A stretch of 64,000 bases of DNA, taken from positions 124,001 through 188,000 of the forward strand of contig NZ_ATVQ01000004.1 in NCBI RefSeq assembly GCF_000420805.1, written 5' to 3'. A model generated the notes under the pieces. The model ran no database searches, had not been told where the DNA came from, and worked only from the letters and a program-made list of their open reading frames with translations. This DNA comes from Yaniella halotolerans DSM 15476. GTDB taxonomy: Bacteria; Actinomycetota; Actinomycetes; Actinomycetales; Micrococcaceae. Position numbers and translations under genes: made by a program. Of the stretch, positions 1-64,000 are shown in pieces (positions within the stretch are counted from its first letter, which is position 1; each line of letters begins with the position of its first letter).

Positions 1-1
1 C

Positions 2-1264
2 ATGCTCGGCAATATTTTCCCACTAGATTCCTCCAAACCATTTACTGATCAAGAAAAAATTGGCCACAACAGATACCACCCGGACATCCCGGCGGTAGAA
101 ACAGTGTGTCCGGGGGATAGCTTCCGGGTCGATTCACGCGAATGGTTCGACGGCGCCATCAAAAACGATGACTCGGCCGATGACATTCTGAACGCACCCA
201 TGAAGAAGGTGCACGGCCTCACCGGACCGTTCCGCATCGAAGGCGCACAGCCCGGCGATTTGCTGATCGTCGACATTCTGGACGTCGGACCAATCCCCCA
301 GGAACAAGGCCCGCTAGCCGGTCAAGGCTGGGGCTACACCGGCATCTTTGCCCGCTCCAACGGTGGCAGCTTCCTGGTCGACCAGTTCCCTGACGCATAT
401 AAAGCCGTCTGGGACTTCCAAGGTCCGTGGGCGACCTCACGGCATATTCCTGAAGTGCGCTTCGAAGGGCTCACACACCCCGGCATTATGGCCACTGCAC
501 CCAGCCCTGAGCTATTGGCCAAGTGGAACAAGCGCGAAGGCGACCTGATAGCTACGAATCCAGATCGAGTACCACCGCTTGCACTTCCGCCCGAACCTGA
601 GGAGGCTGTGCTTGGCGGCCTGCCGCAAAGCGAATGGGAGCGCGTCAGCTCAGAGGCGGCACGAACTGCTCCCCCACGCGAAAATGGCGGGAACCAGGAC
701 ATCAAGAACCTCACGAAAGGCACTCGAGCCTTCTACCCGGTCTTCGTCGACGGGGCAAACTTCTCGATTGGAGACCTACACTTCTCCCAGGGTGACGGCG
801 AGATTACCTTCTGTGGTGGTATCGAGATGGGTGGCTTCATGGATATCCATGTCGACCTCATCAAGGGCGGCATGGAAACCTACGGTGTTGCCGAAAACGC
901 CATCTTCATGCCAGGTCGACAAGATCCGCAGTTCAGTGAATGGCTTTCATTCTCAGGCACGTCAGTCACCCTCGATGGAGAACAGCGCTACCTAGATTCT
1001 CACCTGTCTTACCAGCGTGCCATCCTGCACGCGATCGAATACTTGTCGAAGTTTGGGTATTCCAAGGAACAGGCCTACCTCCTCTTGGGCGCTGCCCCGA
1101 TTGAAGGACGCTTGTCCTCCGTAGTAGACATTCCGAATGCGTGCTCCACGGTCTACATTCCAACCGCTATCTTCGATTTCGATGTTCGCCCCTCTCAAGG
1201 CGGCCCGCATCAAATCGATCCGGGTATCGGTGCACCAAAAGCCAAGGATCCCGTCTACGGCTAA
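2..1264 (+). CDS. fmdA: Formamidase (acetamidase/formamidase family)
   Basis: Predicted cytoplasmic amidase that hydrolyses formamide to formate and ammonia. The 420 residues match the family from its usual N-terminus: a KIGHNRYHPDIP segment near residues 19-30, an acidic IKNDDSADD stretch near 53-61, and GPFRIEGAQPGDLLIVDILD near 75-94. The length is normal for the family. The ATG at base 2 fits the usual start, but the ribosome site lies outside the window, so a slightly longer protein cannot be excluded. Its stop overlaps by 4 nt the stop of the convergent dimethylglycine oxidase gene. The two may both serve one-carbon or methylamine catabolism, which is inferred from position only. An acetamidase specificity is the main alternative. 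Confidence 0.88.
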   Translation: MLGNIFPLDSSKPFTDQEKIGHNRYHPDIPAVETVCPGDSFRVDSREWFDGAIKNDDSADDILNAPMKKVHGLTGPFRIEGAQPGDLLIVDILDVGPIPQEQGPLAGQGWGYTGIFARSNGGSFLVDQFPDAYKAVWDFQGPWATSRHIPEVRFEGLTHPGIMATAPSPELLAKWNKREGDLIATNPDRVPPLALPPEPEEAVLGGLPQSEWERVSSEAARTAPPRENGGNQDIKNLTKGTRAFYPVFVDGANFSIGDLHFSQGDGEITFCGGIEMGGFMDIHVDLIKGGMETYGVAENAIFMPGRQDPQFSEWLSFSGTSVTLDGEQRYLDSHLSYQRAILHAIEYLSKFGYSKEQAYLLLGAAPIEGRLSSVVDIPNACSTVYIPTAIFDFDVRPSQGGPHQIDPGIGAPKAKDPVYG

Positions 1265-3765
1265 CGACGCATCTTGCTACCACTGGGGTCATACAGCGGA
1301 TCCGTAGCTACCAGTGCCGGCACCGAACGATCAAAATGTTTGATCACCACTTCGGTGTCGGCCCTGTCGTATTCGGGATCAAGCCAGGCGAAGGTGATGG
1401 TCTTGCCCACGGTGTACCCAAAGTCAGACGAGGCTGTGTAACCAATCAGCTGACCAGCGGCGTCCAACACTGGAGAACCAGGGTTCGGTGTGCCAAATGG
1501 GAAGTCAGACGTCAGAGTCACCATCTGCCGATCGGTGACTGGTGTATCCGACAGTGCCTCACAGCCAAGATAATCGGTTTTAGTTTTCGAAACCGCGAAT
1601 CCAAGACCCGCTTGTGCTGGCCGATGCTCCCGAGTCACATCCGCGCCATAGGACCGAAATCCTTTTTCTAAGCGCAGGGCGTTGAATGCTAACCGTCCAC
1701 CGATGACTATGCTGTACCGCCCTCCTGCTGTGTGGAGCTCCTCCCAGAGGCGAGCGCCATGATCTGCAGTTGTGTAGAGCTCCCACCCAAGCTCACCCAC
1801 ATAGGAAACACGCAACGCCATCACGGGCACGGCCGCTATGTAGAGCTGCTTGGCTTTGAAATACCCGAATCCTTCGTGGCTGATGTCGTCGTCGGTCAAC
1901 TGTCCAAGCACATCTCGAGCGTTGGGGCCCCAGAGTCCGATGCAGCATGTCCCCGGCGAAATATCAGTGATCGAAACCTGTTGCCCGTCGCGTACATGAT
2001 CGGCTAGATGGATGAGGTCTCGGTGGCCATTGGCACCGATAAGAAACGCTTCTTCTGAGATACGCGTGACCGTAATGTCCGAAAGAATACCTCCGGTCGC
2101 GTCCAGCATCAGCGTGTAGGTCACCGAACCTGGGGCCTTCGACACCGTATTCGTCGTGAGACGCTCAAGCAGTGCCGAGGCGTCCGGGCCCTCGACCCAG
2201 TAACGAGCCAGTGAGGTCATGTCATACATGGCCACCCGGTTACGAGTAGCCCAGGCCTCCCCGACTGCGATGGGTGAAAACTCCGAAGTATCCCAGGCAG
2301 GGATTTTGGGAAAGACCAGATCCTCTTCTTCGAGAATCCTCCGGTTCTCCTCGAGCCAGAGCGGGCGTTCCCAACCATTTGCCTCAACGAAATGTGCTCC
2401 TGCAAGCTGCTGATGAAAATGGAACGGGGACGTCCGAATACCGCGTAGTTTCGCAGACGCCGCACGCGGATGTCTTATGTCATAGACCTCGTCATACGCT
2501 TCCAGGCCCTTCTGTCGACCGAATTCTGGCGAAAGTAGCTTGGTATCGAAGCGCGCCAAATCAAGGTGAGACGTGTCGATACCTGGTTCGCCGGTGGTGA
2601 TCCAGTCAGCGACCACCTGAGCAACGCCCGCTGACGCTGTAACCCAAACGGCCTGGGCGATCCACACTCCTGTCACGGTATTTGAAGGTCCTAGCAGTGG
2701 ACCGCCGTCGGGTGTGAACGAGAAAATTCCGTTGAACGAACGGGCTTCATCCAGACCCGCCTCGCGCACCGATGGATAAACGCGCTGGATCTCTTTCCAC
2801 GTAGGCTCGTATTCCGGCCAGGTGAACTCATGCACCGACGGTTGTACTCCGCTGATGTGCGCCTGCGCTGCTGATGCCAGCTGGTCCTGACGGACCTCGA
2901 GTGGTTTGTGCTCGTAGGCTCCGATCGCCAGGCTTCGGCCTTGTTGACGGAAATATATTCCGGCGCCCTGGTGACGAATCATGGGGAAGTTGCACGATTC
3001 GTCAGTAGCGGCGTCTTCAAATTCCGCCATGGGATGCGAGAAGCCAAAACCGTGTTCAATCGGCTGCATTGGCATGTTCTCCCCGAGCCATTTGCCGATG
3101 GTGGGACCCCAAATACCACCTGCTGCAACAACGATATCCGCGGCCAGAGTACGCTCGTTGCCCCCGGTGAGTGCATCAACAACTTGCACGCCGGTGACCG
3201 CACAGTCTTCGACCACCAGATCGGTCACCCGGGTATGCCCGTGGAAGACGGCACCGTGCTCAATGGCACGCTCGGCCTGAGCCGTCACTGCCCGAACCGA
3301 ATGCACAACGGCGTCGGTGGGAGTATGCAGCGCTCCGATCAGATCGGTGGTATCAACCCCCGGCCACAGCTGCTGCACATCATCGGCCTGAATCAACTCG
3401 GATGCAACACCCCAGGATTGAGCGAAACCGTGACGCCGCTTCAACTCGCGCATCTGATCGTCGGTGTACGCAAGCTCAATTCCGCCAACGCGTTTCAAAA
3501 GCCAGTTATCTTCTTCACCAGGATTGAGCTCATCCAACTTTTCGAGCGTGCGCTGCGCCAACTCCGACATAGCTTTGGAGGGGTTGATCTGAAAGACAAA
3601 TCCTGGTGCGTGCGAAGAGGACCCTCCCGTTTCATACAGTGGTCCTTGGTCAACCACCGTGACATCGCGTGCTCCGCGCTGGGTGAGTTCATCCGCTACC
3701 GCTGCTCCGACAACGCCCGAGCCGATAATGAGAATTTTTGATGATGGAGAATATGTGTGTTTCAC
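1261..3765 (-). CDS. Dimethylglycine oxidase-like FAD/folate enzyme
   Basis: Oxidatively demethylates N,N-dimethylglycine (possibly sarcosine) and passes the one-carbon unit to tetrahydrofolate. About 834 residues, close to the Arthrobacter globiformis enzyme (about 830) and co-linear with it. The N-terminal FAD fold has GSGVVG near residues 15-20 and a SSHAPG segment whose His, near 52, matches the covalent-flavin histidine of the family. Further on come SFTPDGGPLLG and, after about residue 420, a GcvT-like folate domain with VSYVGELGWELYT. A GTG at 3765 preceded by GCGGGGG is preferred. The longer TTG start at 3798 lies inside a palindrome and would add unmatched residues. It diverges from the IclR gene, its likely regulator. 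Sarcosine dehydrogenase is the alternative. Confidence 0.87.
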   Translation of the reverse strand: MKHTYSPSSKILIIGSGVVGAAVADELTQRGARDVTVVDQGPLYETGGSSSHAPGFVFQINPSKAMSELAQRTLEKLDELNPGEEDNWLLKRVGGIELAYTDDQMRELKRRHGFAQSWGVASELIQADDVQQLWPGVDTTDLIGALHTPTDAVVHSVRAVTAQAERAIEHGAVFHGHTRVTDLVVEDCAVTGVQVVDALTGGNERTLAADIVVAAGGIWGPTIGKWLGENMPMQPIEHGFGFSHPMAEFEDAATDESCNFPMIRHQGAGIYFRQQGRSLAIGAYEHKPLEVRQDQLASAAQAHISGVQPSVHEFTWPEYEPTWKEIQRVYPSVREAGLDEARSFNGIFSFTPDGGPLLGPSNTVTGVWIAQAVWVTASAGVAQVVADWITTGEPGIDTSHLDLARFDTKLLSPEFGRQKGLEAYDEVYDIRHPRAASAKLRGIRTSPFHFHQQLAGAHFVEANGWERPLWLEENRRILEEEDLVFPKIPAWDTSEFSPIAVGEAWATRNRVAMYDMTSLARYWVEGPDASALLERLTTNTVSKAPGSVTYTLMLDATGGILSDITVTRISEEAFLIGANGHRDLIHLADHVRDGQQVSITDISPGTCCIGLWGPNARDVLGQLTDDDISHEGFGYFKAKQLYIAAVPVMALRVSYVGELGWELYTTADHGARLWEELHTAGGRYSIVIGGRLAFNALRLEKGFRSYGADVTREHRPAQAGLGFAVSKTKTDYLGCEALSDTPVTDRQMVTLTSDFPFGTPNPGSPVLDAAGQLIGYTASSDFGYTVGKTITFAWLDPEYDRADTEVVIKHFDRSVPALVATDPLYDPSGSKMRR

Positions 3766-3782
3766 GACCGTGACCCCCGCAG

Positions 3783-3817
3783 GTTGCATATGTTGCAACT
3801 AAAGCATAGACTGCAAC
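3783..3817. promoter_or_regulatory. Candidate IclR operator
   Basis: GTTGCA (3783-3788) and TGCAAC (3794-3799) form a perfect inverted repeat with a 5-nt spacer. A second TGCAAC lies at 3812-3817, 18 nt further on. GTTGCAAC at 3792-3799 is itself an 8-bp palindrome. The group sits between the divergent dimethylglycine oxidase and IclR-family genes, where IclR regulators usually bind. That it is the operator is inference. Confidence 0.45.
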
Positions 3818-3901
3818 TATGATGTGTGTCACAGATTCTAGTCCCGGCGTCCCGCGCTCCACAAGACCTATCCAGACTCTTTTGGAAGTGGTTCCTTCAT
3901 C

Positions 3902-4648
3902 ATGAGCGCTAACCAGTCCGTGGACCGCGCATTGAGCATTCTCTGGATCCTCAACGGAGCAAAACACGCCACTGTCACAGAAATCGCACAGGAGCTGGAA
4001 GTTCATAAGTCGACGGCCTCACGGCTATTGAGCGCACTCGAACGTCAGGCACTTGTCGTGCGCCGCCAGGACGACCTCGCCTATGAGCTTGGCCAAGGGA
4101 TTCTACAGTTAGCAGGTTCTGTGAACTCGCAAAATGATCTGACGAAATCCGCGCAACTGCTCGTCGAGACGGTGGCACAGCACTTCAAACTCACCGCCAA
4201 TGTCGCCGTGCTGGACGAAATCTATGCTGTGAATATCGCGCAGTCGGCGCCCACGGAGCGGTTTTTCACGCCTCGGCAATATGTAGGACGCCGCACTCCC
4301 GGCCATGCAACCAGTAGCGGCAAGGTCCTGCTCGCCGGGGCAGCCGCTAACGTCCGTGAGCAGCTTGTGCATGAACCGTTGGAGCGCTTCACCAAATGGA
4401 CCATTACCGACAGGCAGATACTCCTCGATGAACTTAAGACGGTCAAAGAACAGGGTTGGGCCGCTTCGAATAACGAGTGGGATAGCGATATGACTGCTGT
4501 AGCCGTTCCCCTTCACAGCATCTCCAATGATGTGATCGCCGCGGTGACTATCACGGGGTTTACGCATGATTTGCCTAGCGATGCATTCACCAGACAGGCT
4601 GAAGAACTCACAACCGTGGTCCAACGCTTCGGACGCTTGCTTGAGTAA
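3902..4648 (+). CDS. IclR-family transcriptional regulator
   Basis: 248-residue DNA-binding regulator, the normal IclR length. Residues about 5-65 form the winged helix-turn-helix, with VTEIAQELEVHKSTASRLLSAL as the recognition unit. Residues about 80-245 are the effector-binding domain, including the family-typical GHATSSGKVLLA segment. It is transcribed away from the dimethylglycine oxidase gene, and inverted TTGCA repeats lie between them, so control of that gene and of itself by a methylamine-related effector is likely. The effector is unknown. The ATG at 3902 gives the expected N-terminus MSANQSVDRAL. Confidence 0.9.
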   Translation: MSANQSVDRALSILWILNGAKHATVTEIAQELEVHKSTASRLLSALERQALVVRRQDDLAYELGQGILQLAGSVNSQNDLTKSAQLLVETVAQHFKLTANVAVLDEIYAVNIAQSAPTERFFTPRQYVGRRTPGHATSSGKVLLAGAAANVREQLVHEPLERFTKWTITDRQILLDELKTVKEQGWAASNNEWDSDMTAVAVPLHSISNDVIAAVTITGFTHDLPSDAFTRQAEELTTVVQRFGRLLE

Positions 4649-4680
4649 GCGATTGCAGGATTCTGGCCTGTAAAAAGAAA

Positions 4681-4702
4681 AACCTCGGTTCTCGCCGAGG
4701 TT
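4681..4702 (-). terminator. Rho-independent terminator of tRNA-Tyr
   Basis: AACCTCGG (4681-4688) pairs perfectly with CCGAGGTT (4695-4702) around a 6-nt loop. Read on the minus strand, the stem is followed by a T-rich run (TTTTTCTTTTT), a strong intrinsic terminator just downstream of tRNA-Tyr. It may also end the convergent IclR transcript, although the plus-strand T-run is short. Confidence 0.85.
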
Positions 4703-4717
4703 TCCTATGTATTGAAT

Positions 4718-4802
4718 TGGTGGCAGATACAGGATTCGAACCTGTGAAGGCAATGCCAGCTGATTTACAGTCAGCCCCCGTTGGCCGCTTGGGTAATCTG
4801 CC
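4718..4802 (-). tRNA. tRNA-Tyr (GUA)
   Basis: On the minus strand a tRNA runs from GGCAGAT at the 5' end to ATCTGCC, discriminator A and an encoded CCA. The seven-base acceptor stem pairs perfectly. The anticodon loop contains CTGTAAA, giving anticodon GUA. A long variable arm, typical of bacterial tRNA-Tyr, and the T-loop GGTTCGAATCC are visible. An intrinsic terminator follows directly. Confidence 0.96.
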
Positions 4803-4987
4803 AAGGTGTGCAGCTTGCGTGCACGAGTGACTACATTACCAGCCATTATTTGTTTTAGCTAATCGTCTGATGGCCGTGTTTCAAACCTCACAGATTTCAT
4901 AGAGTCGAGTTCTTATCGTATCGCCCTTCGACACATCCACGCTAAACTCTGGAAAGACCCAAATGTTGAGCTATAGAAGGAGCCTGA

Positions 4988-5476
4988 ATGGCGAAAGAAT
5001 CGACTTTTGACATCGTGTCCGAAGTGGACAAACAGGAAGTTGCCAATGCTGTAAACCAGGCTTCCAAAGAGATTCAGCAGCGATACGACTTCAAGGGCAC
5101 CGGCGCTACGATCGAGCACAATGACAGTAGCCTCACGTTGATCGCAAATGCGGAAGCACGAGTCAACGCAACCCTTGACGTACTGCAATCGAAGTTGGTG
5201 CGTCGCGGTATTTCATTGAAGGCACTTGAGGCTGAGGAACCCGTTGCGCAGGGCAAGCAGTTCAAAATCAACGCTGTCATCAAAGAAGGTATTGACCAAA
5301 CTACAGCCAAAAAAATCTCCAAAATTATCCGTGATGACGGCCCAAAATCGGTCAAGGCTACTATTCAAGGTGACCAGCTACGCGTATCGTCGAAGTCACG
5401 TGACGATTTGCAGACCACCATCACGTTACTGCGCGATTTCGAGGATGCGCCACTACAGTTCATTAACTTTAAATAG
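4988..5476 (+). CDS. yajQ: YajQ-family nucleotide-binding protein
   Basis: 162 residues matching the YajQ family along its full length: FDIVSEVDKQEVANAVNQA at the start, RYDFKG near residue 32, and the C-terminal FEDAPLQFINFK. Some members bind cyclic di-GMP or act as regulators, while the role in actinobacteria is not settled. An AGAAGGAG ribosome site at 4975-4982, five nt before the ATG, fixes the start. A gene of unknown function follows 18 bp after the stop with its own strong ribosome site, suggesting co-transcription. Confidence 0.93.
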   Translation: MAKESTFDIVSEVDKQEVANAVNQASKEIQQRYDFKGTGATIEHNDSSLTLIANAEARVNATLDVLQSKLVRRGISLKALEAEEPVAQGKQFKINAVIKEGIDQTTAKKISKIIRDDGPKSVKATIQGDQLRVSSKSRDDLQTTITLLRDFEDAPLQFINFK

Positions 5477-5494
5477 CGTTGGAGGAGTACTTAC

Positions 5495-5962
5495 ATGCTG
5501 TACCTGATTACGTTCGACCATTCAGTTTTCACCAACCCGCTGTCCGTCGGGGAATTACTCGTCAAACAAGAAGATGGCGAAGCAGGCGAGCAACTCAATT
5601 TTGCACGGTTACAGGACCCCATTCATCCAGATAATGTTCTGCAGCCAGCGTTGCGCAATGGGTTTAAACATGCAGAAGGTCTGATGGTCGATGCGAGTCT
5701 GGTGGATATCATGTCCGAACCGCATCTTTTGGAGCAAGCATCTGCTTCGCAGCTCAAACTGGAATCGCAGTTAGAGGAGTTAGAGACCGGACCTGTGCCG
5801 GTTCAGGCAGCCAGTTTCGAACGTGAGCAGGACCAGTTGTCCCGTGACGCTCGTTTGGACCACAGCGAAGCGTTGAACTGGGCAAATACAGCTCGGCGTG
5901 ATCTGCTTGCACGGCCCGTCAACCATGAACTACAAAAGCACTGGGACGCTAAGGGAAATTAG
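5495..5962 (+). CDS. Unknown acidic protein downstream of yajQ
   Basis: 155-residue soluble protein of unknown function, with no signal peptide or membrane segment. It starts MLYLITFDHSVF. The middle and C-terminal parts are rich in Glu, Gln and Leu (for example LKLESQLEELE near residues 88-98), consistent with helical or short coiled-coil structure. A strong GGAGGAG ribosome site (5481-5487) precedes the ATG, and the gene lies 18 bp after yajQ on the same strand, so it is probably expressed. Its TAG overlaps by 4 nt the stop of the convergent htpX. I recognise no family. Confidence 0.7.
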   Translation: MLYLITFDHSVFTNPLSVGELLVKQEDGEAGEQLNFARLQDPIHPDNVLQPALRNGFKHAEGLMVDASLVDIMSEPHLLEQASASQLKLESQLEELETGPVPVQAASFEREQDQLSRDARLDHSEALNWANTARRDLLARPVNHELQKHWDAKGN

Positions 5963-6828
5963 GATTGCTGTCCCATATCTCGAGCAATCTGGTTCAGACG
6001 CTCCACCCGGTCTTCCATAGCCGGGTGGGTTGAGAACCAGTTTCTGATTTTGCCGGCAAATGGGCTGGCAATCATCATGTGTGATGCTGCTTTGACCCTG
6101 TGGTCATCAGCTGGCATTGGATGACGCTGTACCCCACCCGAGATTTTCTGCAGGGCTGATGCTAGTGCCAACGGATCACCGGTCAGCTGCGCACCATCAT
6201 GGTCGGCAGACGTCTCGCGATCACGGGAAATACCTGCCTGCACTAACCCTGCGGCCAGCGGGGCGAGGATCGCCCCGAGGAGGCTAAACAGCACGTTGTT
6301 GTTATTTCTGCTGAACATCAACATATATGCGGCACCTTGAATCACCGTACCGATAGCGGCTGCAATCGATGAGGTCAGGATGTCTCGGTTGTAGACGTGC
6401 ATCAGCTCGTGGCCGGTTACTGCGCGTAACTCTCTGGGGTCCAGCAGGTGCATGATGCCTTCGGTGAAGCAGATCGCCGCATTTTGCGGATTGCGCCCGG
6501 TGGCAAAAGCGTTGGGCTGCTGGCTCGGGGCGATGTAAATGCGGGGAGCCGGTTCCCCAGCGCGCTGCGCAAGTTCATGGACCATATCGTAGAGACCTTT
6601 GAACTGCTGAGGATCTGCGGCGTAGGCCTGCATGCTGCGCAATGCGATTTTATCTGAGTTCCAATACATCACGGCGGTTGAGACTAACCCAATACCGGTA
6701 AACAGAACGATCCAGATGGCGCTGCCACTGGAGGCTGAGATCACGCCACCGATAGCTACTAGAATGCCCAGCATTAGGGCAAATAGGAACCATGTCTTGG
6801 TGCGGTTTCGCATCACGCGTTGCTGCAT
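5959..6828 (-). CDS. htpX: HtpX-family membrane zinc metalloprotease
   Basis: 289-residue M48B protease that degrades damaged membrane proteins. Two hydrophobic segments near residues 13-32 and 37-56 anchor it. The zinc motif HELMH is at 140-144, followed by two more membrane-compatible segments and SRDRETSADHDGA near 200-212, which carries the third zinc ligand Glu. The length matches E. coli HtpX. It begins 15 bp after the fprA stop with AAAGGGATG upstream and probably shares its transcript. Its end overlaps the convergent unknown gene by 4 nt. Confidence 0.94.
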   Translation of the reverse strand: MQQRVMRNRTKTWFLFALMLGILVAIGGVISASSGSAIWIVLFTGIGLVSTAVMYWNSDKIALRSMQAYAADPQQFKGLYDMVHELAQRAGEPAPRIYIAPSQQPNAFATGRNPQNAAICFTEGIMHLLDPRELRAVTGHELMHVYNRDILTSSIAAAIGTVIQGAAYMLMFSRNNNNVLFSLLGAILAPLAAGLVQAGISRDRETSADHDGAQLTGDPLALASALQKISGGVQRHPMPADDHRVKAASHMMIASPFAGKIRNWFSTHPAMEDRVERLNQIARDMGQQS

Positions 6829-6843
6829 GCTGGTGTCATCCCT

Positions 6844-8265
6844 TTAACTATGTGCTGCTTGTCGCGCCTTCGCGCGGGAGATTCGAACCTGTTCGTCACG
6901 GTCGACAACTTTCACACGCTCGCGCTCAACCGGACCCGACTGGGTTTCCAGTTCTCCGAGACTCATTTCGTGGTTGTCGAGTTCCTGCCAACCCTTCCAG
7001 TCAGAGTATTCCACTCCGCGCTGATCCAAGAGCTCAAGAATCGCTTGCTCATCGGGCTGCTCTGCAGTGTATAGATGCTCGACATCTTCGATAATGTGAC
7101 CGATGGTCTCGAGTGCATCGCCCTTGGTATGACCGATCAATCCAACCGGACCGCGCTTGATCCAACCGGATGTGTAGAGCCCTTGCACGGGTTTTCCGTC
7201 GGCGCCCAGAACACGGCCTTCTTCGTTTTTGATAATGCCGCGTTCTTCGTCGAATTGAATATCCGGCACAGCCGAACCGAAGTACCCGATGGCGCGGTAC
7301 ACCGCTTGCACCGGGTACATTTTCATTTCGCCAGTGCCTTGCACGTTTCCGGTGCCATCAAGTTCCATACGCTGCATACGAATGCCGGCCACCTTGCCCT
7401 GGTCTGTCAGAATTTCTTCTGGGGCTTCCAAGAAATGTATGTGGAGACGACGTGATGCGCCGGTGCCTTCCGGGTTATCGTCCTGTTCTAATAACCAGTT
7501 GGTCAAAGTGTTGACCATATTGCGGACCTGGTTGACTTCTTCGGCAGCTTTCTCGGAGGCCTCATCGAATTCAAAGTCGTCTTCGTACAACACGATGTCG
7601 ACGTCATCGGCAGATTTCAGCTCCCGCAGTTCAAGCGGGGTGAACTTCACCTGTGCTGGACCACGCCGGCCGAAAATATGAATATCCGTGGCTTGTGATG
7701 CTTTCAAACCGGCATAGACGTTGTCAGGAATCTCGGTTTCAAGCATCTGGCTGGCTGGTTTCGCCAGGACCCTGGCCACATCAAGTGCAACGTTGCCGTT
7801 ACCAATAACCGCAATTTCACGGGCAGATAGATCCCAGTCACGATCCACGTCGGGATGACCGTCGTACCAGGATACGAAGTCCGCTGCACCAAACGAGTTC
7901 TCTGCTTCGACACCGGGAATGTTGAGTCTGGCATCTTTGATCGCGCCGGTGGCAAACACGACAACGTCATAAAATCTGCGCAGTTCTTCGAGATGAATGT
8001 CGGTCCCGTATTCCACATTTCCGATGAAACGGATATCACCGCGGTCCATAACACGATGCAGTGCTTTAATGATGCCCTTAATTCGTGGGTGATCAGGCGC
8101 CACGCCATATCGAATCAGACCAAAAGGCGCAGGATAACGATCAAACAGATCGATCGAAACATCAAAGTCGATGTCTGCTTTCTGTAGTGAGTCAGCGGTA
8201 TATACACCAGCCGGACCGGCACCGATGATGGCTATCCGTAGTGGACGATGCATAGTTTCGGACAC
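6844..8265 (-). CDS. fprA: FprA-type ferredoxin/adrenodoxin-NADP+ reductase
   Basis: 473-residue cytoplasmic flavoenzyme that moves electrons between NADPH and ferredoxin. The FAD-binding IGAGPAGVYTADSL is near residues 14-27, with YGVAPDHPRIKGI near 52-64. The NADP-binding IGNGNVALDVARVLAKP is near 153-169. The C-terminal YTSGWIKRGPVGLIGHTKGDA is typical of the mycobacterial FprA and adrenodoxin reductase group. It starts at a GTG preceded by AAAGGGA five nt upstream. It is first in a probable operon with htpX and diverges from the gene at 8409. Confidence 0.94.
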   Translation of the reverse strand: MSETMHRPLRIAIIGAGPAGVYTADSLQKADIDFDVSIDLFDRYPAPFGLIRYGVAPDHPRIKGIIKALHRVMDRGDIRFIGNVEYGTDIHLEELRRFYDVVVFATGAIKDARLNIPGVEAENSFGAADFVSWYDGHPDVDRDWDLSAREIAVIGNGNVALDVARVLAKPASQMLETEIPDNVYAGLKASQATDIHIFGRRGPAQVKFTPLELRELKSADDVDIVLYEDDFEFDEASEKAAEEVNQVRNMVNTLTNWLLEQDDNPEGTGASRRLHIHFLEAPEEILTDQGKVAGIRMQRMELDGTGNVQGTGEMKMYPVQAVYRAIGYFGSAVPDIQFDEERGIIKNEEGRVLGADGKPVQGLYTSGWIKRGPVGLIGHTKGDALETIGHIIEDVEHLYTAEQPDEQAILELLDQRGVEYSDWKGWQELDNHEMSLGELETQSGPVERERVKVVDRDEQVRISRAKARQAAHS

Positions 8266-8408
8266 TAATTTCCCTTTGTTCTTGACTGCATAGAGTAGTT
8301 GCTATGGTAATTACGTAAACACCGTATCGCCTAATCCTGGCAGTCTGCTAGAAATTCAGCGGAAAGCAACAGTGAATGTGGATCTCAAGGGCGACTAGAC
8401 TAGTACCT

Positions 8409-8906
8409 ATGGCTCGACGCGATACACAAGTATTTTATCCCACATATCAAAGTTTCGTTCCGAAACTCCTGGACCGGCCGTGGGCGGCCGAAGACGGTAT
8501 GGACCTCGACGAGCTCAACACGCAGGTGCTCTCCTCCGTTGCAGCCCACCAGTTGGACGAGTTCGGCAATACGCCGACGATCGCAACCATCGCACCTATG
8601 GCGCTCCAAGAATTTTATTTAGCACTGGGTGTCTCCGAAGTGATGGAGACCAATCATTTCTTCTTTGACCCAGACGAACTCGAGATCCGCGACACCATGG
8701 TGATGTTCGTTGAGGACGCAGATGAGACGTTGGTCTGGGGAATTCCCTTGGACCAGGTTTCCCTGCCCGACCCGATGGTCTACCGACGAAGTGTAGGTGC
8801 TGAAGCACCCGACAATACCGGGCAATGGGAAGCCAGTGAAGCAACCGTCTCCGAGCTCATTGCTGACATCTTGACCTGGAACTACCCGGAGGAAGATCTT
8901 GCCTGA
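8409..8906 (+). CDS. Unknown protein, SUKH/SMI1-like layout
   Basis: 165-residue soluble protein. The central MFVEDADETLVWGIPLDQV followed by PDPMVYRR and a C-terminal VSELIADILTWNY recalls the layout of SUKH (SMI1/KNR4) domains, in which a Glu/Asn-rich strand, a WG pair and a DPPV-type motif precede a C-terminal helix. This is a by-eye resemblance, not a family assignment. MARRDTQ at 8409 looks like the natural start; an ATG at 8376 with GGAAAG upstream is the alternative. The 3' end overlaps the HIT gene by 8 nt, so the two are probably translationally coupled. Confidence 0.65.
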   Translation: MARRDTQVFYPTYQSFVPKLLDRPWAAEDGMDLDELNTQVLSSVAAHQLDEFGNTPTIATIAPMALQEFYLALGVSEVMETNHFFFDPDELEIRDTMVMFVEDADETLVWGIPLDQVSLPDPMVYRRSVGAEAPDNTGQWEASEATVSELIADILTWNYPEEDLA

Positions 8907-9432
8907 ACATATCGGCCACGGCCCGTCCCCTACTCCCCCACAAATCCAGTCCCATGCGCCCGAGGGGTACGTGTGCCCGTTTTGTGGACTGGTCAATGGT
9001 GATGTCGCGGACCCGAATAATCGCTGTGCACTGTCAGATGTGATCTACCAAGACGAGGATCTCATCGTTTTTAGCGCTGCCGATGGATTCGGCCCCCATG
9101 CCGGGCACGTCATGATCTGCCCCGCGAAACATTATGAGGCGCTCTATGATCTGCCAGATCATGTATTGATGCGCATCAGCCTGATGGTACGAGAAGTTGC
9201 TTTCGCGATGAAACGCGCATGGAATCCAGAAGGCATCTCCACACGACAGCACAATGAGCCATCAGGTAATCAGCATGTATGGCACTATCACATGCATGTG
9301 TTTCCGCGCTACGCTGGCGATATGCTCTACCGCCATTTGCGCCAACCGATGGAAGAGTCTTACCGGGAGCAAATTGCCCAAGACATCAAGGCCACGCTGG
9401 ATCCTGCCGCAACCGTCCTGCCGAAGCCTTAG
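8899..9432 (+). CDS. HIT-family nucleotide hydrolase/transferase
   Basis: 177-residue histidine-triad protein. The catalytic motif HVWHYHMHVFPR near residues 126-137 supplies the H-x-H-x-H triad. An N-terminal CPFC pair near 26-29 could bind zinc with later residues, as in many HIT proteins. HIT enzymes cleave nucleotide phosphoramidates or dinucleoside polyphosphates; the substrate is not evident here. The TTG start at 8899 has a GGAGGAAG site a few nt upstream and lies inside the end of the preceding gene. Its stop overlaps the convergent prenyl synthase by 4 nt. Confidence 0.9.
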   Translation: MPEHIGHGPSPTPPQIQSHAPEGYVCPFCGLVNGDVADPNNRCALSDVIYQDEDLIVFSAADGFGPHAGHVMICPAKHYEALYDLPDHVLMRISLMVREVAFAMKRAWNPEGISTRQHNEPSGNQHVWHYHMHVFPRYAGDMLYRHLRQPMEESYREQIAQDIKATLDPAATVLPKP

Positions 9433-10475
9433 GCGTTGCGGGACACCACATATAGTGCGAAATGTTTCAGCGCTGTTTTCACCGGTGAATCTGCCAGGCC
9501 ATCAAGTGCTGCAATTGCTTTATCAGCCCACTGCTCGGTCAGCTCCCAAGCTTGATCGATGACCTGGTGCGAAGCTACAGCTTGCACAGCCGCTTCGACT
9601 TGTACATCGGTATCTAATGGTCCGTCAACGAGTTCAAGCACGCGTGCGGCCTCGGTGTCACCTTCGGCAGCGGACTGACGCAACATCAAAATTGGCAGCG
9701 TCGGCACACGTTCTTTCAGGTCAGTGCCTTGTACTTTGCCTGTCGTGTCAGAGGTACTGGTGACATCAATGATGTCGTCGGCCAGTTGAAACGCCATGCC
9801 CACATTGCCGCCATAGGCCGCAGTGATCGCGATGAGTTCTTCCGAGCCACCGGCCATCAGCGCACCCAGCAGTGCACTCGTTGATAGCAGCGAGGCAGTT
9901 TTACCATCGATCACGCGTAGATAATGCTCGAGTGGATCATCGTCTGTTGCCGGTCCTACGGTTTCCCAGAGCTGGCCCAGGACCAGTTTCTCGAAGGTCT
10001 TGGCATGCTCTTGGACGGCTCGGGTGCCAAGAGCAGACATGACCGCTGAAGCTTTCGCAAAAATTAGGTCGCCCGCCAGGATTGCAATGGAGTTCGACCA
10101 CTGCTGGTGGGCCGCCGGCACACCACGACGTTGGTCGGCTTCGTCCATAACATCGTCGTGGTACAGCGTTGCCAGATGAGTCAGCTCCATGGCAACAGCT
10201 ACTTCGCGAACGCTGCTCGCTGGTTCAGCTACCTGTCCGGTCGTGACATTTTCGTCGGCAAGCATTGAAGCCAGCACAGCGACGATTGGGCGCACACGTT
10301 TACCACCGGCGTCTAAGAGATGACGCGTCGTATCTTGTGCAAGGTCGTCAGCATAGACCAGTGCGTCAGCTAATTCTTCTTCGATCTTAGCCAGGCTGGT
10401 CAATAGCGCCTCGAAAAGCTTCTCGTGCTTTTGTAGCGCGTCAATACCCGGAGGCAGCGAAATAGAAATATCCAC
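9429..10475 (-). CDS. Polyprenyl diphosphate synthase (menaquinone side chain likely)
   Basis: 348-residue trans-isoprenyl diphosphate synthase that condenses isopentenyl diphosphate onto an allylic primer. The first aspartate-rich motif is in YHDDVMDEADQRRG near residues 104-117 and the second in FQLADDIIDVTSTSD near 231-245. GGKRVRP near 58-64 binds isopentenyl diphosphate. Position beside menF, menD and menC suggests it makes the menaquinone tail (heptaprenyl or longer), although a general polyprenyl role is possible. It begins with GTG. The chain length cannot be read with confidence from the sequence. Confidence 0.9.
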   Translation of the reverse strand: MDISISLPPGIDALQKHEKLFEALLTSLAKIEEELADALVYADDLAQDTTRHLLDAGGKRVRPIVAVLASMLADENVTTGQVAEPASSVREVAVAMELTHLATLYHDDVMDEADQRRGVPAAHQQWSNSIAILAGDLIFAKASAVMSALGTRAVQEHAKTFEKLVLGQLWETVGPATDDDPLEHYLRVIDGKTASLLSTSALLGALMAGGSEELIAITAAYGGNVGMAFQLADDIIDVTSTSDTTGKVQGTDLKERVPTLPILMLRQSAAEGDTEAARVLELVDGPLDTDVQVEAAVQAVASHQVIDQAWELTEQWADKAIAALDGLADSPVKTALKHFALYVVSRNA

Positions 10476-10867
10476 CCGTATAACCCTACACTAGCGGCCC
10501 TGGCGGACCGCTGGAATCACAGACTCGACAACTTCAATTGTACGGTCACCAAACATACCCCCGGCGTTCTCTACACCGTTGGAGGTTACTGCCCAACACG
10601 GCAATTTTTCAGCTATCCGAACACCACGGTGCACCTGGTCCAGCCCCAAAATGAGCCACACCGCTCACCGTGGTGTGCGCTGTTTAGACTGAGAAACCGC
10701 ACGAGCCTGCCGTTTTTGCAACCATGCCCACAGTCTTGGTCTCCGAGGCCAGAAAATCGCTTGCCGTCGCATAGCGCATCCCTTCGTCACAAACTGCACC
10801 TTACGGTGATGTCTTCATTGTCCCACCACCGCGAGCAACCGCAAAAACCGGTACATTATTGCCTATC
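10476..10867. other. Long intergenic region with an 11-bp inverted repeat
   Basis: About 390 bp between the divergent prenyl synthase and menF genes. ACACCACGGTG (10621-10631) and CACCGTGGTGT (10666-10676) form a perfect inverted repeat around a 34-nt spacer. A minus-strand ATG at 10772, with GAAGGGA upstream, opens a 35-codon very basic reading frame ending at 10665. It is too short to call. No RNA gene or other convincing frame was seen; the stretch probably holds both promoters. Confidence 0.5.
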
Positions 10868-12148
10868 ATGTCTTTTACCGCCGCAGCTTTTTCACTGACT
10901 GACGCACAGTTGGCACAACTTCCTGATGGACTCATTGGCAAAGCCACGTGTGCGTTTGCACGCAACCGTCGCGGCAAGCTTGGTTTCGGCGAGCGCTACC
11001 GCTTCACGACTTCGGGCCCCCAGCGCTTTGCACAGGCACGAGACCGTTGGTCTGAGCTGACGGCCTCTGCAGCAACTTCCCTACACCAAGACCTGACAGC
11101 AAGCTCCCCGCTATGCTTTGCGGCGTTTACCTTTGATGCACGGTCCGCTGTGGAATCGCTGATGGTCGTCCCGAAGTTTGTACTCGATAGGACAGCTGAA
11201 GCCGTTCGCCTGGCATATATCTACGAGGCGACAGAGCAAGCACCGGATACGAGCACTCTCTTCCAGATGTTCCTTGCTGAGTTACCCGAAGAATCCGGTA
11301 ATAACATCCCGGCTACGTTCTGCAACGATGCCGCATACATGTCTGAGGACGACTTCCAGCAGGTTGTCGGTGAGGCAGTTCAACGCATCAACCAAGAAGA
11401 GTTCTCCAAAGTAGTATTGGCACGCGATGAGCGCGTGCATGCTCCTGCAGGATTCCATATTCCCGCGACCATGCGCGCGTTGGCCAACGATAATCCCACC
11501 GCGTGGACCTATAAAGTGGGTCCGCTGATCGGTTCAACACCAGAGTTACTTATCGCACGCAAAGACAACGATGCCAAGGCTCGGGTGCTTGCCGGAACCG
11601 TTGACCGAAACGTCGCAGTCAATGACGATCTGATAGCTGAGCAGCTTTCTAAGAACCCCAAACAGATTTTCGAACACCAAGCTGCTGTTGACTCGCTGGT
11701 CGAAAAACTCTCACCGTTTGCCACAGCGCTACATGTTTCTGCCAAGCCCTTCGTCTTGTCACTGCCAAACGTATATCACCTTGCAACGGATGTCTCAGCA
11801 GAGCTGACCGCTTCAACCTCCGTGCTAGACCTTGTGGCGGAGATCAATCCTACGGCTGCGGTAGGCGGTACCCCCAGACGCGCAGCACTCGATGCGATCT
11901 GGCAATTAGAAGCCGAACAACACGGTATGGACCGCGGATTATATGCCGGTGCTGTGGGCTGGTTGAACGCAAGCGGTCACGGCGAATTTGGAATTGCCTT
12001 GCGTGGCAGCGTGATTGAAGACGAACACCACGTTCGCATTTACGCGGGCTGTGGCATCGTCGATGGTTCGGATGCTGCCGCCGAATTAGCCGAAACCAAC
12101 GCAAAAATGCGTCCCATGAAAAAAGCGCTGCGCATGTCCGCGAACTAA
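10868..12148 (+). CDS. menF: Isochorismate synthase MenF
   Basis: Converts chorismate to isochorismate, the first step of menaquinone synthesis. The 426 residues carry the chorismate-binding signatures in order: FSKVVLARDERV near 177-188, TPELLIARK, AGTVDRN, INPTAAVGGTPRRAAL near 323-338, and the C-terminal IYAGCGIVDGSDAAAELAETNAKM. The ATG at 10868 is preferred over the TTG at 10859. The nearby prenyl synthase, MenD and MenC favour a menaquinone role over siderophore synthesis, although an isochorismate synthase for a catecholate cannot be fully excluded. Confidence 0.92.
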   Translation: MSFTAAAFSLTDAQLAQLPDGLIGKATCAFARNRRGKLGFGERYRFTTSGPQRFAQARDRWSELTASAATSLHQDLTASSPLCFAAFTFDARSAVESLMVVPKFVLDRTAEAVRLAYIYEATEQAPDTSTLFQMFLAELPEESGNNIPATFCNDAAYMSEDDFQQVVGEAVQRINQEEFSKVVLARDERVHAPAGFHIPATMRALANDNPTAWTYKVGPLIGSTPELLIARKDNDAKARVLAGTVDRNVAVNDDLIAEQLSKNPKQIFEHQAAVDSLVEKLSPFATALHVSAKPFVLSLPNVYHLATDVSAELTASTSVLDLVAEINPTAAVGGTPRRAALDAIWQLEAEQHGMDRGLYAGAVGWLNASGHGEFGIALRGSVIEDEHHVRIYAGCGIVDGSDAAAELAETNAKMRPMKKALRMSAN

Positions 12149-12163
12149 TCCGGACATTACACA

Positions 12164-13012
12164 TCAGCGACCAGCAAGGATGCTGTCATAGCCTTCTCGG
12201 TAGGTCGGGTAGTCAAGAGGCCCGAGCCAAGTGTGGAGTCGATCGCCGCCCAGTATCCTGCCACGACTGCCGTCCTGTTCCAGGGCAGGCGGAACCGCAA
12301 CGTGGAGCTGGGAAGCGATGTATTCTACGATGTCGCCTAACGGCACACCGGGTGCCTGGTCGATCGCATGCAGGACGGCAGGTGGCTCTTTGGCGCTGAG
12401 TATGGCATAGAGCGTATTCACCAAATCTGTCTGATGAATGCGATTCGTTAGCCGGTTATATTGCACAGCTTCGTTGGCCAGTACTTTGCGGATGAGCATT
12501 TCTCTACCCGGGCCATAGATGCCAGCCGGGCGGACAACATGAGCTCCAAAGAGTTCAACCGCCAATTGTTCGCCGGCCACTAATGTTTCGCCACGGTGTG
12601 ACGTGGGAGCCACAGGATCATCCTCGGTAAGAGGCCGAGCCATACTATGGCCTTCAAACACTCTGGTCGACGATACAAACACAACGCGGCTTGGAACGTT
12701 CGGCAGGGCGTGCGCCAAATGCTGCAACGCCTTCAGATACCCGTTTTCACCGGCGGGATCCAGCATCGTTGGTGTCAACGTTACGACCATGCTGTCGACT
12801 TCGGGCAAGGTCTCCGACACCGGCTGCATCAGATCTATGGAAAGCCGGGTAAAACTCGATGGCAGATCGCTCGGGTCACGTCGCAGTGCGGTGATTTGGG
12901 AGCCGGCTGCGTTGAGTCGCTCGCCGAGTTGTGTTCCCACTTGCCCACAGCCAACCAGAAGCGTGTGATCCGGGACAACCGACTGGTTATATGCCATCTG
13001 TAGGAAGCCCAT
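12164..13012 (-). CDS. NAD(P)-dependent epimerase-like SDR protein
   Basis: 282-residue atypical or extended short-chain dehydrogenase. The nucleotide-binding LLVGCGQVGTQLGERL lies near residues 18-33, and VVFVSSTRVFEG and VVRPAGIYGPGR follow near 109-120 and 156-167. The active-site Tyr-x-x-x-Lys of classical SDRs is not obvious, as in YeeZ-type homologues. The substrate is unknown. The ATG directly follows the TAA of the upstream lipoprotein gene with no gap, so the two are co-transcribed. MAYNQSV at 12997 is an alternative start. Confidence 0.78.
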   Translation of the reverse strand: MGFLQMAYNQSVVPDHTLLVGCGQVGTQLGERLNAAGSQITALRRDPSDLPSSFTRLSIDLMQPVSETLPEVDSMVVTLTPTMLDPAGENGYLKALQHLAHALPNVPSRVVFVSSTRVFEGHSMARPLTEDDPVAPTSHRGETLVAGEQLAVELFGAHVVRPAGIYGPGREMLIRKVLANEAVQYNRLTNRIHQTDLVNTLYAILSAKEPPAVLHAIDQAPGVPLGDIVEYIASQLHVAVPPALEQDGSRGRILGGDRLHTWLGPLDYPTYREGYDSILAGR

Positions 13013-13957
13013 TTACTGGTAGGAAACGAACCACGGTTTGGGCTCTACATCGAAAGTTTGTTGCGGCGAGAACATCGGATCATCTTGCCGGTAGAAGTTC
13101 TTCCATGCCATGTGCATGTCTTCCGGGAGATCTTCTTGCAATAGGTCCCAGGTGGCAAACTTATCTTGGGCGGTGCCGTGGCCATCAGCGTGCAGGACCA
13201 TAGCCAGTTCAGGATGATCAGTATTGACCTGTTCGCGGCCGCGGATCATTGACTGTCGGAACTGGTGCAGGATTACCATTTTCTGTGGCAGATCGTGTTC
13301 CGCAGTGAGTTCCGCGAGCCAATTAGTCGTTTCGTTAATCTCTGCAGCGCTAACAGAGCCGATCTGTTCCATATGGACTTGTCCCTCGGACAGCCGCCAT
13401 TCCGGATCCAGCGCTAGCCCCACGTTGGGGCGCTTCAACAGATCTTCGAAGATTTTCGCCTGTGTTAAGAAATCAGTGTGACCGGGCTGTAAATCTAACA
13501 CCACGTAGATATCATGCTCTTCGGCGACGTCAACGTATTCTGCAATATCGTCCGGATCAGTCTCGGCTGAGTAGTTGCCGTCGTCTCCTGGATGTTCAGA
13601 CGCCATCGTCACAATGATTTCAAAGGCCGGATGGATCTCTTCATCACTGTGCGCCTCATACATTTCTGCCAGCTCAATCACCCGATCAGCCGATTCCTCA
13701 GGTGACTGCTCTCCCAATGCACCCAGCGACGGATAACTTGGGTGGCCGTAGAGGGCAATGAAGCGTTTATCCGGAAAAAGTTCGGTCCCACCACCTACAA
13801 GCTCCGGTGGTTCTTCGGTGGGTGTCGGCGACGGTTCGGGACTGGCTTCCGGTGTGGCCGACGGCTGGGCAGACGGATCGTCTCCACAGCCTGCAAACAG
13901 TAGTACGGCGGCCACACAGCTAGCGAGCACACTTGAAAATCGACGCATGAACCTCAT
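13013..13957 (-). CDS. Secreted lipoprotein of unknown function
   Basis: 314-residue predicted lipoprotein. A basic N-terminus, a hydrophobic stretch and the lipobox LLFAGC with Cys at 24 indicate lipid attachment outside the membrane. A Pro/Glu/Thr/Ser linker (about 25-52) follows. The remaining domain has strand-like segments (FIALYGHP, AFEIIVTMAS, IYVVLDLQPGH, VGLALDPEWR, KMVILHQF, MVLHADGHG) spaced as in a TIM barrel with acidic and His residues at strand ends. A glycoside-hydrolase-like fold is therefore a reasonable guess, but not shown. It abuts the epimerase-like gene downstream. Confidence 0.75.
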   Translation of the reverse strand: MRFMRRFSSVLASCVAAVLLFAGCGDDPSAQPSATPEASPEPSPTPTEEPPELVGGGTELFPDKRFIALYGHPSYPSLGALGEQSPEESADRVIELAEMYEAHSDEEIHPAFEIIVTMASEHPGDDGNYSAETDPDDIAEYVDVAEEHDIYVVLDLQPGHTDFLTQAKIFEDLLKRPNVGLALDPEWRLSEGQVHMEQIGSVSAAEINETTNWLAELTAEHDLPQKMVILHQFRQSMIRGREQVNTDHPELAMVLHADGHGTAQDKFATWDLLQEDLPEDMHMAWKNFYRQDDPMFSPQQTFDVEPKPWFVSYQ

Positions 13958-14201
13958 ATCAAGGCAAAGATGTCAGGACATCCTTAACCCTATATGGTTG
14001 CTAGGAAGTGCTCTCCCAAGTTGCTCATCATAGCCACTCGCCAGTGGATGTGGTGATCCAGTAACGATGCATCGTCGTCCCATCGTGCGTTCTCGCATCT
14101 TCAGCCACAAGGAAATCCGCGGGGACGCGGTCTGCTGGCAGATGTATACCCCTGGACTCCTCGGCGAGCATAAACGAACGATATATACGACTCCTCGACC
14201 T

Positions 14202-15977
14202 TTACACGAACGTAGCGCGAACCGCGTTCTGGACTGCATCATGCACATGCGGCCGCTGACTCCGGTCCGAGACAACTTCCAAAACCCTGCGACCAGCGGT
14301 TGGATCCCCCAACATGTGGATGAGCTGTTGTTCGGAGGTCAAGCGCTCATGCTGTATCCCGTGGGCAGCACATAATGCGCCGACATCCACGGTATGCGGG
14401 GTCCCAAAGAACCGTTCAACGACCGATGACATGCCAGGCCTTGCGGCGACCTCACCATGTTCCAGTCCGTGGAAGATGGCACCGCCCGAATCGTTAATGA
14501 CGACGATATCGAGGTTAGGTTCCTGCTCGGTTGGACCAATGAGTAAACCATTGGTGTCATAGAGGAATGTCAGGTCACCCACCATGAGTGTGGTGCGCTC
14601 GCCGGTGGCAAGGCTAATGCCCGAAGCAGTAGAAACAGTGCCGTCGATACCGGCCAAGCCGCGATGGGCAAACACCGTGGAAGTCGGTTCGGCAGGTGGG
14701 CGCCACGACAAATCGACGTCCCGGATGACTGAGGATGAGCCGAGCACCAGCTGTCCCAAGGCAGTAGCGGAAACTAACTGGGCAGTGCGCATGGCCCCAG
14801 GTTTGCCCACGGTTTGCTGACGGTCAGTCAAAGCTTGTTCCAGAGCCCGCTGTGCGCGTTGCGCTGCTGACTGCCACGAGGCTAACCATCCAGGCGGGCC
14901 ACTACCGGCGAATTCTGCAAGCTCTTGCAGCTGGTGTATGAGCCGTTCTTTGCGTGTACCAGGGGTAAACCACCCGACAGGTTCCGGATGGTAGAGCGCT
15001 GCTTTGACGTCGTCACGCTTCAACAACGACTGCAGCTGCCGGGAAAGCGTTGGCCTGCCAAACAACACGATTCGACGAATATGTCCGCCGAGTCTATGCG
15101 CGGATTCGCCGACACCACCGTCGGGGCCGAGCAGATAGGGGTAGGCAGCGATTGCATTCCGGGAGAATCTGGCGTTGGAGGACGGCTCAGCAAAAAGCGG
15201 GAGACCAAGTGCCAAGGCAAAATCATGTGCCACCGGACCGGCTCCGTGGCCCGCTACTACCACCGTGTGGCGTTCCCGTAGGTCGGTAGCTTCTACGAGT
15301 TCGTCCTGGAACGAGTGTCCTCGGTTGCTCCAGCGTTGGTCGCTTGTGAATCGCGGATGGGATTGTGAAGCAGCAATCACCGGGAGCACGCCGGTTTCTG
15401 CTTCTGGACTCACAGTGATTTCGTCTGGTTCGGGAATCAGTGGTTCACGGAATCGTGCGTTGATGTGCACCGGACCGGTCGGTGAGTCAGCAGTGCCTGC
15501 TCCGACCGCGAGCGCACCCATCACGGCTGCGTGGGTTTTAGCAAAATTGGCGGATTCGCCGGTAATCGTGATTGAAGTGCGGGCGTGGACGCCGAATAAT
15601 TCCCGTTGATCGGTTGTTTGGTTCGCACCGGTGGCTTGAACTTCTGTGGGTCGGTCGGCGGTGACCGCAACGAGTCGAATGTCTGCGTGTGCGGCTTCCA
15701 TCATCGCCGGCATGAGGTTTCCGGTCGCCGTTCCCGAGGTCGTCACGACCGCTGCTGGCCGCCCGGATGCCAGCGAAATGCCCAGGGCGGTAAACGCAGC
15801 AGAGCGTTCATCAATCCGCACGTGGAGGTGCAAGCGTTTATGGTCAGCCACTTCGGCCAGAGCATATACCAGAGGTGCTGAACGTGAACCCGGCCCGATG
15901 ACGACGTGCTGCACGCCGGCATCGCGAAGGGCGGTCACTACGGCTCGTGCGGTATCCATGGAATCCATGCGGTCCAT
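14202..15977 (-). CDS. menD: MenD, SEPHCHC synthase
   Basis: Thiamine-diphosphate enzyme that adds 2-oxoglutarate to isochorismate in menaquinone synthesis. The 591 residues show the N-terminal GPGSRSAPL near 28-36, RIDERSAAFTALG near 54-66, TTSGTATGNLMPAMMEA near 78-94, ADRPTE near 106-111 and the cofactor-binding VGDLTFLYDTNGLL near 468-481. It starts one base after the menC stop, so the two form an operon. MDTARA six codons downstream is a possible alternative start. The roughly 240 bp after the gene (13958-14201) hold nothing recognisable. Confidence 0.95.
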   Translation of the reverse strand: MDRMDSMDTARAVVTALRDAGVQHVVIGPGSRSAPLVYALAEVADHKRLHLHVRIDERSAAFTALGISLASGRPAAVVTTSGTATGNLMPAMMEAAHADIRLVAVTADRPTEVQATGANQTTDQRELFGVHARTSITITGESANFAKTHAAVMGALAVGAGTADSPTGPVHINARFREPLIPEPDEITVSPEAETGVLPVIAASQSHPRFTSDQRWSNRGHSFQDELVEATDLRERHTVVVAGHGAGPVAHDFALALGLPLFAEPSSNARFSRNAIAAYPYLLGPDGGVGESAHRLGGHIRRIVLFGRPTLSRQLQSLLKRDDVKAALYHPEPVGWFTPGTRKERLIHQLQELAEFAGSGPPGWLASWQSAAQRAQRALEQALTDRQQTVGKPGAMRTAQLVSATALGQLVLGSSSVIRDVDLSWRPPAEPTSTVFAHRGLAGIDGTVSTASGISLATGERTTLMVGDLTFLYDTNGLLIGPTEQEPNLDIVVINDSGGAIFHGLEHGEVAARPGMSSVVERFFGTPHTVDVGALCAAHGIQHERLTSEQQLIHMLGDPTAGRRVLEVVSDRSQRPHVHDAVQNAVRATFV

Positions 15978-15978
15978 C

Positions 15979-16989
15979 CTACGCCTTAGCTGATAAAACG
16001 CTGTGAGTTTCTGCCAGTCGGGTTTGCCACCACGCTTGACGTTCGGCGGGCAATTTGAGTTGCTCCATGATCGCAGGATCTGGCTGTGGGGCCGGGCCTG
16101 CGGTCAAAGCACCCTCGCCCGCGCGAGCTGGGTTTGCTGGTTCAGTAGTAAACAGCGCAGCGGTCGCCAGCCCGCAGGCGTGGTCCAGCGTGGGCAGCGA
16201 GGCCGCCAGAGCCACTCCTGCAGCGATCCCTACAGACGAGTCCAGCGCGGACGAGACGACAGCATCGAGACCGGAGGCCTCAACGATGGACAGCGCACGT
16301 CGCACTCCGCCAAGCGGTTGTACTTTGACGACAATCAGATCGGCTGCCCCAGCCTGGGCAACGGCCAAAGGATCGGTGGCTTTGCGAACAGCTTCATCGG
16401 CGGCAATCAACACCCTACTGCCTGCAGCTCGAAGATCGGCCCGCAATTCGGCGAGCGGTTGAATACCCGCAACCGGCTGTTCTGCGTACGTCAAAAAATC
16501 CAGGGCCATAATGACTTCAAATGCCTGTTGGTGGGTATACCCCGCATTGGCGTCAATTCGAATATCAGCTTCTGGAAGTAGCTCGCGGACCCGTTTGACT
16601 CGTGCAATATCGGTGGCGACATTCGGATCAGCGACTTTAACCTTTACCGCCGACACCGGGCCAAACCGAGCGAGTACCGTTTCAACGTCGTCAACTGCTA
16701 CCGCCGGTACGGTGGCATTGACGGGTACGCGCTGACGCACCGGTTCGGGCCAGCCGTGCCACCCGGCTTCAATGGCAGCAGACAACCAGGCGGCCGATTC
16801 TTCGGGCGCGTATTCCGGAAAAGGGGAAAACTCTGCCCAGCCATGAGGCCCTTTGATGAGCATGACTTCACGCAATGTCGTCTTGCGGAACTTGGTGTTC
16901 ATGGGTAAGCCGATTGCAACAGCATTCGCTGCTAGTTCTTCCAGTTCAACGTCAGCATTTAGCGGTAAGATGTGTGAGTTGTCGACCAT
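15979..16989 (-). CDS. menC: o-Succinylbenzoate synthase MenC
   Basis: Enolase-superfamily dehydratase acting after MenD and MenH in menaquinone synthesis. In its 336 residues the superfamily order is clear: VKVKVADP near 118-125 with the catalytic Lys pair, RIDANAGY near 147-154, YAEQPV near 172-177, ADEAV near 200-204 and VVKVQPLGGV near 225-234, the last with the second catalytic Lys. It lies directly upstream of menD and diverges from the PAP2 phosphatase gene, leaving only about 20 bp for both promoters' leader ends. Confidence 0.93.
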   Translation of the reverse strand: MVDNSHILPLNADVELEELAANAVAIGLPMNTKFRKTTLREVMLIKGPHGWAEFSPFPEYAPEESAAWLSAAIEAGWHGWPEPVRQRVPVNATVPAVAVDDVETVLARFGPVSAVKVKVADPNVATDIARVKRVRELLPEADIRIDANAGYTHQQAFEVIMALDFLTYAEQPVAGIQPLAELRADLRAAGSRVLIAADEAVRKATDPLAVAQAGAADLIVVKVQPLGGVRRALSIVEASGLDAVVSSALDSSVGIAAGVALAASLPTLDHACGLATAALFTTEPANPARAGEGALTAGPAPQPDPAIMEQLKLPAERQAWWQTRLAETHSVLSAKA

Positions 16990-17008
16990 GTAGTTAGTCT
17001 AGGCCCCA

Positions 17009-17989
17009 ATGATGCAACCCGATTCTGCGTATCTTCCGGAGGATAACCTGCCGGAACCCCGGCGGACCCGCCGACTGCTTCGTGTGCCCGGATCTCGTAT
17101 CTGGGCATGGATAGTGCTCATAGTGGCCATGGCAGCCTGTCTATGGGCGACCTTCCAAAATTTCGTACTGTCGTCACGGGGTCAGGTTCTCGACCACGCT
17201 GCACTGGCTTCGGCTACGGCCCGCCTCCAGTCGCTGCACGAAGCATCGGTGAGCCTGCTGGCTGATTTGCCCATCGTGGTGGCTACGATTGCCGCCATCG
17301 GTTTCTTGGTGCTCACACTGTGGCGGCGACGCTGGGCGGCTTCCCTGATTGTTGCACTGACGTTTGGGGCAGCGAACCTCACCACCCAAGTGCTCAAGAT
17401 CGCCCTGGAACGCCCTGACCTCCCCAACGGGGTGCCCTACTACACCGGCAACTCACTGCCGTCTGGTCACGCCACATTTGCGACCGCGGCTTTTGTCGCC
17501 ATGTTCTTGTTGGTGGCCCCGCGTTGGCGGTCATCCGTGGCATTCATCGGTGCGATCTTTGCCACGGTGATCGGGGTTGCCACCTTTTTGGACGGCTGGC
17601 ATCGCCCGGCCGATATCGTTGCAGCCTATCTCGTGGTGGCATTGTGGGCGTTGATCGGCGGACTCATTATTTACCGTGTATCACGTCAGTGGAATGTGAT
17701 TTCGCCACGCTCCAGAGCACAATACGCGTCCATGTCAGAAATCATGCTGTGGCTCATGGCCGTTGTGGGCCTTGGCGGCGCGCTCGCCGTGGTGTTTTTC
17801 TCTGGTGGGGTCGATACTTTGCCTGACAACCTCGAGGGTTTTATCCCTTCCGCCCGTTGGTTCATTTTCGGGGCTCTGCTCATCGGGGGTTCGGCCAGCC
17901 TGGTCTTTGGAGTGCTGGCTAGTTTCTTCCGTTGGGAAGCTGGCCGTGAGGCACCCGACGACGTCGCGTCTACTTCCGTTAACCGCTGA
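17009..17989 (+). CDS. PAP2-family membrane phosphatase
   Basis: 326-residue integral membrane phosphatase with about six hydrophobic segments after a polar N-terminal 30 residues. The PAP2 motifs are visible: LKIALERPDLP, SLPSGHATFATAAF and FLDGWHRPADIVAAY, providing the SGH and H-x-x-x-D catalytic parts. Such enzymes dephosphorylate phosphatidate or isoprenyl diphosphates; the substrate here is unknown. Proximity to prenyl-using genes makes a lipid-carrier role possible but unproven. It precedes the purine permease by 26 bp. Confidence 0.88.
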   Translation: MMQPDSAYLPEDNLPEPRRTRRLLRVPGSRIWAWIVLIVAMAACLWATFQNFVLSSRGQVLDHAALASATARLQSLHEASVSLLADLPIVVATIAAIGFLVLTLWRRRWAASLIVALTFGAANLTTQVLKIALERPDLPNGVPYYTGNSLPSGHATFATAAFVAMFLLVAPRWRSSVAFIGAIFATVIGVATFLDGWHRPADIVAAYLVVALWALIGGLIIYRVSRQWNVISPRSRAQYASMSEIMLWLMAVVGLGGALAVVFFSGGVDTLPDNLEGFIPSARWFIFGALLIGGSASLVFGVLASFFRWEAGREAPDDVASTSVNR

Positions 17990-18015
17990 GGGGATATTCG
18001 TTCTAGGATATTCCC

Positions 18016-19485
18016 ATGTCTTCGCAGCGCACACTGAATCACCGGGACCTCGAACCCAAGAACAAAATCGACAAGTTCTTCAAAATTTCCCAGCGGGGTT
18101 CGTCCCTGGGTGCCGAGCTTCGCGGTGGTCTCGCCACATTCTTAGCCATGAGCTACATCATCGTACTCAACCCGCTCGTCCTCTCAGGACAAGACACCGC
18201 CGGTGACACGCTTGGCATCTCGGCGGTCGCAGCATCGACCGCACTGATCGCCGCCGTCATCACCGTGCTCATGGGACTCTGGGCGAACCACCCCTTCGGA
18301 TTGGCCGCCGGCCTCGGCGTGAACGCACTGCTGGCCATCACCATTGCAACGACCCCGGATCTCACGTGGCCTGAAGCCATGGGGCTCGTGGTTATCGCCG
18401 GTGTGGTGATGGTTGTCCTTGTCCTCACCGGTTTCCGCGAAGCAGTCTTTCGGGCCGTTCCGGAAAGCATCAAAACCGGTATCGTGGTCGGTATCGGTTT
18501 CTTCATTGCCCTCATCGGCTTGGTCAACGCCGGTTTCGTACGCCGACTGCCTGATGCTGCGGGTACCACGGTTCCCATGGGCCTGGGCATCGACGGGGAG
18601 CTATCCGGCTGGCCCATTTTGGTCTTCATCGTCGGGTTCTTCCTAACCGCCATCCTGGTGGTGCGCAGGGTGCCCGGAGCTATCCTGATCGGCATCGTCG
18701 GTGCCACGATCCTGGCTAATATTTTTGAAGCCGTATTCGACATCGGCCCGTCTGTAGATGATCAGGGCAATGTGAATCCAGAAGGTTGGAGCCTCGTTGC
18801 ACCGGCTATGCCGGACTGGACGGTTCCGGATCTGAGTTTGCTGGGCAACTTCTCCTTTGGCGCCTTCTCTTCGATCGGCTCCATCGCGGCCGCCCTCTTA
18901 GTTTTCGCCATTTTGCTGTCAGTGTTCTTCGATGCGATGGGCACTTCAGTTGGTCTGGCACGTGAGGCAGGCAATGTTGACAAGGACGGCAACATTCCCC
19001 GTCTGGATCGCGTTCTACTCGTCGATGCACTCGGTGTCACGGCCGGTGGTGCTGGCTCAGCGTCGTCGACTCAGATTTTCGTGGAATCCGGCACTGGCAT
19101 TGGCGAAGGTGCCCGCACCGGTTTCGCTTCCGTGGTCACCGGCCTCCTCTTCTTGGCCGCCATGTTCCTCACCCCGCTGATCTACCTGGTGCCATTCGAA
19201 GCCGTTGCCCCCGCCCTGGTCGTCGTTGGTTTCATGATGGTCTCGCAGGTATCCCAGATCGACTGGTCGGATATGGGCGCTTCCCTCCCGGCATTCCTCA
19301 CCTTCGCCCTGATGCCTTTCACCTATTCGATCGTCAATGGCATCGGCGCCGGAATCCTCGCCTATGCGATCATCCGCACCGGCCAAGGTCGCGCTCGTGA
19401 AGTACATCCCCTGTTGTGGGTTGTGGCCGCCGCCTTTGTACTATTTTTCGGAATGGGCGTATTCGAAAACCTCCTGGGCATCTAA
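18016..19485 (+). CDS. NCS2 purine permease (AzgA-like)
   Basis: 489-residue, roughly 14-helix nucleobase:cation symporter. The start DKFFKISQRGSSLGAELRGGLATFLAMSYIIVLNP is characteristic of the AzgA branch for adenine, guanine and hypoxanthine. FDAMGTSVGLAREAG near 309-323 and SSTQIFVESGTGIGEGARTG near 351-370 match the substrate-binding helices of the family. The start has AGGATAT upstream. The exact substrate is inferred. It precedes the S9 peptidase by 18 bp. Confidence 0.9.
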   Translation: MSSQRTLNHRDLEPKNKIDKFFKISQRGSSLGAELRGGLATFLAMSYIIVLNPLVLSGQDTAGDTLGISAVAASTALIAAVITVLMGLWANHPFGLAAGLGVNALLAITIATTPDLTWPEAMGLVVIAGVVMVVLVLTGFREAVFRAVPESIKTGIVVGIGFFIALIGLVNAGFVRRLPDAAGTTVPMGLGIDGELSGWPILVFIVGFFLTAILVVRRVPGAILIGIVGATILANIFEAVFDIGPSVDDQGNVNPEGWSLVAPAMPDWTVPDLSLLGNFSFGAFSSIGSIAAALLVFAILLSVFFDAMGTSVGLAREAGNVDKDGNIPRLDRVLLVDALGVTAGGAGSASSTQIFVESGTGIGEGARTGFASVVTGLLFLAAMFLTPLIYLVPFEAVAPALVVVGFMMVSQVSQIDWSDMGASLPAFLTFALMPFTYSIVNGIGAGILAYAIIRTGQGRAREVHPLLWVVAAAFVLFFGMGVFENLLGI

Positions 19486-19503
19486 GTACCTATAGTGGAG
19501 ACT

Positions 19504-21669
19504 ATGACTTTTACCCCTCCGAAAGCCCTTCAGAAACCAGTAACTGCCACGTATCATGGCATTGAACTGGTAGACAATTGGGACTGGCTCAAAGATCCCG
19601 ACGATCCAGAAACGATCGCGCACCTGGAAGCAGAAAATCAGCACACCGACACGGTCACTGCCGATCAGCAACCGCTGCGCGACGAAATTTTCTCCGAGAT
19701 CAAATCCCACACCGTAGAAACCGATATGTCGGTGCCCTCCCGCATCGACAACTGGTGGTACTTCACCCGCACCGCAGAAGGCGCCCAATACGCCGTGCAC
19801 TGCCGGGTGCCGGTAGAAAATGATTCGTGGGAGCCGCCACAAATCCAACCGGGCGTGACCTTAGACGGCGAACAGGTGTTGCTGGACGGCAATGTTGAAG
19901 CCGAAAAGGTCGCGTTCTTTTCGCTGGGTTCGATGACGGTCTCCCCCGACGGTAACCTGCTGGCCTACCTCGTCGACGAAACCGGCGATGAACGCTTCAC
20001 ACTGCGACTACGCGACATCACCACCGGTGAGCAATTGCCCGATGAAATCTCCGGGCTGTCCTACGGTCTGGCGTTCGACCCTGCTGGTGAACGTCTGTTC
20101 TACCTGGAGCCTGACGCTGCGTGGCGTCCCTACCGGCTGAAGTCCCACCGGATCGGCACCCCGGTGACCGACGACATCCTGCTCAATGAAGAATCTGATC
20201 CCCAAATGTGGAGCGGCTTTGGAGTAAGCCCGGATAAAACCAAGCTCATTTTAGAACTGGGTAACTCCGAGGTTGCCGAAACGTACGTAATGGACCTGAC
20301 GGATCCGGCTGCGTCATTGGAATTGCTGATTAGCCGCGATGTTGGTTCCCTCCACGATGTCCTGCCGGTAGGTGGCCAATACCTGATCACCCACAACCGG
20401 GCCGCCGATGGCACGCCGCTGCCGAATAATGAAGTCGCGGTGGTGGATGCCGCGTCTATTCATGATCGCTCAGCCTGGCAAACCGTGTTCGAGCACTCCC
20501 CCACGATCAAACTCGATGGTGTTGGAGTCACTCGTGAATATCTTTTTGCTGCGGTACGTGCCGAAACCACACCGCGCATGTGGGTACTGCCGTTAGAAGG
20601 CATCGGGACACCGGATCAGGCCAAGGCTGTCGAGCCCGCATTTTCCGAGGAACTGTACTCAGCGTTTCCGCTGGGTCAGCATTACGATTCGCCATATATT
20701 CGGCTGGCTTACACCTCCTGGATTACCCCGGCGCAGATCCTGGATTACGATCCGATTAGCAAGGCGTCTCACCTTCGTCGGCAAACGGAGGTTCCCGGTT
20801 ACAACGCGGAAAACTATTTGGTCGAACGCTGGTGGGCCCCGGCCGAGTCTACGGATCGCCGGGTGGCCATCCCGTTGACTGTCATACGCCACAAGGACAT
20901 CGAGTGGGACGGCAATAATCCGGCGTTGATGTACGGATACGGTTCCTACGAAGCCTCGATGGACCCGGGTTTTGGTGTCGCGAGGCTTTCACTGTTGGAC
21001 CGCGGCGTCGTCTTTGTTGTCGCCCACGTCCGCGGTGGTGGCGAATTGGGTCGGGCTTGGTATGAAGATGGCAAGAAACTCGCCAAAAAGAACTCCTTCA
21101 CCGATTTTGTGGATGCCACTCGATTCGTTGCGGCTTCGGGATGGGTACATCCCGATAGGATCGCCGCCATGGGCGGGTCCGCTGGCGGTCTGCTGATGGG
21201 TGGCGTACTCAATTTGGCGCCGGAACTCTATCGCGTCTGTGTTGCTCAGGTGCCGTTCGTCGATGCGTTGACGTCGATTCTTGATCCAGATCTTCCCCTC
21301 ACCGCGTTGGAATGGGAAGAATGGGGCAACCCAATCGAGGACGAGACGGTGTTTAACTACATGCTCGAGTACACGCCGTACCATAACGTGGCCGAGGCTA
21401 ACTATCCGGCTATTGCCGCAGTAACCTCACTGCACGATACCCGGGTGCTCTACGTCGAACCGGCCAAGTGGGTGCAGCAGCTGCGCGAGACGGTGACCTC
21501 GGATCAAGAGACTCCACTCGAACAGGGTGGCTCACCCATCGTATTAAAAACTGAGATGGAAGGTGGCCACGGCGGTGCCTCGGGTCGCTACCGTGCCTGG
21601 GAGGACCGCGCCTGGGATTACGCCTTTCTACTGACCGCAGTCAACGCTCAACAACCAAGATTTCACTAG
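19504..21669 (+). CDS. S9A family oligopeptidase (oligopeptidase B-like)
   Basis: 721-residue cytoplasmic serine peptidase cutting short peptides, probably after basic residues. The N-terminal beta-propeller includes DNWDWLKDPDDPET near 18-31. The C-terminal hydrolase domain carries GYGSYEASMDPGF, the nucleophile Ser near 559 in GGSAGGLLMGG, a DTRVLYVEPAKW segment for the Asp, and EGGHGG for the His. GTGGAG five nt before the ATG at 19504 serves as the ribosome site. The ddh gene follows 8 bp later. Confidence 0.92.
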   Translation: MTFTPPKALQKPVTATYHGIELVDNWDWLKDPDDPETIAHLEAENQHTDTVTADQQPLRDEIFSEIKSHTVETDMSVPSRIDNWWYFTRTAEGAQYAVHCRVPVENDSWEPPQIQPGVTLDGEQVLLDGNVEAEKVAFFSLGSMTVSPDGNLLAYLVDETGDERFTLRLRDITTGEQLPDEISGLSYGLAFDPAGERLFYLEPDAAWRPYRLKSHRIGTPVTDDILLNEESDPQMWSGFGVSPDKTKLILELGNSEVAETYVMDLTDPAASLELLISRDVGSLHDVLPVGGQYLITHNRAADGTPLPNNEVAVVDAASIHDRSAWQTVFEHSPTIKLDGVGVTREYLFAAVRAETTPRMWVLPLEGIGTPDQAKAVEPAFSEELYSAFPLGQHYDSPYIRLAYTSWITPAQILDYDPISKASHLRRQTEVPGYNAENYLVERWWAPAESTDRRVAIPLTVIRHKDIEWDGNNPALMYGYGSYEASMDPGFGVARLSLLDRGVVFVVAHVRGGGELGRAWYEDGKKLAKKNSFTDFVDATRFVAASGWVHPDRIAAMGGSAGGLLMGGVLNLAPELYRVCVAQVPFVDALTSILDPDLPLTALEWEEWGNPIEDETVFNYMLEYTPYHNVAEANYPAIAAVTSLHDTRVLYVEPAKWVQQLRETVTSDQETPLEQGGSPIVLKTEMEGGHGGASGRYRAWEDRAWDYAFLLTAVNAQQPRFH

Positions 21670-21677
21670 GAGAACGC

Positions 21678-22640
21678 ATGACCATAAAAGCTGGAATTGT
21701 AGGCTACGGTAACCTCGGCCAGGCCGTTGAATACCTGATCAATGCCCTCGATGATTTCGAACTCTTCGGCATTTTCTCACGCCGTTCAACACTCGATACT
21801 AACGCCGCCGTCTACCCGGTAGCCGACGCCTATAAATACAAGGACGACGTCGACGTGTTGTTTTTGTGCATCGGTTCAGCCACGGATATCCCAGAACAGG
21901 CCACGAGCTTTGCCGAGCACTTCACCACCGTCGACACATACGACAATCACTCCAAGGTGGCTGAGCACTACGCGGCCATGGATCAGGTCGCCCGCACCAA
22001 CGACAATGTTTCAGTCGTCTGCACCGGCTGGGATCCAGGCTTGTTCTCTATGAACCGTGTGCTGGGGCTTTCCTTGTTCCCAGAACCGGTACAGAACACG
22101 TTCTGGGGCAAAGGTCTGTCGCAGGGCCACTCTGATGCTGTTCGCCAGGTCGCTGGTGTCCAGCGCGGTGTACAGTACACCATTCCTGCGCAGTCGGCGA
22201 TCGATCAGGCTCGTACCGGTGACGGTCAGGGTCTATCGAAGACAACTTCGCACGAACGCATCGTGTATATCGTTGCCGATGAGGCCGAGCAGGATCGTAT
22301 TCGAAAAGAGATCGTGACGATGCCAGACTATTTCGAGCCCTATGACACGACCGTGCATTTCGTCTCGGATGAGGAGTTCGAACGCGACCATCAGGGCGCA
22401 CCACACGGTGGCTATGTCATCACCACCGGCGACCTGCAGGGTCATAACGCCAAGGTTGAATTCAGTTTGGCGCTGGATTCGAATCCGAACTTCACTGCCG
22501 CAGCTATGGTCGCATTCGGACGTGCGGCTGCGCGCTTGCGAAAACAAGGCAACGTGGGCGCCTACACGGTGTTGGAAGTACCTCCATACTTGTTGAGCCA
22601 GCAGTCTCTGCAAGACATGATGGAGACCGGTCTGGTCTAG
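21678..22640 (+). CDS. ddh: meso-Diaminopimelate dehydrogenase
   Basis: NADPH enzyme making meso-diaminopimelate directly from tetrahydrodipicolinate, as in Corynebacterium glutamicum. In 320 residues the Rossmann motif GIVGYGNLGQAVEYL is near 6-20. CTGWDPGLFSMNR near 115-127, GKGLSQGHSDAVR near 144-156, and HGGYVITTGD near 242-251 are hallmark segments. An AGGAGAACGC site follows the peptidase stop, so the genes are probably co-transcribed. This single-step pathway has a patchy distribution, making it notable here. Confidence 0.94.
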   Translation: MTIKAGIVGYGNLGQAVEYLINALDDFELFGIFSRRSTLDTNAAVYPVADAYKYKDDVDVLFLCIGSATDIPEQATSFAEHFTTVDTYDNHSKVAEHYAAMDQVARTNDNVSVVCTGWDPGLFSMNRVLGLSLFPEPVQNTFWGKGLSQGHSDAVRQVAGVQRGVQYTIPAQSAIDQARTGDGQGLSKTTSHERIVYIVADEAEQDRIRKEIVTMPDYFEPYDTTVHFVSDEEFERDHQGAPHGGYVITTGDLQGHNAKVEFSLALDSNPNFTAAAMVAFGRAAARLRKQGNVGAYTVLEVPPYLLSQQSLQDMMETGLV

Positions 22641-22661
22641 TACTTCGCTGCTCTTAATAAC

Positions 22662-22694
22662 TGCGCCCCGCTACCGGCTTGGTAGCGGGGCGCA
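22662..22694. terminator. Bidirectional hairpin terminator ddh/icd
   Basis: TGCGCCCCGCTACC (22662-22675) and GGTAGCGGGGCGCA (22681-22694) form a perfect 14-bp stem with a 5-nt loop between the convergent ddh and icd genes. The T-tract after it is short on the plus strand (ATTGTTGT). Confidence 0.85.
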
Positions 22695-22729
22695 ATTGTT
22701 GTCACAGCATCATGCTGTGCACATTGGAC

Positions 22730-24952
22730 TTAGGAAGCCAAGGTGTTGATAATGCGGTTCAGGGTAACCGATGGACGCATGACCTCTGAAGTCATGTCAT
22801 GATTCGGGTAGTAGTAACCGTTGATGGAAACTTCCTTGCCCTGAACTTCATTGAGTTCCTTGACGATTGCCTCTTCATTGGAGCGCAATTCTTGAGCAAC
22901 TGGTTTGATCGCTGCAGCCAAATCAGCGTCTTCGGTCTGTGCTGCGAGCGCTTCGGCCCAGTACAGTGCGACGTAGAAGTGTGAACCACGGTTATCGAGT
23001 TCGCCGACTTTACGTGACGGTGAGCGACCTTCTTCGAGGTACAGCCCTGTGCCAGCATCCAGTGCATCGGCCAAGACCTGTGCACGGGAGTTGTCAGTAG
23101 CTGTTGCGAGGTGCTCAAACGAGACCGCCAGCGCAAGGAACTCGCCCAGCGAATCCCAACGCAAGTGGTTTTCTTCGAGCAGCTGCTCGACGTGTTTTGG
23201 AGCGGACCCGCCGGCACCGGTTTCGAAGAGTCCACCGCCGTTGAGCAGTGGCACGATCGACAACATCTTGGCCGAGGTACCCAGTTCGAGAATCGGGAAG
23301 AGGTCGGTCAAGTAGTCACGCAGAACGTTCCCGGTCACCGAGATGGTGTCTTCGCCCTTGCGCAGACGATCAACGGTGTACTGGGTGGCGCGTTCTGGGG
23401 CCATGATCTTGATTTCTAGACCATCGGTGTCGTGATCGGCCAGGTATGTTTTTACCTTTTCGATGAGCTGTGCATCGTGTGCGCGCTCGGCATCCAGCCA
23501 GAAGATCGCCGGGGTCTGGGTTGCACGTGCGCGGGTAACGGCCAATTTGACCCAGTCACGAACTGGTACGTCTTTGGTCTGGATGGCGCGCCAGATGTCA
23601 CCGGCTTCAACCTGGTGGCTCATCAACGCGTTGCCTGCGGAATCAACGACTTCCATGGTGCCGTCTGATTCCAGGACGAAGGTCTTATCGTGGGAGCCGT
23701 ATTCTTCGGCCTTCTGTGCCATGAGTCCAACGTTTGGCACGGTACCCATGGTCGTTGGGTCAAATGCTCCGTTGGCGCGGCAGTCTTCGATGACTACCTG
23801 GAAGACACCGGCGTAGGAGGAGTCTGGAATAACGGCCAGGGTGTCCTGGGTTTCGTCGTTCTTATTCCACATCTTGCCGCCCGAACGAATCATGGCTGGC
23901 ATGGATGCATCAACGATGACGTCGGATGGGACGTGCAGGTTGGTGATCCCGCGGTGTGAGTTCACCATGGCCAGGTCAGGGCCGTTGTTGTAAGCATCTA
24001 CGATTTCGTTACGGATGCCTTCGGCGATGTCAGAGTTCAGGTCGCTGAGGCCGGATTCTATGCCAGCCAGGCCGTTGTTTGCTGAAAGACCGGCTTCATG
24101 TAGCTGCGGTCCGAATTTCCGGAAGACTTCTGGGAAGTAGGCTTTGACGATGTGGCCAAACAGAACCGGGTCCGAGACCTTCATCATGGTGGCCTTCAGG
24201 TGTGCTGAGAAGAGCACGCCCTCGTCTTTAGCGCGGTTGATCTGTTCTGCTAGGAACGCGTCCAGAGCTTTGGCAGACATGAACGTCGAGTCCACGATTT
24301 CGTCTTTGAGGACCTTCAGACCGTCCTTGAGCACTGTGACGTTGCCGTCGGCATCGGTGTGCCGAAGCGTCAGGGTATCGTTCTGACCCATGGTGACCGA
24401 CTGCTCGTTGGAGAAGAAATCGTCCTTACCCATCGTGGCGACGTTGGTTTTGGAATTCTTGGACCATTCACCCATGGAGTGTGGGTTGTTCTTGGCGAAC
24501 TGTTTGACCGCACGTGGTGCACGACGGTCCGAGTTTCCTTCACGCAGCACAGGGTTTACGGCAGAACCCATAGCGGTGGAATAGCGTTCACGAATGTCAC
24601 GCTCTTCGTCTGTGGTGACTTCGTATGGGAACTCTGGCAGATCAAAACCTGCAGCCTGGAGTTCTTTGACCGCTGCGACAAGCTGTGGCACTGATGCCGA
24701 GATGTTTGGCAGCTTGATGATGTTTGCGTCTTCTTCTTTGACGAGCTCGCCGAGTTCTGCCAGCGCGTCGTTGACCTGCTGATCTTCTGGCAACACGTCA
24801 TTGAATGCGGCCAGGATACGGCCAGCAAGGGAGATATCCCGTGTTTCCAGTTCTACACCGGCCTTAGAGGCAAACGCGCGGACGATTGGCAAAAAGGATG
24901 CCGTTGCCAACATTGGCGCTTCGTCGGTGTAGGTGTAAATGATCTTTGACAT
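22730..24952 (-). CDS. icd: Monomeric NADP+ isocitrate dehydrogenase
   Basis: 740 residues, the length of the large single-chain isocitrate dehydrogenases of actinobacteria and unrelated in size to the dimeric form. It makes 2-oxoglutarate and NADPH in the citrate cycle. Recognisable segments include [22 protein letters not shown] at the N-terminus, [10 protein letters not shown] near 82-91, [21 protein letters not shown] near 124-144, and [15 protein letters not shown] near 580-594. It stands alone on the minus strand. The 140 bp upstream should hold its promoter. Confidence 0.96.
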
Positions 24953-25091
24953 AGATGAATTATCTCCTCATGATTCAAGCGCCCATTGGGTGCCGGGCAC
25001 CTCACAGTTCCTCCCCTAATCTAACGCACCTTGACTCCCCAAGGACTCAATATGCCATTTTCGGTCTGGAGTTAAGCCACCTGCGGGACGA

Positions 25092-25223
25092 TTAGTCCAC
25101 TCCGCGCATACCTCTGTGGACCGGACGGGCGATTAACAGCATCACGACGCCAATGCCGATGGTGACCGCACCCAGGGTTCCAAATACGTACCTTCCGTAT
25201 CCGCTGAGTAAAACCTGGCCAGC
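25092..25223 (-). pseudogene. Remnant of a membrane-transporter C-terminus (POT-like)
   Basis: Directly after the RNA methyltransferase stop, the minus strand encodes GQVLLSGYGRYVFGTLGAV, then one hydrophobic helix (TIGIGVVMLLIARPV) and a basic end, HRGMRGVD. This resembles the last helix and tail of proton-dependent oligopeptide (POT) transporters. There is no suitable start and no upstream domain, so it is best read as the decayed 3' end of a lost transporter gene. The family identity is tentative; it could be another MFS carrier. Confidence 0.4.
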
Positions 25224-25242
25224 GACCCGCGGCCGTTGATGT

Positions 25243-26712
25243 TCATGGTCGGGTGAAGACGCTGATCGACTCGATACGGTGCGTATTTGGGTGCAGATCA
25301 AATACATTGACGCTAGTCAGCTGCCATCCGTAGGTATCCAGTCGACGTATGTCCCGGGCCAACGAAGCTGGATCACACGAAACGTAGACGATTCTGTCGG
25401 GGTTGAGCTGATGAATACGGTTGATAACGTTCCGACCGGCACCGCTCGGTGGCGGAGTTAACACCACTGTATCGAGTCTGCGGCCGGCGAGGCCGTCTTT
25501 CGTGAGTGCAGCTTTCGGAGACTCCAGCCAGCTACTGAGTGCTCGGGTGATCGAGCGTTTCAGCACGACTGCCTGAGGCACTCCCTGGAGGTTGTGGCGA
25601 GCATCTTTACTTGCTTGAGCAACAGGATCTACAGACATCACCATGCCCTCTGGTCCCACCGCATCGGCCAGGTATGCCGACAGCATGCCTACTCCGGCGT
25701 ATAGGTTGGCTACAACTTGCCCCGGTTTTGCATCGATAGCTGTCATCGCCGCCTCGGTGAGCGGTGCCGGAGCGTCGCAGTGCTCCGGCCAAATTCCCCT
25801 GCCCGAAACTCGGAAGGTTTTGGTACCGAAACGTTTCGATACAACCTCTTCCTCCACCCATGGACGGCCGCTGAGTTGAGTAATCGCTGCCAAACGCTTA
25901 CGTTTTTTCGATGGGATAAGAACCATGGCCGAGACATGTCCTGGCAGTTTGGTTAATTGTTCCTGCCAGCGCTGGGTATGCTCTAGCAAAGTAGATTCAG
26001 TCTCGGAAACCTCCGGCAAGGGGACGATGATGATCAGTACTTCACGACCATGCCCCGGTGTGATGAGTTCCAACCGAGACGCTCCAGAGAAGTTGATTCC
26101 CCAGAGTTGCAACGCATTAACTTCGGGGGTAGCCATCGGTAAATTGCTCACGGGAACAGTCGCCTGACTGCGGTGGACAAACATTCTCAATCTACCGGTT
26201 GAAGAGACCGCGAATGTGTTGCGGGTACGCCAGCCCAATCCCCCGGAGAAATCTTCTTCCAAACCATGGACCTGGACCTCTACATCTTGACTTCGCTGAT
26301 TACCGAGTCGAGCCAGAGTATCTCGAAAGACTTGGGCCTTTAGCCGACGTTGATGTTCTAAGACAATATGGCCGTATTCAGCTCCGCTGACGGGTCGGCG
26401 GCCTGCCGGATAGGAGCGCTTCGGGTCAGCAAGTTTCCAAGGGTGGGCTCTACGAAATTCCGATGGTTGGACCACGCTTATCGCATCGGCCCACCATAAC
26501 TGTGCCGAGGGATCCGATTCCGTGAGCTCCGCGACCACGATCTCACCGGGTATCGCGTGGCGAACGAATATCACTCGACCCTCGTGACGCGCGACGCAAT
26601 GCCCGCCATGTGCCATCGGGCCGACTTCGAGGGTCAGTTGAACGGGTCGTTTGATTTCCCCCGATTCCGAGGCAGGTTCGATTTGTGTAGTTGTACGTAA
26701 GATACTAGTCAT
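25243..26712 (-). CDS. TRAM-domain RNA (uracil-5) methyltransferase
   Basis: About 489 residues from ATG 26712. An N-terminal TRAM domain (about 20-80, with GEIVVAELTE) is followed by a class I SAM fold: VVANLYAGVGMLSAYLADAVG near 333-353 and IVYVSCDPASLARDIRRL near 447-464, which supplies the catalytic Cys of the RlmD/TrmA group. The motif before it reads VVLTPPPSGAG, whereas most members have DPPR-x-G, so an Asp and an Arg are replaced. Target RNA is unknown. The frame is open upstream to 26859 but without family-like sequence. Its stop sits at the edge of a transporter remnant. Confidence 0.85.
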   Translation of the reverse strand: MTSILRTTTQIEPASESGEIKRPVQLTLEVGPMAHGGHCVARHEGRVIFVRHAIPGEIVVAELTESDPSAQLWWADAISVVQPSEFRRAHPWKLADPKRSYPAGRRPVSGAEYGHIVLEHQRRLKAQVFRDTLARLGNQRSQDVEVQVHGLEEDFSGGLGWRTRNTFAVSSTGRLRMFVHRSQATVPVSNLPMATPEVNALQLWGINFSGASRLELITPGHGREVLIIIVPLPEVSETESTLLEHTQRWQEQLTKLPGHVSAMVLIPSKKRKRLAAITQLSGRPWVEEEVVSKRFGTKTFRVSGRGIWPEHCDAPAPLTEAAMTAIDAKPGQVVANLYAGVGMLSAYLADAVGPEGMVMSVDPVAQASKDARHNLQGVPQAVVLKRSITRALSSWLESPKAALTKDGLAGRRLDTVVLTPPPSGAGRNVINRIHQLNPDRIVYVSCDPASLARDIRRLDTYGWQLTSVNVFDLHPNTHRIESISVFTRP

Positions 26713-27096
26713 GTGAGTCTGTGGTCTCCTACCGCGTTGCCAGAAGTGTTGTCTGATCGTGCTGCATGAGACCGCTTGGATTCTGGGGTGAGTGGTCAAT
26801 TGAGCGCCTCGATGGCGAGTATTGGCTGGGCACACTGTCTGGAGTCGAGGCGGCGGCATCCAAGGAGAAAGAACTCCTGGCGAAGATTAAATGCGCGTCA
26901 TGTGACAACGCGGCGGACCAGGGACGTGCATAAGTGTAAATATTAGGGTGCAGTGGATGTCTCACAACCCCTCCTTGAGGTGGTGTTGAGAGCTCGCTGC
27001 TGAACCCGTCATTCAATCAACTTATCACGAAACTTCGTAGATTCAAGCGAACCGAGACGAATTCGCCACAGTAGTACCGAGTTTCAGTCTGAGACA
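26713..27096. other. Intergenic region with one possible small gene
   Basis: About 380 bp between the methyltransferase and GAF-ANTAR genes. Apart from the candidate 55-codon gene at 26766-26933, no RNA, repeat or terminator was recognised. The segment at 26934-27096 appears non-coding. Confidence 0.5.
26766..26933 (+). CDS. Possible 55-residue small protein
   Basis: Plus-strand frame beginning MRPLGFWGEWSIERLDGEYW and ending in a Lys/Glu-rich helix-like part with a CASC pair near residues 43-46. Composition and GC-rich third positions look coding, and it lies opposite no known gene. No clear ribosome site precedes the ATG. No family is recognised. It may be a real small protein or a gene fragment. 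Confidence 0.35.
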   Translation: MRPLGFWGEWSIERLDGEYWLGTLSGVEAAASKEKELLAKIKCASCDNAADQGRA

Positions 27097-27822
27097 TTAG
27101 GCTTCGAAGGCGGTGGCGGGTTTTGCTTGTCCAATAGATGCCACAATTTCTTCAGCAAGAATCCGTAATTTGATATTGCGGTGACTCGAGGCTCGTTGCA
27201 ATATCGCAAAAGCCTCGTCTTGGCTACACCGACTTTGGACCATGACAATTCCGATGGCGATATCGATTGCGGTGCGCGACTCCATCGCAGCTTGTCGATG
27301 TGCGGCGTTCTCAGCGTGTGTGGTGATGCGTAACGCGATCTGCACAACTTTTGCCGCCAACCGTGCGTATTGCTGGGCCTCAATGCTGTCTGCCTCTGTG
27401 AAAGCGTTGATGTGCTCGGAATAGAAATTCATAGCGGCCTTGGCTTCGCCTGCCAGAGGTAGGGGGACGGCCATGATGCTACGCAGGTTACTGTCATGCA
27501 CGGTTTTCATGTAGTGCGGCCAGCGTGTTTCGTACCGAGTATCCGCAACCAATATAAACGTGCCGGTGCGCTGGGCTTCCAAACATGGGCCCTCGTCGAA
27601 CCCTGCCTGAATTTCATCGAGGTTCATGGCCTGTGCCGAACTGCTGGCCACAACGGCATTCCGTTTGGGACGCTGCATTGTGACACCACACAAGACGGAG
27701 GCTCTACGGCTGAAATGCTGCGCTGTGAGCCGGGCTACTTCATTGAGGAAATCAGAGATCTCATGATCCTCCAGTAACAGATCGTGCAGCGCCTGGGAAA
27801 CGTCAGGTTCATTAGCATTCAT
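27097..27822 (-). CDS. GAF-ANTAR RNA-binding antiterminator regulator
   Basis: 241-residue regulator. Residues about 20-155 form a GAF sensor, with DEGPCLEAQRTGTFILVAD near 77-95 and SIMAVPLPL. The C-terminal ANTAR domain, with AMESRTAIDIAIGIVMVQSRCSQDEAFAILQRAS, spans about 172-230. ANTAR domains bind paired RNA hairpins and prevent transcription termination. The ATG at 27822 is preferred to the TTG one codon earlier. A perfect 8-bp inverted repeat stands about 20-40 nt before the start and may be involved in control. The inducing signal is unknown. Confidence 0.9.
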   Translation of the reverse strand: MNANEPDVSQALHDLLLEDHEISDFLNEVARLTAQHFSRRASVLCGVTMQRPKRNAVVASSSAQAMNLDEIQAGFDEGPCLEAQRTGTFILVADTRYETRWPHYMKTVHDSNLRSIMAVPLPLAGEAKAAMNFYSEHINAFTEADSIEAQQYARLAAKVVQIALRITTHAENAAHRQAAMESRTAIDIAIGIVMVQSRCSQDEAFAILQRASSHRNIKLRILAEEIVASIGQAKPATAFEA

Positions 27823-27844
27823 CAAGGCACCGTCCTTCGGGGGC

Positions 27845-27864
27845 AGACACCGTCACCGGTGTCT
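27845..27864. promoter_or_regulatory. Inverted repeat in GAF-ANTAR leader
   Basis: AGACACCG (27845-27852) and CGGTGTCT (27857-27864) form a perfect 8-bp inverted repeat with a 4-nt loop. It lies 23-42 nt upstream of the regulator start. It could be an RNA hairpin or a protein-binding site; a single stem is visible, not the paired stems typical of ANTAR targets. Confidence 0.4.
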
Positions 27865-27969
27865 CGAATCTTCTCAGTCTAAGCCAAGAATGTGGGCGAA
27901 ATCTTGGCACAACCTCACTGTGCGACAAAATATACGCTTCGGTCCATTCGACCGACCACATAGGACCCA

Positions 27970-29343
27970 TTAAATCCCCAGAATTGTTTTGGCAATCAAA
28001 AAGTAAACGATCAGCCCGAGCGCATCGACGACGGTCGAGATGAAGGGGTTGGAGAAGACGGCTGGATCCACCCCGATTTTGGAAGCGATGAGCGGCATGA
28101 TCGAGCCCACCGATGCAGCCAGGGTACAGATAACGACCAGTGTCGCACCAATGACGACTCCGAGTTCGACGTCGAAGAAGATCGAAGCTCCGATGAACCC
28201 CAATGTTCCGAGGAGTAACCCAAGCGTGAGCCCAACTAGCGCCTCACGAGAGATCACACGCAGAAAGTCTCGCGTCGTGACTTGGCTTAGGGCAATCGCA
28301 CGGGTCACCGTGGTGGCTGCCTGGTTGCCGGTATTACCACCGGTACCGGTCAGCAATGGCACAAACAGGGTCAGAACGACCATGGCTGCCAAAGTGTCCT
28401 CGAAATAATCGAGCACTTGAACGGTCAGCACGGCACCGATACCGAGCACGAGCAGCCAGGTCACACGGGATTTCACCAGGTGCATGACCGATGTCGACAA
28501 GTAGGGCTGTCCCAACGGTTCCGCACCACCGGAGCGGAAGGTATCCTCAGACTCTTCTTCTTCCAGAATCTGCTGAGCATCTGCAACGGTGAGCATCCCG
28601 ATAAGCCGGTCAGCTTCATCCACGACCGGCAATGCTTGCACGCGATCGTGGACCACGGTCCGCGCGGCGTCTTCAGCATCATCATGGGCGTGGACGGTCT
28701 CGGTCGGCTCCATAATGTCGGATATCAGCTCATCCGGTTCGGCACGCACCAGTCGCGGTAGATGAACCAGTCCCAGGACCTTATGCGACGTGGAGCCAAC
28801 GGGCAGCACCGACAAGTGGTCGATCTCGTGCTCAGCCACGGTGACATCACGAATGATGTTTAACGCCGTTGCGGCAGACATATTCGGAGTGAGCTCCTGT
28901 GGTACAGCCGCCATACGGCGTCCCACCGAATCTTCGGGGTATCCCAGAATCTTGCCGGCAGCATTTCGTTGAGCCTCTCCCAAGCTGAAGAGGAGTCGCT
29001 GAGCAACTTCTGCCGGTACTTCGTCGACAAGACGAGCCTGGGTCGAAGATTGCAGCTGGGAGAACAGATCTTGGGTATGTTCATCGGCTAACCCGTCAAT
29101 CAGATCCGATTGCAGGGAAGGCTCCATGTTGCCGAAGACTTCGACGGCAACATCTTTATCAAGGAGCCGGAAGGCCATCGGCATGATTGCCGGTGGCGTT
29201 CTATCCAGCAGTCGTTCTACCGTTGCTACACGCATGTCCCGCAAGAGTTCAGCCGCGGTCGCATATTCTTTCGCACGTAAAAGATCCCAGAGTTCTTCCT
29301 CTTGCTCTGCGAAAACTGCTTCAGCTGATCTGAGATCCGACAT
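27970..29343 (-). CDS. mgtE: MgtE-family magnesium channel
   Basis: 457-residue Mg2+ channel. Residues about 1-130 form the acidic N-terminal helical domain. Two CBS domains follow (about 135-260, with LISDIMEPTETVHAHDDAED near 214-233). Five membrane helices follow after about 285, with the pore-region PLLTGTGGNTGNQAATTVTRA near 337-357. The cytosolic domains gate the pore by sensing Mg2+. The gene starts 29 bp after purH on the same strand, so it may be read from the purine transcript. Confidence 0.94.
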   Translation of the reverse strand: MSDLRSAEAVFAEQEEELWDLLRAKEYATAAELLRDMRVATVERLLDRTPPAIMPMAFRLLDKDVAVEVFGNMEPSLQSDLIDGLADEHTQDLFSQLQSSTQARLVDEVPAEVAQRLLFSLGEAQRNAAGKILGYPEDSVGRRMAAVPQELTPNMSAATALNIIRDVTVAEHEIDHLSVLPVGSTSHKVLGLVHLPRLVRAEPDELISDIMEPTETVHAHDDAEDAARTVVHDRVQALPVVDEADRLIGMLTVADAQQILEEEESEDTFRSGGAEPLGQPYLSTSVMHLVKSRVTWLLVLGIGAVLTVQVLDYFEDTLAAMVVLTLFVPLLTGTGGNTGNQAATTVTRAIALSQVTTRDFLRVISREALVGLTLGLLLGTLGFIGASIFFDVELGVVIGATLVVICTLAASVGSIMPLIASKIGVDPAVFSNPFISTVVDALGLIVYFLIAKTILGI

Positions 29344-29372
29344 ACGTACCCCTTAGCTATTTCTGTGGGTGG

Positions 29373-31031
29373 TTATCCGTGATAGAAGTGGCGGGCTCCG
29401 GTGAGGTACATGGTGATCCCCGCGGCATTGGCAGCTTCGATGACGTCGTTATCACGCATTGAACCGCCAGGTTGTACGACGGCGCGCACCCCGGCATCAA
29501 TCAGGATCTGCAGGCCATCTGCAAACGGGAAGAAGGCATCGGAGGCAGCAACGGAACCTCTCGCTCGGTCAGGGGCATCGGTTCCGGACACATTTTCGGC
29601 ACCGCCGGGTGCGGAAACATCTTGTGCGCCGGTCGACGCTGCACCCAAAGTATTGGCACGTTCGATGGCGAGACGGCAGGAGTCTAAACGGTTGACCTGT
29701 CCCATACCTATCCCGACGGCGGCCCGATCTGAGGCCAACAGAATCGCGTTCGATTTTGGCGCGCGTACAGCTTGCCAGGCAAAGACGAGATCCTGCATGG
29801 TCTGCTCGTCGGCGGGCTCACCTGCAGCAAGTTCCCAGTTCGCTGGATCGTCGCCGGCTGCCTGGTAAATATCGGAATCTTGGACGAGCATGCCCCCGGA
29901 AATCTGCTTAAATTCTTTGGTGTCCGGGGCAAAGTGCTCTGGGAGTTCCAGCAGCCGAATGTTCTTCTTCGCCGAGAGGATCTCGCGAGCTTCCGGGCTA
30001 AAGCCGGGAGCAACGACGACTTCGGTGAAAATATCTTTGACCTGGTCGGCCATTGCAGCTGATACGGGACGGTTTGCAGCGATGACACCGCCAAATGCTG
30101 ACACGGGGTCGGTCGCGTGCGCTTTTTTGTGTGCATCAGCGATCGCGTCCTCGGCATCATTCGAGGCAACGCCGAGTCCACACGGGTTAGCGTGTTTGAT
30201 CACCGAGACGGCTGGTTCGGTGAAAGCATAGGCTGCGCGAACAGCGGCGTCGGCATCCACATAGTTGTTGAAGCTCATGGCTTTGCCGTGCAGCAGGTGG
30301 GCCTGGGCTATACCAGGATTCGGTGTAGCTGCGGTGTAGATTGCGGCAGGCTGGTGCGGGTTTTCACCGTATCGTAGCGACTCTTTCAGCTCGAGTGCGT
30401 GGCCGGCATAAGAGGGGTGGGCTGCGTCGTCGAAGTTTTCGGCCATCCAAGTGGCCACCGCAGTGTCATAAGACGCGGTGTGCGCGAAGGCTTCCACCGC
30501 TAGACGACGGCGTGCATCGAGGTTGAATCCGCCGTTGGCTACTGCTGTGAGGATGTCGTGGTAGGCCTGAGGGTTGGTCACGATGGCAACCGAACCGTGG
30601 TTCTTGGCCGATGCGCGCACCATGGTCGGACCGCCGATGTCGATCTGTTCGATGACTTCTGGTTGGCTAGCGCCTGAGGCCACCGTTTCGACAAACGGGT
30701 AGAGGTTGACCACGACGAGGTCGAATGGCGCGATATCGTGTTCGGCCAGCTGGTCCATGTGATCGGGCACATTTTTATCGGCGAGCACACCAGAGTGGAT
30801 GAACGGGTGCAGCGTTTTGACGCGACCGCCCAGCACCTCGGGGAACCCGGTAACTTGGGAAACTTCGGTGACTGGCACGCCTGCAGACTGGATCATTGCG
30901 GCGGTGGAACCGGTGGAGACGATCTCTACTCCGGCACTCGACAGACCCTGGGCTAGTTCGGCTAATCCGGATTTGTCGTAGACGGATATTAGCGCGCGCT
31001 TTACCGGGATTTGATCCAGCGTATTGGTCAC
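29373..31031 (-). CDS. purH: Bifunctional AICAR formyltransferase/IMP cyclohydrolase PurH
   Basis: Last two steps of IMP synthesis. In 552 residues the MGS-like cyclohydrolase domain occupies about 1-140 ([24 protein letters not shown]) and the transformylase domain the rest ([56 protein letters not shown]). A low-complexity stretch of about 20 residues rich in Gly, Ala and Ser interrupts the usually short join before [10 protein letters not shown]. The GTG start has AAGGAG seven nt upstream. It follows purN by 59 bp. Confidence 0.95.
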
Positions 31032-31090
31032 AGGGTGCTCCTTATACAGTGTTTGCTAACCGATTGCGGTTCAACTCTACTCGCGTCATT

Positions 31091-31696
31091 CTAGCGCGGT
31101 TTGGCATACGAACGGATCAGTGCAGTCGGTGCGGTGCCGGTGGCCAGCACCGCAAGATTGTCGAGCAGCATCTGCCGTTCTGCACGTTTAATGTTCTCGT
31201 GCAGGCTCGCTTCGTCGTCGTCTACAGCGATCGTGACGGCCCGCTGATCGAGAATGGGACCGGTATCAACGCCGGCATCGACCAGGTGCAAGGTCGTACC
31301 CGTCACTACAACTCCTGCTGCGAGCGCATCGGCGACAGCTCGGGCGCCAGGAAAGGCCGGGAGCAGTGCGGGGTGGGTGTTGATGAATTTTCCGGCAAAC
31401 CGGTCGATGAAGGACTCCCCCACGATGCGCATAAGCCCTGAGGACAGCACGATATCCGGTTGATACTGTGCGACCGCCTCTGCCAGGGCCGCCGTCCATG
31501 CTTTGCGAGAATCATACGCGTGGTAATCAACGACGAAAGTCGGGATCGAGGCATTTTTTGCCCGGGAAAGTCCGTAGGCATCGTGCACGTCGGAACCGAC
31601 CGCAGCGATGTCGATGTCGAGATCTCCGGCCGCCACAGCATCAAGAACTGCCTGAAAATTGGATCCGGAACCAGAAAGTAATACCACCAAGCGCAT
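31091..31696 (-). CDS. purN: Phosphoribosylglycinamide formyltransferase PurN
   Basis: 201-residue folate-dependent GAR transformylase of purine synthesis. LLSGSGSNFQAVLD near 6-19 binds the phosphate. FINTHPALLPAFPGA near 107-121 contains the catalytic Asn and His, and HLVDAGVDTGPILDQ near 136-150 has the catalytic Asp. Length is normal. It lies upstream of purH. A small membrane-protein gene on the other strand separates it from perM, with which it is adjacent in mycobacteria. Confidence 0.95.
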   Translation of the reverse strand: MRLVVLLSGSGSNFQAVLDAVAAGDLDIDIAAVGSDVHDAYGLSRAKNASIPTFVVDYHAYDSRKAWTAALAEAVAQYQPDIVLSSGLMRIVGESFIDRFAGKFINTHPALLPAFPGARAVADALAAGVVVTGTTLHLVDAGVDTGPILDQRAVTIAVDDDEASLHENIKRAERQMLLDNLAVLATGTAPTALIRSYAKPR

Positions 31697-31770
31697 AGGC
31701 TCTAGTGTAAAGAAAAGCTAGCTAAGCTGGTGTATTGACGGACAGAAGTCTTTGCAGGAAGGCGCCACCG

Positions 31771-32148
31771 GTGACTGAACGAGAGCAACCATCCCAACGA
31801 GGCAAGGTCGCTGACGCCATTTTGTGGATTGTTGCAGCAATGATTGCCACCTATGCCGCGATGGCACTGCCACTGCCTTATAAGGTTGCAGCGCCGGTTT
31901 TCGCGATTGCGGCCATTGTGGCAGCCATCCGGCTATTCCGTTTGGCATCCAAGGGTGACCACACGATGTTGGTATGGCTTGCTGGCACGGCGGGCCTCGT
32001 CGGCGCCCTGTTTTTTGGTGGTGTCGCGACGTCGCAAATTATTATGTGGGGACCTACGGTGGCCTATGAAGAATGCTTATCCGAAGCGCTCACTGACCGG
32101 GCGCTGGTGGCGTGCGAGGATCAGTATTCCCAGAATCTGTGGGATTAG
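31771..32148 (+). CDS. Small membrane protein of unknown function
   Basis: 125-residue protein with a polar N-terminus of about 13 residues and three hydrophobic segments (about 17-33, 37-53, 69-88), followed by a short C-terminus with two Cys residues (EECLSEAL, LVACEDQ). A GTG at 31771 preceded by AGGAAGG eight nt upstream is a better start than the TTG at 31735. It diverges from purN, and its stop overlaps the convergent perM stop by 4 nt. No family is assigned with confidence. Confidence 0.7.
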   Translation: MTEREQPSQRGKVADAILWIVAAMIATYAAMALPLPYKVAAPVFAIAAIVAAIRLFRLASKGDHTMLVWLAGTAGLVGALFFGGVATSQIIMWGPTVAYEECLSEALTDRALVACEDQYSQNLWD

Positions 32149-33431
32149 TCGTGCTCTTCGACCACCGCGCGTCGATAGTACAGCGCACCCTGTGGCAGTG
32201 GTGCCAGCGCATACCCGATAGCAGAGCCGACCCCGATGTGGGCTGCGAAAAGCCCGGACGCTAGGAGCACTGGTGGGCCGACAGAGCTCAGTTCACCGAT
32301 AGCCCAGGAACCACCCGAGATCAGCATGATGAGCATGCACAAGAGACCCGCGGTCAGGCCGATCACTGTTCCGGTAACCACCACGGCTATGGTAATCGCG
32401 GTGGGGTGATTCGGGATTTTGGCGATGATGGCGTCTTCCAGATGATTTTCGCCCACTCCGAAGAACCACCAGCCAGCAGCAATTCCGGCTAGCGCGAGCA
32501 ATAAGAGGACCCACCAATGGTCTTGTAGGTTTTGTTCCGTAGGAATCGCGGCGAAGAGTGGCAGTGCCGGTTGCGGGCCTGCGAGTGTGCCAGCTGGTGA
32601 GACAACGGTTCCACCGAGGCTAAATCCGGCACCCGTCAAATAGCTGAGCGTCCACGCGGCAACATTGGGCAAGACCAGAATTTGCAACACTGTCACAATG
32701 AAGCCACCAAAAATCCCTGCATCGAGACGTTGGTACACATCGGCGACCTCAGCCCAATGGAGCCCGAGCTGGACCGTCATCGCGATCGAAGCGATGACCC
32801 ACGCACCGGCCAGGCTGATGACCCCGGCGCGCAGTAAAGCCCAGAGATAATGACTGACGTTTCGCGTAGCATCGGAGAACATTTCTACGCGGTCGCCAAT
32901 GGCCAAAGCTATCGGTCTGCGGAAGTACCCGAGCACTCCCCAACCGTAGCCAAGGACGAATACCGCACCGGGGATCAGCGTGGCAACGGCTGTATTGATG
33001 ATGACGGTGTCCAGGTTGACCAGTGTGATGGTCCCCCAGACGAAAAACATGTACGAGGCGATGGCGCCGACGGTGGGCTGCCACAGAAATTTCAGCTGGG
33101 AGGCTTTGGCCAGCCTCCCACCGGCCCGCCGGGCTAACAGCAACCAGACCAACAACAAGCCCAGCGGTATAAACCACCAGGTGCCGGTAACCTGTTCTGT
33201 ATCGATATCAAAAAACTCGAGGGGCACTCCGTAACTGGACAACCAGGTATAGGCGCCAATAGCCCCGGCTTCTGAGATGGGCATATCGGCGAATGCTCCG
33301 GTGAGCCACATGATGGCCAGTGGCACCACGATGATTGCCGCACCAAGAAAAGCAGCGGCCAGTGCTTCCACGATGCCTTGTAACCACAAGGGCATGGGGA
33401 AGGACTTGGTTTCTGTCGTGGTGTTGCTCAT
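32145..33431 (-). CDS. perM: PerM-like (DUF6350) integral membrane protein
   Basis: 428-residue protein with about ten hydrophobic segments. I identify it from layout and position: in Mycobacterium tuberculosis the homologous membrane protein PerM (Rv0955) directly precedes purN and purH, as here apart from one small gene on the other strand. PerM is linked to cell division and persistence. Segments such as FLGAAIIVVPLAIMW and SYMFFVWGTITLVN fit membrane helices. Of two adjacent ATGs the second is used here; AGGAG lies just upstream. Confidence 0.72.
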   Translation of the reverse strand: MSNTTTETKSFPMPLWLQGIVEALAAAFLGAAIIVVPLAIMWLTGAFADMPISEAGAIGAYTWLSSYGVPLEFFDIDTEQVTGTWWFIPLGLLLVWLLLARRAGGRLAKASQLKFLWQPTVGAIASYMFFVWGTITLVNLDTVIINTAVATLIPGAVFVLGYGWGVLGYFRRPIALAIGDRVEMFSDATRNVSHYLWALLRAGVISLAGAWVIASIAMTVQLGLHWAEVADVYQRLDAGIFGGFIVTVLQILVLPNVAAWTLSYLTGAGFSLGGTVVSPAGTLAGPQPALPLFAAIPTEQNLQDHWWVLLLLALAGIAAGWWFFGVGENHLEDAIIAKIPNHPTAITIAVVVTGTVIGLTAGLLCMLIMLISGGSWAIGELSSVGPPVLLASGLFAAHIGVGSAIGYALAPLPQGALYYRRAVVEEHD

Positions 33432-33570
33432 CATCTCCTATGGTGCCACTTGGAACGGCTTTGCCGGCTGACCGGCACGACGCTAAACATGACTATGAGG
33501 AAACTCTGAGAAAAATTTCTGCAACGTGGTGCAGCAAGACTAGGTTTTAGCCTAAGATAACAACTCAGAA

Positions 33571-35418
<1,848 letters not shown>

Positions 35419-35422
<4 letters not shown>

Positions 35423-36639
35423 GGTTGCTCCTGTGTGTGGTGTGGGAGGTCTTGGGTAAATTCGGGATAATCGGCCCGTAGTTCAGCCACGGTCAGCTGT
35501 TCCTCTGCGGTCACCGATTGTGGCCATGCCAACGGTGCGTGCTCTCGAGGAGGCATGACGCCGGAGTTTTCCAGCTGGAACGAGAGCGCCGCGCCATCTG
35601 GACCATATGCCCATGCAATACCCGGAGTCGCCTGCTGGGTATTCTCTGCGCGGCCGCCCGCCAACAACGCTTCTGTGGCAGACAGCTGACGGATAGCAAT
35701 CGCATCAACCCTACCGGGGTGGTGATGCGCGAAATGCGTGTATATCTCGGGGTCGTGTTGACCGTCATCACCCACCAACGTCCACGTGAGCTGTGGGAAA
35801 TCTTCCGCCAGTCGAGCGAGCGTATTAACCTTATGCGCCATACCCGACCGGAACCAGCTATCCTCGGTCGGGCCCCACGAGGTCAACAACATCGGCCCCA
35901 GCGGAAAGAGGTGACGGGTCATGAAGCGAGTCAGGGTTTCTGCCACGTTCCACGGTCCGGTCGAAACATAGAACACCGGAGTGCCGGCATGTTTTTCTGC
36001 CAACCGGTTCAGCATCACTGGCATACCGGCAACCGGACGGCGAGCATGTTCATCGATCAAAAAGGAGTTCCAGGCAGCGGTGAATGGCCGTGGCAGAGCG
36101 GTTACCCACACGGTGTCATCAACATCGCAGATAATGGCGTTGGTGGTGTCATCATCGATGATGAGCACGTCCTGACTGCGGGACTCCTCGTCGCCGACAT
36201 GCAGCGTTACCGTCGCCCAGCCGGGATCAAGCGCCGTCTCAATTCGAGCATCGACCACCCCATTGCGGTCGGCTCGAACCTGATGACGCTCACCGTTGAC
36301 CTCGATGATCACTTTGGCATAAGCGATGGGCGGTGACACAAAGTTTTGCCAACCTCGTACCCCATCACGCAGGATCTGGGTGAGATATTCTGCTTCATTC
36401 CACTCGGGCTTCGACAGCAACACCCTAGAAAAGATCCGAACCCAACGCGTTGACCCATAACCGGTAAACGACAAGATGCGCGGGACATCACCACGCTTGC
36501 GGGAACGCTGGCGCCGTTTTTTCTGAAAACTGTAATAGGCCAGCGTCGCGAGCTGCTCCGGAGGGGATGCCTCATCCGCCACAGCAGGGGCCCGCCGAGG
36601 AATAGCCGGAAAATGATAAGTTTTACGACGACGCGTCAT
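35419..36639 (-). CDS. App1-like (DUF2183) phosphatidate phosphatase
   Basis: 406 residues with a basic N-terminus (KKRRQRSRKRG near 40-50). A C2-like or immunoglobulin-like middle region follows, then the DUF2183 domain: ICDVDDTVWVTALPRP near 168-183, VFYVSTGPWNVAETLTRFM near 221-239, and LVGDDGQHDPEIY near 288-300. These provide the HAD-type acidic and Thr/Ser residues seen in yeast App1 phosphatidate phosphatase. The usual DIDDT is DVDDT here. Substrate is inferred. It overlaps the thioesterase gene. Confidence 0.85.
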
Positions 36640-36714
36640 AGTCTTGTTGGTTCCACTCCTTGGTCACCTCCACAGTCTAATACGTTTCCCCCGCCCTGGT
36701 TTATGGTTAGTGTC

Positions 36715-37506
36715 ATGTCCAATTTGCGTACCCTGGCATTGCAAGCAGCCCGCGAGCCCGCTGCACTGCTCGCCGAGGCGTTTGCCTCCGGAACTGTTGT
36801 GGCCGAAACGAAAACCAATCGACACGATTTAGTCTCCGCCTGGGACCACCGGGTCGAGGAAATGCTCAAAACCAGTTTGACCGGTCACGACGCAGTGTTC
36901 TGGGGCGAAGAAACCGGACGCCAATCACCCGCTAGGTCAGGCCAGTTGGAATGGATTATTGATCCGATTGACGGCACCAGCAACTTTGTCCATGGATACC
37001 CGATGTTTTCCATATCGATCGCGGCTGCCATCGATAATGCGGTCGTAGCAGGCGTCGTGGTGAATCCCGTTACCGGCACCGAATACTCCGCCGATGCCTC
37101 AGGCGCCTATTGCAATGGGGAACGGATCGTTGCTCGTCCGGCGCCCGCCCACGAAGCGCAGTACAACTTGATCACCTCATTTCCGGCAGCCGAAGTATTA
37201 CATCGAGCTCCCGACGCGAGCACCCTGTTTGGTGATCTCGTTACGAACTTCGCCACGGTCCGGCGCATAGTTTCTGGAGCCCTCGAACTCTGCCATGCGG
37301 CCTGCGGGATAGCCGATGTAGTCCTGGGAGTAGATACCCAACCGTGGGATGTTGCAGCGGGATCCTATATCTTGCACCAGGCAGGTGGACGCTACATCAC
37401 AGCAGTCGATGGCCCGCCACATTTGGCACGACATTATCTTGCACTAGCACCAGACCGCTCATCGGAAGGTATCGCCCCCGTATTCGAAGCAATCCATAGA
37501 TTGTGA
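36715..37506 (+). CDS. Inositol monophosphatase-family phosphatase
   Basis: 263 residues from ATG 36715 (ATG 36703 is also possible; neither has a clear ribosome site). The Li+-sensitive metal-dependent phosphatase signatures are present: GEETG near 64-68, the metal-binding WIIDPIDGTSNFVHGYP near 80-96, and VDTQPWDVAAGSYILHQAGG near 206-225. It may dephosphorylate inositol-1-phosphate, histidinol phosphate or another sugar phosphate; the sequence does not decide. It diverges from the App1-like gene. Confidence 0.88.
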   Translation: MSNLRTLALQAAREPAALLAEAFASGTVVAETKTNRHDLVSAWDHRVEEMLKTSLTGHDAVFWGEETGRQSPARSGQLEWIIDPIDGTSNFVHGYPMFSISIAAAIDNAVVAGVVVNPVTGTEYSADASGAYCNGERIVARPAPAHEAQYNLITSFPAAEVLHRAPDASTLFGDLVTNFATVRRIVSGALELCHAACGIADVVLGVDTQPWDVAAGSYILHQAGGRYITAVDGPPHLARHYLALAPDRSSEGIAPVFEAIHRL

Positions 37507-37560
37507 CGACCGCGCAGACAATGGTGGCGCACCCTGCCGGAAACCAGCAGAATAGGACAT

Positions 37561-38076
37561 ATGAGCGCCTACATGTTTGAACACGAAAAAGATCAGCCGG
37601 TTCTCCATCTCAACGCCGAACAATGCGAACGACTCTTGCAAAACACCCGCCACGGTCGACTAGCTTTCATGGCAGACGGTCGTGTGGAAATCTTCCCGGT
37701 CAATTACACTTTTGACGGCAAGAACCTGTATTTCCGCACCGCTCCGGGTGCTAAACTGCTCGCCGCTCAGTCCGAATCGATGGTCGCATTCGAGACCGAT
37801 GGTATCTTGCCGGACGAAGCCTGGTCGGTCGTTGTACGCGGCAACATCAGCACCGTTGACGAAGCTGACGTTGACTACGTCCGTGGCCTCGGACTTGCAC
37901 CCTGGGTACCCACGTACAAAGATTTCTTTGTCTCGCTAAGCATAGAAGAACTATCTGGTCGACATTTTATTTTTGCTCGCCAGCCAGAGCGTGACGATAA
38001 AGAATTTAGCTACGATCCAGACCAATCCACCTCTACCCCACCAGAAGATCCCGATCCCACACAGCTATCTCGCTAG
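37561..38076 (+). CDS. Pyridoxamine 5'-phosphate oxidase-like flavin protein
   Basis: 171-residue split-barrel protein. RHGRLAFMADGRVEIFPVNYTFDGKNLYFRTAPGAKL near residues 31-67 is the typical FMN/F420-binding core, and VVVRGNISTVDE near 96-107 follows. The C-terminal 25 residues are Pro/Asp/Ser-rich and probably disordered. The reaction is unknown; many actinobacterial members bind F420 or haem rather than make pyridoxal phosphate. It lies alone, 54 bp after the phosphatase gene. Confidence 0.82.
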   Translation: MSAYMFEHEKDQPVLHLNAEQCERLLQNTRHGRLAFMADGRVEIFPVNYTFDGKNLYFRTAPGAKLLAAQSESMVAFETDGILPDEAWSVVVRGNISTVDEADVDYVRGLGLAPWVPTYKDFFVSLSIEELSGRHFIFARQPERDDKEFSYDPDQSTSTPPEDPDPTQLSR

Positions 38077-38165
38077 CTCAAATCCACAGCCTCGTCACGC
38101 TGGTGCGTTACAGGGGTAAGGTTTGAATGCAGTTTAACTAGATCACCGATATGCAAGGAACGAGG

Positions 38166-39296
38166 ATGTCTGGTTCGGAGTATGAACGCGAAGTGACCGT
38201 GGCACCGGGTCCAACGAAGTCACAGATTCGACGGTGGCGCAGGTATTTGGCCGACGAAATTGCTGAAGGCCAGATATACCGAGATCTCGCCCACCGGAGC
38301 CAGAAACCCGAAAAAGGTATCCTGCTGGGTCTTGCCGATGCAGAGGACCGGCACGCCCAACACTGGCGCAACCTCCTCGGTGAACATGCTGAAATACGGC
38401 GACGCCCGAGTTTGCACCGTGCTCTGCTCCGCGTCTTAGCACGGATGTTTGGTTCGGTCTTCGTGCTTGCACTCATGCAGCGATCCGAATCCAATACCCC
38501 ATATAAAACCGACTCCGAAGTCCCTCGTGAAATTGCCGCCGACGAAGCGATCCACGAAGAAGTGGTGCGCGGCCTGGCCGCCCGCGGGCGCGAAACCATG
38601 GCCGGGAATTTTCGTGCCGCCGTCTTTGGCGCCAACGATGGCTTAGTTTCGAACTTGGCCCTGGTCATGGGCGTTGGGGCAACCGGCATGGCCCCGTCGG
38701 TCGTGTTGTTCACGGGTATTGCCGGGCTGTTGGCCGGCGCGCTGAGTATGGGCGCGGGAGAATATGTTTCCGTAAGATCTCAACGAGAACTGCTAGAAGC
38801 TTCGCACCCAACCCACATCACCCTGCGGGCCGCTAAACACCTGGATATCGAACAGAACGAACTTGAACTGGTCTACCAGGCACGCGGGATGACTCCCGAG
38901 GATGCCAGCCACCGGGCACTCGAACGTCTTGGGTATCTGAATTGCGACTGTAACCCGAGTTTTTCTGCCCGCCCCGATGGGTCTCAAGGTCCGGAGGCCG
39001 AACTACAGCAAGAAGAGTTTGAAGCGGTTGGCAACCCGTGGAAAGTCGCGTTCTCGTCGTTTCTCTTCTTCTCCTCCGGTGCCATTATTCCGGTCCTGCC
39101 GTTTCTCTTCGGCGTCTCCGGTGTTGCTGCACTGATCTGGGCATTGGGGCTGGTCTCGTTAGCGCTGATCATCACAGGCGGTATCGTTGGTCTGTTGTCT
39201 GGCGCTTCCCCCGGGAAGCGTGCGCTGCGCCAGCTTGCCATCGGTTTGGGCGCTGCAGGCGTGACATACGTATTAGGCATGGTCTTCCAGGTATAG
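38166..39296 (+). CDS. Ferritin-like/VIT1 fusion iron or manganese transporter
   Basis: 376 residues. The N-terminal ~135 residues form a rubrerythrin/ferritin-like di-iron domain with Glu in DEIAEGQIYRDL and E-x-x-H pairs in DAEDRHAQHW and DEAIHEEVV. The rest is a VIT1/CCC1 transporter: NFRAAVFGANDGLVSNLALVMGVGAT, MGAGEYVSVRSQ, and the final helices. The layout matches MbfA iron exporters of proteobacteria, so export of Fe2+ or Mn2+ with peroxide protection is likely. AAGGA upstream favours the ATG at 38166 over 38151. Four to five membrane helices are visible. Confidence 0.88.
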   Translation: MSGSEYEREVTVAPGPTKSQIRRWRRYLADEIAEGQIYRDLAHRSQKPEKGILLGLADAEDRHAQHWRNLLGEHAEIRRRPSLHRALLRVLARMFGSVFVLALMQRSESNTPYKTDSEVPREIAADEAIHEEVVRGLAARGRETMAGNFRAAVFGANDGLVSNLALVMGVGATGMAPSVVLFTGIAGLLAGALSMGAGEYVSVRSQRELLEASHPTHITLRAAKHLDIEQNELELVYQARGMTPEDASHRALERLGYLNCDCNPSFSARPDGSQGPEAELQQEEFEAVGNPWKVAFSSFLFFSSGAIIPVLPFLFGVSGVAALIWALGLVSLALIITGGIVGLLSGASPGKRALRQLAIGLGAAGVTYVLGMVFQV

Positions 39297-39351
39297 CCAG
39301 CATGGCACACGGTCAGTGTGGCCGATATAAATCATTGCGGAGAAGAGGCCT

Positions 39352-40329
39352 ATGCTCGAAGCGTTGACTGTCCTGGCTCCGATGTTCGTGATCTTCGGTG
39401 TTGGCTTTGGTGCAGGCTATAACCGCCGATTCCAACGGGCTGCCACAGGACTCAATGACTTTGTCTTTTCAATCGCCCTGCCGTGCTTTATCTACATCTC
39501 GATTGCAACCGCCGATCTACCAGAATCCTTCCCCGGGCATGTCTGGGTTCTTGCGCTTATTTTTCCTGCGTTCTTTTCAGTGCTGGTGTACTACGGCACA
39601 CGCTGGCTCACCCCACAGCACCGTACGCAGGCTGCGCCACTGTCGTTGAGTTCTTCCTACGGCAATGTTGGCTACTTCGGCATTCCGATGACAATCGCAC
39701 TGCTCGGTACTGAAGCTGCGGTGCCCGCCGCCATCGTCCACTTGTTACACAACTTGGTATTCCTCATTGGCTATCCTGTCATTCGAGGCAATCCCAACGA
39801 TGCAGCACAAAGCACCTCGGGGGCCGTTTCCAACTCAAGCACGTTGCGACGGATCGGGCAAGAAATTCTCACACGAGCGGTCTTGAGTCCCGTTACGATT
39901 TCTACATTGCTCGGCATCACGGTGGTCGCTTTGGCACTGCCCGTGCCCCAGGTCATCACCGGCAGTATCGAACTTCTGGGAGCCACTGCTATTCCACTCG
40001 CACTGTTTTCCGTCGGCATCGCTATGCATCCGGCTATCAAGAGTTTGCGCTCAGGTGGGCTCTCGCTGGGCCTCGTGCTGACAGGGATCGGGCTAAAGAA
40101 CATTCTTTTCCCGTTAGCTACCCTCGGGCTAGCCTGGATGTTTCAAGATGCGATGGGAACCAGATGGTTCGGTACCGTCATATTGATGGCCGCTATGCCT
40201 ATGTCGACTTCGGGGTATGTTCTTTCAGAACGTTATGATGTCTCAGGCGACCTGGCGGCAGCCGTGCTTGCGGGAACTACCATACTGTCCATTGTGACCG
40301 TGCCATTGCTAGCGGCCATGCTGCTCTAA
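39352..40329 (+). CDS. AEC-family (auxin-efflux-carrier-like) permease
   Basis: 325-residue membrane transporter with about ten helices in two repeats. VLAPMFVIFGVGFGAGYNRRF near 7-27 and SSSYGNVGYFGIPMTIALLG near 100-119 are typical of bacterial AEC carriers, which export or import small organic acids. ATAIPLALFSVGIAM near 210-224 is the equivalent region of the second half. The substrate is unknown. A GCGGAGAAGAGG site precedes the ATG. It converges on the LysR gene with an 8-bp gap. Confidence 0.87.
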   Translation: MLEALTVLAPMFVIFGVGFGAGYNRRFQRAATGLNDFVFSIALPCFIYISIATADLPESFPGHVWVLALIFPAFFSVLVYYGTRWLTPQHRTQAAPLSLSSSYGNVGYFGIPMTIALLGTEAAVPAAIVHLLHNLVFLIGYPVIRGNPNDAAQSTSGAVSNSSTLRRIGQEILTRAVLSPVTISTLLGITVVALALPVPQVITGSIELLGATAIPLALFSVGIAMHPAIKSLRSGGLSLGLVLTGIGLKNILFPLATLGLAWMFQDAMGTRWFGTVILMAAMPMSTSGYVLSERYDVSGDLAAAVLAGTTILSIVTVPLLAAMLL

Positions 40330-40337
40330 CTCAACAC

Positions 40338-41261
40338 CTATTGCGTAATGGTGGGAGCAGTTCCTGGCGTTTCCAACGTTGCTGCATCGGCGTAATCCTT
40401 GAGGGCTTGGTAGACCGTAGATACCGCAGGATTACGTAGTGATTCTTGACGCATGACCGCCCAGAAAGTGGCCGGATACCCGAACTCCTGGTCTAAGACC
40501 GGCACGAGTCTCGGATGATCAGCCGCTAGAAAATCAGGCAGCAGTCCGATACCTGCACCCTGCAGCGTAGAGCTCAGATGGGCATACACGTTGGTCGATG
40601 AAATGCCCGACCGCATTTGCGGTAATTTCGTCAAGGCGGCATCCAGGTCCTGGACGAGCAGGATCGCTTCGACATAATAATTCAGACGGTGTTGGCGCAA
40701 ATCGTCCAGTTTGGTCGGGCGTCCGTGCTGTGCCAAATATGCTTCGGTGGCGTATAACTTCAAACGGTACTCGAGCAGTGGTCGTTCCCACGCACGCGGC
40801 AGTTCTGGTTTCCCGACAACGATTTCTAAATCGAGCCCGGAGCGGTTCTGTCGTGCCCGTTGGGTTGAAGTAAACAATTCAATATCCAACGCCGGGTGAT
40901 CCCGTTGAACGTCTGCCAAGACCGGAGTCGCGATATGACTGGAAAAAGCTTCCGGAGCACCGATCCGCACGGTCCCGGACACGGCTGCTTCGGTCTCATG
41001 TGAAACAAGTTTGGCAAGCGATTCTTCGATCTCTTCGGCAATTTCGAAAACTTGTCGTCCCTCGGCCGTGATCTCCCAGCCAGACTGCGAGCGCAAAAGC
41101 AAACGATGGCCGGTTATTTTCTCGAGCGTCCCGATTCGTCGAGATACGGTGGCGTGGTTGATCCCAAGAGAATCAGCTGCCGCGGTAAAACGGCCCAGTC
41201 GAGCTACCGTCAGAAAGGTCATTAATGACGGCAAGTTGCTGTGCAATTCTTCCCAGTCCAT
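40338..41261 (-). CDS. LysR-family transcriptional regulator
   Basis: 307 residues. The N-terminal winged helix-turn-helix (about 10-70) contains LTVARLGRFTAAADSLGINHATVSRRIGTLEKITGHRLLLR. The remaining part is a periplasmic-binding-like effector domain, with VSGTVRIGAPEAF near 93-105. Its targets are unclear. It lies downstream of the alcohol dehydrogenase gene on the same strand and convergent with the AEC carrier; either may be regulated. Normal length. Confidence 0.9.
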   Translation of the reverse strand: MDWEELHSNLPSLMTFLTVARLGRFTAAADSLGINHATVSRRIGTLEKITGHRLLLRSQSGWEITAEGRQVFEIAEEIEESLAKLVSHETEAAVSGTVRIGAPEAFSSHIATPVLADVQRDHPALDIELFTSTQRARQNRSGLDLEIVVGKPELPRAWERPLLEYRLKLYATEAYLAQHGRPTKLDDLRQHRLNYYVEAILLVQDLDAALTKLPQMRSGISSTNVYAHLSSTLQGAGIGLLPDFLAADHPRLVPVLDQEFGYPATFWAVMRQESLRNPAVSTVYQALKDYADAATLETPGTAPTITQ

Positions 41262-41315
41262 GCTTTCGAGTGTACTTCACCAGGGCCACCGAGATACGTG
41301 GCGATGTTGACTTCG

Positions 41316-42434
41316 TTATTGCAAGGCTGGATTAATTTCGATAACGCCCCGACCGCGAATCTTCCGGTCATTCAGCGCTAGGTAGGCACGGTCGGTTTGG
41401 TCGAAGCTAAATCGATCTGTGATGAGCGTACCAAGCTCAATCTTTCCTTGTGCGGCCAACTCAATGACCGCCGGCATCGCCGTTGAGATCTTCGCCCCGT
41501 ATGATCCCAGAATCTGGACTTTGCGACGAACCACATGCGCAATCGCAGTATCCAACACGTGCCCTGGTGGTGCAATACCGGTGAGCACCACCCTGCCTCC
41601 GTCATCGACAAGCGACACCGCCTGGCCAACGGTGTGTTGGGTTCCCAATGCTTCAAAAACGACGTCTACGCCGTGACCCAGTGCAGTTGTAATGACGTTC
41701 AAGGGATCTTCTTGACTGCTGTTGATCACATCGGTAGCACCAAGCTCTCTGGCAAGGTCCAGCTTGGCGTCGTCGAGATCGATAACGAAAATCCGTGAAG
41801 CACCAGCAGCGGCCGCCAAATGCGTAATCGCCAGACCAATGCCTCCGGCGGCGACCACAGCTACTGTCTCACCGTGCGCCACTCGCCCAACCTGCACCAC
41901 AGATCCATAGGACGTGAACATACTGCACCCCAGAATTGCTGCGTCCTGCAGAGAGATTTCGTCAGGCAACCAGAACACAGCCGAGGCTGGAATAATAGCT
42001 TGACTGGCATGTCCCGCCATCGAATACATGGCAACATCCGTACCGTCTGAACGATGCACCCGTGTTGTGCCATCAAGCAACGTACCGTTGAGACGATTCC
42101 TGGTAAAAAACACTTCGCAGAGCTCTTCGAGACCTGCAGCGCAGTGACGACACGACCCACACGGCATAATGAACGCCGCCACCACTCGGTCCGCGGGCCG
42201 TACATGTTCGACATCTTCACCTACGTCAACGACGACGCCAGAGACTTCGTGACCGAGTACCGCAGGACGCGGAAAGTTCACTTCGCCTTTGATGACATGT
42301 AAATCGGTATGGCAGACACCGCATGCGGCGATATCGACGCGAACTTCACCAGCTTTGGGAGCTCCCAGCTGGAGTGTCTCGGGTCGGATGTGTTCCTCTG
42401 TCGATGCGAGGACTTGCGCTTGGATCTCCGACAT
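41316..42434 (-). CDS. Zinc-dependent alcohol dehydrogenase
   Basis: 372 residues from ATG 42434 (the frame is open to 42554, but the family N-terminus begins at MSEIQAQVL, with AAAGG upstream). The catalytic-zinc part ACGVCHTDLHV and the AVLGHEVSG segment are near 35-70. The structural-zinc Cys set CGSCRHCAAGLEELC near 92-106 is complete. AVVAAGGIGLAITHLAAAAG near 188-207 binds NAD(P). Its substrate may be an alcohol or formaldehyde adduct. It diverges from a thiolase gene. Confidence 0.9.
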   Translation of the reverse strand: MSEIQAQVLASTEEHIRPETLQLGAPKAGEVRVDIAACGVCHTDLHVIKGEVNFPRPAVLGHEVSGVVVDVGEDVEHVRPADRVVAAFIMPCGSCRHCAAGLEELCEVFFTRNRLNGTLLDGTTRVHRSDGTDVAMYSMAGHASQAIIPASAVFWLPDEISLQDAAILGCSMFTSYGSVVQVGRVAHGETVAVVAAGGIGLAITHLAAAAGASRIFVIDLDDAKLDLARELGATDVINSSQEDPLNVITTALGHGVDVVFEALGTQHTVGQAVSLVDDGGRVVLTGIAPPGHVLDTAIAHVVRRKVQILGSYGAKISTAMPAVIELAAQGKIELGTLITDRFSFDQTDRAYLALNDRKIRGRGVIEINPALQ

Positions 42435-42552
42435 GATGAGGCCTTTCGTCGCCGTAGGAATCCTATATGTCTCTTGGTGCATGTGAGTTAGGATACAGAT
42501 AACCACACTGTCTATCACATGCTGACTCAGCACAGAACCACGGAGGAACTGC

Positions 42553-43728
42553 ATGCCTGAACAAAAAATCGTTGTACTCGATGGTGCCCGAACACCTGTT
42601 GGAAGTTATGGCGGGGTGCTCTCATCTGTTGAGGCGTATAAACTTGGTGGCGCCGCGATCAAAGAATCGCTTGCCCGCACCGGAGTAGACGACAACAACA
42701 TCGACGACGTCATCATGGGCCAAGTTGGTCAGGTTGGACCGGATGCTTATAACGCTCGTCGAACTGTTCTCGAAGCCGGTCTACCGCAGAGCACTCCCGC
42801 ATTCAATGTGAACCGTCTCTGCGGTTCTGGACTACAGGCCGTATGGTCGGCTGCGCAGGAGTTGCATTGGGGTGGCGCTCGCTACGTGGTGGCCGGCGGT
42901 AATGAGTCGATGTCACGTATGCCCTTTTTGGATTTCAACGCGCGTGGCAATAAGCGTCTCGGTCATCGCACCGTTTTGGATGGCACCATCGCGCTGCTCA
43001 CCGACCCGTTCTCTAATGCGCATATGGGTGTCACTGCCGAAAATGTTGCCGCAAAATATGAGGTTTCTCGGCCTGAACAAGACGAGTTCGCTGCAGAATC
43101 ACAGCGTAGGGCAGCGTCGGCCGAGGCGCAGGCTGCTTTTGCAGAAGAAATTGTTGCTCTGGAAGTCGACCGGGTCGGCACCGTCGATACTGATGAACAT
43201 CCAAAACCTGATTCGACGGTCGAAAAACTAGCGGGCTTGCGCCCTGCGTTCCAGCAGGATGGCACGGTCACTGCCGGAAATGCTTCAGGGATCAATGATG
43301 GCGGTGCCGCAATGGTTCTTTCAACCGCTGAAGTGGCAGCAGCCCAGGGGCACAGCGTGCTGGGTTCATTAGAACACGTAACCAAGGCTGCAATGGATCC
43401 GAATCTTATGGGGTATGCACCCACACATGCGCTCAACATCATGTGGGAGGAAACCGGGCTGAGTCCAGCAGATATCGGTCATGTGGAACTGAACGAAGCG
43501 TTTGCCTCCCAGTCGCTTGCTGTCATTCGGGATGCAGGCTTATCGATGGAGCAAACTAACCCATATGGTGGCGCAATCGCTTTGGGCCACCCCATTGGTG
43601 CCACCGGTGCGGTGCTGACTCTGCGTGCGCTCTATGCGATGCGTCGGAACAACCACGAGTATGTCGTCGTCACTGCGTGCATCGGTGGCGGGCAGGCTCT
43701 TGCATTGTTGTTCAAGAACGCAGCCTAG
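42553..43728 (+). CDS. Thiolase (acetyl-CoA C-acetyltransferase)
   Basis: 391-residue thiolase. The nucleophilic Cys is in NRLCGSGLQAVWSA near residues 86-99. GHPIGATGAVLTLRALY near 345-361 contains the catalytic His, and TACIGGGQALALLF near 374-387 has the second Cys. NEAFASQ near 314-320 is also diagnostic. It joins or splits acetoacetyl-CoA or longer 3-ketoacyl-CoA. An ACGGAGGAA site precedes the ATG. A strong terminator follows. It diverges from the alcohol dehydrogenase gene. Confidence 0.94.
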   Translation: MPEQKIVVLDGARTPVGSYGGVLSSVEAYKLGGAAIKESLARTGVDDNNIDDVIMGQVGQVGPDAYNARRTVLEAGLPQSTPAFNVNRLCGSGLQAVWSAAQELHWGGARYVVAGGNESMSRMPFLDFNARGNKRLGHRTVLDGTIALLTDPFSNAHMGVTAENVAAKYEVSRPEQDEFAAESQRRAASAEAQAAFAEEIVALEVDRVGTVDTDEHPKPDSTVEKLAGLRPAFQQDGTVTAGNASGINDGGAAMVLSTAEVAAAQGHSVLGSLEHVTKAAMDPNLMGYAPTHALNIMWEETGLSPADIGHVELNEAFASQSLAVIRDAGLSMEQTNPYGGAIALGHPIGATGAVLTLRALYAMRRNNHEYVVVTACIGGGQALALLFKNAA

Positions 43729-43748
43729 TGCGTCCCCCCTTAACGTAC

Positions 43749-43778
43749 ACGAAGCCCAAGCAAACGCTTGGGCTTCGT
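43749..43778. terminator. Bidirectional terminator thiolase/sucD
   Basis: ACGAAGCCCAAGC (43749-43761) and GCTTGGGCTTCGT (43766-43778) pair perfectly over 13 bp with a 4-nt loop, between the convergent thiolase and sucD genes. T-tracts are short, but the stem is strong in both directions. Confidence 0.85.
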
Positions 43779-43806
43779 TACTATCTGATGAACTCAGATG
43801 CGAGAC

Positions 43807-44724
43807 TTAGAGATTCTTGAAGATCTCGCGCATCTTGTCAGCGGCCTCGGTTGGGGTTTGGCCAACCTGAACGCCTGCCGCTTCAAGAGCTTCTTTCTTC
43901 GCTGCAGCGGTTCCGGATGAACCGGAAACGATTGCCCCGGCGTGACCCATGGTCTTGCCTTCTGGCGCCGTGAATCCGGCAATGTAGCCAACCACTGGTT
44001 TGGAGACATTGTCTTTGATGTATTCGGCGGCTTTTTCTTCTGCGTCGCCGCCAATTTCACCGATCATGATGATGGCTTTGGTCTCTGGGTCCTGTTCGAA
44101 GGCTTCCAGCGCATCGATGTGGGTGGTGCCAATGACGGGGTCGCCACCGATACCGATAGCAGTCGAGATACCGATCTCGGACAGTTCGTGCATCATCTGG
44201 TAGGTCAAAGTACCCGACTTGGAAACCAGGCCGATTGGGCCAGTGCCGGTAATGGTAGCCGGTGTAATACCTGCCAATGCGACATCTGGTGTGATGATGC
44301 CTGGGCAGTTAGGACCAATGATGCGGGTCTTTGGTTTGCCGTCAGAACCAACATTGGCCTGTGAGGCAGCAAAGAACTCGGCGGTGTCCTGGACAGGGAT
44401 ACCTTCGGTGATGACTACGAGCAGACCGATTTCAGCTTCAATGGCTTCCATTGCAGCATCTTTTGCGAATTTCGGTGGCACGAACATGACCGAAACATCG
44501 GCGCCGGTTTCTTTCATGGCTTCTTCGACGGTGCCGTAGACGTTCAGTGAGACGTCTTTGCCATTGGCGTCAACGTGCTCGACGGTTTCGCCTGCGCGAC
44601 GTGCGTTGACGCCGCCAACAATGTTGGTGCCGGCTTTCAGCATCAGTGCGGTGTGTTTAGTTCCTTCGCCGCCGGTAATACCTTGGACGATGACCTTTGA
44701 ATCTTTATTGAGGAAGATCGACAT
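43807..44724 (-). CDS. sucD: Succinyl-CoA ligase alpha subunit
   Basis: 305-residue alpha subunit of the enzyme linking succinyl-CoA to nucleotide triphosphate formation. The N-terminal CoA-binding fold has [19 protein letters not shown] near 12-30. [17 protein letters not shown] and [22 protein letters not shown] follow; the latter holds the phosphohistidine (His near 260). Length is normal. It lies 18 bp after sucC, so they are one operon. Confidence 0.96.
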
Positions 44725-44742
44725 TTCTTCTTTATCCCGTCC

Positions 44743-45906
44743 TTACTTGTTGGCCAACTCGGCGGCTTTGTCAGCGCCTTCGTCCATGGTGGCCGCAATG
44801 GTGACCAGCGGGTGGTTGGCTTCGGCCAGAATGGCGCGGCCTTCTTCCACCTTGTTTCCGTCCAGGCGTACAACCAGCTGTTTGGTTGCGGTATCGCCTA
44901 GGATTTCTAGCGCCTGCACAATACCGCGGGCAACCTGGTCACACGCGGTGATACCACCGAAGACATTTACGAATACAGAGTTGACCTGTTCGTCGCCCAG
45001 GATCACATCGAGGCCATCGGCCATGACCTGTGCGTCAGCGCCACCACCGATGTCCAGGAAGTTGGCTGGTTTGACGTTGCCGTGGTTTTCGCCAGCGTAT
45101 GCGACGACGTCCAGTGTGGACATAACCAGTCCGGCACCGTTACCAATTACACCAACGGAACCGTCGAGCTTCACGTAGTTGAGGCCTTTGGTTTCAGCTT
45201 TGGCTTCGAGTGGGTTTTCGGTGCGTTCGTCAACGAGGTCAGCGTGTGCTGGCTGACGGAAGTCGGCGTTGTCATCTACGGTCACTTTTCCGTCGAGTGC
45301 AATGAGTTTGCCTTCGCCGGTGAGGACTAGTGGGTTGACCTCAACGAGAGTGGCGTCTTCTTTTTCAAAGACTTCACCGAGTTTGACCAGCACATCAGCG
45401 ATATCGCTTTGCATGTCGTCAGCGAATTTAGCTTCTTTTGCAATCTGCTCTGCTACTTCGCGGTTCAGACCTGTGGTTGGCGAAACTGGAACGCGGGCCA
45501 GATCATCTGGACGCTCTTCTGCCAACTGCTCGATGTCCATACCGCCTTCTACCGATGCCATAGCAAGGTAGGTGCGGTTGGCGCGATCCAGCAGCATCGA
45601 GAAGTAGTACTCTTCTTTGATGTCAGCGCCAGCAGCGATCATCACCTGGTGGACGGTGTGACCTTTAATGTCCATGCCAAGAATTTCTTTGGCATACTCA
45701 TATGCTTCGTCGGCGTTCTTCGCTACTTTGACACCGCCGGCTTTACCGCGGCCGCCTACTTTAACTTGGGCTTTGACAACGGTAACGCCACCGAGTTTTT
45801 CAGCGGCTGCTTTGGCATCTTCCGGTGTTTCGGCAACGATCCCAGCCAGCACGGGTACCCCGTGTGCTTCAAAAAGATCGCGTGCCTGGTACTCATACAG
45901 GTCCAC
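44743..45906 (-). CDS. sucC: Succinyl-CoA ligase beta subunit
   Basis: 387-residue ATP-grasp subunit that binds nucleotide and succinate. [19 protein letters not shown] at the N-terminus, [17 protein letters not shown] near 44-60, VEVNPLVLT near 203-211, [18 protein letters not shown] near 249-266, and [16 protein letters not shown] near 311-326 are all present. It is the first gene of the sucCD operon, and pcrA lies about 160 bp upstream on the same strand. Confidence 0.96.
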
Positions 45907-46067
45907 GGGTTTGCAGTCCTTTTACCTCGACAACTTATTGAACGACACTCCCGGAACAGATATCCCCGGGCGTCGGCGAGTTCGGCTTAACGCCACAAAA
46001 CTCCTAAGCCCTTACTGTAGTCCACTGGGAGGGGGTCCCCCGAACAATGACTACATATTGGCACGGT

Positions 46068-48554
46068 TTACGTCTTTTTCAGTGGTGCGTAGCGCAGCAA
46101 CAAGCGTTTTTCAGATTCAGCGAACTGTACAACAGCTACGGCTTTAGGGCCCTCGCCTTGGACTCCGGTTACCACGCCTGTGCCGAATGATTTATGTTCA
46201 ACGATGTCGCCTATGGCGACCGAAATGACTTCTTTATTTGGGTTCACCTGGGTACGAGGTGCTGGCTTCTTCACTCGGGCTGTCTCTTGGGCTTCGGTAA
46301 TACCCTCGGCTGCCGCCTTGCCGTAGTTCTTGCTTGCGGTCGAAGCACCCCAATGTGAGCCGCTGAAACGTTGCGCATCCCGGTAACGGAAGCCACGCAC
46401 TCCGGTGTCCTGTCCGAAGCCTCCGAAGCCACCGCCAAACCCTGAGGTTCCCGGTGCCCCTTTTCCTTCACGTTCCCAGTCAATAAGCTCTGCTGGAATC
46501 TCCGATAGGAACTGGCTGGCCGGATAGAACTGATGCTGTCCCCACATACTGCGCGACTCTGCGCGTGACACATAGAGCCGTTCGCGTGCTCTCGTCAGAC
46601 CGACATACGCCAGACGTCGTTCCTCGGCCAACTCCTTTTCATCCGCCATAGAACGGGCGTGTGGGAAAACGCCGTGTTCCATACCCGTGAGGAAGACGAC
46701 GGGGAATTCCAGGCCTTTGGCAGTATGCAAGGTCATCAGCGTGACCTCACCCATGTATTCTGCGAGCGCTTGGCCTTCTTCATCTGCGGCATCCGGCAGC
46801 TGATCAGCATCAGCAACCAGTGCGACCTGTTCCAAGAAGTCACCGAGGGTTCCGTCCGGATTAGCCTTATCAAACTCCCGTACAACACCGACTAGCTCGC
46901 CGAGGTTATCGGCTCGGGATTCATCTTGAAAATCCTTGGAGCTACGCAGTGCTTCCAGCATGCCGGTTTGTTCCAGCACGGCCTCAAGAATCGTAGCGAC
47001 CGATTCTGTTTCAGCAACTTGTTGTAGGTCGTCAATCAGCTGCGTAAATTTCTTGACCGCGTTCAAAGACCGCTTCGCCATGCCTCCAGGTGAATTTTCA
47101 GCATCACGCAACGCCCGCATAAAGGTGGATTGCGTCCGCGTCTGAAGAGCAGCGACAGTGCCTTCGGCTCGATCTCCGATACCGCGTTTTGGTTCGTTCA
47201 GGATACGCCTGAGGTTGACGTCGTCGTCCGGGTTGTCCAAAACGCGCAAGTAGCCCAGCGCATCTTTGATTTCTTTCCGGTCGTAGAACCGGGTACCACC
47301 AACCACACGATATGGAATGCCAGAGGCGATCAAACGTTCTTCAATGGAGCGAGACTGAGCATTGGTGCGGTAAAAGATCGCCATATCAGCTGGCCGATAG
47401 TCTTGATTGTCCATGAGGTCATCGATGGTGTCTGTGATCCACTGAGCTTCGCGTGATTCAGATTCTGCCGCGTAGCCAGTGATCTTTTCGCCATTACCCT
47501 CAGCGGTCCACAGGCGTTTGACCTCACGCGACGGGTTCTGTGCAATTACCGCGTTTGCTGCATCCAGAATGGTTTGAGTGGAACGATAGTTTTGTTCCAG
47601 CCGAATCACCGTGGCGTCCGGGTAATCGTGCTCAAAATCGACAATGTTGCGAATATCCGCACCACGGAAGGCATAAATCGACTGATCAGAGTCGCCCACT
47701 ACCGTCAATTGACCGCCTTCGGTTGCCACACCCTCCGGTTCTCCCGGAGCACCGGTCAGAAGCCGTACCAAGCGATATTGTGCATGGTTTGTATCCTGGT
47801 ACTCATCGACCAGAACGAATCGGAAACGACGTCGGTAGTTATCGAGAATCGCAGGGAACGCATCAAACATATGAACGACGTTGCCCAGCAGATCGTCGAA
47901 GTCCATGGCGTTGGCACCGCGTAGCCGGGAAGTATATTCCTTATAGATTTCTGCGACAGCCTGGTGCCACGGGTCAGCGGGAGCGGTTGACGCAAATTTC
48001 TCATCGTCGACGAGTTCGTTTTTCAACGAGGAAATCTTATTGCGTATAGCCCGTGGGGCGAAACGTTTTGGATCTAGGTCAGCGTCTTTGGCAATCTGGG
48101 TGATCAGGCGCAACGAATCAGACGCGTCATAAATCGAGAAGTTGGACTTTAGTCCAACGTGTTTAGCTTCGCGACGGAGAATGCGAACACACGAGGAGTG
48201 GAAAGTAGAGATCCACATCTTGGCTGCCTCCGGACCCACGAGCTCGCCGATCCGTTCCCGCATTTCGGCTGCAGCTTTATTCGTAAACGTAATCGCCAAA
48301 AATTCGTGTGCTCGCGCATCGCCCGTCGCCAATAAATGCCCAATCCGATGGGTCAGCACACGAGTTTTACCTGAACCAGCACCGGCGACAATGAGCAAGG
48401 GCCCACCACGATGCAAGACCGCTTCAGCTTGAGATTCATTCAAACCTGTCACCAAGCGCTCCGCCGACGCATTTGGCGCAGGCGCCAAATGTTCAGAACT
48501 GGCATCAACGGAAAATGCAGGGCGAAATTGGGGCAAAGAAGTCTGGTAGGCCAT
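46068..48554 (-). CDS. pcrA: ATP-dependent DNA helicase PcrA/UvrD
   Basis: 828-residue superfamily-1 3'-5' DNA helicase for repair and replication. Walker A VAGAGSGKTRVLTHRIGHLL is near 38-57, motif II LVDEYQDTNHAQYRLV near 251-266, and motif III VVGDSDQSIYAFRGAD near 287-302. The C-terminal motif TLHTAKGLEFPVVFLTGME and a final Tudor-like VGDIVEHKSFGTGVVTGV complete the protein. GGAG just before ATG 48554 fixes the start over the longer frame to 48644. The neighbouring sucC is the same as in mycobacteria. Confidence 0.96.
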   Translation of the reverse strand: MAYQTSLPQFRPAFSVDASSEHLAPAPNASAERLVTGLNESQAEAVLHRGGPLLIVAGAGSGKTRVLTHRIGHLLATGDARAHEFLAITFTNKAAAEMRERIGELVGPEAAKMWISTFHSSCVRILRREAKHVGLKSNFSIYDASDSLRLITQIAKDADLDPKRFAPRAIRNKISSLKNELVDDEKFASTAPADPWHQAVAEIYKEYTSRLRGANAMDFDDLLGNVVHMFDAFPAILDNYRRRFRFVLVDEYQDTNHAQYRLVRLLTGAPGEPEGVATEGGQLTVVGDSDQSIYAFRGADIRNIVDFEHDYPDATVIRLEQNYRSTQTILDAANAVIAQNPSREVKRLWTAEGNGEKITGYAAESESREAQWITDTIDDLMDNQDYRPADMAIFYRTNAQSRSIEERLIASGIPYRVVGGTRFYDRKEIKDALGYLRVLDNPDDDVNLRRILNEPKRGIGDRAEGTVAALQTRTQSTFMRALRDAENSPGGMAKRSLNAVKKFTQLIDDLQQVAETESVATILEAVLEQTGMLEALRSSKDFQDESRADNLGELVGVVREFDKANPDGTLGDFLEQVALVADADQLPDAADEEGQALAEYMGEVTLMTLHTAKGLEFPVVFLTGMEHGVFPHARSMADEKELAEERRLAYVGLTRARERLYVSRAESRSMWGQHQFYPASQFLSEIPAELIDWEREGKGAPGTSGFGGGFGGFGQDTGVRGFRYRDAQRFSGSHWGASTASKNYGKAAAEGITEAQETARVKKPAPRTQVNPNKEVISVAIGDIVEHKSFGTGVVTGVQGEGPKAVAVVQFAESEKRLLLRYAPLKKT

Positions 48555-48724
48555 AGGCTCCAAGTCTAGCCGGTCACGCTTCCAAAACTGGTCTGTGTTC
48601 GCCGGCTGTGGAGAAGCTCTGCAACACCGATCCGGTGAATTCAACTAAGATGAGTACCAGGTATTTCAGAACGACATGAGGTTCCCACGCCAAGTTTGGC
48701 ATCGAGATCTGCACCGGAGGATGA

Positions 48725-49402
48725 GTGGCAAGAAAGCGCCGAGCCAAAGACTACGAGGACCATCAATCGATTCGGCCCATGCCGAAGAAAAGAACAGATC
48801 GTCCACGTTTGACTGTTGCCCAGGCGAAGGAGGACATCCAACAAGCCGGTCGGCAAGAAGGCAGTCCGGGCATGTTAGTGCTCGCCGTCCTCGCAGTCAC
48901 GTTGTTCATCGGCTTTTATTACCACATTCTGGCGCTTCAAGGCATGCAGCAACTCACCGGTGGGACGCCTATGCTCGACCATCATGTTTCTGGTTTCACG
49001 ATCACAGACGTCGAACACCTTGCCGAACGCATGGATGACGACGCGTTGGGCCAGTACAACTGGGTGCACATCACCGCCGGTCGAATCTTTCCGGTCATGC
49101 TTGGCCTCAGCGTGATATCGGTGGGTTTGTGGACATTACGCACCAAACTCGCCAAATGGGGTGCTGTAGCGGCAGCTGTGATCTACGCCGGTTTGGAAAT
49201 CTGGGCCTCGATCACTAGAGAAGCTGTACTGCAAGACATAACCGAGGCAAATACTTCGCTTGCCTCTACACTGACCGTATTGCAATGGCTTGTCTTTGCT
49301 TTCCTGATCATCTGGATCGTAGCCATGCTGGTGCTGAAATTTATTGGTCGAAATAACCCTGGCCTTGCGACATCAATGGATCCAGAGCGCGAGATCCCCT
49401 AG
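48725..49402 (+). CDS. Four-helix membrane protein of unknown function
   Basis: 225 residues. A strongly basic, polar N-terminal tail (about 1-45) precedes four hydrophobic segments near 50-72, 120-137, 144-161 and 180-206. The first loop between helices (about 73-115) is acidic (DVEHLAERMDDDALGQ). No catalytic motif is seen and I do not recognise the family. A GTG with CACCGGAGG just upstream is the start; the ATG four bases earlier is in another frame. It stands alone upstream of tRNA-Arg. Confidence 0.7.
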   Translation: MARKRRAKDYEDHQSIRPMPKKRTDRPRLTVAQAKEDIQQAGRQEGSPGMLVLAVLAVTLFIGFYYHILALQGMQQLTGGTPMLDHHVSGFTITDVEHLAERMDDDALGQYNWVHITAGRIFPVMLGLSVISVGLWTLRTKLAKWGAVAAAVIYAGLEIWASITREAVLQDITEANTSLASTLTVLQWLVFAFLIIWIVAMLVLKFIGRNNPGLATSMDPEREIP

Positions 49403-49428
49403 GATAGCCTGTGGCCTTCAAGGCCCTC

Positions 49429-49502
49429 GCCTCCGTAGCTCAGTTGGATAGAGCATCCCTCTCCTAAAGGGAAGGTCGCACGTTCGAATCGTGTCGGGGG
49501 CA
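49429..49502 (+). tRNA. tRNA-Arg (CCU)
   Basis: GCCTCCG at the 5' end pairs with CGGGGGC (49495-49501). The anticodon stem ATCCCT and AGGGAA encloses CTCCTAA, giving anticodon CCU. T-loop CGTTCGAATCG is canonical. The 3' CCA is not fully encoded (CCG follows). The 3' half, starting at the anticodon, is duplicated about 1.26 kb downstream, so this gene looks like an integration site. Confidence 0.96.
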
Positions 49503-49504
49503 CC
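49463..49504 (+). repeat. Direct repeat copy 1 (tRNA-Arg 3' half)
   Basis: Starts at the anticodon CCT and ends at the tRNA 3' end CACC. It is the parental copy, a standard crossover target for tyrosine recombinases. Confidence 0.85.
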
Positions 49505-49687
49505 GCTCAACTAAGAGACATTCACGCATTCTTCTGCTGCCGGTCTTTTCTTAGCTCTCCCGAAACTACTCGGAGACAATTCAAGATGGCATGCAAGTTG
49601 CTTGACTGCCTTTTCCACATCTAGGCCACACAACAATCCAAGACCCCGGCACGTTAAAACCGAGGCCTCGCAAAAAGTTGGCAATTC

Positions 49688-49960
49688 CTATGGAATATCA
49701 GTAAGTGTTTTCTCCACTCCTGCTATCCGTCGCTCGATTTCAGTAAGGCGGTCCGCCATCGCCTGCTGTGACTTTGCATTCTCGATCAGCGTCTGTCGAA
49801 TATCGCGAACATCACTCACCTTGACATGGTTCGCACCGATTTCTTGCTGCTTGGCGGTGAAGTACTTTCTAACAATCACCACTACGGCAGCAACAACTCC
49901 TGACGCTAACAGCAGGCCAACAGCAATCATCACAATCGGTATAAAAATATCTGGATTCAT
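49688..49960 (-). CDS. Small membrane-anchored coiled-coil protein
   Basis: 90 residues. One N-terminal membrane helix (about 7-32, VMIAVGLLLASGVVAAVVVIV) is followed by a basic stop-transfer residue and a helical, heptad-like polar part (about 40-88, with RDIRQTLIENAKSQQ and LTEIERRIAGVEKTL). The ATG overlaps the stop of the helix-turn-helix gene upstream by 4 nt, so both products are made together. No family is recognised; it could be a membrane partner or sensor for the regulator. Confidence 0.7.
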   Translation of the reverse strand: MNPDIFIPIVMIAVGLLLASGVVAAVVVIVRKYFTAKQQEIGANHVKVSDVRDIRQTLIENAKSQQAMADRLTEIERRIAGVEKTLTDIP

Positions 49961-50268
49961 GAAGCCCCCTCTTCATTGTCTAAAGCTTGAAAAGTTTCAA
50001 CAGCTTGTCGAATAGTTTCCTGGTTGACGATGAGATGAAAATCCTCAACTCGTAACTGACGCATCGCCTTACCCTCGTCGGACAACAACAGCTCACTAGA
50101 AATGAACCCTGCCTCTTCGAGCTTCTTCGTGTGCATGTAAAGCAATGCCCGTGACATCCCCACCCGCCTAGCCAGCTCGCTCACATGAAGCGGTTCATGC
50201 GCCAGCTCCGCAATGATCCGCATCCTCTGAGGGCTGGCAACAGCCGTCAACTGTGCACTCAGATCCAA
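49957..50268 (-). CDS. ArsR-like winged-helix regulator
   Basis: 103 residues with a winged helix-turn-helix: ASPQRMRIIAELAHEPLHV and SELARRVGMSRALLYMHTKKLEEAGFI, near residues 11-56. No Cys metal site typical of metal-sensing ArsR proteins is present, so a non-metal signal is likely. The TTG start has GGGAGG seven nt upstream. A near-perfect palindrome overlaps its promoter. The next gene, a membrane protein, is coupled by a 4-nt overlap. It lies inside the tRNA-Arg mini-island. Confidence 0.85.
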   Translation of the reverse strand: MDLSAQLTAVASPQRMRIIAELAHEPLHVSELARRVGMSRALLYMHTKKLEEAGFISSELLLSDEGKAMRQLRVEDFHLIVNQETIRQAVETFQALDNEEGAS

Positions 50269-50283
50269 GTTCCACCTCCCATG

Positions 50284-50301
50284 TGTAAGTTTATACTAAC
50301 A
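50284..50301. promoter_or_regulatory. Operator-like palindrome upstream of the ArsR-like gene
   Basis: TGTAAGT (50284-50290) and ACTAACA (50295-50301) form an inverted repeat with six of seven pairs matching around TTAT. It lies 16-33 bp before the start codon and overlaps a TATAAA-like stretch on the minus strand, the usual place for an autorepressor site. Function is inferred. Confidence 0.5.
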
Positions 50302-50470
50302 GATGGAATATATGAATTTCGAAACTCGTTATTGCCATCCGCAACGAAGCGCTCCACCTAGACCCTCACCTGAGCAGTCACAGACGAAAGAGGTCGAGCT
50401 CAGCATCCGAGACGGGCATACCCGGCTTGAATGCCTGTATTAGTCCACCGATAAAAAGTAGGGTTTCTAC

Positions 50471-50701
50471 ATGCCTAAACTCCCCGTAGAAATTGAAGCA
50501 ACAGATCACATCGAAGCCAGACAAATCGAGGCAATCTACCAACGGGGCGAAAGACATCAGGTTTTAGAGGACGAAGTTACGGAGGCAGTATGGAGCAAAG
50601 GATGGACACCCGTTGGGAAACCGATCTTTATCGGTTTAAGTAATGGCGCACCAGTGCTCTACCGATTTGAGGTGCCAGTGGAAACCAGCATCGGCGGATA
50701 G
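50471..50701 (+). CDS. Unknown 76-residue protein in the mini-island
   Basis: Small soluble acidic protein beginning MPKLPVEIEATDHIEARQIEA, with a central VLEDEVTEAVWSKGW and a C-terminal beta-like VLYRFEVPVETSIGG. A weak AGGG site lies about eight nt upstream. It ends 20 bp before the second tRNA repeat. No family is recognised. It could be cargo of the island or a remnant. Confidence 0.5.
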   Translation: MPKLPVEIEATDHIEARQIEAIYQRGERHQVLEDEVTEAVWSKGWTPVGKPIFIGLSNGAPVLYRFEVPVETSIGG

Positions 50702-50720
50702 CAACGTCCTCCATGCGATT

Positions 50721-50762
50721 CCTACAGAGAAGGTCGCACGTTCGAATCGTGTCGGGGACACC
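50721..50762 (+). repeat. Direct repeat copy 2 (att-like)
   Basis: Matches the copy at 49463-49504 at 39 of 42 positions; GAAGGTCGCACGTTCG begins the best-conserved part. It has no 5' tRNA half and is not a functional tRNA. It probably marks the far end of an integrated segment. Confidence 0.8.
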
Positions 50763-50816
50763 ATTGCTACTCAGTTCTGGCAAGCACCTGAACCTTATAA
50801 AGTACTGACAATCGCG

Positions 50817-50835
50817 TGAGGTAAGCCTTACATAT
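50817..50835. promoter_or_regulatory. DtxR/IdeR-type iron box upstream of dps
   Basis: TGAGGTAAGCCTTACATAT fits the degenerate 19-bp iron-regulator box (TWAGGTWAGSCTWACCTWA) at 16 of 19 positions, and its core GTAAG-C-CTTAC is perfectly symmetrical. It lies about 117 bp before the dps start. A dtxR-type gene is present at 55832. Iron-dependent repression or activation of dps is therefore likely but not shown. Confidence 0.6.
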
Positions 50836-50951
50836 CTTGCGACGCCCTGAGAAAAGGTATTGAGTAGAGACTGAGGGTAGAACCTTACAGAGACATGATC
50901 CGTCGTCGCGACATGGCAGACCGCCAACTTCAGCGGCAGAAAGGTTACTCA

Positions 50952-51470
50952 ATGACTGACAACTACGCAGATTACACCACCCCCGGCATGGATTTCGAAG
51001 ACAGCCACCGCATCACCGATATCTTGCAGGTACGTCTCCATGCCCTTAATGACCTACACCTTACGCTCAAACACGCCCACTGGAACGTGGTCGGACCGGA
51101 CTTCATTTCTGTTCATGAGATGCTCGATCCACAGGTAAATGAAGTTCGTGCATGGGCCGACCTGGTCGCTGAACGCATCGCGACCATGGGTGCGTCTCCC
51201 AAAGGCACCCCCGGATCGATCGTCACCGGCCGCACGTGGGAAGACTACGCAATCAATCGCGGCTCGACCTTAGCGCATATCTCGGCACTGAACGACGTCT
51301 ACACCGGCGTCATCCAGGACTTCCGCAATGCCATAGCCGAAACCGGCAAGGCGGACCCGATGACCGAAGATATTCTTGTTGAGATCACCCGCGGGCTTGA
51401 ACTGTTCCAGTGGTTCCTGCGCTCATTTATCACCAAGTCGGACGGCACACTCAACCCAGTGTCTGAGTAA
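50952..51470 (+). CDS. dps: Dps-family DNA-binding ferritin
   Basis: 172 residues. Stores iron and protects DNA against peroxide as a dodecamer. The ferroxidase residues are in LKHAHWNVVGPDF near 38-50 and HEMLDPQVNEVRAWADLVAERIATMG near 54-79. ATG 50952 is preceded by AAAGG; the longer frame from 50895 is not supported. The iron box upstream and a strong terminator after it suggest a single-gene unit. It lies just past the tRNA-Arg mini-island. Confidence 0.93.
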   Translation: MTDNYADYTTPGMDFEDSHRITDILQVRLHALNDLHLTLKHAHWNVVGPDFISVHEMLDPQVNEVRAWADLVAERIATMGASPKGTPGSIVTGRTWEDYAINRGSTLAHISALNDVYTGVIQDFRNAIAETGKADPMTEDILVEITRGLELFQWFLRSFITKSDGTLNPVSE

Positions 51471-51484
51471 ATCCGATTATTCAC

Positions 51485-51522
51485 AAACCGTGCGCGGTCC
51501 CGCTTGGGGCCGCGCACGGTTT
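51485..51522 (+). terminator. dps terminator
   Basis: AAACCGTGCGCGG (51485-51497) pairs with CCGCGCACGGTTT (51510-51522), and extra CCC/GGG pairing inside the loop is possible. It ends in a short T-run. Confidence 0.92.
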
Positions 51523-51660
51523 TTGGTTAAACAAACAGTTCACGCCCAACAGCTCTGGTCGAGGTCGGCCCAAGTTTGCAAGCATGGAAGGCAGCACGCT
51601 TCGATAAAGGTGCGATGAACTGGAGAAATCCTCCCCGACTTTTGAAAGGCAGGATGAACC

Positions 51661-52299
51661 GTGGCTGAAACTATCGCCGGGGTGACAATCCCCGACAGCA
51701 AGATGGCTCAGGACGCCACCGCACTAGTGCGCGACGTTGCCAATGATCTGATCTTTGACCACTCACGCAGGACGTTTCTCTTCGGCTCGTTGCGAGGCAT
51801 GGAGGAAGGTTTGCGTTACGATTCGGAACTACTCTATGTCGGTGCGATGTTCCACGATCTGGGGCTCACAGATACCTATCGTCGCACTGACCAACGGTTC
51901 GAAATCGATGCTGCCGATGTTGCCCGCGATTTCCTGAAAGAATATGGCCTGGATGGCGATGCTGCCGACACCGTGTGGGCGGCCATTGCGTTGCACACGA
52001 CGCCAGAAATTCCTCTCCATATGCAGTCCGAAGTCGCGCTAGTGACTCGCGGTGTAGAACTCGATGTATTGGGGATCGGGTACCATTCACTCACACCCGA
52101 GCAGCGTGAAGCCGTCGTTGAAGCACATCCGCGTCCAGATTTTAAGAATAAAATCCTTGCGGCCTTCACCCACGGCCTCAAAGACCGCCCGGAAACTACG
52201 TTTGGAAACGTCAAAGCTGATGTTCTCGAGCACTTCCTACCGGGTTTCCAACGTGGTGACTTCGTCGAGGTCATCCGCGACAACCCCTGGCCGGAATAA
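51661..52299 (+). CDS. HD-domain hydrolase (cyanamide hydratase-like)
   Basis: 212 residues. The metal-binding set is visible: FDHSRRTFLFG near 33-43, the doublet AMFHDLGL near 62-69, and IALHTTPEIP near 108-117. This order resembles small HD proteins of the cyanamide-hydratase type rather than nucleotidases. The reaction is unknown here. GTG is the start, with AGGCAGGA upstream. It stands alone after the dps terminator. Confidence 0.84.
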   Translation: MAETIAGVTIPDSKMAQDATALVRDVANDLIFDHSRRTFLFGSLRGMEEGLRYDSELLYVGAMFHDLGLTDTYRRTDQRFEIDAADVARDFLKEYGLDGDAADTVWAAIALHTTPEIPLHMQSEVALVTRGVELDVLGIGYHSLTPEQREAVVEAHPRPDFKNKILAAFTHGLKDRPETTFGNVKADVLEHFLPGFQRGDFVEVIRDNPWPE

Positions 52300-52413
52300 G
52301 CAGAACTCGCTGATTATTCCCACCCGATTCGCTGCGCAAAGATACCATAGCGTTGATCCCAAAATGTTTCGGGAGTCATCTGTGTACTATCCAAATCATT
52401 CTCCTGACTCGAG

Positions 52414-54267
52414 TTATTCAAACTGTGTTGCATACAGCTCGGCATACCGCTGCCCCGCAGCCAATAACTCTTGGTGCGTCCCCCGTTCAGCAATGCGGCC
52501 GTCCTCAACGACGAGAATCTCGTCAGCCTTAACAATCGTGGAGAGCCGGTGTGCAATAACCAACGCGGTGCGTGCCTCGAGTGCTTTATCTAAGGCCTGC
52601 TGTACTGCGGCTTCATTGGTGGCGTCCAACGACGCGGTCGCTTCATCCAGAATCACTGCCTCCGGGGCTGCGATCAGCAAGCGGGCTATCGCCAGGCGTT
52701 GACGCTCCCCACCGGACAGCCGGTAACCGCGCTCCCCCACAATGGTATCGAGGCCATCGGGCATCGCCCCAACCACTTCGGTTAACCGTGCATGTTGCAG
52801 AATCTCCCAGATATGCACGTCATCGACGGCACGGTGCCCCAGGGTGAGGTTGTCGCGGATCGACGCGTGAAACAGGTGCGAATCTTGAGTCACCATACCA
52901 ACGCGATCATGAATGTCTACGGCCTTAGCTTCACGTAGATCAACCCCATTGAGTTTGATGGATCCGCCGGTGACGTCATAGAGCCGAGAGACAAGACTAG
53001 CGATCGTGGATTTACCGGCCCCCGAGGAACCAACTAACGCAACGGTCTGCCCAGGATCCACGGTGAAGTTGATCCCGTGCAGCACTTGGCCTGAGGACCG
53101 ATCATCCAGGACCGCAACCTCTTCGAGACTCGCAAGAGATACCTCAGATGCCGCAGGATACTCAAAATTGACGTCCTCGAATTCAATACGGACACCGCCT
53201 GCTGGAATCGCTTGGGGGTCCTCCGGGTCAGTGATCATCGGTTTGAGATCTAACACTTCAAAGATTCGTTCAAAGGAAACCAACGCGCTCATGAGTTCCA
53301 CACGAGCGGTTGCTAGTCCTGTCAGTGGTGCATAGAGCCTTGTCAATAGCAACGCCATCGTTACGACGTCACCAGCGTTGAGGCCGCCTGTCAGTGCCTG
53401 ATACCCGCCAATACCGTAAACAGCTGCCAGGGCCAGCGCTGATACCATCGTCAAGATGGTCATGAAGACTGAAGTCCACACGCTGATCTGGACTCCGGAG
53501 GAACGCACACTATCCGCCCGAGCAGCGAAGATCTCTGACTCATGTTGCTGTTCACCAAAGAGCTTGACCAAAGTTGCACCCGGAGCGGAGAAACGTTCGG
53601 TCATCTGGTCGCCCATGGTCGCGTTACGTTTGGCACGCTCGCGAGTCAGCACCGCTAATCGGGAACCAAGTGAGCGCGCTGGGAAAAGAAACACAGGCAA
53701 CAGTACAAGCGACACCAGGGTGATTTGCCATGAGGTGGTCAGCATGACGACCAGGGTTACAGCCAACGTGACGACATTCATCACCACGGTTGGCAGCGTT
53801 CGGGCGATAGCCGTCTGGGCACCAATGACATCGTTATTGAGCCGAGACACAAGCGCGCCTGTTCGTGCACGAGTAAAGAATGCGATAGGCATTGTCTGCA
53901 CATGTGTGAAAACGGTGGTGCGCAGATCAAATATCGTACGTTCTCCAAGGGAAGCAGACTGCCATCGTGAGATCACATCGAGAATGGCTTCAACGACTGC
54001 AACGGCTGCGATTAGCAGCGCAAGGCGGATGACGACGCCTACATCGGATCCATCAACAATCGCGTTGACAACGTCGCCTGCCAAGATGGGCGATACGACT
54101 GTGAGAACCGCTCCGAGCGCTGAGACGGTCAGGTAGATGATCAATCTGGCGCGGTACCGCGAAATAAATGACCAGGATCGACGTATTGTGCCCGGTTTCA
54201 GCGAGTGGCCGCCCTTACCGTATTGCATTCCACCCAGGGCAGCTCTGCCCGCATGGCTCATACTCAT
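52414..54267 (-). CDS. ABC exporter, fused permease-ATPase (MsbA/LmrA type)
   Basis: 617-residue half-transporter. About six membrane helices fill residues 30-340. The ATPase domain has Walker A VGSSGAGKSTIASLV near 411-425, the signature LSGGERQRLAIARLL near 515-529 and Walker B AVILDEATASLD near 535-546, with the switch His in VIAHRLSTI. It forms a homodimer, probably exporting a lipid or drug. The ATG is followed by a second Met two codons on. The substrate is not evident. Confidence 0.92.
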   Translation of the reverse strand: MSMSHAGRAALGGMQYGKGGHSLKPGTIRRSWSFISRYRARLIIYLTVSALGAVLTVVSPILAGDVVNAIVDGSDVGVVIRLALLIAAVAVVEAILDVISRWQSASLGERTIFDLRTTVFTHVQTMPIAFFTRARTGALVSRLNNDVIGAQTAIARTLPTVVMNVVTLAVTLVVMLTTSWQITLVSLVLLPVFLFPARSLGSRLAVLTRERAKRNATMGDQMTERFSAPGATLVKLFGEQQHESEIFAARADSVRSSGVQISVWTSVFMTILTMVSALALAAVYGIGGYQALTGGLNAGDVVTMALLLTRLYAPLTGLATARVELMSALVSFERIFEVLDLKPMITDPEDPQAIPAGGVRIEFEDVNFEYPAASEVSLASLEEVAVLDDRSSGQVLHGINFTVDPGQTVALVGSSGAGKSTIASLVSRLYDVTGGSIKLNGVDLREAKAVDIHDRVGMVTQDSHLFHASIRDNLTLGHRAVDDVHIWEILQHARLTEVVGAMPDGLDTIVGERGYRLSGGERQRLAIARLLIAAPEAVILDEATASLDATNEAAVQQALDKALEARTALVIAHRLSTIVKADEILVVEDGRIAERGTHQELLAAGQRYAELYATQFE

Positions 54268-54322
54268 GAGTTATTCAATTCCCTTCACTGCTCCGCCACA
54301 TGTCAACACCAAATGTTGGGAA

Positions 54323-54574
54323 CTATTCCCGGCTGGTGTTCTTGCGCATGAAACCCACAGATGCGGCGTGAGCTTTGTCGAAGGGTGCCATGCCGCCACC
54401 TTCCGCGAGGCCTGCAGCATAGCCAGCGATAAACCCAACGAGCAGGTAATCCCGTTGTGGGTCATCATTGATGTTGTGGGCGACCGTCTGGAGGGCGGCA
54501 ATATCGACGGCTACGGGGTCGATTTCTAAAGACTGGAGGAGTTGGTTCGCCCACTCAGGCAGGGTTTGAGACAC
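54323..54574 (-). CDS. DUF6457-type small protein
   Basis: 83-residue protein resembling the DUF6457 domain that often accompanies molybdenum-cofactor genes. LPEWANQLLQSLEIDPVAVDIAALQTVAHNI near 5-35 and DYLLVGFIAGYAAGLAEGG near 42-60 match its helical layout. No molybdenum genes are nearby, so a link is only suggested. It is followed by the ABC exporter after a 55-bp gap and preceded by a hairpin that probably ends the nlpC transcript. Confidence 0.6.
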   Translation of the reverse strand: MSQTLPEWANQLLQSLEIDPVAVDIAALQTVAHNINDDPQRDYLLVGFIAGYAAGLAEGGGMAPFDKAHAASVGFMRKNTSRE

Positions 54575-54596
54575 GTCATAGACTTTCTGTTAAATG

Positions 54597-54635
54597 CATC
54601 AAGGTCTCTCCTGTTTTCCAGAAGAGACCTTGATG
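54597..54635. terminator. Hairpin between nlpC/P60 and DUF6457 genes
   Basis: CATCAAGGTCTCT (54597-54609) pairs perfectly with AGAGACCTTGATG (54623-54635) around a 13-nt loop. It lies between the two minus-strand genes and lacks a long T-run, so it may be a partial terminator or an mRNA-stabilising stem. Confidence 0.65.
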
Positions 54636-54658
54636 GTGCAGTTGTATAAAGAGAAGAC

Positions 54659-55483
54659 CTAGCCGGTGTAGGTGTAGTAACCCATCAGTGGGTTACGAGT
54701 GACGTTGTGCAGGATGGTGCCGGTCGATGGGTTCTGTGCACCGATCATCTGGCCGTTGCCAACGTAGATGCCAACGTGACCGCCACCGTTTTGGAAGACG
54801 AGGTCACCTGGCTGTGGACTGGAGGTACGAGTGAATTGACCCGAGCCTAGGATGGCTGAAGTGCTGGATGGAATGTTGATTCCAGCCTGTGCGTAGGCCC
54901 ATGCGGTGAAACCGGAGCAGTCCCAGCCGCCCGGTCCTTTGCCGCCCCAGACGTATGGGGTGCCGATACCTGAGTAGGCAGCTGAGACAACTGCACCTAA
55001 GGAACCGGATGATGAAGGGGCTGGTGCTTCCTGAGTCTGGGTGGTCGAAGCGGTTTCAGTTTCGCTTTGAGTTTCACTCTGGCTCTGGGTGGAAGATTCG
55101 TTTGCGGTTTCGCGCGTTACCGGAGTGAGATCGGCTTCTTCAGTCGATTCGGTTTCTGGTGCTGGCTCGGGTTCTGGTTCCGTGTACTGCGATTCAAGAT
55201 CTGCACGGTTCAGGTCCAGTGCGCCAGGTTCAGCGGAGATAACATCCGCATTACGAGAAGTGCGTTCCAGCTTGAAGTTTGTGGCTGGCAGAGTCGATGT
55301 TTCACGATCAGTCTGCACAGGGGCAGCGTTAGCTGCTGGGGGTACGGCTAGAACCATGCCGGAGGCTGCTGCAAGAACTGCTGCCTGGCGGCCTGAGCGA
55401 CCGATGACCTGAGTCATGGCCCCTAGCGTTGCGCCCTTCTCAGGAGTTGCACGGTGACGTGCGGTTGAAATGCGCTTCGACAC
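54659..55483 (-). CDS. Secreted NlpC/P60 cell-wall endopeptidase
   Basis: 274 residues. A long N-terminal signal region (about 1-55, ending near PPAANAAP) and a Ser/Thr/Glu/Gln-rich linker (about 85-155) precede the catalytic domain. The latter holds WDCSGFTAWAYAQAG (nucleophile Cys near 190) and GGGHVGIYVGNGQM (His near 237). It cleaves peptide bonds in peptidoglycan stems. The charged N-terminus before the hydrophobic stretch is long but normal for the family. Regulation may come from the 350-bp upstream region. Confidence 0.9.
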   Translation of the reverse strand: MSKRISTARHRATPEKGATLGAMTQVIGRSGRQAAVLAAASGMVLAVPPAANAAPVQTDRETSTLPATNFKLERTSRNADVISAEPGALDLNRADLESQYTEPEPEPAPETESTEEADLTPVTRETANESSTQSQSETQSETETASTTQTQEAPAPSSSGSLGAVVSAAYSGIGTPYVWGGKGPGGWDCSGFTAWAYAQAGINIPSSTSAILGSGQFTRTSSPQPGDLVFQNGGGHVGIYVGNGQMIGAQNPSTGTILHNVTRNPLMGYYTYTG

Positions 55484-55831
55484 TTGAGTTTACCTCTCTC
55501 ATGTGCTGCAAGACCTTGAGCCTCACTCCGCCATGAACATATTTATACAACTGCTATGTTTTGCCTGCCAGCCGCGGAGTACAAAGCAAACTGGTGGCCG
55601 GTGCGAAAGCCTATTCTGCTCAGGCACCGAGAGTTAGCTTAGTGCAAGCAAAACAAAATGTCACGTTCGCATAACATTTAGTTGACAATCTTCGCTACCT
55701 GATCCGACACTTCCGCGCGTTCATGCGGCACAATTCGTATAACAACTTGTGATATTTCCATAACAGCGCGTTATTTCGGGGCAAACGAAGCCCTATTGGA
55801 CCCCATATATATTCGGTAGATCACAATTTGG
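55484..55831. other. AT-rich regulatory region upstream of the P60 gene
   Basis: About 350 bp, less GC-rich than surrounding genes, between the dtxR stop and the P60 start. ATAAC (55760-55764) and GTTAT (55770-55774) form an inverted repeat with a 5-nt spacer. ATAAC also occurs twice more in this stretch (near 55671 and 55739). No small gene was seen. A c-di-AMP (ydaO) riboswitch was sought on the minus strand and not supported. Confidence 0.5.
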
Positions 55832-56563
55832 TTACTTGACGCGAACAACCCGAACGTGCGCTGCGGTATCGTCAGAGATCTCAAGTCCCAGATCGGAAAA
55901 ATCTTGCACGTCTCCGGGAAGCTGTGGTCCGCGCTCAATCGTCCGCACGGCTACATAGCCGTCCGCGGACTCTGCAGCCAACACCGCACCAGGCTGAATG
56001 CCCGCCGCAGCAAACTGCGTGAGCAACTCTGGGTCCGTCTGGATGGCCTCAGTCAGCACTTTCACCTCGAAATTGCCTGGCTGCTCCAACGCAACGGTCA
56101 GCGGCTCGCCTTCGTACGTAGCGGGCTCAAGGCCCGTGGCGGGACCACCGAGTTCTTCAAGCAACGGGATTTGGTTGCCAAACGGCGAGCTTTCAGGTGA
56201 ATCAAGCAAGACCATAAGGCGAGCTTCCACCTGATCACTCATCACATGCTCCCACCGGCACGCCTCATCATGAACATAGGGCCAGTCCAAGCCAATCACA
56301 TCTGCAAGGAGCCGTTCTGCAAGGCGGTGTTTCCGCATGACCGTCGCCGCTGCGTTCAAGCCTTCATCCGTCAGTTCCAAACGACGGTCCGATGCAACAT
56401 GCAGTAAGCCGTCACGCTCCATCCGTGCCACCGTCTGCGACACCGTGGGACCGGAATGTTCCAGACGCTCGGCAATTCGCGCCCGCAACGGCGCGATGCC
56501 TTCCTCCATCAATTCATAGATGGTGCGTAAGTACATTTCAGTTGTATCGATTAGATCTACCAC
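55832..56563 (-). CDS. dtxR: Iron-dependent repressor DtxR/IdeR
   Basis: 243 residues from GTG 56563, preceded by AAGGA. With this start the metal ligands fall at the Corynebacterium DtxR numbering: Met10, His79, Glu83, His98, Cys102, Glu105, His106. Cys102 marks the iron type rather than MntR. The N-terminal winged helix has IAERLEHSGPTVSQTVARMERDG near 30-52. A C-terminal SH3-like domain closes the protein. It should control iron genes such as dps, which carries a matching box. The longer frame to 56611 has no family match. Confidence 0.93.
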   Translation of the reverse strand: MVDLIDTTEMYLRTIYELMEEGIAPLRARIAERLEHSGPTVSQTVARMERDGLLHVASDRRLELTDEGLNAAATVMRKHRLAERLLADVIGLDWPYVHDEACRWEHVMSDQVEARLMVLLDSPESSPFGNQIPLLEELGGPATGLEPATYEGEPLTVALEQPGNFEVKVLTEAIQTDPELLTQFAAAGIQPGAVLAAESADGYVAVRTIERGPQLPGDVQDFSDLGLEISDDTAAHVRVVRVK

Positions 56564-56793
56564 TGCCCACGTTCCTTCATCTGCGCTGCGATCTGAATGC
56601 CGCTGGACCAATTAATCCACATTTATCATACGTACCCGACCATGCTGGAACGAGACCTTATCAACAGCCTTTCGCGAAGGGCTGTCGGATTGACCACGTT
56701 GGACCTGAAAAGCAGTTCATATGACGGCTTATTGTGGAGAATTACACCTGCAACGGTCCACAATAGATCAGGTAACCTGCCACCTTCTGCTAA

Positions 56794-57927
<1,134 letters not shown>

Positions 57928-57943
57928 TCCTTCAGGGTTAAAA

Positions 57944-57997
57944 AGAATGGTGGCCGTTGGCTTGCAAGAACAGGTGCAGGCCAACGGCCACCATTCT
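57944..57997. terminator. Bidirectional terminator serC/DUF3027
   Basis: Perfect 18-bp stem: AGAATGGTGGCCGTTGGC (57944-57961) with its complement at 57980-57997, around an 18-nt loop. On the minus strand it is followed by TTTTT, a good terminator for the DUF3027 gene. It also ends serC. Confidence 0.9.
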
Positions 57998-58018
57998 GTC
58001 TAATGTGTCGTTGGGGCA

Positions 58019-58672
58019 TTAATTTTTCGAGGCTTCAGCACCCTTTGACTTATCGCCTGACTTCTTATTCTTTTTCTGGCGAGCTGCTTTTTGCTTTGCT
58101 CGACGACGCTTGGCGGCACGACGCGCCTGCTTATTCTTTTCTGAGTCGTCTTCAGTTTGCGGCTTCGGTTCCGCCCCAGACTCATCTACGGCTTCAGCTT
58201 CGTCTTCTTGCCCATAGCCGGCCTCTTCGAGCGCTTTTGCTGGGTCTTCGCCGGCGGCAATGGCATCGAGTCGGATACGCTCTTCTTCGGACGCTCGATC
58301 CATCCAGGGCACCCACTCCGGCGCGAGAATAGAATTTTCACCTGGCAACATACCGGATTCGCACACGGTGATCACTTTGGAACGCGGTGCTCGCGCCAGC
58401 GTCGTGAAAAACTCCCAGCCGCCATAGCCGCGAACCTTCGAGGCGAACCGGTGCGTTACCACCCGCTCATCATCGACGACAACACCGATGTGGTCGCCGA
58501 TTTCAGCTTCATCCGCAAAATCTGCAAGCGCAGTACGCGCGATATCAATGGCCTCGGCCAGCGCCACATCAACCCGGGGTTTCCGGCTCACGGTGCGCGG
58601 CGGCCCAAAGGTAGCGCGGGCTTGTTCGGTTGCCGGAACGGTATCTTCTTCTATTTCATGCATCAAATGCAT
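58019..58672 (-). CDS. DUF3027-family protein
   Basis: 217 residues. HRFASKVRGYGGWEFFTTLAR and ILAPEWVPWMDR are the DUF3027 hallmarks, near residues 73-125. The C-terminal third is a low-complexity, Lys/Glu/Ala-rich, highly charged tail that may bind nucleic acid. Function is unknown. The start overlaps the cold-shock gene's end by 17 nt, and this pairing is common in actinobacteria, so the two are translationally linked. Confidence 0.86.
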   Translation of the reverse strand: MHLMHEIEEDTVPATEQARATFGPPRTVSRKPRVDVALAEAIDIARTALADFADEAEIGDHIGVVVDDERVVTHRFASKVRGYGGWEFFTTLARAPRSKVITVCESGMLPGENSILAPEWVPWMDRASEEERIRLDAIAAGEDPAKALEEAGYGQEDEAEAVDESGAEPKPQTEDDSEKNKQARRAAKRRRAKQKAARQKKNKKSGDKSKGAEASKN

Positions 58673-59039
58673 CAGCCACCCTTCTCATGATGGTGGCCAT
58701 CTGCTCGGCCTGCTTGGAAGCCGGGTAGCGGCCGGAACGCAGCCCGTTGGAGGCCGAGTCAAGCATCCGAATCAAATCGTCAACGATGCCGGCCATGTCC
58801 TGGGCTTTGGGTCTCGTGGCACGAACCACTGATGGAAGTTTATCGATTGGTTCTACCGAAAGTGCCTGTGGGCCACGCCGGGAATCCGCAATACCGAACT
58901 CAACTCGTGTCCCCGGGCGAAGCTGGGTAACGCCTGCGGGCAAGGCCGATGCCGGCAGATGAATGTCATCGCCGTCGTCGGTGGTGATAAAACCGAATCC
59001 CTTATTATGATCGTAAAATTTTACTCTGCCGGTTGGCAT
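58656..59039 (-). CDS. Cold-shock-domain protein with C-terminal extension
   Basis: 127 residues. The first ~65 are a cold-shock domain: MPTGRVKFYDHNKGFGFITTDD with RNA-binding aromatics in KGFGFI. The rest (about 66-127) is an alpha-helical extension of the kind found with DUF3027 partners. It probably binds single-stranded RNA or DNA. Its leader contains two inverted repeats, one covering the AAAGGA ribosome site, suggesting structure-dependent translation. Confidence 0.9.
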   Translation of the reverse strand: MPTGRVKFYDHNKGFGFITTDDGDDIHLPASALPAGVTQLRPGTRVEFGIADSRRGPQALSVEPIDKLPSVVRATRPKAQDMAGIVDDLIRMLDSASNGLRSGRYPASKQAEQMATIMRRVADAFDA

Positions 59040-59051
59040 GTGTGGTCATTT

Positions 59052-59119
59052 CCTTTGTCACGTACGTCATTCACAAAGGGTTCCCGTCACGCACCATCCG
59101 GGCGCGGTTACGGGAACCC
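59052..59119 (-). promoter_or_regulatory. Competing hairpins in the cold-shock leader
   Basis: Read on the minus strand, GGGTTCCCGT (59110-59119) pairs with ACGGGAACCC (59078-59087). The last CC of the second arm also begins CCTTTGT (59073-59079), which pairs with ACAAAGG (59052-59058), the segment that contains the ribosome site. Both stems cannot form fully together. This is a possible temperature- or protein-dependent switch. Confidence 0.5.
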
Positions 59120-59208
59120 CAAAAGCCTATACCAGGCAAGTATAGTGCCATTCGGAGCCGTACTTCGCAATGAGCGCTATCCTGTGCTGCAAGCGTAGAA
59201 TACCCTCC

Positions 59209-59460
59209 ATGACCACATATGACCACAAGAATCTCGACGTGACACCGCTCTGGATCAGTACCGTACTGTGGCTCGGGGTCTCGATCGTCGTGGTGTCGTT
59301 TTTGGCGCTCGTAGGCGTGCTGATCTACTACTTCGCGGGTGTCACACCGGCAATCTGGCTGTTCTGGTTGGCGCTGCTGGCTTTCCCCACCGGATTCATC
59401 CTGCTGCTCGTGGCACTGCTAGGAAACATCATGGTGCGACGTCGCCGTCAGCGTTCCTAG
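59209..59460 (+). CDS. Two-helix membrane protein of unknown function
   Basis: 83 residues: a short polar start (MTTYDHKNL), two membrane helices near 16-40 and 48-76, and a basic end (RRRRQRS). The start at 59209 is chosen because earlier residues resemble no membrane protein start. It precedes the response regulator by 57 bp. No family is recognised. Confidence 0.62.
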   Translation: MTTYDHKNLDVTPLWISTVLWLGVSIVVVSFLALVGVLIYYFAGVTPAIWLFWLALLAFPTGFILLLVALLGNIMVRRRRQRS

Positions 59461-59517
59461 CAACGCATCCAGCAAACGCACAGCTGCCTCTCAGGTTAGT
59501 TTTTTTACAATAGAGGC

Positions 59518-60225
59518 ATGACGTCCCAATCTTATGAAGCAAAACTCTTAGTCGTCGATGACGAACCAAACATTCGCGAACTGCTTTCCACTTCGCTGCG
59601 GTTCGCTGGTTTCGATGTGATCGCTGCATCGAATGGCCGCGAAGCATTGGAAGCGGCCGAAACACATAATCCGGATCTGGCGGTACTCGACGTCATGTTG
59701 CCCGATATGGACGGATTCTCCGTAACCCGTAAACTGCGGGCGACAGGTCGCCACTTTCCAGTCGTTTTCTTGACCGCACGTGACGAGACCGAGGATAAAG
59801 TCACCGGTCTTACCGTCGGTGGCGATGACTACGTCACCAAGCCATTTAGTTTGGACGAAGTCGTGGCTCGTATTCGTGCAGTACTTCGCCGTACCGCCCC
59901 CGCAGAGGACGACGAAGCGATCATGGTGGTCGATGATCTTGAGCTCGACGATGACGCTCACGAAGTACGCCGGGACGGGAATATCATCGATCTCTCCCCC
60001 ACCGAGTTCAAACTGTTGCGGTATCTCATGATGAACCCGAATCGAGTGTTGTCGAAAGCGCAAATCCTGGACCACGTCTGGGAATATGACTTCAACGGCG
60101 ATGCCTCCATTGTGGAATCCTATATTTCATACCTGCGTCGTAAAATTGATACTGATGACCGGCCAAAAATGATCCATACCAAACGCGGTGTCGGCTACCT
60201 GCTGCGCACCTCAGACAAACGCTAA
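59518..60225 (+). CDS. OmpR/PhoB-family response regulator
   Basis: 235 residues. The receiver domain (about 8-125) has the acidic pair DDEP, the phosphorylatable Asp in AVLDVMLPDMDGF near 56, and the Lys in YVTKPF near 107. The winged-helix domain (about 135-232) ends with SYISYLRRKIDTDD and TKRGVGYLL. The histidine kinase follows 10 bp later, so they form one system. The signal and targets are unknown. Confidence 0.94.
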   Translation: MTSQSYEAKLLVVDDEPNIRELLSTSLRFAGFDVIAASNGREALEAAETHNPDLAVLDVMLPDMDGFSVTRKLRATGRHFPVVFLTARDETEDKVTGLTVGGDDYVTKPFSLDEVVARIRAVLRRTAPAEDDEAIMVVDDLELDDDAHEVRRDGNIIDLSPTEFKLLRYLMMNPNRVLSKAQILDHVWEYDFNGDASIVESYISYLRRKIDTDDRPKMIHTKRGVGYLLRTSDKR

Positions 60226-60235
60226 TTCACGCTAC

Positions 60236-61798
60236 ATGGCCACACCGAAACCGCTGCAGTGGATAGCCCGCACCTGGCAGGCCACATCACTTCGCACTCA
60301 ACTCACGCTGATCACCGGCGTATTGATGGCTTTAACAGTGGCCACAACTGCCCTCTTAACGGCCTCGTTATACCGTCAAGAACTTGTCCGCCAGATTGAT
60401 GAAGACATTTTCACCAACCGACACAATGTGTCAATGTTTCTCACGTCCATGGGATCAGCGGGGCCCTACGATACGGGAAGCTTCCAACAGACCATCGTGC
60501 GGTTTTACGGCGAATCCTGGGATAATGAGGGCAACCTCGTGTCCCGCATTCACACCGAGGGCTCTGATGTGCCAGACATTCAACGCCTCACCGCAGAGCA
60601 AGCCGCCGAACACGGTTCTTCCTCCTTTGAGGTACCCGGCCAAAGCGACCAGCAGAGTCAGTGGCGAGTACAGATCTACCGGCTGGAATCCGATGGTGGC
60701 ACCGTGGCCATTGCTTTACCGATGGACCCCGTCGAACGATCTGTCGAACGTGTAACCACCTTGGTGATCACCATCGGTTTCTTGGCAACCCTGGTCGTCA
60801 CGATGATTGCTTACGGGCTCGTGACCACGGCCTTCCGTCCGCTCAACCGCGTAGAACGCACCGCAGCGGGAATCGCCGCCGGCGACCTGTCGAAACGTGT
60901 GCCCTCAGGAGCCCCTGACACCGAGGTCGGCCGCCTGTCCCGGTCTCTGAACGCCATGCTGGCACACATCGAAATCGCGTTCCGCGCCAATGAACAGTCC
61001 GAGGAAAGAATGCGTCGTTTCGTCCAAGACGCATCCCACGAGCTTCGCACACCGTTGGTTACCATTCGTGGCTTCTCCGAGCTCTACCGTCACGGAGCAC
61101 TGTCATCGGCCGACGATGTTGGCACCGCCATGGGACGCATCGAGTCAGAGGCCAAGCGGATGACCCAGCTGGTGGAAGACCTTCTTACATTGGCGCGGTT
61201 AGACGAGCAACGAACGATGGAGTCAAAACCCATCGATCTGCTAGGCCTCGCATCTGACCTGGTTGTCGATACCCGTGCCACAGCACAGGGTCGAAACATC
61301 ACCCTCACCGGACTCGACGGCGAGTCTGGCCCCCAGCCCGCTCCCACCTTTGGTGACTCAAACCGGCTCCGTCAAGTGATTTCGAATCTGATGACCAACG
61401 TGCTGCGTTACACCCCGGAGGATACCGACATTGAGATTGCGGTGGGAACCGAAGATCCACCACCAGGCACCACCCCTGGAGCCAACACAACCGGTGTTCA
61501 ATCGGTCATCAAACTCCGCGACCACGGTCCCGGGATTTCTGCGGAAGATGCCGAAAAAATCTTCCAGCGTTTCTACCGTGCCGACACGTCCCGCCACCGG
61601 GAGACCGGAGGAAGCGGACTCGGTCTAGCCATCGTTGCCGGCATCGTGAGCCAACACAAAGGCAGCGTTCGACACGAGGAAACTCCCGGAGGCGGCGCAA
61701 CCATGGTTGTTCGGCTGCCCTACCATCCGCTCGATCCAAGCGACGACAAAGATGACAGCGACGAGGATTTCTCCACAGACGACCCTACCGAACAGTAA
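60236..61798 (+). CDS. Sensor histidine kinase
   Basis: 520 residues. Two membrane helices near 19-42 and 174-194 flank an extracytoplasmic sensor. A HAMP linker (about 195-250) leads to HisKA, with the phosphoaccepting His in DASHELRTPLVTIRGFSELY near 265. HATPase motifs follow: NRLRQVISNLMTNVLRYTP (N box), DHGPGISAEDAEKIFQRFYRAD (G1/F box), and GGSGLGLAIV (G2). A C-terminal tail rich in Asp and Ser is unusual. It is paired with the upstream regulator. Confidence 0.94.
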   Translation: MATPKPLQWIARTWQATSLRTQLTLITGVLMALTVATTALLTASLYRQELVRQIDEDIFTNRHNVSMFLTSMGSAGPYDTGSFQQTIVRFYGESWDNEGNLVSRIHTEGSDVPDIQRLTAEQAAEHGSSSFEVPGQSDQQSQWRVQIYRLESDGGTVAIALPMDPVERSVERVTTLVITIGFLATLVVTMIAYGLVTTAFRPLNRVERTAAGIAAGDLSKRVPSGAPDTEVGRLSRSLNAMLAHIEIAFRANEQSEERMRRFVQDASHELRTPLVTIRGFSELYRHGALSSADDVGTAMGRIESEAKRMTQLVEDLLTLARLDEQRTMESKPIDLLGLASDLVVDTRATAQGRNITLTGLDGESGPQPAPTFGDSNRLRQVISNLMTNVLRYTPEDTDIEIAVGTEDPPPGTTPGANTTGVQSVIKLRDHGPGISAEDAEKIFQRFYRADTSRHRETGGSGLGLAIVAGIVSQHKGSVRHEETPGGGATMVVRLPYHPLDPSDDKDDSDEDFSTDDPTEQ

Positions 61799-61902
61799 TT
61801 ATCCACAGCAGGATGGTTCCGCGGCCCCATATCCGCTGATGGTTTCTAAGCTGGCTGAACCACATCACGCTATGTGAAGTCCAACTATCGAGGAGAACCA
61901 TC

Positions 61903-62193
61903 ATGGCTCGTATTCAAATTGATGTTCAAGAACTTTTCGCAAAGGCAAATGGGGTCCAGTCCACAGCCGATCGGATCCAGGCTGAAGTCAACAGCATGGA
62001 TGCTCAGCTGCGACAACTACAGGAGTCGTGGGTGGGTCAAGCATCTTCAAACTTCCAGACGGTTGTCACTGAATGGCGCGGGACACAACAACGCGTCGAA
62101 GAATCTCTGCGGTCCATTCGGGATGCAATGCAGCACGCTGGTCAGCAATACGAATCGACTGAACAGGCGAACGCAGCGATGTTCCGCGGCTAG
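61903..62193 (+). CDS. WXG100 (ESAT-6-like) secretion substrate
   Basis: 96 residues forming two helices joined by the WVG turn (W-x-G near 43-45), as in EsxA/EsxB dimers of type VII secretion. The C-terminal helix has a Y-x-x-x-E-like YESTEQA segment near 83-89, which can guide export. GAGGAGAA precedes the ATG. No EccC, EccD or second Esx gene is in the window, so it is a lone substrate here. A 9-bp hairpin follows. Confidence 0.9.
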   Translation: MARIQIDVQELFAKANGVQSTADRIQAEVNSMDAQLRQLQESWVGQASSNFQTVVTEWRGTQQRVEESLRSIRDAMQHAGQQYESTEQANAAMFRG

Positions 62194-62210
62194 CATTCGA
62201 CATCAACCTT

Positions 62211-62241
62211 TCACCTCGTCGGCCAGAATCACACGAGGTGA
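62211..62241 (+). terminator. Hairpin after the WXG100 gene
   Basis: TCACCTCGT (62211-62219) pairs with ACGAGGTGA (62233-62241). It ends the WXG100 transcript region, but the T-run is weak. Confidence 0.6.
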
Positions 62242-62266
62242 GGGGTTTGGTGGGTAGGCTAGGAGA

Positions 62267-63199
62267 ATGGCCGTATTGATCGATCCCGCACGGTGGCCCG
62301 CACACGGCACCGTGTTCTCCCACCTAGTGTCTGACGAGTCACTAGAAGAATTGCACGCTTTTGCCCGTGCAACCGGGGTCGCACCCAATGCCTTCGACGG
62401 GGACCACTATGACGTTCCGGTCAGTATGTACGAAGAGCTTGTCGCTGCCGGAGCACAGGAAGTGTCCGGTTCGGAACTGGTCCGTCGCCTGGTGAAATCG
62501 GGGTTGCGCATTACCGCAGCAGAGCGATCTTCCAAACTCGAAAAAATTCTGCACCAACGTTTCGCTCGGCTCTTTCCCAATACGTCAGAGCTCGAACGTG
62601 ATCCAATATGCGATGCCTTATTGGAACGCTGGGATGAAGACCACCGGCACTACCACGACCTAACGCATCTGATGTCCGTGCTCAAGACCATCGAGTATCT
62701 CGAACGTCAGGGCGAATCCATGGGACCATTCCCCCGGGCAGTAAAACTTGCCGCGTGGTTCCATGATGCTATCTATCGCGCTGACCCAATGCATCCCCCA
62801 GGGCAGGACGAAGAAGACTCCGCACGACTTGCAGAACGCGTCCTACCAGAGCTTGGCGTCCCCGGTCCGGAAATTTTAGAAACCGGACGCTTAATCCGGC
62901 TGACATTCACCCATGATCCCATTGAGGAAGATTTCGGCGGCAAGGTGCTCATTGACGCTGATCTCGAGGTCTTGGCTCGTTCCAGCGGAGCCTATCAGCG
63001 GTACCGCGAGGGCGTGCGTCAAGATTTTCAAAAAGTCAACGACGAAGACTTCGTCGTCGGCCGCGAAAAATTCATCCGTGGCATGCTGGCGCAAAACCCA
63101 ATTTTCAATACGCACACCGGCAGAAAACGCTGGGAACGGTCTGCAAGGCGGAACCTCATGTCCGAGCTTTACCCACGACGGGGCAAGCCGCTGAGCTAA
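62267..63199 (+). CDS. DUF4031-HD phosphohydrolase fusion
   Basis: 310 residues. The N-terminal ~80 match DUF4031: VLIDPARWPAHGTVFSHLVSD, then AFDGDHYDVPVSMYEELVAAGAQEVSG. The rest is a predicted HD-like metal hydrolase with HRHYHDLTHLMSVL near 126-139 and KLAAWFHDAIYRAD near 160-173, followed by LIDADLEVLA. Both parts are known separately; a single protein suggests linked functions on an unknown substrate. TAGGAGA precedes the ATG. Its stop overlaps the SDR gene stop by 4 nt. Confidence 0.85.
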   Translation: MAVLIDPARWPAHGTVFSHLVSDESLEELHAFARATGVAPNAFDGDHYDVPVSMYEELVAAGAQEVSGSELVRRLVKSGLRITAAERSSKLEKILHQRFARLFPNTSELERDPICDALLERWDEDHRHYHDLTHLMSVLKTIEYLERQGESMGPFPRAVKLAAWFHDAIYRADPMHPPGQDEEDSARLAERVLPELGVPGPEILETGRLIRLTFTHDPIEEDFGGKVLIDADLEVLARSSGAYQRYREGVRQDFQKVNDEDFVVGREKFIRGMLAQNPIFNTHTGRKRWERSARRNLMSELYPRRGKPLS

Positions 63200-64000
63200 C
63201 TCGCGAGATCTGGGTCGCGTCCGACGAAGCGATCCATGGTCGAGTTGATCCCGAAAAGATCTCGACACCGATCAGCCAGCGGCACAGGAAGTAGATTCAA
63301 CCATCTGGCCATGGAAGCGCTGGCCGGCAGAATGAGCTGGTGTTTACCAGCTTCTAATGTACGGAATATCCGGTCTGCGACGTCTTCCGGCTCCAAAATC
63401 GGCAACAGGGCGTTAGGAGAGCTAGCACCTTCGAACATTCCGGTGGCAACATAGAACGGATGTACGGATAACGTATGAAGGTTGTGACCCTGGTGGCGCA
63501 TCTCGGCTCGTAATGACTCAGTGAACCCGTGAGCGGCCCACTTCGAGGCAGCGTAGTCCGTCTGGCGTGCGACTCCAGTAAGTGAGGCAGCGGAAGAGAT
63601 AACAGTGACAGAGCCAAAACGGTTGGTCAACATGCCCGGAAGAAATTGGCGCGTCACCCGGTAGAGCGCTAGAGCGTTGACTTGGAAGGTCCGCTCCACG
63701 TCTTCATGGTTCTGTTCAAGAAACGGCTTGCCGGTCACAACACCTGCGTTGTTCACCAGAAAGTCGATACTACCAATGCGGTTACGCACCGCCTCACCTG
63801 CAGTATCTACCGACTCGTCGCTGGTTACATCAACAACGTCATACGATGCATCGACTCCAATGTTGAGAATTTCTTGGACGACCTCGTGGGCGACAACCTC
63901 GTCAATATCCCATACAACGACATGGGCGGCACGACGTTGCGCCGAGCCGATGGCCAGAAGGCGTCCAATACCAGAGCCGGCGCCGGTGACCAGCACGGTC
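63196..64000 (-). CDS. SDR-family oxidoreductase, 5' end cut by the window
   Basis: At least 266 residues. The frame runs off the right edge, and the GTG at 63996 is an internal codon of the usual TVLVTGAGSGIGR start. The cofactor motif TGAGSGIGR, NNAGV, and the active-site Ser in SSAAS and Tyr-x-x-x-Lys in YAASK are all present. It reduces or oxidises an unknown alcohol or ketone. It is close to lipid- or long-chain-active members by the hydrophobic C-terminal part, which is only a weak hint. Confidence 0.88.
   Translation of the reverse strand, partial: TVLVTGAGSGIGRLLAIGSAQRRAAHVVVWDIDEVVAHEVVQEILNIGVDASYDVVDVTSDESVDTAGEAVRNRIGSIDFLVNNAGVVTGKPFLEQNHEDVERTFQVNALALYRVTRQFLPGMLTNRFGSVTVISSAASLTGVARQTDYAASKWAAHGFTESLRAEMRHQGHNLHTLSVHPFYVATGMFEGASSPNALLPILEPEDVADRIFRTLEAGKHQLILPASASMARWLNLLPVPLADRCRDLFGINSTMDRFVGRDPDLAS

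What the first reader, a model, noticed from the sequence alone, without database searches (positions are those of the whole stretch)
49463..50762. A ~1.2-kb mini-island lies between tRNA-Arg and a duplicated tRNA 3' half, without an integrase
The anticodon-to-end half of tRNA-Arg(CCU) is repeated at 50721-50762 with three mismatches in 42 nt, exactly the segment tyrosine recombinases use. The enclosed DNA carries three small genes and no recombinase. It may be a decayed element or a non-autonomous satellite moved by an integrase from elsewhere. The three cargo genes are therefore candidates for an unrecognised small accessory module.
Basis: partly seen in the sequence, partly recalled or inferred. 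Interest (0 to 1): 0.7.

Follow-up and report, generated by a model that had tools for sequence, protein, structure and literature searches.

The report
Tiny integrase-less island behind tRNA-Arg
A 1.26-kb piece of apparently foreign DNA sits between a tRNA gene and a copy of the tRNA's end in one bacterium, is missing at that place from its closest sequenced relatives, has no integrase of its own, and carries a small repressor gene paired with a membrane-protein gene, a pairing that recurs in many bacteria and whose membrane half matches no named family we searched.

Summary
tRNA-Arg(CCU) (49429-49504) and a 43-nt copy of its 3' end (50720-50762, 40/43 identical, same orientation) bracket 1,215 bp. 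Of eight same-genus genomes, five (the two closest included) have an empty site; the window's joined flanks match the closest one at 456 of 510 aligned bases without a scar. The insert is AT-rich and no integrase was found in it; the assembly's only two tyrosine recombinases are XerD and a XerC-like protein, and there is no third close copy of the repeat. So it is an immobile remnant, or a passenger of an integrase no longer seen. Both repeat copies carry a 3' half found in only 2 of 295 family genomes, so the site was probably used or converted more than once. Cargo: a winged-helix repressor gene overlapping by 4 nt a one-span membrane coiled-coil gene, plus a 76-aa orphan. The first two are a recurrent pair: 69 of 82 fetched repressor relatives have the partner just downstream, against 0 of 2701 control gene ends. 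The pair is not tied to tRNA islands, and the third gene occurs separately. Verdict: a real, very small tRNA island, probably decayed, carrying an unnamed regulatory pair; moderate interest.

The parts
49429..49504 (+). tRNA-Arg(CCU), intact; insertion target. Its T-stem is CACG/CGTG instead of the CTGG/CCAG of the closest relatives
49462..49504 (+). direct repeat 1: anticodon-to-3'-end part of the tRNA
49505..50719 (.). inserted DNA between the repeats, 1215 bp, G+C 49.5% against 55.8% for the window
49688..49960 (-). 90-aa protein: one N-terminal hydrophobic span, then a charged, coiled-coil-like part ending in VEKTLTDIP; partner of the wHTH gene
49957..50268 (-). 103-aa ArsR-like winged-helix DNA-binding protein (PF01022), TTG start as listed, no cysteine; overlaps its partner by 4 nt
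50471..50701 (+). 76-aa protein of a small family without library match, with relatives in the same family and in other families of the order
50720..50762 (+). direct repeat 2: displaced tRNA 3' part, 40/43 identical, directly joined to the flank found at the empty site
48725..49402 (+). left flanking gene (225 aa, no Pfam family above cut-off), before the tRNA in all 8 relatives
50952..51470 (+). right flanking gene dps (ferritin-like; start chosen by relatives), next gene after the tRNA at the 5 empty sites

Best explanation
A small remnant of an element that entered tRNA-Arg(CCU) by tyrosine-integrase recombination. The incoming DNA brought a tRNA 3' part that rebuilt the gene and pushed the resident 3' part to the far end (50720-50762). 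The integrase and most of the element were later lost by internal deletion, leaving 1.2 kb that cannot move by itself. It was probably kept because it carries a working two-gene unit: a winged-helix autorepressor co-translated with a one-span membrane coiled-coil protein, which I infer binds or tethers the repressor at the membrane and so frees its target promoters on an envelope signal. Shown: insertion, precise ends, empty sites, no integrase found, recurrence of the gene pair. Inferred: integrase catalysis, deletion, autorepression and membrane tethering.
For: Precise ends on the tRNA 3' part and empty sites in 5 of 8 same-genus genomes; joined flanks match G002 at 456 and G008 at 453 of 510 aligned bases, no scar at the junction. 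The repeats differ at 3 of 43 positions while the right intergenic DNA differs from G002 at 25 and from G008 at 28 of 188, which fits an insertion after that split, though one repeat is a constrained tRNA. G+C is as low in only 0.5% of sliding 1215-bp stretches of the window. The 34-nt 3' half within 2 mismatches is in 2 of 295 family genomes, the window's own and G004: it looks imported. No integrase model matches the island's frames; the only PF00589 proteins of the assembly are XerD and XerC-like. 0 of the 8 other same-genus genomes (one 71% complete) have the wHTH gene at E 1e-10. Pair: 69 of 82 loci against 0 of 2701 control ends; in 42 of the 69 the genes overlap by 1 or 4 nt.
Against: A single integration should leave the resident T-stem in one copy, but both copies are CACG/CGTG while G001, G002, G006 and G008 have CTGG/CCAG, which suggests that type was ancestral; an earlier element, a double event or gene conversion must be added. 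No trace of an integrase gene was seen, so loss by deletion is not shown. No larger version of the island was found. The membrane-tethering step rests on gene pairing and topology only.
Confidence: 0.55

Rival explanations
1. A non-autonomous mini-element that entered without an integrase gene, using an integrase supplied by a phage or island in the donor or recipient, as hitchhiking elements do.
For: Only 1.26 kb with precise ends and no integrase match; three open frames cover 812 of its 1215 bp. A viral contig with a PF00589 integrase gene 13 bp from a 43-nt tRNA-Arg 3' half, 42/43 identical, shows that such attP-like sites exist, though its other genes look proteobacterial to me.
Against: Only one copy is known: apart from the window's own, 0 of 294 family genomes have two copies of the half. 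No helper att copy in the genome now. Mobilisation or packaging signals were not searched for.
Confidence: 0.2
2. Composite of several events at a busy site: an earlier element replaced the tRNA 3' end and left by homologous recombination in the 3' part, and a second insertion or RecA-type exchange between tRNA 3' parts brought the present genes.
For: Both copies have the rare 3' half; G004 has the same tRNA 76/76 with other DNA behind it, a transposase-like frame (my reading) and a worn tRNA-3'-like stretch (27/43) upstream of dps; G005 holds an unrelated gene in the same gap.
Against: G004 is broken by contig ends just there; the 27/43 match is weak; more events than the data force.
Confidence: 0.2
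3. Repeat 2 is an old tRNA relic or chance, and the three genes are ordinary intergenic genes lost in relatives.
For: The gap is variable in the genus.
Against: Repeat 2 is absent in the 6 relatives whose gap is complete, 5 empty ones and G005; the junction is exact; chance is excluded.
Confidence: 0.03

Closest known systems
tRNA-targeted genomic islands (Islander, PMC4383910: passages and section 4 read)
   Same: Rebuilt tRNA gene and displaced 3' fragment in the same orientation mark both ends
   Different: Islander keeps only candidates with an integrase frame and of at least 2 kb; this has neither and would be filtered out
Integrase-less hitchhiking islands and phage satellites (PMC11389934, start of abstract seen in a listing)
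   Same: No own mobility gene found, site of foreign integrases
   Different: No helper seen; single copy; packaging or transfer signals not searched
SdpR-SdpI of Bacillus subtilis (PMC6818787, passages read; sequestration of SdpR at the membrane is recalled)
   Same: Two-gene operon of an ArsR-type repressor (type recalled) and a membrane protein
   Different: SdpI is a multi-span immunity protein (recalled); here the partner has one span plus a coiled-coil-like tail. SdpR-family model 20.6 bits against a cut-off of 100
PspB, phage shock protein B (PF06667, TIGR02976)
   Same: Membrane span followed by a coiled coil, about 75 aa (recalled); weak Pfam hits in 3 of 10 partner relatives and a weak NCBIfam hit in 1 of 8
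   Different: Best 19.5 bits against 25.6 and 23.5 against 51.7; paired with a wHTH gene

Membership tests
tRNA-targeted genomic island (Islander rules) | intact tRNA gene plus fragment of its end, same orientation, 3' fragment downstream | tested here: met
tRNA-targeted genomic island (general, not an Islander rule) | empty site in relatives, restored by joining the flanks | tested here: met
   5 of 8 relatives
tRNA-targeted genomic island (Islander rules) | integrase frame within or overlapping the island | tested here: not met
tRNA-targeted genomic island (Islander rules) | length of 2 kb or more | tested here: not met
   1258 bp start to start; rule
Phage satellite or hitchhiking element | helper-dependent packaging, transfer or excision | not testable with these tools
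   needs an experiment; no helper att copy in the genome
ArsR-type winged-helix regulators (PF01022) | domain above gathering score | tested here: met
   40.3 bits against 22; solved ArsR relatives
ArsR/SmtB metalloregulators | NCBIfam NF033788 cut-off; metal-binding cysteines | tested here: not met
   39.9 bits against 55; no cysteine; other metal ligands not excluded
SdpR-SdpI | SdpR model cut-off; multi-span SdpI partner | tested here: not met
   20.6 bits against 100; partner has one hydrophobic stretch
PspB | PF06667 or TIGR02976 cut-off | tested here: not met
   no hit for the window protein; relatives at most 19.5 against 25.6 and 23.5 against 51.7
known anti-phage defence proteins (PADLOC) | match of a whole-protein model | tested here: not met
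   the wHTH matches parts of Csa3, CasR, CARF and PRTase models, best E 5.3e-10; the membrane protein one weak hit (E 0.021); the 76-aa protein none

The most novel reading that the evidence does not exclude
The wHTH plus one-span coiled-coil pair is an undescribed, self-contained membrane-to-DNA switch that spreads as a two-gene cassette, landing between unrelated housekeeping genes, on plasmids, and here inside a minimal tRNA island that moves only with borrowed integrases.
Probability: 0.2. Interest if true: 0.6.

Novelty: new member of a known kind. Interest (0 to 1): 0.38.

Why it matters
Islands this small and without integrase are removed by a standard finder (size and integrase filters), so their number may be underestimated; this one has clean ends and empty sites. 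Its cargo points to a two-gene regulatory unit whose membrane half passes no Pfam cut-off (window protein and 10 relatives) and no NCBIfam cut-off (window protein and 8 relatives). It was fetched mainly from Actinomycetota, with some Bacillota, two Pseudomonadota and one Acidobacteriota record, and can be tested in laboratory strains.

Tried and rejected
Satellite with resident helper: no such helper seen in this genome. Old tRNA relic: rejected. Phage or plasmid origin by DNA similarity: 120 phage records match, none over 80% of the query; the 20 listed match the 76-nt tRNA only. With the second repeat alone, 4 phage and 2 plasmid records, none over 80%. 76-aa protein: no match in plasmids, phages or viral contigs, PHROGs or PADLOC, and nothing under E 0.18 among solved structures. 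Pair as a tRNA-island marker: rejected; 3 tRNA genes in 82 loci, none with a repeat of its end. Defence function: for the repressor only parts of models that carry a winged helix. Rfam: only the tRNA above a gathering score. Promoter and terminator scans gave no clear excess over shuffles. The repressor tree has few columns and long branches; I use it for no claim. Literature: two searches aimed at the pair gave 0 papers and 2 papers that do not name it in title or abstract start; some searches were on SdpR and on islands. Only open-licence papers are held.

Full report
Observation. tRNA-Arg(CCU) lies at 49429-49504 +. A 43-nt direct copy of its 3' part lies at 50720-50762, 40/43 identical, start-to-start distance 1258. 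The best other ungapped match in the window is 24/43. The DNA between (1215 bp) has G+C 49.5% against 55.8% for the window; 0.5% of sliding stretches of that size are as low. Three reading frames cover 812 bp of it: 49688-49960 -, 49957-50268 -, 50471-50701 +.

Empty sites. The same-genus search held 8 other genomes. With flanks fetched, pcrA and the 225-aa gene precede the tRNA in all 8. In G001, G002, G003, G006 and G008 (5 of 8) the tRNA is followed directly by the intergenic DNA of dps, without island or second repeat. G005 has about 1.4 kb with an unrelated 324-aa frame that looks like a serine/threonine kinase (my reading, no family search) and no repeat. G004 ends on its contig shortly after the tRNA; its dps lies on another contig behind other genes. 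G007 (71% complete) ends inside the tRNA. Joined window flanks match G002 at 456 and G008 at 453 of 510 aligned bases, 26 gap columns each, nearly all end overhang, with no scar at the junction.

History of the site. The tRNA and repeat 2 both have a CACG/CGTG T-stem; G001, G002, G006 and G008 have CTGG/CCAG, G003 and G005 a third type. The 34-nt half within 2 mismatches is in 2 of 295 family genomes: the window's (two copies) and G004 (one); G004's tRNA is identical over 76 nt. One clean integration should leave the resident type in one copy, so at least one more event (earlier element, second insertion or conversion) is needed. This speaks against the simplest story and for a reused site. 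A tRNA-like 27/43 stretch upstream of dps in G004 fits a worn second repeat but is weak.

Mobility now. PF00589 finds two proteins in the assembly. One passes the NCBIfam XerD cut-off (341.3 against 329.6); the other is best matched by XerC but below its cut-off (309.9 against 335.15). The assembly has no third close copy of the half. So nothing seen in this genome could move the unit; serine integrases were not searched for. One viral contig has the half at 42/43 with a PF00589 integrase gene 13 bp away; its other genes look proteobacterial to me, so I take it as an example of such a site, not as the source. Under published rules the unit is not an Islander island: no integrase and under 2 kb.

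Cargo pair. The 103-aa protein has an ArsR-type winged helix (PF01022, 40.3 bits against 22) but misses the metalloregulator cut-off and has no cysteine. Its gene overlaps by 4 nt that of a 90-aa protein with one strongly hydrophobic stretch from residue 12 and none after residue 40. In the family, 9 of 395 genomes have the repressor at E 1e-10 (own included; none of the 8 other genus members), and 6 of 295 the partner at E 0.01 (own included), of which G230 and G246 have it next to the repressor; the other three are not shown to be real. Plasmid relatives: 9 records; I opened 6, all with a small frame downstream, one of these not annotated. A genome scan found 389 stretches encoding relatives; the best 80 were kept, plus 2 viral loci. 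With a rule written after the first 12 partners (length, hydrophobic span, E-x-x-hydrophobic tail), 69 of 82 loci have the partner just downstream, 67 of the 69 within 20 nt and 42 with an overlap of 1 or 4 nt. The same rule fits 0 of 2701 other gene ends in these loci. Of the 13 misses, 4 (L102, L147, L158, L170) show a partner that the rule rejects, 3 (L107, L126, L146) one that seems frame-shifted, and 6 (L108, L136, L141, L159, L167, L176) none downstream, 4 of these (all but L136 and L167) near the end of the held DNA (by eye).

Where the pair lives. Of 82 loci 3 hold a tRNA gene, none with a repeat of its end. In 21 loci an MnmA-like gene follows (Pfam-checked in L097 only, with an aminotransferase class V gene before and DNA ligase after). 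In L100 the pair lies between GcpE and a tRNA synthetase gene; in L160 a 'Sensor' domain gene follows, in L152 an MMPL gene. So in the loci I checked the neighbours differ. The partner passes no Pfam cut-off (window protein and 10 relatives) and no NCBIfam cut-off (window protein and 8 relatives); PspB is among the weak hits.

Third gene. Relatives of the 76-aa protein are in 7 of 295 family genomes, 5 of these of the genus, own included, and in 9 of 396 of the order sample, own included, at scattered places. Against five genus loci the DNA similarity stops at the gene borders; a copy in G006 is split. In the loci fetched around them the pair was not found; one distant winged-helix match lies in L053.

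Mechanism. Shown: precise insertion, no integrase found, recurrent co-directional pair. Inferred: integrase-driven entry from the tRNA-end geometry; loss of the integrase; autorepression; tethering of the repressor by the membrane partner through its coiled coil. The SdpR-SdpI comparison is an analogy in working only; membership was tested and not met.

Novelty and scores. The island is a small, probably decayed member of a known kind. The pair is the part worth following; the two literature searches aimed at it found nothing on it in an open-licence library.

Noticed in passing
L031 (G004) 10001-10373 and L086 6600-9000: G004 has the identical rare tRNA-Arg 3' end, then different DNA; on the dps side lie a transposase-like frame and MerR-like and DUF4260-like genes: another change in the same gap (names are my reading).
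   Followed up: partly
L032 (G005) 10001-11460: A 324-aa kinase-like reading frame sits alone in the same tRNA-Arg to dps gap, without tRNA repeat.
   Followed up: partly
L036 2090-3217: Viral contig with a 43-nt tRNA-Arg 3' half (42/43 to the window) 13 bp from a 356-aa PF00589 integrase frame and no full tRNA; perhaps attP.
   Followed up: partly
L097, L096, L110 and 18 more loci: The wHTH plus membrane pair sits before an mnmA-like gene in 21 of 82 loci, apparently a stable chromosomal place in several Microbacteriaceae.
   Followed up: partly
L051 9138-9361: Copy of the 76-aa gene in G006 that is split into two frames; another copy in one frame lies on another contig (L050).
   Followed up: no
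L092 1-8261: On a Paenisporosarcina plasmid the pair lies within a few kb of genes annotated as Hachiman HamA and a Pycsar effector.
   Followed up: no
L081, L082, L083, L085 near 7400-8400: In some family members the order seems reversed, membrane gene first, between a phosphoglycerate-mutase-like and a PhoU-like gene (names are my reading).
   Followed up: no
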